Virus record (IMG/VR): IMGVR_UViG_3300049259_000403
Coordinates: 1 to 36,530 of that record
DNA from: a virus
Strand: one strand, 5' to 3'
Length of the DNA: 36,530 bases
In this document: positions 1 to 36,530 of the stretch, piece by piece
How positions within the stretch are numbered: the first letter of the stretch is position 1
Layout: each line of letters starts with the position of its first letter
Made by a program: the position numbers and the translations under genes
Notes under the pieces: generated by a model
Told to the model about the DNA's origin: nothing
Database searches by the model: none
The model's input: the letters and a program-made list of their open reading frames with translations, nothing else

Positions 1-336
1 GCCTGCGACGCTCTCTTGCAGGTTCTCGAAACCCGACAGGAAAGCGCACCACATGTTGCCGTCCTGAATGAAACGAATGGCATCGGCAGCGGGACCGCCG
101 TGATGGTCGCAGGCGAGGCCTGAGCAGTAGGGCTTGCGCAGTTCAGGGTTGAGCAGGTATCCGTTGCGATCTCGCCGGGACCACCATGCAGGTGCGTAGC
201 GAGAGCCTTCGGCATACTGCTCGCCGAACGCTGGTCTGTCGCAGAAGCCGCCCGGCAGACCGCCCATCCACATCGGGACCGAGCATTTGCCTTCGGCGCC
301 ACACTTCGGGCGATGATGTTCGCTAATCTGTGCCAT
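1..336 (-). CDS. Hypothetical protein, 3' end cut by window edge
   Basis: The ATG at 336 lies 2 nt after the stop of the upstream gene and has GGAGG about 9 nt before it. The frame is open for 112 codons to base 1, so the C-terminus is missing. The visible part is rich in Cys, His and Trp: a Cys pair near residues 12 and 18, then a C-G-L-A-C-D-H-H-like stretch, then W-C-A-F and N-L-Q-E-S-V-A-G. The last motif resembles the NLQESPAG segment I recall from short phage and bacterial hypothetical proteins of unknown function; that is memory, not a search. The Cys/His spacing could bind a metal, but this is inference. It is the last visible gene of the leftward early operon. Confidence 0.7.
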   Translation of the reverse strand, partial: MAQISEHHRPKCGAEGKCSVPMWMGGLPGGFCDRPAFGEQYAEGSRYAPAWWSRRDRNGYLLNPELRKPYCSGLACDHHGGPAADAIRFIQDGNMWCAFLSGFENLQESVAG

Positions 337-338
337 GG

Positions 339-641
339 CTAGGCCGCCTCCTTCTTCATATCAGGGGTTCCCGCCGCGGCATGGGCGCGGTAGGTTGCGC
401 GGGCTTCTGCCTCGTAGAGAGCGCGGTGCTTGGCCCAATCGGCCATCTGCGGACGCCCCGACAGGCTGTCGAACACGCCTAGGATCGGAAACGAGCGGTA
501 ATGGTGCGACTGCGCGAGGATGCCGAGCTGATGATCGCGGCAGAACTCGTTCATCGCGCTCAGCTCGGCCATCTCGTCGATGCTCAGGCTGAACGGCGCG
601 TGGCGGTGGAGCGAGGGCTCGGGGAGAGCGATGTGTTTCAC
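339..641 (-). CDS. Hypothetical phage protein, 100 aa
   Basis: The gene starts with GTG at 641, overlapping the stop of the preceding gene in a GTGA junction, with AGGAG about 9 nt upstream. This points to translational coupling. The protein is soluble and His/Ala-rich, with no signal peptide or membrane segment. A helical middle part (roughly residues 20-45) contains F-C-R-D-H and a charged C-terminal half ends in K-K-E-A-A. I do not recognise a family. Its place in a run of coupled leftward small genes behind a repressor-controlled promoter suggests an early accessory function. Confidence 0.7.
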   Translation of the reverse strand: MKHIALPEPSLHRHAPFSLSIDEMAELSAMNEFCRDHQLGILAQSHHYRSFPILGVFDSLSGRPQMADWAKHRALYEAEARATYRAHAAAGTPDMKKEAA

Positions 642-1063
642 GACACCTGCTCCTGTGCAGCTTCCTCAGCAGGCTCTTTCAACCAAGTCCGGTAGCGATT
701 GAGCATGGTGGACAGCACGAGTTCATGGGCGTGATCGTCCATGCAGCCGATGCCATCCTTGTCGGGATACGGCAGATAGGGCGCGATTTGCTCGCTGAAC
801 CGGAGAGACGAACCGTCGTGCTGGCAAGGGCCGTCAAGAACCCAGCAATGTTCGTGGTTTGCCTTGTCCTTCTCGCAAGGCGTGTGGCATTCGATGCCGC
901 CCATCCACTCGGCAGGGTATGGATCAAGCGCCTTGCTGACCCAACCATCGACATGGATGCCGCCGTGCTCGCCCTTGAGCAGCCACGTGTGCTGTAGGCG
1001 ACCGGCACGCAGCGTCTGCTGATACTGCCAGATCATGCCTTCGGGGATCGATATCGTCGCCAT
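638..1063 (-). CDS. Hypothetical phage protein, 141 aa
   Basis: I chose the ATG at 1063 because AAGGA sits 8 nt upstream. A TTG at 1165 would add 34 Pro/Gly-rich residues that look non-coding. The protein begins M-A-T-I-S-I-P and is rich in Trp, His and Cys. It has a C-H-T-P-C-E-K-D-K stretch followed by H-E-H-C-W and a C-terminal helix around L-N-R-Y-R-T-W-L. The Cys/His clusters could bind metal; this is inference. There is no signal peptide or membrane segment. Its stop overlaps the next gene's GTG. Function unknown. Confidence 0.7.
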   Translation of the reverse strand: MATISIPEGMIWQYQQTLRAGRLQHTWLLKGEHGGIHVDGWVSKALDPYPAEWMGGIECHTPCEKDKANHEHCWVLDGPCQHDGSSLRFSEQIAPYLPYPDKDGIGCMDDHAHELVLSTMLNRYRTWLKEPAEEAAQEQVS

Positions 1064-1157
1064 CACTTCAATCCTTCCATGCGTGCCGACCGGGAAATTT
1101 CTCAGAGATCGCGGTCCGGGGGCAACACCAGCCACGGGTGCGGCGGGGGTGTGGGGT

Positions 1158-1454
1158 TCAACCAATCGCCGCGCTGCATTCCGGGCAGACGGTCAGGGCG
1201 GTGTCTTTGGTCGTGAATTCGCAATCGAGGTTGTCGCAGAAGCGTGCGCCTTCGAGATTGGCAGCCGTTTCGCGGTCGCCCCAGCGGTCCTCGATGGCTT
1301 CGAGCGCCTCACGGATGAGTGTGGCTTCCGCGCTGATGACCCAAGGGACGAATGTCGGCTTCGGCTGCGTCGCCATCTCAAGGAAGCGCACCATGCGGGC
1401 GCTTCGAGTTTGCAGCTTGCGGATCAACATCCAGTCGGGATCGGGAGCGCTCAC
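1158..1454 (-). CDS. Small putative zinc-binding hypothetical protein
   Basis: The most economical start is GTG at 1454, which overlaps the upstream stop as GTGA and gives 98 residues. An ATG eight codons further in is also possible. The C-terminus carries C-D-N-L-D-C followed about 15 residues later by C-P-E-C, a pair of Cys knuckles typical of small zinc ribbons. The middle part is a charged helix with E-A-L-E-A-I-E-D-R-W. The ribbon suggests nucleic-acid or protein binding, but nothing more specific is visible. Confidence 0.65.
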   Translation of the reverse strand: MSAPDPDWMLIRKLQTRSARMVRFLEMATQPKPTFVPWVISAEATLIREALEAIEDRWGDRETAANLEGARFCDNLDCEFTTKDTALTVCPECSAAIG

Positions 1455-1741
1455 AGGCCCAGCTCGGTGCGAGCCTTGCCGACAGCGGTGATGTAGCGAT
1501 CTACCGACCAGCCATTTTCGAACGCTTCGTAAGCGCCGTCGATGCTGTATCCGTCTTCCCAATCGCAGCCATCGAGGCCGCGCGAGGTGCCGTTATCGAA
1601 CCGGCCATCCCATGCGCGAGAAACGATCTCGATGCGGGCGCGATTGTAGAAGGCCGTCCATGCGCGCTCGGACCGGCTCTCGCCGCCCATCTCGTATTCA
1701 TGCTCACGGCGGGCGATCTCAAGATCGGTAGCGTCGAACAT
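1451..1741 (-). CDS. Hypothetical protein, first gene of leftward operon
   Basis: ATG at 1741 is preferred over the in-frame ATG at 1756 because the GGAGGA ribosome-binding site lies between them, 4-6 nt before 1741. This gives 96 residues. The protein is acidic, with many Trp, Tyr, Asp and Glu, and its C-terminal half carries F-E-N-G-W-S-V-D-R-Y-I. It has no membrane segment. It is the first gene downstream of the inferred leftward promoter (1792-1820) with its two operator sites, so it should be repressed in the lysogen and made early after induction. Family not recognised. Confidence 0.7.
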   Translation of the reverse strand: MFDATDLEIARREHEYEMGGESRSERAWTAFYNRARIEIVSRAWDGRFDNGTSRGLDGCDWEDGYSIDGAYEAFENGWSVDRYITAVGKARTELGL

Positions 1742-1791
1742 CGCTTCCTCCTCCATTCACCGACGCCGGGTGGCTGGTCGGTGTGAGGGAG

Positions 1792-1820
1792 GACGTAGTT
1801 GCTTACGAGCAACCTGTCAA
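1792..1820 (-). promoter_or_regulatory. Inferred leftward early promoter (PL-like)
   Basis: Reading leftward, a perfect TTGACA -35 box (1820-1815) is followed by a 17-nt spacer and a weak -10 box TACGTC (1797-1792). The spacer is almost exactly one 16-bp operator palindrome. The -10 matches the consensus poorly, so the claim rests on the -35 box, the spacing and the parallel with the rightward promoter at 3020-3048. It would drive the leftward genes starting at 1741. Confidence 0.5.
1798..1813. promoter_or_regulatory. Repressor operator OL1 (GTTG-N8-CAAC)
   Basis: The sequence GTTGCTTACGAGCAAC is an inverted repeat with arms GTTGCT and AGCAAC. It fills the spacer between the leftward -35 and -10 boxes. 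The same 16-bp pattern occurs at 1829, 2975 and 3026, around the repressor gene and nowhere else that I noticed. Confidence 0.7.
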
Positions 1821-1828
1821 CGATGGAA

Positions 1829-1844
1829 GTTGGCTTAAAGCAAC
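1829..1844. promoter_or_regulatory. Repressor operator OL2 (GTTG-N8-CAAC)
   Basis: GTTGGCTTAAAGCAAC is the second copy of the pattern, centred 31 bp from OL1. This is close to three helical turns, so both sites face the same side of the DNA. It lies just upstream of the leftward -35 box. Confidence 0.65.
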
Positions 1845-1868
1845 TTTAATGGCAGCGGAGGCGTGTCA

Positions 1869-2414
1869 TTATTCTGACAACGAGTTCGTGCCGTAGAGGT
1901 TGATGCTGCCGATCAACGCGCTTGTGATGTAGAGATAGCCAATGTCGGCGGGCTTGGCGCCCTCGATCAGGAAGGTCACCTCGGACCATCCCGCAGGTAA
2001 GATTTTGGCGGTAATCTTAGGTTGTCCAAGCGAGTGGGCATCCGATGTTTTCTCGCCGTCCTTGGTCAAGGAGCCCCAATGGCCATACAGCGTCATTTCG
2101 GTGATCGTCGCCGTGGTAGGGTTGCCAATGCGGAGACGCACCTTCGAACCGGAGCCTTCCGCGGTAATGCCCTTTAATTCGAAAGTGAGTTTGCCGATGT
2201 CGGTGTCGATGATCGTGTAGCCAGTGTCGGACCGCTTAAGCGTAGGGTCGGTTTCGGCATTCCGCTCAAGCGTCTCGACACGCTCGGTGAGCGCCTTGAT
2301 CTGCGCCTCAGTAAGCGAGTCCTGGGTCGGGACTGGCGCCGGCTGATTGCAGCCCGCTAGAAGAACAGTTGCCGCGAGCGCGCTGGCAAGATGAATGCGA
2401 TAGGTGTTGCCCAT
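1869..2414 (-). CDS. Lipoprotein co-expressed with the repressor (DUF3251/YajI-like)
   Basis: This 181-residue protein begins with a type II signal peptide: M-G-N-T-Y-R, a hydrophobic run, then the lipobox L-L-A-G-C with the lipidated Cys at residue 22. A short Pro-rich linker and a helix (A-L-T-E-R-V-E-T-L-E-R) follow, then a beta-rich domain with L-R-I-G-N-P-T and Y-G-H-W-G. That part resembles the DUF3251/YajI lipoprotein family as I remember it. The ATG at 2414 has GGAG 6 nt upstream and lies 58 nt inside the repressor gene, so both should share a transcript and be made in the lysogen. It probably sits in the inner or outer membrane. A role in superinfection exclusion or surface change is inference from its position. 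Confidence 0.8.
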   Translation of the reverse strand: MGNTYRIHLASALAATVLLAGCNQPAPVPTQDSLTEAQIKALTERVETLERNAETDPTLKRSDTGYTIIDTDIGKLTFELKGITAEGSGSKVRLRIGNPTTATITEMTLYGHWGSLTKDGEKTSDAHSLGQPKITAKILPAGWSEVTFLIEGAKPADIGYLYITSALIGSINLYGTNSLSE

Positions 2415-2965
2415 TCGATCTCCACGTTCTCAATCGGAGGAGCATTCAGCGAAAGCAGGGTGAAACGGCCGGCCTCATCGCCCTTGATGAGCTGTTTCAG
2501 GAACGTCTCCCCCGTGACGAGCCTGACGGCACATTCCTCCCCGACGTAATCCTCCAGCAGCCCGTCGTGATGGCGCTGGATGTAGATGATGTCGCCATCT
2601 TTATACTTGGGCAGCATCGATGCGCCTCGGACGATGAGAGCCTCTAGCGGGCCCGACGTTGCTGGCGGCCTAGGCACGAACTCGTCCGTCGTGAACTCCT
2701 CGAATACGATCGTCCCGCCAGCGCCGATGTAGCCGACAATCGAAACTGGCGGTGCTGAGAGCAGCTTGTCGAGCGAGACATCGAGAACGCTCGCGATCCG
2801 CGACAACGTGCCGATCTTGATATCGCCATTCCGTTCGAAAATACTTTTCACCAGCGTCCGGTTGTCGCCCACAGCCAGCGAGAGCGTCGTCGGCTTGATG
2901 CCTTTGCGCTCCATCGCTTTCCGCAGGTTATCCCGGAAGGCTTCCATGTCGAACAGTTCACCCAT
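2357..2965 (-). CDS. HTH / S24-peptidase-like phage repressor (CI-type)
   Basis: The 202-residue form starting at ATG 2965 has an N-terminal helix-turn-helix region (about residues 8-66, with L-S-L-A-V-G-D-N-R-T-L-V-K) and a C-terminal LexA/CI-like domain. The S24 serine lies in G-A-S-M-L-P (Ser116) and the general-base lysine in T-F-L-K-Q-L (Lys157). No clear Ala-Gly self-cleavage site is seen in the linker, although G-A-G-G near residue 82 is a possible loop. An ATG at 2947 is an alternative start; both lack a good ribosome-binding site, and longer upstream starts would cross the operator at 2975-2990. It should bind the four GTTG-N8-CAAC sites and maintain lysogeny. The downstream lipoprotein gene overlaps its 3' end. 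Confidence 0.88.
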   Translation of the reverse strand: MGELFDMEAFRDNLRKAMERKGIKPTTLSLAVGDNRTLVKSIFERNGDIKIGTLSRIASVLDVSLDKLLSAPPVSIVGYIGAGGTIVFEEFTTDEFVPRPPATSGPLEALIVRGASMLPKYKDGDIIYIQRHHDGLLEDYVGEECAVRLVTGETFLKQLIKGDEAGRFTLLSLNAPPIENVEIEWATPIAFILPARSRQLFF

Positions 2966-2974
2966 CCACAATGA

Positions 2975-2990
2975 GTTGGGTGAAAACAAC
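2975..2990. promoter_or_regulatory. Repressor operator OR2 (GTTG-N8-CAAC)
   Basis: GTTGGGTGAAAACAAC lies 10 bp upstream of the likely repressor start, so it probably mediates autoregulation. Its outer GTTG and CAAC are intact but the inner arms are less symmetric. Its centre is 51 bp from the site at 3026, near five helical turns. Confidence 0.6.
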
Positions 2991-3019
2991 CTTTTTGCGA
3001 AGGCGGTATCGAAACCACC

Positions 3020-3048
3020 TTGCAAGTTGCCTGCAAGCAACTTATGAT
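3020..3048 (+). promoter_or_regulatory. Inferred rightward early promoter (PR-like)
   Basis: TTGCAA (-35, 3020-3025), a 17-nt spacer holding operator OR1, and TATGAT (-10, 3043-3048, five of six consensus bases). The expected transcription start is about 3054-3057, essentially at the ATG of the first gene at 3057, which has no ribosome-binding site. The message may therefore be leaderless. Confidence 0.65.
3026..3041. promoter_or_regulatory. Repressor operator OR1 (GTTG-N8-CAAC)
   Basis: GTTGCCTGCAAGCAAC sits within a longer palindrome, AAGTTGC-N6-GCAACTT (3024-3043). It fills the spacer of the rightward promoter, so occupancy would block RNA polymerase. Confidence 0.72.
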
Positions 3049-3056
3049 CCATCGCC

Positions 3057-3248
3057 ATGCACACGCTACTCGAAGACATTCAGGCCTTCCTGACCGCGCA
3101 TGAGATGAAGCCGACGAGGTTCGGCGAACTCGCGATGAACGACAAGGGCTTCGTGATCCGGCTGACCAATGGTCGCCGCACCTGGCCTGAGACGGAGGCA
3201 AAGGTCCGCCGCTTCATGGCGACGTATCGCCCGGACATCGCAGCATGA
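3057..3248 (+). CDS. Small Cro-like helix-turn-helix protein
   Basis: This 63-residue basic protein is the first rightward gene and is divergent from the repressor, the classical position of Cro. The segment from about residue 17 to 45 (K-P-T-R-F-G-E-L-A, then V-I-R-L-T-N-G-R-R) has the spacing of a helix-turn-helix with a recognition helix ending in N-G-R-R. There is no ribosome-binding site, and the promoter predicts a transcript starting at or within a few bases of the ATG. Its stop overlaps the next ATG as ATGA. The likely role is to bind the same operators and shut off the repressor; this is inferred from context, not from a family match. Confidence 0.7.
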   Translation: MHTLLEDIQAFLTAHEMKPTRFGELAMNDKGFVIRLTNGRRTWPETEAKVRRFMATYRPDIAA

Positions 3249-3358
3249 TCCCCGCGCCGTACATCTACCTCCCGGTCCTGCTGACCTGGCGCCGGATCGA
3301 CGCCGCGCACGATCGTCACTTCACCGCTCCCGCGGTCAACGACAATGGGGTCGGGTGA
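3245..3358 (+). CDS. Micro-protein of 37 aa between cro-like gene and methylase
   Basis: ATG 3245 overlaps the upstream stop (ATGA) and the TGA at 3356-3358 overlaps the next ATG (TGATG), so it is locked between two coupled genes. The product starts M-I-P-A-P-Y-I-Y-L-P and has a short hydrophobic stretch followed by a charged tail. It is too short for a family call. It may serve mainly to carry ribosomes to the methylase start. Confidence 0.5.
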   Translation: MIPAPYIYLPVLLTWRRIDAAHDRHFTAPAVNDNGVG

Positions 3359-3864
3359 TGGGGCGCGCGGTCAACGGTCTTGGCCTCGGCAAGTCCGATG
3401 AATGGCACACGCCAAAAAGCGTGTTCGACGCGCTTGGCTGCCGCTTCGATTTGGATGTCGCCGCGCCCGTGGGCGGTCCTCTGCACGTTCCTTGCGAGTC
3501 TTGGTACGATCACGCGAGCCTTGAGCGCTTGTGGTTCGGCTTTGTCTGGATGAACCCGCCCTTCGGCGGTCGAAACGCGCTTTTCCCGTGGATGAGCAAG
3601 TTCTTCGACCACGGCAATGGTATCGCACTGACGCCCGACCGCACTTCGGCCCCGTGGTTCCATTGGTCGTGGCCTCGCGCTGCCGCGGTCCTGTTTGCGC
3701 GCAAGACACCCTTCCTCCTCGCCGATGGTAGCAAGGCAGGATCTCCGGCTTTCGGGACCGTGTTGTGGGCGGTCGGCGACAAGGCAGTCGCCGCACTGAA
3801 AACTGCTCAGGCTTCCGGTTTCGGCCTGCTCGCCACCGTCCACCACGACAGCGCGGTGGCCTAA
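3358..3864 (+). CDS. Phage DNA N6-adenine methyltransferase (Dam type)
   Basis: The ATG at 3358, coupled to the preceding stop, gives 168 residues. The catalytic DPPY-type motif reads N-P-P-F (residues 66-69), preceded by F-V-W-M. The N-terminal D-E-W-H-T-P segment and the D-L-D-V-A-A segment near residue 31 fit the phage Dam family (PF05869), whose members are commonly 150-190 residues. It would transfer a methyl group from SAM to adenine in DNA, protecting phage DNA or marking it for regulation. It is expressed early beside cro. The frame is open upstream to 3169, but that extension overlaps two genes and looks non-coding. Confidence 0.85.
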   Translation: MGRAVNGLGLGKSDEWHTPKSVFDALGCRFDLDVAAPVGGPLHVPCESWYDHASLERLWFGFVWMNPPFGGRNALFPWMSKFFDHGNGIALTPDRTSAPWFHWSWPRAAAVLFARKTPFLLADGSKAGSPAFGTVLWAVGDKAVAALKTAQASGFGLLATVHHDSAVA

Positions 3865-3867
3865 CCC

Positions 3868-4143
3868 ATGGGCACCGCCGCCCTCATACTCTGCCTTCTC
3901 TACGGCGCTGGTCTCGCCTTCCTCGCCCGCGAGATCGCCGAGGCTCCCCTCGGTGTCGAGGACGAGCGTGGCTTCGTGGCGGGCGAGGATGCGGGCAGCG
4001 ACATCACCGAATTTAGCGAACCCGGCCCTGCCCCGGCCGGTAGCCCGCGGGGCCTCGTGCCCCTGACTCACGCTGCCTCGCGGGCGAACCTTTTCGATCA
4101 AGCTCATGGCGAGCCAAATGCCACCGAAGTGGAGACGAGATAA
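3868..4143 (+). CDS. Hypothetical membrane-anchored protein, 91 aa
   Basis: ATG 3868 follows the methylase stop by 3 nt and the stop overlaps the next start (TAATG). Residues 3-20 are hydrophobic (A-A-L-I-L-C-L-L-Y-G-A-G-L-A-F) and could form one membrane helix. The rest is acidic, then Pro/Gly-rich, and looks disordered. I do not recognise it. A long ORF on the opposite strand (3316-4107) overlaps, but it also runs against the methylase and is treated as a shadow. Confidence 0.55.
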   Translation: MGTAALILCLLYGAGLAFLAREIAEAPLGVEDERGFVAGEDAGSDITEFSEPGPAPAGSPRGLVPLTHAASRANLFDQAHGEPNATEVETR

Positions 4144-4574
4144 TGGCGGACTACGACAACATCGTGCGTGAGCGTCAGAAGGCTATTCGCCGCCAGATCG
4201 TGGACCGTCGCATTGCGGTGAAGGTCATCGCTGCGGATGCTGGTTACGAAACCACGTCCTCGGTGCTGTCCTACTTCCCAGCGAACAAGGACGCAACGCC
4301 TGCCGTGATGTCGGTGGCCGCGCTGTTCCGCCTGATCGAGACGGACGCGCTTCCACTCGATCTACTGTCGATGTTGCTGCCGGACGGTATCGCCATCGTC
4401 AAGGTGCCTGAGGCCATCGACCACGACGAGATCGAGCGCGCCTGCCGCGACTACCTCGCCGCCAAGGGCCGCGCCCATCGGCAGGACAGCCCCGCAGGAC
4501 CAGCCATCGCCGTCTGTGAGGACAAGGCCCTGCGCGAGAACGTCGTGACGCTGCGCTGCGCCGTCAACGGCTAA
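4143..4574 (+). CDS. Possible CII-like / HTH regulatory protein, 143 aa
   Basis: The gene starts at ATG 4143 overlapping the previous stop. The N-terminal third is basic and helical. Residues about 25-48 (A-V-K-V-I-A-A-D-A-G-Y-E-T-T-S-S-V-L-S) look like a helix-turn-helix of the kind found in phage CII-type regulators, and the C-terminal half is helical with A-C-R-D-Y-L-A. Its place between cro and the recombination genes is where CII-type regulators often sit. The assignment is weak and rests on the HTH look and synteny. Confidence 0.55.
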   Translation: MADYDNIVRERQKAIRRQIVDRRIAVKVIAADAGYETTSSVLSYFPANKDATPAVMSVAALFRLIETDALPLDLLSMLLPDGIAIVKVPEAIDHDEIERACRDYLAAKGRAHRQDSPAGPAIAVCEDKALRENVVTLRCAVNG

Positions 4575-4604
4575 CCACCACCCCTTTCAACAGGAGCAAA
4601 GCAA

Positions 4605-5213
4605 ATGAATGCCGCCAGCAAGATCGAGGCTGCCAGTCTCGCCAGTGCCTTGGCCGCTGCTTTCGGAGAGATCGAGAGCGCGACCAAATCCGCCAACAAT
4701 CCGCACTTCAAGTCGAAGTATGCCGACCTCACCACGGTGATCGAGGCGATCAAGCCCGCGCTCATCGCTCACGACCTATACTTCACGCAGCGCCCGGAGC
4801 CGACCGAAAACGGCATTACGATCGAAACGGTGATCGGCCACGCTGGCGGCGAGGAACTGAGCCTCGGCAAGCTGTTCGTCCCGGCGAACAAGAACGATGC
4901 GCAGGGCTTCGGCTCCGCGCTGACCTATGCTCGCCGCTACGCCCTTGTAACCGCGTTCGGCGTGCCGGTCGAAGATGACGACGGCAATGCGGCATCCAAG
5001 TCACAGAACCAGAAGCCCACCGTTGTTGACGACGCGCAGTGGTCCGAACTGGTTCAGATGATGGAAGCGGCCGAAGCCAACACCAAGGCTTTTTGCACGG
5101 CCTACAACATCGGCAGCCTGCGTGAACTGCCCGCCGAAGCCTTTCCCAAGGCCATCGCGCAGCTTCGCAAGAAGATCGACCAGATCGCCGCGAAGACCAA
5201 GGAGAACGCATGA
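4605..5213 (+). CDS. erf: ERF family single-strand annealing recombinase
   Basis: This 202-residue protein has the hallmark ERF segments: N-N-P-H-F-K-S-K-Y-A-D-L (residues 31-42) and K-N-D-A-Q-G-F-G-S-A-L-T-Y-A-R-R-Y-A-L (about 96-114). ERF proteins (PF04404, P22 Erf and relatives) bind ssDNA as rings and anneal complementary strands during phage recombination and circularisation. AGGAG lies upstream of the ATG. The stop overlaps the YqaJ-type exonuclease gene (ATGA), and an SSB follows, so exonuclease, annealase and SSB form one module. A helical C-terminal tail may bind the partner exonuclease or SSB, by analogy. Confidence 0.93.
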   Translation: MNAASKIEAASLASALAAAFGEIESATKSANNPHFKSKYADLTTVIEAIKPALIAHDLYFTQRPEPTENGITIETVIGHAGGEELSLGKLFVPANKNDAQGFGSALTYARRYALVTAFGVPVEDDDGNAASKSQNQKPTVVDDAQWSELVQMMEAAEANTKAFCTAYNIGSLRELPAEAFPKAIAQLRKKIDQIAAKTKENA

Positions 5214-5836
5214 TGGACCAGCGCACTCCCGAATGGTTCTCCGCTCGCGCCGGCAAAGTCACCGCCTCCTGCATCTACAAGGTAATGGCGAAGCTCAAGG
5301 ACGGAAAGCCGAGCGCTGACCGGACCAACTATCACGCGCAGCTCGTCGCCGAACGCCTGACCGGCGTGACGGCGGAAAGCTTCTCGAATGCCGCGATGCA
5401 ATGGGGCACCGATACCGAGCCGCAAGCCCGAGCGATGTATTCGCTTGAGGTCGAGCCGGTGGTCGAAGTCGGCTTCATCGACCACCCCTATATCGCAATG
5501 GCCGGCGCGTCTCCCGATGGTCTGGTTGGCGACAAGGGCCTGGTCGAGATCAAGTGTCCGAACACGGCGACGCACATCGCCACGCTGACCGGCGCGCCGA
5601 TCGACCGCAAGTATCTCCTGCAAATGCAGTGGCAGATGGCCTGCACCGAAACCGAGTGGTGCGACTTCGCCAGCTTCGATCCGCGGTTGCCGATCGAGAT
5701 GCAGCTTCACGTTCGCCGTGTCGATCGCGACGACGCTTTGCTTGCTGAGATTGAAACCGAAGTGGCCGCCTTCCTCGCGGAAGTGGCCGCCACCGTCGAA
5801 CAGCTTTCCAGCCAATATCAGAAGGTGGCCGCCTGA
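5210..5836 (+). CDS. YqaJ/lambda-type exonuclease
   Basis: The 208-residue protein has the YqaJ viral recombinase fold. It begins with R-T-P-E-W-F-S-A-R-A-G-K-V-T-A-S, followed by G-T-D-T-E (Glu70), A-S-P-D-G-L (Asp103) and V-E-I-K-C-P (Glu113, Lys115), the PD-(D/E)XK metal and catalytic residues. It would degrade one strand of dsDNA ends to give 3' tails for the ERF annealase. ATG 5210 overlaps the erf stop and has GGAG 5 nt upstream; ATG 5213 is equally possible. The size is normal for the family. Confidence 0.93.
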   Translation: MMDQRTPEWFSARAGKVTASCIYKVMAKLKDGKPSADRTNYHAQLVAERLTGVTAESFSNAAMQWGTDTEPQARAMYSLEVEPVVEVGFIDHPYIAMAGASPDGLVGDKGLVEIKCPNTATHIATLTGAPIDRKYLLQMQWQMACTETEWCDFASFDPRLPIEMQLHVRRVDRDDALLAEIETEVAAFLAEVAATVEQLSSQYQKVAA

Positions 5837-6312
5837 TGTCCGATCTCAACCAATGCACGTTCACCGGGCGGCTCGGTGCTGACCCCGAAGTGAAGTCGTT
5901 CCAGAACGGCGGCAAGGTCTGCAACTTCCGCATCGCCGTTGGCGAACAGTGGAAGGACAAGAACTCGGGCGAGCGGAAGGAGCGCACCGAGTGGGTCAGC
6001 GTCACGATCCACAACGACGGGCTGATCGGCGTTGCCGACCGTTATCTCCGCAAGGGCAGCCGCGTGCTGATCTCGGGCAAGCAGCAGACCCGCAAGTGGC
6101 AGGCGCAGGACGGGTCGGATCGCTACTCGACAGAATGCGTCCTCTCGGCTTTCGACGGCAAGCTGATCATGCTCGATAGCAAGCCTGACAACCAAGGCGC
6201 GACGAGTGGCCGGACATCGGGCGGCGGCGGTGATGGGTGGACCACCGGCAACACGGCCGGCGATGACCTGGACGACGATATCCCGTTCATCACCCGCAAC
6301 TCGGCTTGGTAA
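5836..6312 (+). CDS. ssb: Single-stranded DNA-binding protein
   Basis: A typical SSB OB-fold spans residues 1-115: C-T-F-T-G-R-L-G-A-D-P-E, then F-R-I-A-V-G, E-R-T-E-W-V-S-V and G-K-Q-Q-T-R-K-W. A Gly-rich linker follows, then the acidic tip D-D-D-I-P-F at 146-151. The tip is unusually followed by seven more residues (I-T-R-N-S-A-W), whereas in cellular SSBs it is the C-terminus that recruits partner proteins. The gene overlaps the exonuclease stop (TGATG). Confidence 0.95.
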   Translation: MSDLNQCTFTGRLGADPEVKSFQNGGKVCNFRIAVGEQWKDKNSGERKERTEWVSVTIHNDGLIGVADRYLRKGSRVLISGKQQTRKWQAQDGSDRYSTECVLSAFDGKLIMLDSKPDNQGATSGRTSGGGGDGWTTGNTAGDDLDDDIPFITRNSAW

Positions 6313-6317
6313 TCACC

Positions 6318-6653
6318 GTGCTGCCGCGCCGCCTTCCTTCCAAGTCGACCAAGGCTGACGCTGGCAAGCGTTCGCCCGCTCATCGCGCCTGGGTTCGGGG
6401 CTTCCATTGCTCCGTCCCTGGTTGCGAGGCGCGGCCGATCGAATGCGCGCACGTCCGCCGGGCGAACAACTCGGGCATGGGCTTCAAGCCTAGCGACGCC
6501 TTCACAGTCGCGCTCTGCCGCGATCACCACGCCGAGAGCCATCGCGGGGAGCGCACCTTCGAAAGTGCGCACGGGATCGACCTGATGAAGCTGGCGGAGG
6601 AATTTTACCGGGCCAGCCCTCACAAATCCAAGCTGGAGAACCCCTATGTCTGA
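6318..6653 (+). CDS. HNH-like / DUF968-type putative nuclease
   Basis: The start is uncertain: GTG 6318 just after the ssb stop, or TTG 6306 inside it. Residues around C-S-V-P-G-C (first Cys pair), I-E-C-A-H-V-R-R and L-C-R-D-H-H-A-E-S-H make a treble-clef zinc site of the HNH/DUF968 kind seen in phage recombination clusters. The C-terminal helix begins G-I-D-L-M-K-L-A. A role in recombination or DNA end processing is inferred from the ERF-Exo-SSB and RusA neighbours. Length about 111 residues. Confidence 0.75.
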   Translation: MLPRRLPSKSTKADAGKRSPAHRAWVRGFHCSVPGCEARPIECAHVRRANNSGMGFKPSDAFTVALCRDHHAESHRGERTFESAHGIDLMKLAEEFYRASPHKSKLENPYV

Positions 6654-7071
6654 CAGGGCGCTGTTCCAACGTGACTTCAACGGCTTTCGCCCGATGAACG
6701 ACGAAGCCAACGACCTGATGACGTCGTGCAAGTTCGGCGAGATCGTCGAATTGAAGGCGACGAAGGTCCGCAACGGCAGGTATCACCGCCTGTTCTTCGC
6801 GATGCTCAAGCTGATCAGCGAAAACAGCGAGCCGCATATCAGCCCGAAGGCGGCGCTGCACTTCGCCAAGCTGGCGACCGGGACTGGCGAACTGGTCGAG
6901 GACAGCAAGGGCGACAAGCATTTCGTGCCCGGCTCGATCAGCTTCGCCAAGATGGATCAGGACGCATTCGAGAACTTCGTCGGCACGGCGATCCCGCCGT
7001 TGGTCGGACGGTTCATGCGCGGCACCGCCCCTAAGGCGATCGTCGATGAAGCCATGGCGATTGCCGCATGA
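6646..7071 (+). CDS. DUF1367 family protein
   Basis: 141 residues. The run L-K-A-T-K-V-R-N-G-R-Y-H-R-L-F-F-A-M-L-K-L (about residues 37-57) is the typical DUF1367 signature as I know it (conserved R-N-x-x-x-H-R-x-F-F-A). The C-terminal part F-A-K-M-D-Q-D-A-F-E-N-F also fits. DUF1367 proteins sit in phage recombination/replication regions and their function is not established. The gene overlaps its neighbours by 8 nt and an ATGA junction. Confidence 0.8.
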   Translation: MSDRALFQRDFNGFRPMNDEANDLMTSCKFGEIVELKATKVRNGRYHRLFFAMLKLISENSEPHISPKAALHFAKLATGTGELVEDSKGDKHFVPGSISFAKMDQDAFENFVGTAIPPLVGRFMRGTAPKAIVDEAMAIAA

Positions 7072-7223
7072 TCCCCTCATTCATCCTCAACTGGCTCCGC
7101 AAGCCAGAGATCGCCCGCCTAGAGCGAGAGATCGACGCCCGCCTGGCCGCTCGCAAGGCTGCCCGCGCCCGTCGCTCCGCTGCTGCGTCCAAGGGCTGGG
7201 AAACACGACGGGGGCGAGCATGA
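7068..7223 (+). CDS. Small basic protein, 51 aa
   Basis: ATG 7068 overlaps the DUF1367 stop (ATGA) and its own stop overlaps the next ATG (ATGA at 7220). The product is strongly basic and helical, with L-E-R-E-I-D-A-R-L-A-A-R-K-A-A-R followed by more Arg, and could bind nucleic acid. No family recognised. Support comes from the double coupling and the amphipathic composition. Confidence 0.5.
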   Translation: MIPSFILNWLRKPEIARLEREIDARLAARKAARARRSAAASKGWETRRGRA

Positions 7224-7420
7224 GGCCCCTTCCCACCATATCGGATCACAGCCGCTATTCCCGCGCCTTTCTAGGCCAGGGCATTTACGGCAAGGAATAC
7301 GACGAGCGGTGCGCTGATTTGGAGCATGGGAGCAAGGCTCTTCTGTCCGCTTTGTGGCAGCGTCACCAGCGCGTGATGCTCGTTGCCGAAGCGAACGGCC
7401 GGCAGGTGGTTCGCCCATGA
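7220..7420 (+). CDS. Hypothetical protein, 66 aa
   Basis: The ATG at 7220 overlaps the preceding stop and the stop overlaps the rusA start (ATGA), so it is embedded in a coupled early operon. The sequence has S-R-Y-S-R-A-F-L-G-Q-G-I-Y-G-K-E-Y-D-E-R and a helical middle with A-L-L-S-A-L-W-Q-R-H. No membrane segment or known motif. Function unknown. Confidence 0.6.
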   Translation: MRPLPTISDHSRYSRAFLGQGIYGKEYDERCADLEHGSKALLSALWQRHQRVMLVAEANGRQVVRP

Positions 7421-7782
7421 GGATCATCCTCCCCTGGCCCGACAAGCGGCTCTCGCCCAATGCCCGGCTATTCTGGGCCAAGGTAAAGCCAGTCAAGGCG
7501 AAGGCCCGCGAGGATGCCGCCTACGCCACCTATGCGGCGATGAATGCCGGCGCCCGCGATGTCCGCGCGTGGTTTGCCCGCGACGACGGCCCGATTGCCG
7601 TGACGGTGACGTTTTTTCCGCCCGATGCCCGTCACCGGGACGACGACAACATGATCGCCAGCCTCAAGAGCGCGCGCGATGGCATCGCCGATGCCTTGGG
7701 TGTCAACGATCGCCGGTTCCGTCCGACCTACTGTTTCGAGGCTCCTGAGAAGCCAGGGAGGGTCGAAGTCGATGTCGGCTAG
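7417..7782 (+). CDS. rusA: RusA-type Holliday junction endodeoxyribonuclease
   Basis: 121 residues, the usual RusA size. The N-terminus M-R-I-I-L-P-W-P-D-K-R-L-S-P-N matches the family start. The catalytic acidic cluster R-D-D-D-N (Asp75-77) and the later D-G-I-A-D-A-L-G-V-N-D-R-R (Asp88, Asp98) are intact. RusA resolves Holliday junctions, completing the pathway begun by the ERF/exonuclease module, and may debranch DNA before packaging. The start overlaps the previous gene (ATGA). Confidence 0.93.
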   Translation: MRIILPWPDKRLSPNARLFWAKVKPVKAKAREDAAYATYAAMNAGARDVRAWFARDDGPIAVTVTFFPPDARHRDDDNMIASLKSARDGIADALGVNDRRFRPTYCFEAPEKPGRVEVDVG

Positions 7783-7938
7783 CCTTCCCGTCATCTGCGT
7801 TCACGCCCGCCAAGAGCGCGAAGCCTGGCGATCCTCCTGACGCAGCGTGACCAACCCGTCCTGTTCCACAATCCCGCTTGGACCATCCTGAGGCACGACG
7901 CCTACGAGAGATGGGCGCAGCTATTCGAGGTCGTCTGA
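7772..7938 (+). pseudogene. Small protein of about 55 codons split by a frame change
   Basis: An ATG at 7772 begins M-S-A-S-L-P-V-I-C-V-H-A-R-Q-E-R-E-A-W-R but stops at 7838-7840 after 22 codons. In the frame one base back, protein-like sequence continues (L-L-T-Q-R-D-Q-P-V-L-F-H-N-P-A-W-T-I-L-R-H) to a TGA at 7936-7938 that overlaps the next ATG as TGATG. That second part has no ATG, GTG or TTG start. A single frame change near 7830 would join the two, and the coupling of the second stop to the next gene suggests the joined form is ancestral. It could also be two unrelated open stretches. Confidence 0.35.
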
Positions 7939-8654
7939 TGGAGCCGCTTACCCCTGCCGACTGCGATCTGCGCGACTTCGCTTATATGCCCCTCGACGTC
8001 TCGCGCTTGCTCGACAGTGACCTGTTCGCCCTGGCTACCGGCGACGAATTCAAGGCGGCCCTCGCGCTTTGGTGCAAGTGCTGGCTGCAAGTGCCGGCCG
8101 CCAGTCTTCCGAATGACGATCGCGTTCTCGCCCACCTGTCGGGCGCCGGATCGAAGTGGAAGAAGGTCAAGGAGATGGCATTGCGCGGCTTCGTTCTGTG
8201 CGACGACGGGCGGTTTTATCACGCCGTCGTCGCTGAAAAAGCAAACGAAGCATGGGCGAAAAAGCAATCCTACAGGGAGCGCTCTAGGAAAGGTAATGCC
8301 AAGCGGTGGACATCCCAAAAGGATGAGCAGGAGCGATCCCTAAAGGATGCCACAGCGATCCCTAAAGGAGTCCTTGAGCCTCCCAAGGAAGAGGGAGAGG
8401 GAGAGGGAAGTATTCCGTTAGCTGACGCTAACGGCGCGGCGGTCGATTCCGACAAGCAATTTTGGGACGACGCGAAGTCCTATCTCGGCGGCAAGGGGTC
8501 GCTGATCGGCAAGTGGTGCAAGGACTACGGCAAGCCCGCCACTGCCCAGGCCATCACGGCGGCGCAGCTTGAACGCGCTGTCGAGCCGATCGCCTTCATC
8601 ACGGCGGCGCTCAGGTCGCGAGCCAGCCCGAAACTGGCGGACCCGATATGCTGA
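7938..8654 (+). CDS. DUF1376 phage replication-region protein
   Basis: ATG 7938 has GAGG 7 nt upstream and overlaps the previous TGA, giving 238 residues. The N-terminal domain is DUF1376 (PF07120): D-F-A-Y-M-P-L-D-V-S-R-L-L-D-S-D, then A-L-A-L-W-C-K-C-W and S-L-P-N-D-D-R-V-L-A-H-L. After that come W-K-K-V-K and a basic segment Y-R-E-R-S-R-K-G-N-A-K-R-W. The C-terminal third has a separate helical region after an acidic linker rich in E-G. Such proteins stand next to replicative helicases in phages and are thought to act like O or helicase loaders; that is inference. Confidence 0.85.
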   Translation: MEPLTPADCDLRDFAYMPLDVSRLLDSDLFALATGDEFKAALALWCKCWLQVPAASLPNDDRVLAHLSGAGSKWKKVKEMALRGFVLCDDGRFYHAVVAEKANEAWAKKQSYRERSRKGNAKRWTSQKDEQERSLKDATAIPKGVLEPPKEEGEGEGSIPLADANGAAVDSDKQFWDDAKSYLGGKGSLIGKWCKDYGKPATAQAITAAQLERAVEPIAFITAALRSRASPKLADPIC

Positions 8655-8801
8655 GCGAAACGACCAAGCCCGGCAAGCACCTCTGCCCCGAATGCAGCGC
8701 CGGGCGGAAGAACAAGCGGGACCGCTGCTTGAGCGTCACGAAGGATGATCGGGGCCTCGTTTTCAAGTGCCACAACTGCGGATTTTCAGGAGCTTTCAAT
8801 G
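8648..8801 (+). CDS. Primase zinc-ribbon segment, out of frame with the helicase
   Basis: From ATG 8648 the product has a clear T7-gp4A-like zinc ribbon: C-P-E-C (Cys13, Cys16), then R-D-R-C-L-S-V-T, then K-C-H-N-C-G (Cys41, Cys44). After about codon 50 the same frame runs on to 9169 but is plainly the wrong frame of the helicase gene. Dropping one T from the TTTT at 8783-8786 would fuse C-H-N-C-G-F to Q-E-L-S-M-G-I-H, the helicase frame. So this is either the first part of a frameshifted primase-helicase or a free zinc-ribbon peptide. The coordinates cover only the convincing part. Confidence 0.65.
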
Positions 8802-10217
8802 GGGATTCACGACAAACACCGGCAGTGGATCGAAGCCCGCGGTCTCGATCCCGAGCTTGCCGAGAAGCTGGGCCTGGAAACGGTGCTTCGCGACGGCAAG
8901 GCTTGGTTGTCGGTGCCGTATCTGCATCGCGGCGAGCCGATCAATCACAAGTATCGGCTGACCTCGGAGAAAGATCACCGGATGGACGGCGGAGCGCCGC
9001 TTGCGCTCTGGAACGCGGATTGCCTGACCGACCCCAAGGTCCGCAGCGGGCAAGCGCCGGTGGTCATCACCGAGGGCGAATGGGATGCGATGGCGGCGAT
9101 ACAGGCGGGTTTTCAATACGCCGTGTCAGTGCCCAACGGCGCCCCCGCCTCGCAGACGCAAGACCTTGAGACGGCGAAGCGCTACGACTGGATCGACCGG
9201 CACGCGAACGACCTGGCGGCGGTCAAGCAGTTCGTCATCGCGGCGGACAACGATCCGGCCGGCTTCAACCTCGCTGCCGATCTCGTCGCGCTGCTCGGTG
9301 CCGATCGTTGCAGTTTCATCGAATACCCCTTCCCCTGCAAGGATCTGAACGAAGTCCTGAAAGAGTATGGGCCGCAGCGCGTCGTGGACTGCATCAGCAC
9401 CGCCCGGCCATATCCGGTCCAAGGCTTGTTCACGCTCGACGACTTCCCGGAGAAGGGTGAAATCCGCGCGTTCGACGTCGGCATTCCCGAAATCGCGGAC
9501 ATGATCTCGATTGTGCCCGGGACGCTGACGGTCTGCACCGGCTTCGCCAACATGGGCAAGTCCACGATGATGAACCAGATCATCGCCCATGCACTGAGCG
9601 AGCATTTCCCGGTCTGCGTTGCCAGCTTCGAAACCGACGTGAAGCCTATTCTTCGGGATGGCCTGACATCTGCGCTGCTCGGTTGCGCCAAGCACGAACT
9701 ACGCGCTCACCCAAAGCGCGCCGATGCCGAAGCCCTACTTCGCGAGCGCCTGACGATTATCAGCCAGGCGGTGGACGAGGACATGGAGATGGACCTCGAT
9801 CAGTTTCTCGAGCTGGCTCGCGTTGCCGTCGTTCGGCACGGCGCGAAGATGGTAGTCCTCGATCCCTGGAACGAGGTCGAACACAAACGCCAGCGCGACG
9901 AGACCGAGACGGACTACATCAGCCGCGCACTTCGCAAGATCAAGCGTTTCGCCCGGCAGTATGGCATCGCATTCTGGGTTGTCGCTCACCCGTCGAAACC
10001 GCAGCAGGGCGTCAAGACGATCCCCGGCCTCTACGACATCAGCGGCTCGGCGAATTGGGCGAACAAGGCGGAATACGGCCTCACCTATCACCGCCCCGAT
10101 TTCGAAGAGAACCGCGCCATCATCATGGTGAGCAAGGTCCGCATGGGCCTGCCCGGCAAGCGCGGCAAGGTGGAGGTCATGTTCGACTTTCGCACCAGTC
10201 GATTGGCTGCGCTGTGA
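8799..10217 (+). CDS. TOPRIM primase / DnaB-like replicative helicase
   Basis: ATG 8799 has AGGAG 6 nt upstream, giving 472 residues. The TOPRIM domain shows I-T-E-G-E-W-D-A (Glu92) and I-A-A-D-N-D-P-A-G (Asp150, Asp152). The RecA-like helicase shows Walker A G-F-A-N-M-G-K-S-T (248-256), S-F-E-T-D, and Walker B M-V-V-L-D-P-W-N (Asp355), followed by W-V-V-A-H-P and G-S-A-N-W-A-N-K-A. This is the T7 gp4B-like architecture: unwinding DNA at the fork plus RNA priming when joined to a zinc ribbon. The ribbon lies just upstream in another frame (see 8648). Confidence 0.92.
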   Translation: MGIHDKHRQWIEARGLDPELAEKLGLETVLRDGKAWLSVPYLHRGEPINHKYRLTSEKDHRMDGGAPLALWNADCLTDPKVRSGQAPVVITEGEWDAMAAIQAGFQYAVSVPNGAPASQTQDLETAKRYDWIDRHANDLAAVKQFVIAADNDPAGFNLAADLVALLGADRCSFIEYPFPCKDLNEVLKEYGPQRVVDCISTARPYPVQGLFTLDDFPEKGEIRAFDVGIPEIADMISIVPGTLTVCTGFANMGKSTMMNQIIAHALSEHFPVCVASFETDVKPILRDGLTSALLGCAKHELRAHPKRADAEALLRERLTIISQAVDEDMEMDLDQFLELARVAVVRHGAKMVVLDPWNEVEHKRQRDETETDYISRALRKIKRFARQYGIAFWVVAHPSKPQQGVKTIPGLYDISGSANWANKAEYGLTYHRPDFEENRAIIMVSKVRMGLPGKRGKVEVMFDFRTSRLAAL

Positions 10218-10333
10218 CTGCGGCCCCGATCGAAGCCCGCAGGGCGGAGACGCATAGCGGCTCCGTTCACGAGAGCGGGAAAAGCCGCCCTAATCCATTG
10301 ATACCCCAGGAGGCTGCTGAACACCATGGCTAG
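10214..10333 (+). CDS. Possible 39-codon ORF after the helicase
   Basis: GTG 10214 overlaps the helicase stop as GTGA and the frame runs 39 codons to a TAG at 10331-10333. There is no ribosome-binding site of its own, and the peptide is charged and low in hydrophobic residues. The only support is the overlap and the fact that the gap would otherwise be empty. It may be non-coding. Confidence 0.25.
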   Translation: MTAAPIEARRAETHSGSVHESGKSRPNPLIPQEAAEHHG

Positions 10334-10375
10334 CGAAGAGATGATGGACCACAACCACACCGGCGGGAGAGGGTG

Positions 10376-10942
10376 ATGGGGAGACCCACGAAACGCAAGA
10401 TCGACGCGCGCAGTCCGATGCAGCGCCTCTACGACGCCAAGAAAGCCAGCGAGGATCAATCCATGATGGACGTCATCACCCCCGAGCAGCGCGCCAAGGG
10501 CACTTACGAAGGCGAGCGCCGGATCGTGAACCGCGGCGGCACCCCCGTCATGCGCTGGATCGCCGCTGGCAAGCTCACAGAGACGCAGGAACTGGCAATC
10601 CAGACCTGCTACCGCCTCTGGGCACTCGTCGGCCTGGAGCAGCGCACCACGGCGGCCTACGGCGAGAGCATCCAAGGTGGCTCGGCCGAGAGCGAGCGTC
10701 GGACAACGATGCTGATCGAGGCCCGCGAAGACCTGTACCGCATCATGGGCTACATCCCGAAAACCTACTGGCAGTGCTTCGAGAACGTCGTGCGCTTTGA
10801 TGAGCCGGCCGGTGTGGCAGGGTCCAAGCTGGGCACTGGGCGCGGTTCCGAGGATCGAGCGCACACGATCGTCTGTTTCGTCGCGGACCTGATCGCGATG
10901 CATGAACGGCTTGTGCCGGTGGTGCGGATTTTGGTGGCTTGA
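10376..10942 (+). CDS. Possible late regulator (Q-position / DUF6456-like), 188 aa
   Basis: ATG 10376 has GGGAGAGG just upstream. The N-terminus is very basic (M-G-R-P-T-K-R-K), followed by a helical body: L-T-E-T-Q-E-L-A-I-Q, Y-R-L-W-A-L-V-G-L-E-Q-R-T, and I-P-K-T-Y-W-Q-C-F-E-N-V-V. This arrangement recalls DUF6456-type helical regulators of alphaproteobacteria, but the similarity is from memory and weak. It is the last early gene, just before a possible promoter and hairpin (11076-11160), the position of Q-type antiterminators or late activators. That function is inferred from position only. Confidence 0.6.
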   Translation: MGRPTKRKIDARSPMQRLYDAKKASEDQSMMDVITPEQRAKGTYEGERRIVNRGGTPVMRWIAAGKLTETQELAIQTCYRLWALVGLEQRTTAAYGESIQGGSAESERRTTMLIEAREDLYRIMGYIPKTYWQCFENVVRFDEPAGVAGSKLGTGRGSEDRAHTIVCFVADLIAMHERLVPVVRILVA

Positions 10943-11075
10943 GGTGGCTGGTCTTCCGCCTCGTGTTGCGCCCGCTAATTGCCCGTGACTACCGACTCAG
11001 GCGGCAGGGTCGAAAGCCTGATAGGTTCTATTGGGCCGACAGACTTGCGTTCCGATGGGGCTACACGGTTGACCC

Positions 11076-11108
11076 TTGACATGCGCCGCGCCGCAAGCGA
11101 TGTATATC
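11076..11108 (+). promoter_or_regulatory. Possible late promoter
   Basis: A perfect TTGACA (11076-11081) is followed by an AT-richer GTATATC (11102-11108) with TGTATA or TATATC as -10 candidates, leaving a 19-21 nt spacer, longer than ideal. A second TTGACC lies 7 bp upstream. The spacing makes this only a candidate; an activator-dependent promoter would tolerate it. Confidence 0.3.
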
Positions 11109-11132
11109 AACAGATTGGCGCATTGCGTCCAC

Positions 11133-11160
11133 AGGGCTGTCCATCCGGGCGGCCCTTTTC
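11133..11160 (+). terminator. Hairpin terminator/attenuator before the late operon
   Basis: AGGGCTGTCC (11133-11142) pairs over ten positions (two G-U) with GGGCGGCCCT (11147-11156) around an ATCC loop, followed by a T-rich run ending in CGTTT. It sits about 25-50 bp after the possible promoter and directly before the ribosome-binding site of the micro-ORF, so it could be a terminator that late antitermination must pass. Confidence 0.7.
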
Positions 11161-11175
11161 GTTTCGGAGGCGGCA

Positions 11176-11256
11176 ATGGATTTCCATTCGGCCTTCGCCA
11201 TCCTCGCCTGCATCTTCGTGATGCCCGCCCACCTGTCGCACATCAACGACGACTGA
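11176..11256 (+). CDS. 26-aa membrane micro-protein
   Basis: ATG 11176 is preceded by GGAGG at 11166-11170 with ideal spacing. The 26-residue product, starting M-D-F-H-S-A-F-A-I-L-A and ending in N-D-D, is mostly one hydrophobic helix. It lies directly after the hairpin at 11133-11160. Too short for family assignment; the strong ribosome-binding site is the main support. It could be a leader peptide or a small membrane effector. Confidence 0.5.
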   Translation: MDFHSAFAILACIFVMPAHLSHINDD

Positions 11257-11295
11257 AAAACGGCGACCCGCTAGTCGGACCCGTGGAGAAGTCAC

Positions 11296-11565
11296 ATGGC
11301 CGCTCGCCTTCGCAAAATGCACACGGACGAGATCAGGGCGAAAATCCGGACCAGTCAGCTCATAAATCGCCTTACCGATCATGCCTTTGACAAGGTTGAA
11401 CTGAGCGCGACGCAGATCAAGTCGATCGAAATTCTGCTCAAGAAGAGCATCCCCGACCTTTCAGCCATCCAGCATAGCGGCGATCCGGATAGGCCCGTCC
11501 TTCATCGCATCGAGCGAACCATTGTTGACCCTGCAAGCGCCAACGCTGCAAATCCCGACAGCTAG
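11296..11565 (+). CDS. terS: Putative terminase small subunit
   Basis: 89 residues with GGAG 7 nt before the ATG. The sequence opens M-A-A-R-L-R-K-M-H-T-D-E-I-R-A-K-I, followed by L-I-N-R-L-T-D-H-A and S-A-T-Q-I-K-S-I-E-I-L-L-K-K, a helix-turn-helix pattern I know from short alphaproteobacterial phage proteins directly upstream of terL. Small terminase subunits bind pac or cos sites and hand DNA to the large subunit. The 3' end overlaps the terL start by about 40 nt. The family call is from synteny and general look. Confidence 0.75.
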   Translation: MAARLRKMHTDEIRAKIRTSQLINRLTDHAFDKVELSATQIKSIEILLKKSIPDLSAIQHSGDPDRPVLHRIERTIVDPASANAANPDS

Positions 11566-12844
11566 GGTCTTCGTCCCGCTTCTCGCTCCGGCGCGCGACA
11601 AGGTTGCCAGAGGTGGACGTGGCTCGGGGAAGTCGCATTTCTTCGGTGGTCTGTTGGTTGAAGACAGCTTGGCATCGCCGGGCGAGAACGGAGGCGCGGG
11701 CCTGCTGTCCGCCTGCCTTCGCGAAGTGCAAAAGGATCTGGCGCAGTCAGCGAAACGCCTGATCGAGAACAAGCTTATCGAGCACAATCTCGGCGAGGCG
11801 GACGGGTTCAAGGTCTACGAGGATTGCATCTCGACGCCGGGCGATGGCCTGGTAATCTTCAAGGGGATGAACAACTACACGGCCGACAGCATCAAGTCGC
11901 TGGAGGGCTTCAAGCGGGCATGGTGGGAGGAAGCCCACACCGCGACCATGACATCGATCAACCTGCTGCGTCCGACCATGCGCGCTTCGGGATCGCAGAT
12001 GTGGTGGAGCTACAACCGCAACCGCCCGACCGATGCGGTGGACGTGATGTTCTCGGGCAAGGAGCTACCGACCGGCGCTGTGGTCGTCACGGCGAACTGG
12101 CGGGATAACCCGTGGTTCACTGCTGAGCTTGAGCAAGAGCGACAGGACTGCATCCGAATGCAGCCCGAGCAGTATGATCACATCTGGGAAGGCGGATACG
12201 TGACCGTTGCGGAGGGCGCTTACTTCGCATCGAACCTGGCGAAGGCCAAAGCCGACAAGCGCGTCGAGTTCGTTCCTGAAGACCCGCACCTGATCGTCCG
12301 CCTGATCGCGGACATCGGCGGCACGGGTGCAAAGGCCGATAATTTCGTGTTTTGGGCGGCACAGTGGATCGGCCTCGAAATCCGCTGGACCAACCATTAC
12401 GAGGTTCAAGGCCAGCCGATCGCCTCGCACCTGAACTGGATGCGTGCGCAAGGTTACACGCCCGACCGCTGCAAAATCATCCTGCCCCACGACGGGGACA
12501 AGCAGGACAGCGTTTTCGACACCTCCTACCGCAAGGCATTCGAGGAAGCCGGCTACACGGTCGAGGTGATCCCGAACCAGGGCAAGGGCGCGGCGATGCA
12601 GCGGGTCGAGAAGGCCCGCGAACTGTTCCCCCGGATGCGGTTCGACAAGGACAAGTGCGCTGCCGGGCTAGAGGCTCTGGGCTGGTATCACGAAAAGAAG
12701 GACGAGCATCGCAACATCGGTCTTGGCCCGGATCATGATTGGTCCAGCCACAGCGCCGACGCCTTCGGCCTGGGCTGCGTCGCCTACGAAGAGCCGAGCG
12801 ATCATTGGTCGAAACCGATCCAACGAAAATTGCGGGTGGTCTGA
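11522..12844 (+). CDS. terL: Terminase large subunit (PBSX-like)
   Basis: 440 residues from a TTG at 11522 (TTG 11525 is equivalent). The ATPase has Walker A G-G-R-G-S-G-K-S (31-38) and a Walker-B-like A-W-W-E-E-A-H. The C-terminal nuclease domain shows L-I-A-D-I-G-G-T-G, I-L-P-H-D-G-D and H-S-A-D-A-F-G, which carry the metal-binding acids. It pumps DNA into proheads and cuts concatemers. The start overlaps terS in another frame and lacks a strong ribosome-binding site, so it is probably coupled to terS translation. Confidence 0.95.
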   Translation: MLTLQAPTLQIPTARVFVPLLAPARDKVARGGRGSGKSHFFGGLLVEDSLASPGENGGAGLLSACLREVQKDLAQSAKRLIENKLIEHNLGEADGFKVYEDCISTPGDGLVIFKGMNNYTADSIKSLEGFKRAWWEEAHTATMTSINLLRPTMRASGSQMWWSYNRNRPTDAVDVMFSGKELPTGAVVVTANWRDNPWFTAELEQERQDCIRMQPEQYDHIWEGGYVTVAEGAYFASNLAKAKADKRVEFVPEDPHLIVRLIADIGGTGAKADNFVFWAAQWIGLEIRWTNHYEVQGQPIASHLNWMRAQGYTPDRCKIILPHDGDKQDSVFDTSYRKAFEEAGYTVEVIPNQGKGAAMQRVEKARELFPRMRFDKDKCAAGLEALGWYHEKKDEHRNIGLGPDHDWSSHSADAFGLGCVAYEEPSDHWSKPIQRKLRVV

Positions 12845-12892
12845 GTTCCGGGTGCGCGCCGGTCAACAGCGCGAACATCAAGGAGAAGTGAT

Positions 12893-13441
12893 ATGACTAC
12901 CAAGAAGAGCGCCCCGGCCTCGGCTGCGGGCGATGGCAAGGTGATTGCCGAAAACGCCGACAGCAAGCTCGTGCTGCAGAATACCGCTGACAGCGACCGC
13001 CCCGTCCAGAAGGCTGGTGAATCTGGGCCGAAGTCCAGCCTCGAAACCGGCGTCGGTTCGCCTACTGGCGCGAGTGCCGGCGGTGAACATGACTTCGAAG
13101 GCCGACGCGGCGAGGGTGCGACCAAGAACCGCAGCCAGACCTACAGCGTGCAGGTCCACACCGACGAAGACGGCCTGGAGGTCTTCGAGATCGACGCGGA
13201 AACCGGCGACGAAGCCGCGCAGAAGGCGCTCGAAAAGAAGGGCTACAGGGGCGCCTCGGTTCGCGGCGTGACTCCGGCCAGCGATCCCGACCCGAACAGC
13301 TTGGGCGGCGAGCGCGATGCCTCGATCATGATCGCCAATGCCGAGAACGGCCCCGGCGCCTATGATCCGCTCGGCACGGAAGCCAACCGCAAGGCGACCG
13401 AAGAGCTGGGCAAGAAGGACATCGAGGAACTCGGCGAATGA
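12893..13441 (+). CDS. Hypothetical virion-region protein with duplicated domain, 182 aa
   Basis: AAGGAG lies upstream of the ATG. The N-terminal 80 residues are Ala/Ser/Gly/Lys-rich and look disordered. Residues about 83-128 form a small beta-alpha domain (Y-S-V-Q-V-H-T, D-A-E-T-G-D-E-A-A, V-R-G-V-T-P-A), and the C-terminus is acidic. The same domain reappears in the next gene. It may be a head decoration or assembly protein, since it lies between terL and portal, but this is inferred from position. Confidence 0.7.
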   Translation: MTTKKSAPASAAGDGKVIAENADSKLVLQNTADSDRPVQKAGESGPKSSLETGVGSPTGASAGGEHDFEGRRGEGATKNRSQTYSVQVHTDEDGLEVFEIDAETGDEAAQKALEKKGYRGASVRGVTPASDPDPNSLGGERDASIMIANAENGPGAYDPLGTEANRKATEELGKKDIEELGE

Positions 13442-13659
13442 CCGAGGTCATCGATCAGAACGCCGGCGTCAAGCTTGGTGTAGCTGGCGCACCCCAGCTC
13501 TACCGCTGCCAGGTCAAGACCTCGATCGGGGCCGTGACGGTGGTCGATGTCGAGGCTGACACCGGCGATGCCGCCGCTCTGGCTGCTCTACAGCAGTTTC
13601 CGGGCGGTTTCGTCGCCAACGTCACCCCGGCGCCGCAGCAGGCCAAGAAAGCCGCCTGA
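13438..13659 (+). CDS. Small paralogue of the preceding protein, 73 aa
   Basis: ATG 13438 overlaps the upstream stop (ATGA). The protein is essentially one domain: Y-R-C-Q-V-K-T, V-E-A-D-T-G-D-A-A, A-N-V-T-P-A-P. It aligns with residues 83-128 of the preceding protein without long gaps. This points to tandem duplication followed by loss or gain of tails. A basic C-terminus (K-K-A-A) ends the protein. Function unknown. Confidence 0.7.
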   Translation: MTEVIDQNAGVKLGVAGAPQLYRCQVKTSIGAVTVVDVEADTGDAAALAALQQFPGGFVANVTPAPQQAKKAA

Positions 13660-13661
13660 CG

Positions 13662-15518
13662 ATGCCAGCGATGCCCGCCGCCGACTTCCAATCTCTTGTG
13701 AAGCGGCGGCGGGATAGCTGCGTCAAGTTCACCTCGGGCAAGCCTTCGCGCGAGCGCCGCGAGGCGATGCAGTTCTATCGCGGCGACAACCTGTCCTGCT
13801 ACGGCGATAGCGGGGACGGCCAGTCCACCGTCGTCAGCCGCGACGTGATGGAGGCCATCGAAAGCGTGATGCCTCCCCTGCTCCGTCCCTTCGTGGCGGG
13901 GGAACAGGTGGTCAGCTTCGATCCGGTCGAAGAGACGGACGAGGCATCGACCAAGCAGGCGACGGAATACGTCAACTATGTCCTGCGCCGCGACAACAAC
14001 GTCCTGGACCTGACGCAGACAGGCTTGAAGGATGGGCTGCTCTATCGCCTTGGGATCGCCAAGACGGTCTGCGAAGAGGAAGAGGGCAATCCCGAGGCCT
14101 ACGAAGGTCTGGCAGCCGAGGAACTGGCCGCGCTCGATCCGGCGCGCATCTCGGGCGACATCCTGCTCGATGAGGCGACAGGCACTTACAGCGTCACGCT
14201 CGCGCCGAAGACGATCAAGCGCTACCGGGTTCACATCATCGCGCCCGATGAATTTCTATACGAAGAACGCCTTACGAGCCTGAGGGTCGCAACCTTCTTG
14301 GGCCACCGCAAACAGGTCTCGCTCGCCGATCTGGTCGAAATGGGCATTCCCGAAGAAACGGCGATCAAGGTCAGCAGCGAGAAGCCGAGCGAAGAGAACG
14401 ACGATCGTTTCGACAACGAGGACGACGAGCCGGCGGAACTGGCTTCGAACGACCCGAACCGCATGATCTGGGTCGATGAGTGCTACATCAAGTGCAATTA
14501 CTCGGGCGCCGGGATGGAGTGGCGCAAGGTGCTGCTCGGCGGCTCCGAAACCGCGATCCTGACCAATGAGCCGGCCGACGATCACCCCTACTCCGCGTGG
14601 ACGCCGATTCCGATCCCGCACAAGCTCTCGGGCCTGTCGTTCTACGACCTCAACCGCGATATCCAGATGCAGAAGACGGCGCTGCAGCGGGAGCAACTGA
14701 ATAACCTCTACCTCGTCAATCGGCCGCAGCGCACCGTGCTTGAAGGTCAGGCCAGCATCGACGATCTGCTGCAACCTTCCATCGGTGGAATCGTCCGCGT
14801 GAAGGATCACAACGCGGTCAAGCTGCTGACAACGCCGTTCGTCGCCGATGCCGCCTTCCCGATGATCGAATATCTCGATGGCGTGCGCGAGGCTCGCACG
14901 GGCGTCACCCGCTACAACCAGGGCATGGACGCCAACAGCCTGAACAAGACGGCGACGGGCATCAACATCATCTCCAACAACTCGCAGCAGCGCCAGGAAC
15001 TGGTCGCGCGGCAGTTCGGTGAGTTCTTGAAGGACATTTTCGAGAAGCTGCTCGCCTTGGTCATCGCGCATTCCGAGGAAGCCGATGTCGTTCGGCTGCT
15101 CAACACCTTCGTCCCGTGGCCTGAGGAATACGACACGACCGTCTCGGTGGGCCTCGGCACCAACAACAAGGATCAACTCGTCGGGCACCTGATGGGACTG
15201 CTGCAGCTCGATCAGAGCATCGTGCAACTGCAGCAGGGCGTGAACGGCCCGCTCCTGACGGCTGCGAACATCTATGAGAAGCTGAAGCGCCTACCTGAGG
15301 CGATGGGCATGAAGGGCACGTTCTACAGCGACCCGTCGCAGATGCCGCCGGCAGAGCAGGGCGGACAGGATCAGCCGGAACAGCCCTCGCCCGATCAGCA
15401 GTTGAAGGCGCAGACCGACCTGCAGAAGACGCACATGGACAACCAGACCGATCTCGCGATTGCCCAGATGCGGCAGCCGCCGGCGTTCCCGGTCATTGAT
15501 GGCGGATTGGCCGGATGA
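13662..15518 (+). CDS. Portal protein (podovirus type)
   Basis: 618 residues. The N-terminal third has E-A-M-Q-F-Y-R-G-D, V-V-S-R-D-V-M-E-A-I-E-S-V-M-P-P-L-L-R and Q-A-T-E-Y-V-N-Y-V-L-R-R-D, segments shared by the large portal proteins of podoviruses and SU10-like phages as I know them. The middle has a long helix region (L-N-R-D-I-Q-M-Q-K-T-A-L-Q-R-E-Q) and the C-terminus is Gln/Pro-rich. Twelve copies form the DNA channel at the head vertex and dock the adaptor. A second ATG three codons downstream is possible. The end overlaps the next gene (ATGA). Confidence 0.92.
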   Translation: MPAMPAADFQSLVKRRRDSCVKFTSGKPSRERREAMQFYRGDNLSCYGDSGDGQSTVVSRDVMEAIESVMPPLLRPFVAGEQVVSFDPVEETDEASTKQATEYVNYVLRRDNNVLDLTQTGLKDGLLYRLGIAKTVCEEEEGNPEAYEGLAAEELAALDPARISGDILLDEATGTYSVTLAPKTIKRYRVHIIAPDEFLYEERLTSLRVATFLGHRKQVSLADLVEMGIPEETAIKVSSEKPSEENDDRFDNEDDEPAELASNDPNRMIWVDECYIKCNYSGAGMEWRKVLLGGSETAILTNEPADDHPYSAWTPIPIPHKLSGLSFYDLNRDIQMQKTALQREQLNNLYLVNRPQRTVLEGQASIDDLLQPSIGGIVRVKDHNAVKLLTTPFVADAAFPMIEYLDGVREARTGVTRYNQGMDANSLNKTATGINIISNNSQQRQELVARQFGEFLKDIFEKLLALVIAHSEEADVVRLLNTFVPWPEEYDTTVSVGLGTNNKDQLVGHLMGLLQLDQSIVQLQQGVNGPLLTAANIYEKLKRLPEAMGMKGTFYSDPSQMPPAEQGGQDQPEQPSPDQQLKAQTDLQKTHMDNQTDLAIAQMRQPPAFPVIDGGLAG

Positions 15519-15769
15519 GCGCCGCCGAAACCCGCGCCACCCGCGCCAAGCAGCTTCTCGAAGACCCTCTCCTGTCGGAAGTGTTCGACATGGTGGAGGA
15601 CGCTGCGATCGAGGTCTGGCGCAAGACTGGAAGCGCGCAAAACGCCGAACGCGAGATCGCATGGCAGAGTTTGAAGGCCGTCGAACGGGTCCGCGCGACC
15701 CTCGCCGGTATCGTCGATAATGGGCTGATCGAAGCGCGGCGCGCCGTTCAGTCGAGTTCCCGCGCTTAG
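15515..15769 (+). CDS. Hypothetical helical protein between portal and scaffold
   Basis: 84 residues, coupled to the portal by an ATGA overlap. Almost entirely alpha-helical and charged: A-K-Q-L-L-E-D-P-L-L-S-E-V-F-D-M-V-E, then A-V-E-R-V-R-A-T-L. No membrane segment or known motif. Its position suggests a virion or assembly role, perhaps with portal or scaffold. Confidence 0.7.
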   Translation: MSAAETRATRAKQLLEDPLLSEVFDMVEDAAIEVWRKTGSAQNAEREIAWQSLKAVERVRATLAGIVDNGLIEARRAVQSSSRA

Positions 15770-15792
15770 GCGCACAACCCAAGGAAACACCG

Positions 15793-16809
15793 ATGGTAGA
15801 TACGGCGACCCCGGAAACGGGACCCGTGGACGCGCCTGCGTCGATCGACAGCCTCATGGCCGAGTTCGAAGCGGGAGGTGAAGCCCCTGCAGACGCCCTG
15901 GAGGATGTCACGCAGGAATTGGTCAATGAGGCCGAAGGAAAAGGCGACGCCGAAGAGGCACCCGCGACCGAGGACGATGCGACCGAGGCCAACGACGAAG
16001 CCGAAGAGGCTCCGGAAGGCACCCCCGAAGAGCCGACATTTACGGTGAAGGTCAACGGTGAGGAAATCACTGTCAGCCAATCCGAACTGCTCAAGGGCTA
16101 CAGCCGGAACGAGGACTACAAGGCCAAGACGGCGGCAGTGGCCGAGGAACGGCGTCAGGTGGAGGCTCTGAGAGCCAACGCCGATACCGAAGCCAAGGCC
16201 CAATACGCGAACCAACTTGAAGAAGCGACGAACCTGTTCGCCCAGTTCGATCCCGTGCTTGCAGAAGCCAGGAACATCAACTGGGAAGCCCTGAAACAAG
16301 CCGACCCCGCCGCCTATGTGCAGGCCCAGGATGCCGTCCAAGCACGGCTGAATGCCATCCAGCAGATGCAGCAGACGGTCGCGAACCATCGGGGTGAGGC
16401 GCAGCAGCGCCAGCAGCAGCAGATGCAGCAGGAGCGGACCGAAAGGTTTGATACCGCTGCGAACAAGATCGTCGAGGCGATGCCCGAACTGGCTGACGAA
16501 GCCAAGTTCGCCACCTTCGCTTCGGATGCGATCGGCGTGCTGCGTGGCGATTACGGGTTCACGTCGGAAGAGATCACCGATGTGCTGGACCATCGCGTAC
16601 TGCAACTCGCTGACGACGCCCGGCGCTGGCGTGCCCACCAAGCCGCCCAGAAGTCGCTTCCAGAAAAGAAGGTCATCCCGAAATCGGCGGTCAAGCCGCT
16701 GACGACGGACGGCTCCGGCTCGCGTGCATCCAACCCCCGGTTCCCCGTCAAGGCAGCTCGCGAAAAGCGGGCGGACTGGATCATCGATAGCATCCTAGCC
16801 GAGGAATAG
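15793..16809 (+). CDS. Head scaffolding protein
   Basis: 338 residues with AAGGA before the ATG. The first 80 residues are very acidic and Ala-rich. A short F-T-V-K-V-N-G-E-E-I-T-V-S segment and G-Y-S-R-N-E-D-Y follow, then long coiled-coil helices including a Gln-rich run near residues 200-215 (Q-Q-R-Q-Q-Q-Q-M-Q-Q-E). The C-terminus is basic and ends R-A-D-W-I-I-D-S-I-L-A-E-E. This layout, directly before the major capsid gene, is that of scaffolds that direct prohead assembly through a basic C-terminal capsid-binding tail. Confidence 0.85.
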   Translation: MVDTATPETGPVDAPASIDSLMAEFEAGGEAPADALEDVTQELVNEAEGKGDAEEAPATEDDATEANDEAEEAPEGTPEEPTFTVKVNGEEITVSQSELLKGYSRNEDYKAKTAAVAEERRQVEALRANADTEAKAQYANQLEEATNLFAQFDPVLAEARNINWEALKQADPAAYVQAQDAVQARLNAIQQMQQTVANHRGEAQQRQQQQMQQERTERFDTAANKIVEAMPELADEAKFATFASDAIGVLRGDYGFTSEEITDVLDHRVLQLADDARRWRAHQAAQKSLPEKKVIPKSAVKPLTTDGSGSRASNPRFPVKAAREKRADWIIDSILAEE

Positions 16810-16813
16810 ACCC

Positions 16814-17770
16814 ATGGCAGTGCCTACCAATACGTTCCTGACGTTCTCCGCAGTCGGCAATCGTGAAGACCTGCTCGACAAGATCACCAACATCTCACCG
16901 ACCGACGTTCCGTTCCAGTCGATGGCCGATTCTTCGACGGCCAACGGCGTGTTGCACGAATGGCAGACCGACAGCCTCGCCGCTGCCGCTGCCAACGCGC
17001 AGCTCCAGGGCGACGACGTAACGTTCGCCGCCGCTTCGCCGACCGTCCGCGTGGCCAACCGCACGCAGATTTCCCGCAAGGAAGTCATCGTGTCGGGCAC
17101 TCAGGACGCGGTCGATAAGGCGGGTCGCAACCGCGAAATCGTCTATCAGATGAGCAAGCGCCGCGACGAGCTGAAGCGTGACAAGGAGTTCGTTCTCCTG
17201 TCGAATCAGGCTCCGGTCACCGGCAACTCGTCCACCGCGCCGCAGCTTCGTCCGCTGTGCGGTTGGATCACGACCAACGACAGCCGCGGTGCCGGCGGTG
17301 CCGATGGCACTTCGTCGGCGGCTGCGACCGATGGCACCCAGCGCGCGCTTACGCTCGCCATGGTGAACACGGCGCAGCAAGCCGCTTGGACGCAGGGCGG
17401 CAAGCCCGGCTACATCCTCTGCGGTCCCGTCCAGCGCGTCAACCTGACCACGGTCATGGGCGGCGCGGCGACCAAGTTCTACGCGGTCGAGGACAAGAAG
17501 ATGACGGCGACGATCCAAGCCTACGAAGGCGACTTCGGCCTGGTCAAGATCGTGACCGATCGCTTCGTTCGTGGCGGACAGACCGGCGCCGATCGGGAAA
17601 TCTTCCTGCTCGATCCCGATCTGGTCGCGGTGGCGCACCTCAAGGGCCGCAAGATGGTCACCGAAGACCTGGCCAAGACTGGCGACAACGAGAAGGGCTT
17701 CGTCCTCTCGGAATACACGCTGGAGGTTCGTCAGGAAGCCGGCCTCGCGGCGGTGTTCGACCTGACCTGA
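16814..17770 (+). CDS. Major capsid protein (DUF5309, SU10-like)
   Basis: 318 residues. The N-terminus has R-E-D-L-L-D-K-I-T-N-I-S-P-T-D-V-P-F, then H-E-W-Q-T-D-S-L, N-R-T-Q-I-S-R-K-E-V-I-V-S-G-T and L-K-R-D-K-E-F, the conserved regions of the DUF5309 / SU10 major head protein family with HK97 fold. The C-terminus E-K-G-F-V-L-S-E-Y-T-L-E-V also fits. It forms the icosahedral shell. It follows the scaffold by 4 nt and is followed by a strong intrinsic terminator, which would set high relative capsid transcript levels. Confidence 0.93.
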   Translation: MAVPTNTFLTFSAVGNREDLLDKITNISPTDVPFQSMADSSTANGVLHEWQTDSLAAAAANAQLQGDDVTFAAASPTVRVANRTQISRKEVIVSGTQDAVDKAGRNREIVYQMSKRRDELKRDKEFVLLSNQAPVTGNSSTAPQLRPLCGWITTNDSRGAGGADGTSSAAATDGTQRALTLAMVNTAQQAAWTQGGKPGYILCGPVQRVNLTTVMGGAATKFYAVEDKKMTATIQAYEGDFGLVKIVTDRFVRGGQTGADREIFLLDPDLVAVAHLKGRKMVTEDLAKTGDNEKGFVLSEYTLEVRQEAGLAAVFDLT

Positions 17771-17792
17771 TCCTTCGGGGATCTACGAAGAT

Positions 17793-17824
17793 GGGCTGGG
17801 GAGCGATCCTCGGCCCTTTTTGTT
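17793..17824 (+). terminator. Intrinsic terminator after the major capsid gene
   Basis: GGGCTGGGGA (17793-17802) pairs over ten positions with TCCTCGGCCC (17807-17816) closing a GCGA (GNRA) tetraloop, followed by TTTTTGTTT. The next gene's GGAGG comes directly after. The T-run plus ribosome-binding-site module is nearly the same as at 11151-11170. Confidence 0.85.
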
Positions 17825-17836
17825 TGGAGGCGCGCC

Positions 17837-18181
17837 ATGTCCCGGCTTCTCTATCAGGATGTCGGCGCGGACGGCGTGCTGATGCAGACCTTCATCGACG
17901 AACAGACGATGGAGATCACGGTCAGGCGGCACGACGACGCTCAAGGCGCGCTCGATGCTGTTGCCGCGGTCAATGCGGCCGGCGCACCGACGCTGGACGG
18001 TCTTGGCAAGCCGGTGATGGAAATCCCCGTCGTGCTGGCGATGGACTGGGCGGCGAAGCGGGGCATCCCGTGGGAAAAGCTGCTCTACAGCAACGATTAC
18101 GACGCCGAGTTCAAGCGGTTCGGGCAGGCTTATAGCCGGCTCTGCTATGAGAACACCAAGTCGGTGCATACGGTCCAATGA
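17837..18181 (+). CDS. Hypothetical structural-region protein, 114 aa
   Basis: GGAGG 6 nt before the ATG. The protein starts M-S-R-L-L-Y-Q-D-V-G-A-D-G-V and continues with beta-rich sequence, then a helix with M-D-W-A-A-K-R-G-I-P-W and D-A-E-F-K-R-F-G. It is coupled to the adaptor gene by ATGA. The position between capsid and adaptor suggests a head-completion or decoration role. Family not recognised. Confidence 0.75.
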   Translation: MSRLLYQDVGADGVLMQTFIDEQTMEITVRRHDDAQGALDAVAAVNAAGAPTLDGLGKPVMEIPVVLAMDWAAKRGIPWEKLLYSNDYDAEFKRFGQAYSRLCYENTKSVHTVQ

Positions 18182-18765
18182 GCCTGGACACCTATCCCGG
18201 TCTTGCCGCTGAGATCGGCGATTGGCTGGATCGTGACGACCTGACGGCGCGTGTCCCGACATTCATCCGCCTGACCGAGGCGCGGCTTAACCGGCTGCTC
18301 GAAGACCCGGATATGGAGGTTTCGACCACGCTCACGGGCGACGGTGCGGACCTGCCTGCCGACTACGGCGCGATGATTTCGATCGGCACAGCCAACGGCT
18401 ACAAGCTGACGCCGATGTCGAACGTCGAATACGCGAAGCTGCTGCCTTCGTCAGGCATCTCGCGCTATTACACGATCCGCGAAGGCAAGGTTTATTACTA
18501 TCCCGGCTCGGCGAACGTGACGCTGGTCTATCGCCGCCGCATCCCGGCGCTGACGGCGGACAACCAAATGAACTGGCTGCTTGATCTTGCGCCTGACGCC
18601 TATCTCTATGGCGCGCTGATGCAGGCCAGCGCCTTTCTGGTTGAAGACGACCGGGCGCAGAATTGGAATGCGTTGTTTGACCGCGCCATTGAGGAGCTTC
18701 GGATCGACGCGGCGAAACGCAAGTGGGGCGCAGGACCGATCGCACCGAGGCTCGGGCGGACATGA
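18178..18765 (+). CDS. Head-tail adaptor protein
   Basis: 195 residues. Features: I-G-D-W-L-D-R-D-D-L and V-P-T-F-I-R-L-T-E-A-R-L-N-R near the N-terminus, a beta-rich middle with Y-Y-T-I-R-E-G-K-V-Y-Y-Y-P, and a helical end with A-P-D-A-Y-L-Y-G-A-L-M-Q-A-S-A-F. This is the layout of phage adaptor proteins of podoviruses and SU10-like phages, which bind under the portal ring. Coupled on both sides by ATGA overlaps. Confidence 0.85.
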   Translation: MSLDTYPGLAAEIGDWLDRDDLTARVPTFIRLTEARLNRLLEDPDMEVSTTLTGDGADLPADYGAMISIGTANGYKLTPMSNVEYAKLLPSSGISRYYTIREGKVYYYPGSANVTLVYRRRIPALTADNQMNWLLDLAPDAYLYGALMQASAFLVEDDRAQNWNALFDRAIEELRIDAAKRKWGAGPIAPRLGRT

Positions 18766-19148
18766 GCGATCCACTGGACTACTCCGATCGCTACAACACG
18801 ACGCTAAGCCCGGAAGAAGAGGCCGCGTTCATGGTTTGGGCGCAGAAGGTGCACCGCCTCGGCGATGTCCGTGATTACGATCTCCGAGGGGCGTTCAAGG
18901 CCAACTCACAGGAGGCTGTAAACGGCCATCTGCCCGATACCTACAAGAAGCCAAACCACCCAACCTTTTCAACGGACAGCATCTACAACGGTGTTGATGG
19001 CGCGACAGGCGGGCAGTGGATCGAGGAACCGAAGACCAAACGGTGGTCCTACCGCGCCAGCCCTTACACCGCTCAGCTCTACGGGCCGGCATTTTTGCAA
19101 CATTACTTCAAGAGCGTCGAGCCTGACGCGACGCTGGTGCTGCCATGA
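18762..19148 (+). CDS. Hypothetical virion protein, 128 aa
   Basis: The ATG at 18762 overlaps the adaptor stop. The sequence has T-T-L-S-P-E-E-E-A-A-F, V-R-D-Y-D-L-R-G-A-F and L-P-D-T-Y-K-K-P-N-H-P-T-F-S, then W-I-E-E-P. I recall similar small proteins in podoviral tail modules with no assigned function. The stop overlaps the next gene. A role in the head-tail interface is inferred. Confidence 0.75.
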   Translation: MSDPLDYSDRYNTTLSPEEEAAFMVWAQKVHRLGDVRDYDLRGAFKANSQEAVNGHLPDTYKKPNHPTFSTDSIYNGVDGATGGQWIEEPKTKRWSYRASPYTAQLYGPAFLQHYFKSVEPDATLVLP

Positions 19149-20569
19149 AGCTCGTTTTCGGCAAGTTCCTGCCCGACCTTCCGGAACACGCCTCCCCCGG
19201 CGTTTCCGAGGCGATCAATCTCTATCCCGGCCCGAACGGATTTCGCCCCGTGGGGCAGTTCATCGCGCATACCGAGGCGCTTCCTCTACCCTGCAAGGGC
19301 GCCAGTGCTTTCGTTTCACCCGCTGGCCGGCAAGTCATCATTGCCGGAACTGCTGAGGCGCTTTACCGGCAGGAGGACCTTGGCTGGACTGAGATCAGCG
19401 ATGGCTACGCACTTGGGGACGAGGACCGCTGGCGGTTCGTGCAGTTCGGCCCGATCGCCATTGTGTCGAACGGCATCGACCCGCCGCTCAAGGTCAATCT
19501 CGAGACCGATTCCGTGGCCGATCTGGGTGGAACGCCGCCGACGATGCAGGCGATGGCTGTGGTCAGCAATTTTGTCGTGGGAACGCAGACCGAGGGACAG
19601 GTCAACCGCATCGCCTGGTCGGGCGAGAACAACGCTGAGTGGTGGACCTACGCGCAGCGTAAGTCGGATTACAACGACTTCCCCGATGGTGGTGAAGTTA
19701 CCGGGGTCGTCGGAGGTGAAATCGGGCTGATCCTGCAGCGCAATGCGGTTCGCCGTATGGCATACGTCGGCGGCAACGTGCTTTTCCGCTTCGACAAGAT
19801 CAGCACGAATTTTGGCTGCGCCACGGTGCATTCGGTCGCGCAGCACGGCGATCTAGCCTTCTGGTATGCCGAAACCGGCTTCAAGATGTGGGACGGTGCC
19901 CAAATCAAGTCCATCGGCTTTCAGAAGGTCGATGAGAGCTTTGGCCGGCTCTACGGCCTGCTCGACTACAGCAAGCTTTCGACCACGGTGGACGGCCAGC
20001 GGAACATCGTCTGCTGGTCCACGGGCTACAAGATGTGGCTCTACAATTGGCTTTTGGATGCCTGGACGGTCATCGACTACGCAGCCGAGATTATCACCGC
20101 CCGCGCCGGCCGCGTGGTTTCGCTCGACGAGCGCGATCCGGCTGTCGGGGTAAACGACGACACGATCGAATATCCCGGCCTGGACGATTTCGACACGGCC
20201 CGATTCATTGCAGGCGATCCGATCTTCTACGTCTTCGCTGGCGGCGCGATGGGGACTTTCAACGGGGAGAACATGGCGGCGCGGGTGGCTGGCCGCGTGT
20301 TGGAGATCGTTGAAGGCCGTGACGCCCGGTTGCAGCGCATCCGCCCGATGACCGATGCGGTTTCGGGGATTACCGTCCGTCTCGATACCAAACAGCGGCT
20401 TGGTGACGGCGCCACTCGGCGAGATTTCACGACGCTACAGTCCAGCGGTGAGATGCCGGTGCGCGCGCGCGGACGGTTTACCAAGGGCTTCATCGACATC
20501 GCCGCGGATAACGACTGGACCTATCTGCAGGGCCTCGATGCCACCCTTGCGGCCGGCGGTTCGCGATGA
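19145..20569 (+). CDS. Tail nozzle / stabilisation protein (P22 gp10-like)
   Basis: 474 residues, beta-rich throughout. Motifs include S-E-A-I-N-L-Y-P-G-P-N-G-F-R-P-V, V-S-N-G-I-D-P-P-L-K, N-R-I-A-W-S-G-E-N-N and K-I-S-T-N-F-G-C-A-T, the pattern of podovirus tail hub proteins that form the nozzle below the adaptor (gp10-type propeller domains). The C-terminal fifth contains R-A-R-G-R-F-T-K-G-F-I. Coupled to neighbours by ATGA overlaps. Confidence 0.8.
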   Translation: MKLVFGKFLPDLPEHASPGVSEAINLYPGPNGFRPVGQFIAHTEALPLPCKGASAFVSPAGRQVIIAGTAEALYRQEDLGWTEISDGYALGDEDRWRFVQFGPIAIVSNGIDPPLKVNLETDSVADLGGTPPTMQAMAVVSNFVVGTQTEGQVNRIAWSGENNAEWWTYAQRKSDYNDFPDGGEVTGVVGGEIGLILQRNAVRRMAYVGGNVLFRFDKISTNFGCATVHSVAQHGDLAFWYAETGFKMWDGAQIKSIGFQKVDESFGRLYGLLDYSKLSTTVDGQRNIVCWSTGYKMWLYNWLLDAWTVIDYAAEIITARAGRVVSLDERDPAVGVNDDTIEYPGLDDFDTARFIAGDPIFYVFAGGAMGTFNGENMAARVAGRVLEIVEGRDARLQRIRPMTDAVSGITVRLDTKQRLGDGATRRDFTTLQSSGEMPVRARGRFTKGFIDIAADNDWTYLQGLDATLAAGGSR

Positions 20570-21024
20570 GCGAGCTGTTCGTTTACATCAGCACCAAGAC
20601 CACCGCCGACCCGTTCATCCCGCCCGCCACGATCAGCATTGATACATTGTCCCGCGACGTTTCGGACGGCTTCTACGCGCTGCAGGGCGGTCATTTTCAG
20701 GTTGGCAAGCTCGCGCTTTACCCCGCTCAGCGAGCGGTTGCCAATCACCTGCTCTGTGACGGTAAGGAGGTTCCGAAGGCCTCTTTCCCGGAGCTTTACG
20801 AGTATCTCGGCGACTTCGAAGGGACGCCGGCCGATCCCGACAATTTTGTCCTGCCCAACTACATCGGCTCGCTGGTCGCGGCGTCCACGGCGGCAACCGA
20901 GACGGTTGAAGGTGGCACGGTCACCTCCGAAACACCTTATGATCCCGGCACGGGCGCGGGCGGCTCCTACGACTACGCCGTGGATAGCGGCGGACGCTAT
21001 TTCGACATCTGGATACCGTTTTGA
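20566..21024 (+). CDS. Tail collar-domain protein
   Basis: 152 residues. The central segment L-L-C-D-G-K-E-V-P-K-A-S-F-P-E-L-Y-E-Y-L, followed by F-V-L-P-N-Y-I-G, is the phage tail collar signature (residues about 62-105). It is followed by Gly/Thr-rich sequence and a hydrophobic end. Such proteins cap or link tail fibres or needles. The stop overlaps the next TTG start. Confidence 0.8.
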   Translation: MSELFVYISTKTTADPFIPPATISIDTLSRDVSDGFYALQGGHFQVGKLALYPAQRAVANHLLCDGKEVPKASFPELYEYLGDFEGTPADPDNFVLPNYIGSLVAASTAATETVEGGTVTSETPYDPGTGAGGSYDYAVDSGGRYFDIWIPF

Positions 21025-21410
21025 CCTTCGGTTACGTGCCCCCCCCTTTTGGCGATTTGTGGGGCGATATCCGCCGTCTGCTCGATCCGGCGGTGATACG
21101 CGGTGGCAACGAATGGGAAGAGGTTGAGGCGCTGTTGAATGACAGTCGGGCGCAGCTCTGGCTGACGACGGAAGACGAAGTGCTGGTCGCGGCGATGGTG
21201 ACGCGCAAGGACGGCGATACGCTCGAAGTCTGGCTTGCGGGCGGCAAGGTTCTCTCAGGCTCGATCCCGCATCTTGAGACAGCGATCGAGGCCGCCACGC
21301 GCGGCGGAATGACGAATGGACGGATCATCGGCCGCAAGGGCTGGGCCCGTGTGCTGCAGGCCTATGGCTGGCGGCAGAACGGCGAAGATTTAGTGAAGGA
21401 CTTCGGCTGA
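21021..21410 (+). CDS. GNAT-like phage virion protein
   Basis: 129 residues from a TTG overlapping the previous stop (TTGA). The pattern R-A-Q-L-W-L-T-T-E-D-E-V-L-V-A-A-M-V-T-R-K, then L-E-V-W-L-A-G-G, then R-K-G-W-A-R-V-L-Q-A-Y-G-W matches the short acetyltransferase-like proteins common in podoviral tail/internal protein modules. Catalytic function is unproven. The stop overlaps the next ATG (TGATG). Confidence 0.65.
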   Translation: MTFGYVPPPFGDLWGDIRRLLDPAVIRGGNEWEEVEALLNDSRAQLWLTTEDEVLVAAMVTRKDGDTLEVWLAGGKVLSGSIPHLETAIEAATRGGMTNGRIIGRKGWARVLQAYGWRQNGEDLVKDFG

Positions 21411-22234
21411 TGGGCTCGAAAAAGACTGTCCAGACAAACGATCCCTGGGCGCCGGCGCAGCCGTATATCCTGAAGAACCTGCAGCAGCAGGACGACGTGT
21501 TCAACGCCTCGCAGCCCGACCTGATGAACTACGCCGGGATGCAGCGCGATACTTACGGGCGCGTCGCGGCGGGCGCGGAGGCCGGCGTCACGGGTGCGCA
21601 GGATTTGGTCAACCGCAACCTTTCGGGCGCGAACCTGACGGCAAACCCATACCTCGATGCGATCCTCGGTAAGACACGGCAGGATGTCACCGATCAGGTC
21701 AACGACCAGTTCGGCCCCGCTGGCCGCTTCGGCTCCGGGATGCACGCGAAGATACTTACCGACGAACTGGCTGCTGCCGAGAACCAGGCTCGCTATGCCG
21801 ACTACGCGACCGAGCGCGGCTATCAGCAGGACGCAATCGGCGATGCGCAGAACCTCATGGGCGGCTCGCAATCGCTACTCAACAACGCGGCGGAATTGCC
21901 GTGGATCGGCGTCCAGGCGGCCAACGGCGCGGTTCGGCAGGCGTCGTCTGGCTACGGCACGCAGACGACGAAGCAATCGACGGGCCTCGGCGGCACGCTG
22001 ATGGGGATCGCAGGCCTTGGTCTGCAGGGGGCGTCGCTGCTTTCGGATCGCCGCGCAAAACGCGATATCAAGCTCGTTCGCCGACTGCGTGACGGTCTCG
22101 GCGTCTATCGCTGGCGCTACCTTGGCGGAAAGCCGAGCGAAGGTGTGATGGCCGATGAGGTGGCAAGGCTGCGTCCATGGGCGCTGGGGCCTGTCGTGAG
22201 CGGCTACCGAACCATCAACTACGGAGCGCTGTGA
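21410..22234 (+). CDS. Internal virion protein with C-terminal S74-like chaperone domain
   Basis: 274 residues. Most of the protein is helical and Gln/Ala/Asn-rich, with G-R-F-G-S-G-M-H-A-K-I-L-T-D-E-L-A-A-A-E-N. A Gly-rich hydrophobic stretch near residues 195-210 precedes S-D-R-R-A-K-R-D-I-K, Y-R-W-R-Y-L-G-G and G-V-M-A-D-E-V. This tail is the start of a peptidase S74-type intramolecular chaperone domain (S-D-x-R-x-K-x-D-I motif). S74 normally ends spikes or fibres, but in some podoviruses it ends small internal proteins like this. Cleavage is not certain. Confidence 0.8.
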   Translation: MGSKKTVQTNDPWAPAQPYILKNLQQQDDVFNASQPDLMNYAGMQRDTYGRVAAGAEAGVTGAQDLVNRNLSGANLTANPYLDAILGKTRQDVTDQVNDQFGPAGRFGSGMHAKILTDELAAAENQARYADYATERGYQQDAIGDAQNLMGGSQSLLNNAAELPWIGVQAANGAVRQASSGYGTQTTKQSTGLGGTLMGIAGLGLQGASLLSDRRAKRDIKLVRRLRDGLGVYRWRYLGGKPSEGVMADEVARLRPWALGPVVSGYRTINYGAL

Positions 22235-22923
22235 TGGTGATGCGTCCCGGCCTCGGTCTCACGCTGCAGAACCTGCTGGCGCCCCAGCAAGCCGGCTTTA
22301 TCCCCCAACAGCCGAACTCCGGCACGCCGCCCTATGTGCCGCCGATGAACGACGAGCCTATCCAGTTTCCGGCCTTTGATCCAACTGGCGATACTTCGTT
22401 TCAGGCGAACGTGAAGAAGCCCGGCTTTCTCGCGCCAGGCAGCAAGAGCGCGATGATTGCCGGTATTCTCGGCGATGCTCTGGCCACGGCGGGCGGTGGA
22501 CAGGCCGTCGTTGTCCCGCAGATGTTCGCCGAACGCCAGAACGCCCAGCGGCAGAAGCAGGAAGATATCCAGTGGTCGCGGCGTCAGCAGGCCGAGAACG
22601 ATCAGTGGCTCGGTCGAGAGCAGTTTAAGCGCGATCATCCCGAACCGAGCGCAATGGATCGCAATCTGCAGACCTGGCAGGCATGGACGCCTGAGCAGCG
22701 CCAAGCTTATTCGGCGATGCAGGAGGCGCAGAGCGGAGATCGGTTTGTCACGACTGTTCTTCCTGACGGGCGATTCTATGCTGGCCCTCAAAAGGGGTTG
22801 GCCGATGCCCTCACGGGCCAAGGCGCGCCCGCTGCGCCGGCCACTCCCCGCCGTCTAGGGCCTGTCGTCAATTCCATTCCCGGAGGTCCGACGCAGCCCG
22901 CGTCGGGCGGCTTTCAGCGTTGA
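22234..22923 (+). CDS. Virion protein, N-terminal part of a split transglycosylase protein
   Basis: 229 residues from ATG 22234 (TGATG junction). The middle has a hydrophobic helix (S-A-M-I-A-G-I-L-G-D-A-L-A-T-A-G-G-G-Q) and long Gln/Arg-rich helices. The last 35 residues are a Pro/Gly-rich linker (G-G-P-T-Q-P-A-S-G-G-F-Q-R). The frame stops with TGA at 22921-22923, just where a lytic transglycosylase domain begins one frame over. Removing one T from CTTTC (22911-22915) fuses the two as P-A-S-G-G-F-S-V-D-Y-P. It is therefore probably the front half of one virion protein of about 350 residues. Confidence 0.7.
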   Translation: MVMRPGLGLTLQNLLAPQQAGFIPQQPNSGTPPYVPPMNDEPIQFPAFDPTGDTSFQANVKKPGFLAPGSKSAMIAGILGDALATAGGGQAVVVPQMFAERQNAQRQKQEDIQWSRRQQAENDQWLGREQFKRDHPEPSAMDRNLQTWQAWTPEQRQAYSAMQEAQSGDRFVTTVLPDGRFYAGPQKGLADALTGQGAPAAPATPRRLGPVVNSIPGGPTQPASGGFQR

Positions 22924-23287
22924 CTACCCCGCGTTCAAGCAGGCGATCATTAGCCAAGAAAGCGGCGGTCGATACGGTGTGGCCAACGCTCAGGGCTCTG
23001 GCGCGATGGGCCGCGGGCAAGTGATGCCCGACACAGCGAAGGCGCTCTCGCAGCGCTTGGGCATGGCCTACCGCCCCGATCTTCTCGGCGGCACGGATGC
23101 GGCGGCGCGCCAGTATCAGGACGCGATCACGGACGCGGCTGTGCGCGAAGCTTGGAATGCCGGCGGTGCGGGCAAAGACCCGCGCACGTCGGCGATGTAT
23201 TATCACGGCGGCTCCAATCGATCGATTTGGGGACCGAAGACACGACGCTACGCCAATGAGGTGTTGGCTCGGACGGGGAAGCGCTGA
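22922..23287 (+). CDS. Virion lytic transglycosylase domain, no normal start codon
   Basis: The frame encodes Y-P-A-F-K-Q-A-I-I-S-Q-E-S-G-G-R-Y-G-V followed by G-A-M-G-R-G-Q-V-M-P-D-T-A: the SLT fold with catalytic Glu in S-Q-E-S-G and the G-x-x-Q-x-M-P motif. The only ATG/GTG/TTG (GTG 22979) lies after the catalytic Glu, and upstream the frame is open only to 22859 without a start. Translation must come by frameshift from the preceding gene or from a rare start. It would locally cut peptidoglycan during DNA entry. Ends with R-R-Y-A-N-E-V-L-A-R. Confidence 0.75.
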   Translation, partial: DYPAFKQAIISQESGGRYGVANAQGSGAMGRGQVMPDTAKALSQRLGMAYRPDLLGGTDAAARQYQDAITDAAVREAWNAGGAGKDPRTSAMYYHGGSNRSIWGPKTRRYANEVLARTGKR

Positions 23288-25845
23288 TGCCCTACGCCCA
23301 AGACCTTGACACTGGCGAATGGATCGAAGTCGATGCGCAAGGCAATCCTGTGGCAGCCGCTCCCCATCCGGCCGGGCGAGTGTTCACGCTGCCGAAGTCA
23401 CCTGACCAAGTCCGCAAGGATCAGCGAGACGCAGCCAAGGACGCTCGAGACGCTGAAAACGACGCGATCAAGAACCGTTTGGCCGAAGCTGAGCTTGAAC
23501 TCAAAAAGCAGCAGCTCGCAAAGGGGCAGACCGCTGGCGGAAATCAGGGGACGAAGGTCGATCAAGCGGCAGTGAAGCGTGCGCAAGTCGAAGCGCTGAC
23601 CAAGCAGATGCTCGATGTCGATCTACAGCTACGCGAGCATTTCGAAGGCGCGAACGATCGCGGGTGGCGCGAGTATCTGCCGACACCGACGAATAAGGCA
23701 TTCGACTCTGCTGCTGCTGGCCTCTCCGAGCAGGCCCTAGGCGCCTTTCGCGTGCCAGGTGTGGGGTCGCAGTCCGATGCTGAATTGCGGGCCTTCAACG
23801 AGGCAAACCGCCTCGACTCCGGCAACTACGATGAGGTCAATCGGCAGCGCTTCGATACGATCCGCAATCGCGTGGATGAAACCCGAGCGGCGTTGGGCAT
23901 GGCTCCGGTCACTTGGCCGACCGATCTCGCCAGCGCCCAGCAGCACGCCGACAACGAAGTTCCCCAGGCAAACGGCGCGGCAACTAAGCCCCCACCGAGC
24001 AACCCTTCCAGCACGCCCCCTGAAAACGGCAGCGGCAATCCGCCGACGCCTTGGGATCAGCCTAACGCGCCTCCGGGCAACACGGTCGCCACGGGCCCGA
24101 CCAAGACCGAGCGCAGCGACCGTCTGAGCGCGCAGGTTGATGCCATGATGAACGCGGGCGCTGGCATCGAGACGATCAACGCCGCGCTCAGGCAGCAGAA
24201 CTTTCCGCCCATCACGCCTGACAGCTTCAACGCCGCCAAGAAGTGGATGCGCGACAATCCCGGCAAGCAGTATTTCGGCGCGGACGTGACGCGCGAAACG
24301 GACCTGCCGCTGTTGTCGCGCGTCGCTGGTTCCGAACTCGGTTCGGGCCTGGCTTCCTATGCTGACAGCGCTACAGGGGGGATCGGTGTAGCGCTTGCTG
24401 GCGATAAAGGCCGCGGTGCGATCGACGCGATGAAGCAGGTCAATCCGAACGCATCGGCGGTCGGAAACATACTTGGTGGTATCACGGGCGCGGCAGGAAC
24501 AGAACTGGCGGTGGCGGCACGCGCACCGGCCGCACTGGCCCGCTATGCCCCACGCATCGCTGATACGCTCTATGGCGGCGTCTCAGGCTTCAACAATGCT
24601 CAGGAGGGCGAAGGAGGCACAGGAGCGGCTATCGGGGCTGCGACGGGCCTTGGTGGCGGTTTCCTTGGCGAGCAAGCCGTGCGGGGCGTAGGCGCGCTTA
24701 CGCAGGGCGTCCGTAACCCGAACGTCCGCGCGCTTCGCGATGCCGGCGTGAACCTGACTGTCGGGCAGACCGTTGGCGATTCCGGGGCCGTTGGCGCGGG
24801 CATCAAGAAGCTTGAAGATGCAGGCACGTCCCTGCCCTTCATCGGCAACATGATCGATGCCCGCCGCCGTGAAGGCCTGCGCGACTTCAACGACGCGGCT
24901 TTCCAGCGTGCCGCCGCTCCCGGCGCAACGGTCACGGCTCGTGGTGCGGAAGGCATGGGGCAAGTCCAACAGGGCGTGCGCAATGCCTACAGCCAGGCCC
25001 TCGATCCGGTGACGATCGACGCGACCGACCTGGCACTGATTAACGATCTCGGCGCGACGATTAACAGTGCCCAGCGCATCCCCAACGTCAATAGCGCGCA
25101 GGATGCCGCGATGGCTGCGCTGCAGGCCCGTATCGATGGTGCGGTCGATCCCGTGACCGACACGATCAGCGGCCGGAATTTCCAGGAGGCCTACCGAGGT
25201 CTAGCCCGCACCGGCCGCGAGCGTGCCAACGGTGATTACGGCCACGAAGTGGGGCAGGTAATGCGCCAAGGGCAGGATGCACTTGGGGGTGCACTGGAGC
25301 GCCAGAACCCCGGTGCGTTCGACCAGTTCATTGAGGCCAACGCCGCGAACCGCCGGGCCAACGTGCTGGCCGATGCTCTCAAGAACGCGGGCAACCAAGG
25401 CGAGGAACTGATTACCCCGGCGCAGCTCAACCGCGCAGACATCACTTCGGCCTCGCGGTTCAATGGCAAGATTGACAGTGCGTCGGGTAACCGGCCGTTC
25501 TACGACCTTGCGACTGCGGGGCAGGCTGTGCTGCCGTCCAAGCTGCCTGACAGTGGCACGGCCACACGCGCGGCGGTCATGGGCGGCCTTGGCATGGCTG
25601 GTCTTGCTGGCGGCGGTTACGCTGCGGATGGCGGCGAAGGAGCCGCGACCGGAACCGGCATTGGCCTAGGTGCGACGATAGCCCTTGCACTCGGCGGCAG
25701 TCGGCCGGCGCAGCAAATTGCCACCCGGATGCTTCTCGACCGCCCAGACCTTGCCGTCCGCATCGGGGAGCAGATCAACCGTAATGCCCGCATAGGCGGA
25801 TGGAGCGGTGCGGGTATCCTCACGCCGCTCGTAGTCGGGCAGTAG
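23287..25845 (+). CDS. Large internal virion / ejection protein, 852 aa
   Basis: ATG 23287 overlaps the transglycosylase stop (TGATG). Residues about 40-110 are charged helices (K-D-Q-R-D-A-A-K-D-A-R-D-A-E). A Pro/Asn/Thr-rich linker spans about 225-275. The middle is Gly/Ala-rich with several weakly hydrophobic stretches (G-A-A-I-G-A-A-T-G-L-G-G-G-F-L-G and others near residues 350-460 and 755-800). The C-terminus ends L-T-P-L-V-V-G-Q. This is the layout of podoviral internal proteins that leave the capsid with the DNA and form a conduit through the envelope. The family name is not recognised; the role is from synteny with the transglycosylase. Confidence 0.8.
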   Translation: MPYAQDLDTGEWIEVDAQGNPVAAAPHPAGRVFTLPKSPDQVRKDQRDAAKDARDAENDAIKNRLAEAELELKKQQLAKGQTAGGNQGTKVDQAAVKRAQVEALTKQMLDVDLQLREHFEGANDRGWREYLPTPTNKAFDSAAAGLSEQALGAFRVPGVGSQSDAELRAFNEANRLDSGNYDEVNRQRFDTIRNRVDETRAALGMAPVTWPTDLASAQQHADNEVPQANGAATKPPPSNPSSTPPENGSGNPPTPWDQPNAPPGNTVATGPTKTERSDRLSAQVDAMMNAGAGIETINAALRQQNFPPITPDSFNAAKKWMRDNPGKQYFGADVTRETDLPLLSRVAGSELGSGLASYADSATGGIGVALAGDKGRGAIDAMKQVNPNASAVGNILGGITGAAGTELAVAARAPAALARYAPRIADTLYGGVSGFNNAQEGEGGTGAAIGAATGLGGGFLGEQAVRGVGALTQGVRNPNVRALRDAGVNLTVGQTVGDSGAVGAGIKKLEDAGTSLPFIGNMIDARRREGLRDFNDAAFQRAAAPGATVTARGAEGMGQVQQGVRNAYSQALDPVTIDATDLALINDLGATINSAQRIPNVNSAQDAAMAALQARIDGAVDPVTDTISGRNFQEAYRGLARTGRERANGDYGHEVGQVMRQGQDALGGALERQNPGAFDQFIEANAANRRANVLADALKNAGNQGEELITPAQLNRADITSASRFNGKIDSASGNRPFYDLATAGQAVLPSKLPDSGTATRAAVMGGLGMAGLAGGGYAADGGEGAATGTGIGLGATIALALGGSRPAQQIATRMLLDRPDLAVRIGEQINRNARIGGWSGAGILTPLVVGQ

Positions 25846-25917
25846 CCCTTTCTTTCGAAGATAGGCGAACAGCGCCCCCTTAAGCGCCAGCGCCACGAAT
25901 AGTTCGCCCGTCGTCAT
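25666..25917 (-). CDS. Possible antisense small protein, 83 aa
   Basis: ATG 25917 reads leftward across the 122-bp gap and 180 bp into the 3' end of the ejection-protein gene. The product has a hydrophobic N-terminal helix (M-T-T-G-E-L-F-V-A-L-A-L-K-G-A-L-F-A-Y-L), then a basic turn R-K-K-G and V-D-L-L-P-D-A-D-G-K-V-W-A-V, which looks protein-like. There is no clear ribosome-binding site, and the plus-strand frame opposite it also looks genuine, so this may be chance. Confidence 0.25.
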   Translation of the reverse strand: MTTGELFVALALKGALFAYLRKKGLLPDYERREDTRTAPSAYAGITVDLLPDADGKVWAVEKHPGGNLLRRPTAAECKGYRRT

Positions 25918-25968
25918 GCGGCGCGATGTCTACCCCATTCCCCGCCCTACCGCAATTGGAGACGGCCA

Positions 25969-27657
25969 TTGGCTTTCCAAGACTACTCCGACGTGCCCGC
26001 GCAGAACACGACGATCGGGGACAACATCTTCATCGGACCGAACATGGAGCGCGCGAAGGTGCGTCCGTCGCTGCAGCAACTCGCGGCGGATGGGAAGGCG
26101 CTTTATGACCTGTTCATCGCCGGCATCGGGGATTTACCAAGTTTCATTCAGTCTGGCCTGGGCGCTATCGTAAGGCCCACGCAGGACAAACTCCGCGAAA
26201 GCGTCTCTGTCCTCGACTTCATTCCGACCCAGTATCACGCTTATATCCTTGCCTACACCGACCGGCACTATCCGACCGACTTCCCCTCCACTGACAACCT
26301 GACGTCCTATATCCAGGCCGCGATCGACTTCTGCCGCTCACAGCGGAAAGCGCTCTATTTCCCTTCGGGCTTCTACCGCATCACCACATCTTTGACCGTG
26401 TATGGCGATGAGGATACCGGTGAAACCGTGATCACCGGATCGAGCGAATATGGCTCGATCATCTATCAGGCGACTGCGGGGCAGGATGTCCTCAACGCCT
26501 ATTCAAGCGGCGCGGATTTTCGCCGGTTCACCCTTCGCGGCATTTGCCTCCGTGGCGGCAGGCGCGGGATAAACATCACGCGCACGGGCTCGCAGGTCAC
26601 ATCGCTCATGCATCTGCGTAATGTCCGTCTCGAAGAGCATAGCGAGATTGGCCTTCGCAACTCGCAATACCTGATCTCCTGCCTGTTCGAAAACGTCGTT
26701 TGGTATTACTGCAAGGGCGCCATCTACAATGGCCGCAACGCCAACAACTGCACATTGGTCAAGCCCCGGTTCGAAGGGCTCGACGATGATATTATCGAAC
26801 TGGCCAGCCCCGGCGGCGATACGAACGGATGCGAGAATTTCCGGCTTATCGATCCGCGCGTCGAGTCCCGCAATGACACCGGAATCACCGGCAAGACCGT
26901 GTTCAAGGGCTATCGCCTGTCGAACTTCATGGTCGATGGCGGCTATTTCGAGAACACGCACCGCCAAATCCTTGCTGAGACCGGCTCGCTGGGCCTGGTG
27001 CGGTTTAAGGATACGCACTTTACCGGGCAGGAATCGGACGTAGAGCCGGCAGGTTTCAAGTCCGAAGTTTTCACCTCAGATGGCCGGGTCATTCTAGACA
27101 ACTGCCGGTTCCTGGCCGGGACTGCGGGTGCCCCACATTCGATCCATGCCGGCCAGAATGTCGGCGTGTCGGAAGCCACCTATGGCCATTACAACATTGT
27201 TGGACGATCAGCCTCCTACACCGGCAAGAGCATCCAGATCGTCGACAACACGGCGGTCACGCTGCTGAGCTTTAGCCGTCCCGATCCCTCTGCCGATGGT
27301 GAACCGGCCGGCGGCCTCAACCACAGGACTCTTGGCGGCACGGTCCTGATCTCCGGCCAAGTGAAGACGGACACGAAGCGCGCATCCTTTGTGATCCGTG
27401 CGACGATCCTCATCATCGCCTATTCCTCAACCAACATCGCGATGACGATCACCGATCAGACGGTATCGAAAAACGATCCCGACAGCATCCTGACGATCTC
27501 TGGCACGCCCCTCACGTCGGCTGGTGCGTCCCAGACTGGCATCAATCTCCAGCTAACCGTCGATGTGACCGAGGCAATCGAAAAGAGCTTCGTCGGCGCG
27601 ACACTGACCGCTGATCTCCAAAAGGGCGATTGCCCTGCTCACTTGGAGGTCGCGTGA
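25969..27657 (+). CDS. Tailspike with pectate-lyase-like beta-helix
   Basis: TTG 25969 is the start, with GGAG 7 nt upstream; 562 residues. The N-terminal 100 residues (F-I-G-P-N-M-E-R-A-K and a helical stretch) are likely the virion anchor. Residues about 110-140 read Y-I-Q-A-A-I-D-F-C-R-S-Q-R-K-A-L-Y-F-P-S-G, the entry to a right-handed beta-helix of the pectate lyase superfamily, followed by many short beta-rich turns to about residue 400. The C-terminal 130 residues are a separate beta domain, perhaps for trimerisation or binding. It probably recognises and may cleave a host polysaccharide. The last 19 bp overlap the end of the opposing methyltransferase gene. Confidence 0.88.
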   Translation: MAFQDYSDVPAQNTTIGDNIFIGPNMERAKVRPSLQQLAADGKALYDLFIAGIGDLPSFIQSGLGAIVRPTQDKLRESVSVLDFIPTQYHAYILAYTDRHYPTDFPSTDNLTSYIQAAIDFCRSQRKALYFPSGFYRITTSLTVYGDEDTGETVITGSSEYGSIIYQATAGQDVLNAYSSGADFRRFTLRGICLRGGRRGINITRTGSQVTSLMHLRNVRLEEHSEIGLRNSQYLISCLFENVVWYYCKGAIYNGRNANNCTLVKPRFEGLDDDIIELASPGGDTNGCENFRLIDPRVESRNDTGITGKTVFKGYRLSNFMVDGGYFENTHRQILAETGSLGLVRFKDTHFTGQESDVEPAGFKSEVFTSDGRVILDNCRFLAGTAGAPHSIHAGQNVGVSEATYGHYNIVGRSASYTGKSIQIVDNTAVTLLSFSRPDPSADGEPAGGLNHRTLGGTVLISGQVKTDTKRASFVIRATILIIAYSSTNIAMTITDQTVSKNDPDSILTISGTPLTSAGASQTGINLQLTVDVTEAIEKSFVGATLTADLQKGDCPAHLEVA

Positions 27658-28337
27658 TGCATGGTCCAATGAATCTGACTGTTCATCAAAGCCCCTCCGA
27701 TTGGCAGCGGAGAAAACGCCGTTTCGGCAATCGTGAAGCCGCTGGCTTCAATGCGTTTGCGCAACGCGCGGTGATCGAACCCGACGTGGCTGACGATGAT
27801 GTCGCCCTTCTCGCGGCGCTGGATGCCATCTGTCCGATAGACGACCGCTCGCGCGATGTCCCCCGCGCTGGCCTCATGGGCGGCGCGGAGCGCGGCCCGG
27901 GCGATACCCTTTCCCAGGGCTACCGGACCAACCTCGATTGGCACGGAAACGACCATCAGGCCGCCTGGCGCGAGGCACTGTTTCAGTTCGGCCATGGTCC
28001 GGTCCATCAATCGCTCAGGAATGTGCTCCAGCACCTCCAGGCAGGCCACGCGATCGAATTTACCGGTGACCTCGGAGAAGTGCTCATAGACCGGGCCGAC
28101 GCGTCGTCCGATGGCGCTACCGCGGTTTATGGGGTGAGGCTCAAGACCGCGGATATAGAGCGCCGGATTGCGGTCCCGCGCCATCTCCATGAGCAGCCCG
28201 TCGCCGGTGCCAAAGTCGAGCAGCGATTTGGCGGCATCGAGGTCAAGCAGATCGAGCGCCGCCTTGAAGCGGGAGCCGTGCGACCAGCGCTTTATCGCGG
28301 CAGGACTGGCCACCGTAGCGCGCGCATAAGGGGTCAT
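27639..28337 (-). CDS. Class I SAM-dependent methyltransferase (antisense to late genes)
   Basis: ATG 28337 overlaps the upstream stop (ATGA) with GGAAG 4 nt before it, giving 232 residues; ATG 28373 would add 12. Motif I is L-L-D-F-G-T-G-D-G-L-L, followed by a G-L-E-P-H-P post-I acid, motif IV-like R-V-A-C-L-E-V-L-E-H-I and L-A-P-G-G-L-M-V-V-S-V-P, typical of Methyltransf_11/23 enzymes. A long loop near I-A-R-A-A-L-R-A-A-H follows. The substrate is unknown: glycan, lipid or small molecule are typical for this group, and DNA motifs are absent. It lies on the minus strand inside a rightward late region, like a cargo (moron) gene. Confidence 0.85.
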   Translation of the reverse strand: MTPYARATVASPAAIKRWSHGSRFKAALDLLDLDAAKSLLDFGTGDGLLMEMARDRNPALYIRGLEPHPINRGSAIGRRVGPVYEHFSEVTGKFDRVACLEVLEHIPERLMDRTMAELKQCLAPGGLMVVSVPIEVGPVALGKGIARAALRAAHEASAGDIARAVVYRTDGIQRREKGDIIVSHVGFDHRALRKRIEASGFTIAETAFSPLPIGGALMNSQIHWTMHHATSK

Positions 28338-28525
28338 AGGACTTCCGACTTTAACGTCGCCGAAGCCGGCCAACCTGTTTCGTCGGTGCCATTGTCGTTG
28401 GCGGCGACCGCCACATCAGCATCCGCGCGCATCTCGTCCGTGGTTTCGGAAATCACCGTCGCAGCCCGGCCTAACAGCAGAGCCAGCGTTAAATTGCCGA
28501 TGATAGCGACGAGCAAGTCAAGCAT
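28334..28525 (-). CDS. Small membrane protein coupled to the methyltransferase
   Basis: 63 residues. Residues 2-20 (L-D-L-L-V-A-I-I-G-N-L-T-L-A-L-L-L-G) form one membrane helix, followed by an acidic soluble tail. The stop overlaps the methyltransferase start (ATGA), so both are translated together. It starts 35 bp from the divergent lysis-cassette gene, so promoters for both directions must lie in or near 28526-28560 or come from upstream. No family recognised. Confidence 0.6.
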   Translation of the reverse strand: MLDLLVAIIGNLTLALLLGRAATVISETTDEMRADADVAVAANDNGTDETGWPASATLKSEVL

Positions 28526-28560
28526 CTCTGCCCCGTTACCATCACTCGCCGTGAGGCACC

Positions 28561-28896
28561 ATGCCTGACAGCGGCCTCGATCCCAATGACATCCGCTTTC
28601 AATACGACGTCATCAAAGGCCAGTCGGAAAGCATTCGCGTGATGACCGGAGCCTTGATGGAACAACAGAAGACGCTGGGCGAGATCGTCGAGCGATTGGT
28701 GCGGATCGAGAGCAACAAGGTCGATAGCCGGGTGACGGTCATCGAGTCCGAGATCGAAGCCCTCAAGGCCGAGCGCAACCAGCGCGCCGGCATGGCGAAG
28801 GTCATCGAGATCATCTTCAAATCGCCGCTGATCGGGTGGCTCGTCGGTGCGGCGGGGCTCGTGTGGTTCATGGTTACGGGAGGCAAAGGGCAATGA
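28561..28896 (+). CDS. Coiled-coil plus C-terminal membrane segment protein (XhlA/lysis-like)
   Basis: GAGG lies 4 nt before the ATG. 111 residues: helical coiled-coil from about 20-75 (V-E-R-L-V-R-I-E-S-N-K-V-D, I-E-S-E-I-E-A-L-K-A-E-R) and one membrane helix near residues 87-105 (S-P-L-I-G-W-L-V-G-A-A-G-L-V-W-F). This resembles haemolysin XhlA-like or holin-accessory proteins. It overlaps the endolysin start, so it belongs to the lysis cassette. Confidence 0.7.
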   Translation: MPDSGLDPNDIRFQYDVIKGQSESIRVMTGALMEQQKTLGEIVERLVRIESNKVDSRVTVIESEIEALKAERNQRAGMAKVIEIIFKSPLIGWLVGAAGLVWFMVTGGKGQ

Positions 28897-29444
28897 ACGA
28901 GAAGATCAAGCTTCTCCAGAATTGGGCCGGTGTGCCCGAGGACGGCATCATCGGCCCGCAGACGATCGACGCGCTGCTGGCGAAGGCGGGGCTGTTCGAA
29001 GCGCCTGCCGAGCGCCGCATCAACGCTGCCGGCCTGCAAATCCTGAAGGACAGCGAAGGACTGCGACTGACGGCCTACCGCGATCCTGTTGGCGTGTTGA
29101 CGATCGGATACGGCTCAACCGGTCCCCACGTCACGCCGGGGCTGACCATCACAGAGGCGCAGGCCGAAAACCTGCTTCGTGAAGACCTGTCTCGCTTCGA
29201 AAAGTGGGTGGCTGAGAACTGCTCACCCGCGACCGACAACCAGTTCAGCGCGCTCGTCTCGTTCGCGTTCAACCTTGGTGAGAATGCGCTCAAGGACAGC
29301 AGCCTTCGGCGCAAACACATGGAAGGCGATTACGTCGGCGCTGCGTCCGAGTTCGGCAAATGGATCAATGCCGGCGGGCATCCCCTGCCGGGACTGGTGA
29401 AGCGCCGAGCCAAGGAAGCCCAGCTTTACAGGAGCGCGGCATGA
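28893..29444 (+). CDS. Endolysin, GH24 lysozyme with N-terminal binding motif
   Basis: 183 residues. Residues 5-33 (L-L-Q-N-W-A-G-V-P-E-D-G-I-I-G-P-Q-T-I-D-A-L) form a partial peptidoglycan-binding repeat. The GH24 domain starts near 45 with the triad Glu55 (S-E-G-L), Asp64 (Y-R-D-P) and Thr70 (L-T-I-G-Y-G), with the same 9- and 6-residue spacing as T4 lysozyme Glu11/Asp20/Thr26. The C-terminus has G-L-V-K-R-R-A-K-E, as in the RrrD family. There is no signal or SAR segment, so release needs the holin. Coupled to neighbours by ATGA. Confidence 0.94.
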   Translation: MNEKIKLLQNWAGVPEDGIIGPQTIDALLAKAGLFEAPAERRINAAGLQILKDSEGLRLTAYRDPVGVLTIGYGSTGPHVTPGLTITEAQAENLLREDLSRFEKWVAENCSPATDNQFSALVSFAFNLGENALKDSSLRRKHMEGDYVGAASEFGKWINAGGHPLPGLVKRRAKEAQLYRSAA

Positions 29445-29770
29445 GCCTCCCCAACAGCACGCTCGAAAAGGTCGGGCTCCTCGTCCTCGCGGCCATCGCT
29501 GTTGGCGCCTTAGCGGTCATTGCCTTCATGTCGCTTAAGGCTGGCACGCTTGACCCGAATGCTGCCACGCTGCTGGGCGCCATCGCTACCGGCCTCGTCG
29601 CGTTTGCGAAGGACATCGTTGCGGCGATCCGCGGTTACTCGATGTCGGCGCAGCTCGGCAAGGTGACCGATCAACTGGCTGCCGCTGGTCCTGTTGTCGA
29701 TCCGGACAAGCCGCAGCCCGTTACCGTCGTCAACGACGATACCAACGCCGTTCCGGTCGAAACGAAATGA
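29441..29770 (+). CDS. Putative holin, two membrane segments
   Basis: 109 residues. Hydrophobic helices at about 12-34 (V-G-L-L-V-L-A-A-I-A-V-G-A-L-A-V-I) and 41-62 (A-A-T-L-L-G-A-I-A-T-G-L-V-A-F-A) are separated by a short loop. The C-terminal tail is Pro/Asp-rich. Size, topology and position between endolysin and spanin genes support a class II-like holin. No named family recognised. ATGA junctions at both ends. Confidence 0.75.
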   Translation: MSLPNSTLEKVGLLVLAAIAVGALAVIAFMSLKAGTLDPNAATLLGAIATGLVAFAKDIVAAIRGYSMSAQLGKVTDQLAAAGPVVDPDKPQPVTVVNDDTNAVPVETK

Positions 29771-30303
29771 GCCTCCTCTGGCTCATCCTAGGCGGCCTCA
29801 GGAAGGCCCTGAGCGCCGTTTGGGGCTTCGTGGCCAATCATCCCTGGCAAGCGGCCTGCATCGCCCTCCTGGCGGCGTCTCTGTGGCTCTACGGCGGCAA
29901 ACAAGACGCCTTGGCCGAACGCGACGCCGCCCGGCTCACCATCAAGACCGAGCGCGCGGCCTACGCCAAGGCGCAAGACGACGCTCGCAAGCTCGCGCTG
30001 GCGGAGAAGGCGCGACTGGAACAGATATCGAAGGACAAGGCCCATGCCGCAGACCAAGCGAACACACAGGCTCAAGCTGACGCTCGCGCTCTTGCTGACA
30101 GCTACATTGCCCGGATGCGCGTCAAAGCTGGAGGTTCAACCTGCCCAGCCCTTGCCGCCGCCGAAGATCACGGTGCCGGAGTTCCTGAAAGCCTGCCCAC
30201 CGGTTCCGTCATGGTTGACGACGCTGACGTGCGCTCCTGCTCCGGGGCCGTCGCCTATGCGCTGAAGGCCCATGAGTGGGTGCTTGGGATAGGAGCAGAA
30301 TAA
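29767..30303 (+). CDS. Rz: Inner-membrane spanin (Rz-like)
   Basis: 178 residues. One membrane helix at about 28-43 (A-A-C-I-A-L-L-A-A-S-L-W-L-Y) is followed by a long periplasmic helix (residues 47-112: L-A-E-R-D-A-A-R-L-T, A-Y-A-K-A-Q-D-D-A-R-K-L-A). This is the i-spanin layout. A complete Rz1-type lipoprotein gene lies inside it in the +1 frame. Both together bridge the periplasm and fuse inner and outer membranes in the last step of lysis. The stop overlaps the next gene (TAATG). Confidence 0.88.
   Translation: MSLLWLILGGLRKALSAVWGFVANHPWQAACIALLAASLWLYGGKQDALAERDAARLTIKTERAAYAKAQDDARKLALAEKARLEQISKDKAHAADQANTQAQADARALADSYIARMRVKAGGSTCPALAAAEDHGAGVPESLPTGSVMVDDADVRSCSGAVAYALKAHEWVLGIGAE
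30044..30265 (+). CDS. Rz1: Outer-membrane spanin (Rz1-like), fully embedded in Rz
   Basis: 73 residues in the +1 frame inside Rz, with AAGGA about 9 nt before the ATG. Signal peptide: basic start (M-P-Q-T-K-R-T-H-R-L-K), hydrophobic L-A-L-L-L-T-A-T, lipobox L-P-G-C with Cys at residue 25. The mature part is short and Pro-rich (P-A-Q-P-L-P-P-P-K-I). This matches the o-spanin pattern of lambda Rz1. It ends 38 nt before the Rz end. Confidence 0.85.
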   Translation: MPQTKRTHRLKLTLALLLTATLPGCASKLEVQPAQPLPPPKITVPEFLKACPPVPSWLTTLTCAPAPGPSPMR

Positions 30304-32495
30304 TGCCCCTCGGTCTCCAACTCGGCCTACACCTGGGTCAGAACGGCCCCAGCGGCCCGCCCCAGCCCTCGATCCAGCTATCCGCCAACACGGTAGCGGA
30401 GAACGCATCGACGAACACGGTGATCGGCGCTCTGAGCGTGGCGAACCATACGTCGGGCTCAAGCGGGTGGACGTTCGCCATCACATCACAGACACCGAGC
30501 GGAAAGCTCAACATTTCGGCCGCGAACCTGCGCACGAATGCCGCGCTGGACTACGAGACGAACCCGACGCTTTCGGTGCTGATTACCGCGTCGAAGTCCG
30601 GCCAGACCGATCTCACCCGCACGTTCACGATCAATGTGACCAATGTGCTGGAGGTGACGCTTACCGACCTGGCGCTCGACGATCTGAGCTATGTCGAAGG
30701 CGCGGCGGATAGCGGTTCGATCACCGGCAAGACCAGCGGCTCTACCGTCACCCTCGTCGGCTCGCTCCCGACCGGCCTGACGCTTGATCTCGCGGCCATG
30801 ACCTGGGCTTGGGATGGGACCGGCTCGGTGTCGAGCGGTTCGTTCACGCTGCATGAAACGCATCCCGACGCGGTGGCCCATGACAGCGTGCAGAGTTGGA
30901 CGATCGCGGCTGCCGGCGTTGATCCCAGCTTCTCAGGCCCGACGCTCGTCGCGCAGGCCGATCCGACCGTCTTCCCACCGACGTCCGACTACGAGTTCGA
31001 TGCCTATACCGAAGTCGGCGACAAGCTCCGCATCCAAGCCGACAACGACTTTGCCTTCACCTCACCGCTGGTGAACGACGCCACGGTGACGCTCGACGGC
31101 TCGGGCGACAAGGCGGCGATCAACGCCAAGCTCGCGGGCATCGCATCCGGCACGAACTACATCCGGGCGCGCGTCGAGAAGGCTGGCGGCGAAGTCAGCG
31201 AATGGTCGAACATCATTCAGCACGGCACCGCGGCGGTCCCGACCGTGACCAGCGACACGACGATCGATGTCAACGAAGGCGATCCTCTGCTGGCAACGAT
31301 CACGCTGAGCGGCCCGGTCGCCAACCTGCTGTTCAACGGAACCGATCAGTCGCGGTTCGAGCTCGTAGAAGGTGCGAGGCCGGCATCCACCTTCTCCCTG
31401 CGCTTCATGGACGATGCGGTGAAGGATTTCAGCGCGCCCGACGATTTCGATCTCGACCATGTCTATGACTTCGGCTTCGATATCGTTGGCCTCAACGGCA
31501 AGACTGGCACCCAGGACTTCGCCGTTACCGTGCTTGATCTCGACACGGTCCCGGACGCTTTCAGCTTCACCGATGTCTCCGACGCCGCGCCCGACACGCT
31601 CTATGTCGGCGAAACCACCGTTCTGTCGGGAATATCCGCAGGCTACCATGCGCCGGTCAGCATCAGCGGCGACTGGACCCGCGCCCGCTTCCACAACGGC
31701 ACGTCGTGGGGCTCCTGGCTGACCGATGTCACCGGCGTGACGATGCAAACCGGCTACAAGGCGCAGGTCGAGGTTGAGAGCGCATCCGGCTATTCGAGCG
31801 GTGTGAGCGCAACCCTGACTGTCGGAGGTGTGTCGGACACATTCTCGGTCGTGACGGGTGCAGACCCGAGCGCCGCCAGCATCACGCCCAGCGCTACCGC
31901 GCCGCTGACGGTGGTGGACGCCCCTTATGATTCGGTGTTCCAGAAGACATTCGCATTCGGCGCTGGTCAGCGCGGTGTCGTTATCTGGGACGGCAACAAT
32001 CGCACAATCACCAAGGTCGAGATCGGCGCGGTCGTGCTCACGGTGCCCGAAAAGCGTCACACGGGCGAAGGCCTCTCGGTCTATATCGACAAGACGGGCG
32101 GCTCCGCTGGCAACCAGTTGGTCAAGGTCACGCTCGCCGATGGTTCTAGCTCATTCTACATACAGGCGTTCACCGCGACCGAACTGGGCACGGTGTCGTC
32201 CGCGCCCGAAAAGGCAGCCGGCTACGGCCGCGATACCGAAGCCTTGGCCGCACCTCTGGTCATACCGGACGGCGGCGTAGGCTTGGCGGCGATAATCGCC
32301 CTTGGGCCGCATGGCTACAATTGGACCGTGGGCACCGAAATCATCGAGAGCGTGCTGCTTGATCCAGGGCAGGCGGTCGACCGCGTCCTTTCGACCGCCC
32401 TGGTTACGACCACGTCGACGCCGTCCGCTGACCTCGTGCCGGGCAGCTACCCCTACAGCGCCATGATCGGCGTAAGCTGGAACAAAGCATCATGA
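30303..32495 (+). CDS. Large virion surface protein with cadherin-like domains, 730 aa
   Basis: ATG 30303 overlaps the Rz stop. After a short N-terminal Leu/Gly segment come repeated beta-sandwich domains: about 20-110 (L-S-A-N-T-V-A-E-N-A-S-T-N-T-V-I-G, a cadherin-like opening with L-D-Y-E-T-N-P-T-L), 120-205, and 315-410 (I-D-V-N-E-G-D-P-L-L-A-T-I, with D-L-D-H-V-Y-D-F). More beta domains run to the end. There is no signal peptide. Cadherin-like and Ig-like domains in phage virions usually bind carbohydrate or calcium. It is a likely fibre or capsid/tail decoration protein. The stop overlaps the next gene. Confidence 0.75.
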   Translation: MPLGLQLGLHLGQNGPSGPPQPSIQLSANTVAENASTNTVIGALSVANHTSGSSGWTFAITSQTPSGKLNISAANLRTNAALDYETNPTLSVLITASKSGQTDLTRTFTINVTNVLEVTLTDLALDDLSYVEGAADSGSITGKTSGSTVTLVGSLPTGLTLDLAAMTWAWDGTGSVSSGSFTLHETHPDAVAHDSVQSWTIAAAGVDPSFSGPTLVAQADPTVFPPTSDYEFDAYTEVGDKLRIQADNDFAFTSPLVNDATVTLDGSGDKAAINAKLAGIASGTNYIRARVEKAGGEVSEWSNIIQHGTAAVPTVTSDTTIDVNEGDPLLATITLSGPVANLLFNGTDQSRFELVEGARPASTFSLRFMDDAVKDFSAPDDFDLDHVYDFGFDIVGLNGKTGTQDFAVTVLDLDTVPDAFSFTDVSDAAPDTLYVGETTVLSGISAGYHAPVSISGDWTRARFHNGTSWGSWLTDVTGVTMQTGYKAQVEVESASGYSSGVSATLTVGGVSDTFSVVTGADPSAASITPSATAPLTVVDAPYDSVFQKTFAFGAGQRGVVIWDGNNRTITKVEIGAVVLTVPEKRHTGEGLSVYIDKTGGSAGNQLVKVTLADGSSSFYIQAFTATELGTVSSAPEKAAGYGRDTEALAAPLVIPDGGVGLAAIIALGPHGYNWTVGTEIIESVLLDPGQAVDRVLSTALVTTTSTPSADLVPGSYPYSAMIGVSWNKAS

Positions 32496-35263
32496 GAAAC
32501 GGCAGCACCCTCCTTGGTGATTTCGATTGGGAATCTAGCCGCCACGGCTCGCTCGGTTGGACAACCCACGCCCACGGCTCGGCTGATGGTCAATACGTCG
32601 TGTTCGGCGCCGATGTCGCGCCGCTGGCCATCAAGCATGTCGATGACGAAGAATGTCGCATGCTGGTTCTGCCCGGGCGGGGCTTCGACGATGTGATCGG
32701 TCTCGGCGATCACGTCTTCACGCTTGGCGTGCCGAATGGAACCGAGGGCAGCTATCACGGGGCTTTCGGCGGCACGAGCAACCAGATCGTCTGGATGACC
32801 TATGGGGACTCGGTCTATGTCACAACCGATGTCCATGCGGCTGAGCCGCAGTTCACCAAGACCGCCATAACCGGGATGCCCGTGCATTCGAATGGCGGGC
32901 TTGGGCGCGTGTTTGGCAAGAAGGGCGCGCCCGATCCGGTCAACGACAAGGTCTATTACATCTTCATGGGCCAAGCCGGCCTGCACTACACGCTCGACCA
33001 AGGCGCGACGAAAGTCTCGCCGGGATGGTGTCCAGCACCGAGCCATCCCATCGCCGATACGACGGGGCGCTACGGCTTGATCTCGATAGACCCCGCCAGC
33101 GCCATGACGGCGGCCGGAGCAACGTCGCGCCGCAGCCGCATCGCCTTCGCGCCGAGCGGCCAGGGCATCTGGCTTTCGACAGATGGCGGGGCGAGCGGGA
33201 CCAAGATCAGCAACACCGTGCATTACGTCAGCGCTGCGCCGAGCGACAGCGTGGGGGCGAATGGCGACTATTACGTCAACACCACTACGCACAAGATTTT
33301 CGGACCCAAAGCCTCGGGCGCATGGCCGGGCGGTGCCGGGGCAGATGTTGCTCCGGGCGGCGCAACGGTGTTCTATGGCACCGACCCAATCTATGCCGTG
33401 TCAGGGGGTGCGAACGGCAACTACTATCTTCGCCAGGGTACGGAGCAGTTGTTCGGACCGAAGGCTTCGGGCACGTGGCCCGGCGTCTTAGATTTCAGCT
33501 TACCCGCTGGCATCACAGGCCCTTCGATCATCGACGCGGTCTCGGCGATGGAGTGGGTTGGCAGCAAGCTCTACGTCGCAGCGATTAACAAGTTCACGTC
33601 GAACCCCGAGCTTGTCCGCAACCTGCATTGCTACGACGCTAGCGCTGGAACCTGGTCGAAAGTCGACACCGCCACGCAGGCAAATATCCCCGTGCAGTGC
33701 CTGACGAAAGATCCGCGCTTCACGAATGGGCTGTTCTGCTGGCTTCAGAACAACGAATTCCTCCACACTCAGGATGGTTCGACATTCGTGGAGTGGTTCG
33801 GCAATAATTATGGCCCGACCGGCAATAAAGCGAGCGGCGTCTGCCGCACGAAGCCGCGGTTCCGCCCTCGCGTCGCCGCCAAATTTCGTTACCAGGGGGC
33901 CGGATTTGCGGTAAGCGACCCGTGCGTAGTCGGCGATTACATCTATATGCCGACCGGTCTTGGCCCCTTGCGCACCCTGCTTGCCGATTTCCCTCTGACC
34001 GGCGCGCTGGGCGATAACGCCGACCCTAACACCAGCACCAAGTGGCCGCTGTGGGAAGAGGACTGCGCGAACTTCGAGCTGGTCGTAGCGCAGATGGCCC
34101 TGTTCGTGGAAGGCGACGACGAAGTCACCCTCTGGTGTGGCGGTCAGGATATCGCCATTCCGCTCTGGGAGGATGGCAGGCGTGGTCATCGTGCAACGGT
34201 CTATAGCTTCCCTTCGGACGGCTCGCTCAGCGACATTCACTGCATGGCGCAGGGCTCGGCCCCGAGCTGGGCCGTTGGCCGCCGAACACGAGCGACCGGG
34301 AACGTGGTGCCGGGCTTTTGCTACACGACCGACAATCAGAAGTGGCATAACATGCCCAATCAGCCTGCGCAGGGCGATGCGGCCGTCTACGAATCAGGCG
34401 GCTGCGCCGCTGGTCCGCTAGGAGAGGCGCTGTGCTTCCCTGGTCGCTACGGCGGCAACCCGATGGGGACGAGGGATTTCGGCGCTACTGCATGGGTATC
34501 GCTTCGCTTCTGGATCGGCGGGACCGAGTTGGACATGAGCGACTGGATCACCAACGAGATGGCGAACGGCTTCCAAGGCTCTAACTTTTCAAATATGCAT
34601 CATCTCGTCTGGCACGATAACGCTCACCCGGGGAACTACTACTGCGTCAATATTGGCGCATCCAACACGCCCGCCGATACAGGTGACTGGGTGACAGACC
34701 CGCTCGGGTGGGCCGGTATCTACCACATGGCGCCGGGCGACTGGCCCAACTTCCGCCGCGTTTACGCCGGCCATCCCAACCATACGGCTAACTTTGCCCT
34801 CTACGACGCCAAATTGATCGGTGACGGCAATGGCGACCTGTTCTTCAAAACCAATTATCTGCCGCAGGATGCGAAGAGCCAGCATGTTCACCTCGCGCGC
34901 TTCAATATGACGACGTGGCAAAAGACCTTGCTTACCAACCTCACGAACGTGGTTAGCTTCGCCTTCGGCGCGCCGTTTCCTGGCGACAGCCAAAAGTGTC
35001 TCTGGGCACTTGGCTGGAAGCCGCTCTCGCAAAGCGATGCCGACAATCCGGCCATCCCACCCGACCGCGGCGATTTCGGCCTCTGGTATTGCCGCGACCA
35101 CGATCAGGCGACTCCGACATTCGTCGGCCCGTTCAGTGTCGACACAGAGAACTTGGGCTTCATGAGCTACATCGACGCGCATCCCACCGAGTTCGGCGTG
35201 ATCGCAGGCGCGCTTCACACACGCGGGCACGCGCTGGGGCGCTACAAGATGCGTGCCAACTAA
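32492..35263 (+). CDS. Very large beta-propeller-like tail/adhesin protein, 923 aa
   Basis: ATG 32492 overlaps the previous stop (ATGA). The sequence is beta-rich with many Asp-box-like and W-rich turns: I-W-L-S-T-D-G-G-A-S-G, Y-T-L-D-Q-G-A-T-K, H-T-Q-D-G-S-T-F and C-Y-T-T-D-N-Q-K-W, as in BNR/sialidase-type or xyloglucanase-type propellers. Two copies of a G-A-N-G-x-Y-Y ... G-P-K-A-S-G-x-W-P-G segment, common in phage fibres, lie at 33254 and 33407. It probably binds or hydrolyses host surface glycan. No signal peptide. Catalytic residues cannot be assigned. Confidence 0.75.
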   Translation: MRNGSTLLGDFDWESSRHGSLGWTTHAHGSADGQYVVFGADVAPLAIKHVDDEECRMLVLPGRGFDDVIGLGDHVFTLGVPNGTEGSYHGAFGGTSNQIVWMTYGDSVYVTTDVHAAEPQFTKTAITGMPVHSNGGLGRVFGKKGAPDPVNDKVYYIFMGQAGLHYTLDQGATKVSPGWCPAPSHPIADTTGRYGLISIDPASAMTAAGATSRRSRIAFAPSGQGIWLSTDGGASGTKISNTVHYVSAAPSDSVGANGDYYVNTTTHKIFGPKASGAWPGGAGADVAPGGATVFYGTDPIYAVSGGANGNYYLRQGTEQLFGPKASGTWPGVLDFSLPAGITGPSIIDAVSAMEWVGSKLYVAAINKFTSNPELVRNLHCYDASAGTWSKVDTATQANIPVQCLTKDPRFTNGLFCWLQNNEFLHTQDGSTFVEWFGNNYGPTGNKASGVCRTKPRFRPRVAAKFRYQGAGFAVSDPCVVGDYIYMPTGLGPLRTLLADFPLTGALGDNADPNTSTKWPLWEEDCANFELVVAQMALFVEGDDEVTLWCGGQDIAIPLWEDGRRGHRATVYSFPSDGSLSDIHCMAQGSAPSWAVGRRTRATGNVVPGFCYTTDNQKWHNMPNQPAQGDAAVYESGGCAAGPLGEALCFPGRYGGNPMGTRDFGATAWVSLRFWIGGTELDMSDWITNEMANGFQGSNFSNMHHLVWHDNAHPGNYYCVNIGASNTPADTGDWVTDPLGWAGIYHMAPGDWPNFRRVYAGHPNHTANFALYDAKLIGDGNGDLFFKTNYLPQDAKSQHVHLARFNMTTWQKTLLTNLTNVVSFAFGAPFPGDSQKCLWALGWKPLSQSDADNPAIPPDRGDFGLWYCRDHDQATPTFVGPFSVDTENLGFMSYIDAHPTEFGVIAGALHTRGHALGRYKMRAN
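33254..33484 (+). repeat. Two copies of a fibre G-A-N-G-x-Y-Y / G-P-K-A-S-G repeat
   Basis: The first copy (33254-33331) and second copy (33407-33484) are 26 codons each, 153 bp apart. They share G-A-N-G at the start, Y-Y and F-G-P-K-A-S-G at the same positions, and W-P-G at the end. This segment type recurs in phage fibre proteins. Confidence 0.7.
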
Positions 35264-35278
35264 GGACACTTGTCTCGT

Positions 35279-35306
35279 TTGACGACGATCGCGCATCGGA
35301 TAGTCT
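35279..35306 (+). promoter_or_regulatory. Possible own promoter of the PEP-CTERM gene
   Basis: TTGACG (35279-35284), 16 nt, then TAGTCT (35301-35306), followed by AGGGGAGA as ribosome-binding site and ATG at 35330. The -10 match is moderate. An own promoter would let this gene be expressed in the lysogen independently of the late operon. Confidence 0.4.
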
Positions 35307-35329
35307 CCCGGCGTCAGGGGAGATTAACT

Positions 35330-35836
35330 ATGCGATTCGTTTTGATGCTTGCCGCGGCATTGTCGCTGGTCTCGATCACGCCGCGAGCAAACGCCGCATC
35401 TATCTTCGTGTCGGGAATCGTGACGGGTTATAACTCTATCTGGACCTGCACGCCCGGGGCACCGATCCCCTGCGATTTTAAATCGACCGGCACGCCTTCA
35501 TTCGCCGTTGGCGGTCAAATTCCGATTTCCGACCCGATAGAGGGTTTGAACACCTTCGATTTCTACTTCCAGGGCCCGCACGAAGGCTTCTCCGGTCAAT
35601 TCAGCTACATCGGCGGTGTGCTCACGCCGATATTGCTGAGCTATTTGCAGTACACGTGTCCAGCAAGCCCCACTCCCGGCTGCATCGATCGCGGAGGTAG
35701 CACTACGTCGTTTCAGATCGGTGCAAGCTTCCCAACGGTTCCGGGCGTCCCCGAACCGACCACATGGCTCCTCATGCTGATAGGCTTCGGCGCGATCGGC
35801 TATGCGATCCGGCGACCTCAACTTCGTCTAGCCTGA
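35330..35836 (+). CDS. PEP-CTERM sorting-signal protein (exported cargo)
   Basis: ATG 35330 has AGGGGAGA upstream; 168 residues. A signal peptide (M-R-F-V-L-M-L-A-A-A-L-S-L-V, cleavage likely after A-N-A near residue 22) is followed by a small beta-rich domain with four Cys (W-T-C, I-P-C, Y-T-C, G-C-I). The C-terminus has V-P-E-P-T-T-W, then L-L-M-L-I-G-F-G-A-I-G-Y-A-I and R-R: the tripartite PEP-CTERM signal (PEP motif, membrane helix, basic end) handled by exosortase/EpsH systems in Gram-negative exopolysaccharide producers. It would be exported and processed by the host's exosortase. It follows the late genes with its own likely promoter. Confidence 0.88.
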   Translation: MRFVLMLAAALSLVSITPRANAASIFVSGIVTGYNSIWTCTPGAPIPCDFKSTGTPSFAVGGQIPISDPIEGLNTFDFYFQGPHEGFSGQFSYIGGVLTPILLSYLQYTCPASPTPGCIDRGGSTTSFQIGASFPTVPGVPEPTTWLLMLIGFGAIGYAIRRPQLRLA

Positions 35837-35933
35837 GACAATACCGCGCCAGCTCTTCCACATCCTCATCGGTAAAGCCGTTGAGCCACTTAAAAAGCTC
35901 GTATTGCTGGCGGTCGATGTCGGGTTTGGTCAT
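35772..35933 (-). CDS. Small hypothetical protein, 53 aa, antisense to the PEP-CTERM 3' end
   Basis: ATG 35933 reads M-T-K-P-D-I-D-R-Q-Q-Y-E-L-F-K-W-L-N-G-F-T-D-E-D-V, a plausible helical protein, through the 136-bp gap and 65 bp into the PEP-CTERM gene on the other strand, ending at TCA 35772-35774. A weak AGG lies upstream. The N-terminal 30 residues look coding; the Ser/Arg-rich tail opposite the PEP-CTERM gene less so. It follows the HNH gene in the same direction. Confidence 0.4.
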   Translation of the reverse strand: MTKPDIDRQQYELFKWLNGFTDEDVEELARYCLRLDEVEVAGSHSRSRRSLSA

Positions 35934-35969
35934 GCGCCTGATCTGCTGAAGTGGCTCGATGCTGGAAAG

Positions 35970-36530
35970 CTAAAAGCGGTCAGTGAACCCCATCAGTTTA
36001 CGCTCACGCTGAATGACTGCCTTTGCCTCTTCAACGGTATCGAACGTGCCAAAGTAGTGCACCTTATCTTTGAGCCAAAGGCGAGCGACATATCGTCTGG
36101 GGGTAGGAGATTTATAAACGCCCACCGCCCCGCTGGCGGCCCGGTTCGGGTTGTATTTCCGATTCCGTTGGTTGCCAACCTGACTGACATCCCTGAGATT
36201 TTCGATCCGGTTGTCGCCTGGGTTACCATTGATATGATCAATTACGCATTGGGGCCAGTCGCCTGTGTAAATACACCATATCACGCGGTGGGCTTGCATC
36301 TCACCCCAGGGGGATATCTTTAAAGTGCGATAGCCCTCTACACCTGTCCTTCCCGCTAGTTTGCCGGCATTGCCCGAATTCCATGATTTCATGGTCCAAA
36401 TCGCGCGAGCGGGTGTATGATGGGCGAAATGAGTGATCTCGCGAGTGCGCCAAATCAAATCCCCTGTTTCTGGATTGTAGTCGAGCAATTGACGTAAAAG
36501 GGCAGCGGTGGGTAAGTCGCGCTCAGCCAT
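35970..36530 (-). CDS. HNH endonuclease with AP2 domain (homing-type)
   Basis: 186 residues, complete; the ATG is the last three bases of the window. The N-terminus L-R-Q-L-L-D-Y-N-P-E-T-G-D-L-I-W is the usual start of this family. The HNH core is A-H-R-V-I-W (His81) ... V-I-D-H-I-N-G-N (Asp98, His99, Asn101) ... D-N-R-I-E-N-L-R (Asn107, Asn111). An AP2-type DNA-binding domain follows (about 136-175: G-V-Y-K-S, then Y-V-A-R-L-W, Y-F-G-T-F-D-T-V-E-E-A). Such free-standing HNH-AP2 enzymes nick or cut DNA and spread by homing between phage genomes. It is transcribed against the late genes. Confidence 0.93.
   Translation of the reverse strand: MAERDLPTAALLRQLLDYNPETGDLIWRTREITHFAHHTPARAIWTMKSWNSGNAGKLAGRTGVEGYRTLKISPWGEMQAHRVIWCIYTGDWPQCVIDHINGNPGDNRIENLRDVSQVGNQRNRKYNPNRAASGAVGVYKSPTPRRYVARLWLKDKVHYFGTFDTVEEAKAVIQRERKLMGFTDRF

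Follow-up and report, generated by a model that had tools for sequence, protein, structure and literature searches.

Most of what is known in detail about lambda-type switches comes from phages of enteric bacteria, and in lambda and 434 the CI and Cro proteins use the same operators. Lambda has three operators on each side, with OL and OR about 2.3 kb apart (PMC5880393); across the loci compared here this distance was 0.7-1.9 kb. In N15 and phiKO2 the operators, each 16 bp long, number five; the interval between the repressor gene and cro holds three of them and the left side two, and the repressors of these phages are without the self-cleavage residues (PMC4997575) that are present in the repressor studied here. 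Staphylococcus phage phi11 has three homologous operators between its divergent cI and cro genes, as does the present locus; unlike here, a left promoter-operator had yet to be identified there (PMC3991615).

We studied the immunity region of a virus record of 36,530 bp; the window, i.e., the whole stretch of DNA analysed, covers its full length. It was compared with 15 relatives (14 virus records and one Sphingomonas plasmid), gathered by protein searches and operator-pattern searches. The resulting 16 loci include near relatives (L008 and L009) and a duplicate (L016 of L015), and their records are possibly fragments. Judged from these sequences, the sites described below are very probably the operators of the phage's CI-like repressor in a lambda-type immunity region, with OR1, a weak OR2 and OR3 on the right and OL1 and OL2 on the left.

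Sites and predicted promoters of the immunity region

The features of the region are as follows.

1451..1741, minus strand: first gene of the leftward operon, function not assigned, preceded by GGAGGAGGAA
1792..1820, minus strand: P_L, predicted leftward promoter, TTGACA (1820-1815), 17-bp spacer, TACGTC (1797-1792)
1798..1813, plus strand: OL1, GTTGCTTACGAGCAAC, in the P_L spacer, immediately behind TTGACA-G when read along the minus strand
1829..1844, plus strand: OL2, GTTGGCTTAAAGCAAC, 31 bp from OL1
1869..2414, minus strand: lipoprotein-like gene with lipobox LLAGC, between the repressor and OL
2357..2965, minus strand: CI-like repressor, ATG at 2965 (or 2947), N-terminal HTH and C-terminal S24 domain
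2972..3001, minus strand: P_RM, tentative repressor promoter, TTCGCA (3001-2996), weak AACTCA (2977-2972), overlapped by OR3
2975..2990, plus strand: OR3, GTTGGGTGAAAACAAC, just upstream of the repressor start
3002..3019, no strand: OR2 candidate, degenerate palindrome GGCGGTATCGAAACCACC between OR1 and OR3, 16-bp register 3003-3018
3020..3048, plus strand: P_R, predicted to drive cro and the lytic operon, TTGCAA (3020-3025), 17-bp spacer, TATGAT (3043-3048)
3026..3041, plus strand: OR1, GTTGCCTGCAAGCAAC, which takes up the cro promoter spacer and, in the aligned promoters, follows the -35 at 0 bp
3057..3248, plus strand: Cro-like protein, 63 aa, first gene of the rightward operon

The motif GTTG-N8-CAAC (GTTGNNNNNNNNCAAC) had four exact matches in the record, where dinucleotide shuffles predicted 0.36, and four or more matches occurred in 0 of 100 such shuffles. 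An earlier note on this DNA had described these 16-bp sites and taken them for the operators of a lambda-like switch; they lie at 1798-1813, 1829-1844, 2975-2990 and 3026-3041, with spacings of 31 bp (left pair) and 51 bp (right pair) just as it gave them, and its question about further equally good matches was answered by the absence of any other exact match in the 36,530 bp. Its statement that the sites flank the repressor operon on both sides was also borne out: all four fall inside two gaps of 127 and 91 bp, which make up 0.5% of the record's positions and are the promoter gaps on either side of that operon. Local shuffling of the two gaps yielded at most two sites in 20,000 trials. When one mismatch was permitted, the whole record gave 21 matches against 11.75 expected; these were mostly background and the search was dropped, so the signal resides in the exact sites. 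In the window the sites are extended palindromes with the half-site GTTGCTT.

On the right, OR1 was equivalently placed in all 16 loci, and the order -35, operator, -10 found in P_R was common to the relatives, most clearly in the GTTGGAT class (see below). The OR2 candidate is palindromic at seven of nine pairs but its score against the half-site of this phage is just 8/14, a value that about 1% of positions reach; its centre is 23 and 28 bp from those of the two right-hand sites, and a weak operator at a matching spacing was found in 16 of 16 loci. Since OR2 lies between the right-hand sites, the natural close pairs are OR1-OR2 and OL1-OL2, and the 51-bp pair, correctly spaced in the earlier note, is not a simple pair of two cooperating neighbours. 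The P_RM call was made from sequence and its -10 is a poor match; CTTCGCAAAA of this tentative promoter is conserved in L001, L002 and L020, three loci that also share the OR3-OR1 distance of 51 bp.

On the left, a perfect TTGACA stands at the place of P_L in 15 of the 16 loci and TTGACG in L001, with OL1 located 1-4 bp behind this hexamer in every locus; the -10 of P_L is weak in the window. The OL1-OL2 spacing was 30-33 bp throughout (16/16), OL2 being weak in L014. A candidate third left operator at 1902-1917, a near match (10/14) at a non-conserved position, was rejected. The two clusters thus hold three operators on the right and two on the left, rather than three each.

The repressor and its neighbours

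The repressor matched Peptidase_S24 (PF00717, 1.3e-9) above the Pfam cut-off and HTH_26 below it, and its PHROG match was a transcriptional repressor (1.3e-20). The structure model (mean pLDDT 83) has the layout of lambda CI, and the best PDB match found by Foldseek was full-length lambda CI (3bdn, E 1.7e-7); at 19% identity over the structural alignment, the sequence relation is only distant. Residues A82-G83, S116 and K157 were invariant in an alignment of 12 repressor sequences. From the sequence, A82-G83 would be the cleavage site, and S116 and K157 the catalytic pair, of a repressor of the S24 self-cleaving type.

The last 58 bp of the repressor gene (2357-2414) also encode, in another frame, the start and signal peptide of the lipoprotein-like gene, an overlap with the repressor 3' end likewise seen in L001 and L002. 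The place between repressor and OL that rexAB takes in lambda appeared as a variable cargo site. It is occupied in the window (1869-2414, minus strand), L001 (5666-6055), L002 (5654-6070), L007, L014, L017 and L029, with lipoprotein-like genes in six loci and a PemK/MazF-like toxin in L014 (Pfam 1.1e-13), and is without an evident gene in L020, L008, L009, L015 and L033. A role of these genes in superinfection exclusion or lysogen fitness would be plausible.

After cro, the rightward operon encodes a Dam-like methyltransferase, ERF, YqaJ, NinB, RusA, primase/helicase, terminase, portal and head genes. The replication genes sit in this operon, and no replication-protein PHROG match was found among the leftward genes scanned. 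LUZ24-type and tf podoviruses are virulent phages. The window's portal protein (13662-15518) is about 32% like those of the LUZ24-type and tf podoviruses of Pseudomonas, and is joined here to a lambda-like immunity region. It had no match in seven relatives that share the immunity region, in a search run with no positive control on possibly partial records; this suggests that the module moves between phage types.

Operator classes and repressor specificity

The relatives conserve the gene order and have repressors 36-66% identical, and each carries, at the equivalent positions, a palindrome of different letters. The half-sites fall into the classes GTTGCTT, GTTGGAT, GTAGGAT, GGGGGAA, GTGGGAT and GTGTGAT. 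The conservation beside the repressor that the earlier note had asked for was therefore found in 15 further loci as sites in equivalent positions, while GTTG/CAAC as a motif holds for the window phage and gives way to other letters in its relatives. The distance from OR1 to the annotated cro start was 11.5-23.5 bp in 16 of 16 loci (19.5-23.5 bp without L008). OR1 and OR2 are 22-23 bp apart, or 32-33 bp in the GGGGGAA and GTGGGAT classes; the step of 10 bp is about one helical turn and so fits neighbours facing the same side of the DNA. OR3 was recognisable in ten of the 16 loci, at 51 bp from OR1, 60 bp in L030 or 69-70 bp in the GGGGGAA and GTGGGAT classes, and was not recognisable in L007, L008, L009, L029, L033 and L037.

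The plasmid locus, L030, is from S. parapaucimobilis and has a 43% identical repressor and operators of the GTGTGAT class; the family is labelled sphingomonad after this one member only. A nucleotide search of phage records with positions 1400-3400 gave no match. A repressor-alignment scan of genome contigs gave only a distant S24 protein from Devosia, and 385 genomes of the class to which that Devosia genome belongs held only distant repressors (identity ≤39%), which were left out of the footprinting. Three distant loci with other repressor types and no comparable operators (L003, L004 and L010) were set aside.

Each pattern tested kept to its own immunity region and did not occur in records of the other classes. 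GTTGGN6CCAAC was found at the immunity sites in the four GTTGGAT-class records tested and in none of six others, and GGGGAN4TCCCC had two occurrences per record in the three GGGGGAA-class records tested and none in five others. When IMG/VR was scanned for the left-operator pattern and nothing else, one new record (L029) came up beside three known ones; with the GGGGGA pattern, three new records (L033, L035 and L037) came up beside four known. These four new records were found without any protein query, and each has repressor and Cro homologues. The operator-first searches and the absences across classes are independent of half-site choice and relatedness.

Operator similarity followed the identity of the repressor HTH with a Mantel r of 0.84 (0 of 20,000 permutations as high), a correlation inflated by relatedness; the half-sites were derived from the same loci that were scored. 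Partial r was 0.74 for the HTH given the C-domain and -0.07 for the C-domain given the HTH, shared ancestry being incompletely removed by this procedure. L029 is an independent domain exchange pointing in the same direction: its repressor (103-855) combines the family HTH with an unrelated C-terminal half without the S24 residues, and its operators are unchanged. The switch of L029 is possibly non-inducible or differently induced.

Cro homologues are found at the equivalent place in all relatives. The Cro-like protein is predicted as a five-helix HTH fold and its model weakly resembles 434 Cro, structural matches being weak (best E 0.25). The predicted -10 of cro ends 8 bp before the ATG (window 3043-3057), and this distance is similarly short in the relatives, so cro may be transcribed with no leader or almost none. 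Instead of being specific to the repressor, the sites could belong mainly to this protein, or be used by both to the same extent, in the manner of lambda; cro adjoins OR1, its product has a predicted HTH fold, and lambda and 434 provide the precedent for both proteins on the same operators. We regard this as improbable, given that operator similarity kept a partial r of 0.78 with the repressor HTH when set against Cro, and only 0.02 with the Cro HTH once the repressor HTH was accounted for, and that a Cro homologue 59-65% identical in another early-gene context (L012, 4001-4198) had beside it neither a homologous repressor nor operator enrichment. The Cro of phiKO2 binds OR3 only (PMC4997575).

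The co-variation argues against an equal use of the operators by Cro and repressor. The recognition region of Cro, xLNDKxFV, is nearly constant among the relatives, and one tentative reading, to which we give somewhat less than even weight, is that the Cro-like protein ignores the class-specific operator letters, staying near constant while repressor and operators shift into at least six specificities. If so, Cro would act via another site, a shared feature or protein contact, and immunity specificity could change by alteration of repressor and operator with Cro unaltered.

Targets of a host regulator, for instance a host HTH factor, would fit the position in promoters equally well, but the operator letters switch with the HTH of the phage repressor, including the domain swap of L029, under a constant geometry, which leaves very little room for this explanation. 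Chance inverted repeats or RNA stem-loops (terminators) near promoters are hardly credible either: GTTG...CAAC can form short hairpins, but four sites were found where 0.36 were expected, no terminator-like site was found in the immunity region, and positions inside promoter spacers are conserved in 16 loci with differing letters.

Proposed switch and comparison with known systems

Sites at equivalent positions in 15 further loci, with letters that shift with the repressor HTH, point to a lambda-type dormancy switch run by the CI-like repressor. From the sites, their positions, the co-variation with the HTH and the protein domains, all read in the sequence, we infer binding, cooperativity, OL-OR looping, self-cleavage and a role for Cro. 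Repressor dimers bound to OR1 and OL1 in a lysogen would block RNA polymerase at the cro/lytic and leftward promoters, because these operators fill the -35/-10 spacers of P_R and P_L. OR2 and OL2, about two to three helical turns away, would stabilise repression by side-by-side contacts, and the distance of OL from OR would make looping possible. OR3, lying over the repressor promoter, would limit the repressor's own synthesis; being unrecognisable in six loci, this autoregulation may vary and is perhaps not universal. RecA-triggered self-cleavage through the S24 domain (Ala-Gly site, Ser and Lys) would lift repression, after which Cro would be made first.

The loci combine a single conserved frame with at least six repressor/operator specificities found in nature, and one of the repressors has a replaced C-terminal half; this offers a set for working out a recognition code. 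It could help predict which of these phages exclude each other and could serve for testing whether Cro must share the repressor's operators, and the operator patterns locate these prophages without protein similarity. Neither the operator family nor the repressor/operator classes were found described in the literature searched, a weak absence given that most subscription journals lay outside it.

Among known systems, immB of N15/phiKO2 is the closest in layout, with three OR and two OL operators of 16 bp. Its operators are of the form T-A-N10-T-A. The gene under the control of its OL is repA, in a prophage that is a linear plasmid; here OL precedes an operon of unassigned genes. The lambdoid heteroimmune set (434, P22, 933W) likewise combines a constant plan with exchangeable repressor/operator specificity; the present loci form a separate, alphaproteobacterial family. 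In phi11, CI and Cro bind different sites. Lambda resembles our loci in that repressor and cro diverge, that operators lie in P_R and in P_L, that the repressor joins an HTH to a C-domain of self-cleaving type, and that cargo (rexAB in lambda) stands between repressor and OL. It differs in operator sequences, in having three left operators where two are recognisable here, the latter forming a pair 30-33 bp apart, and in its Cro. The plan would be the known one of a lambda-type switch, and the apparent departure from lambda is a Cro that does not co-vary with the operators.
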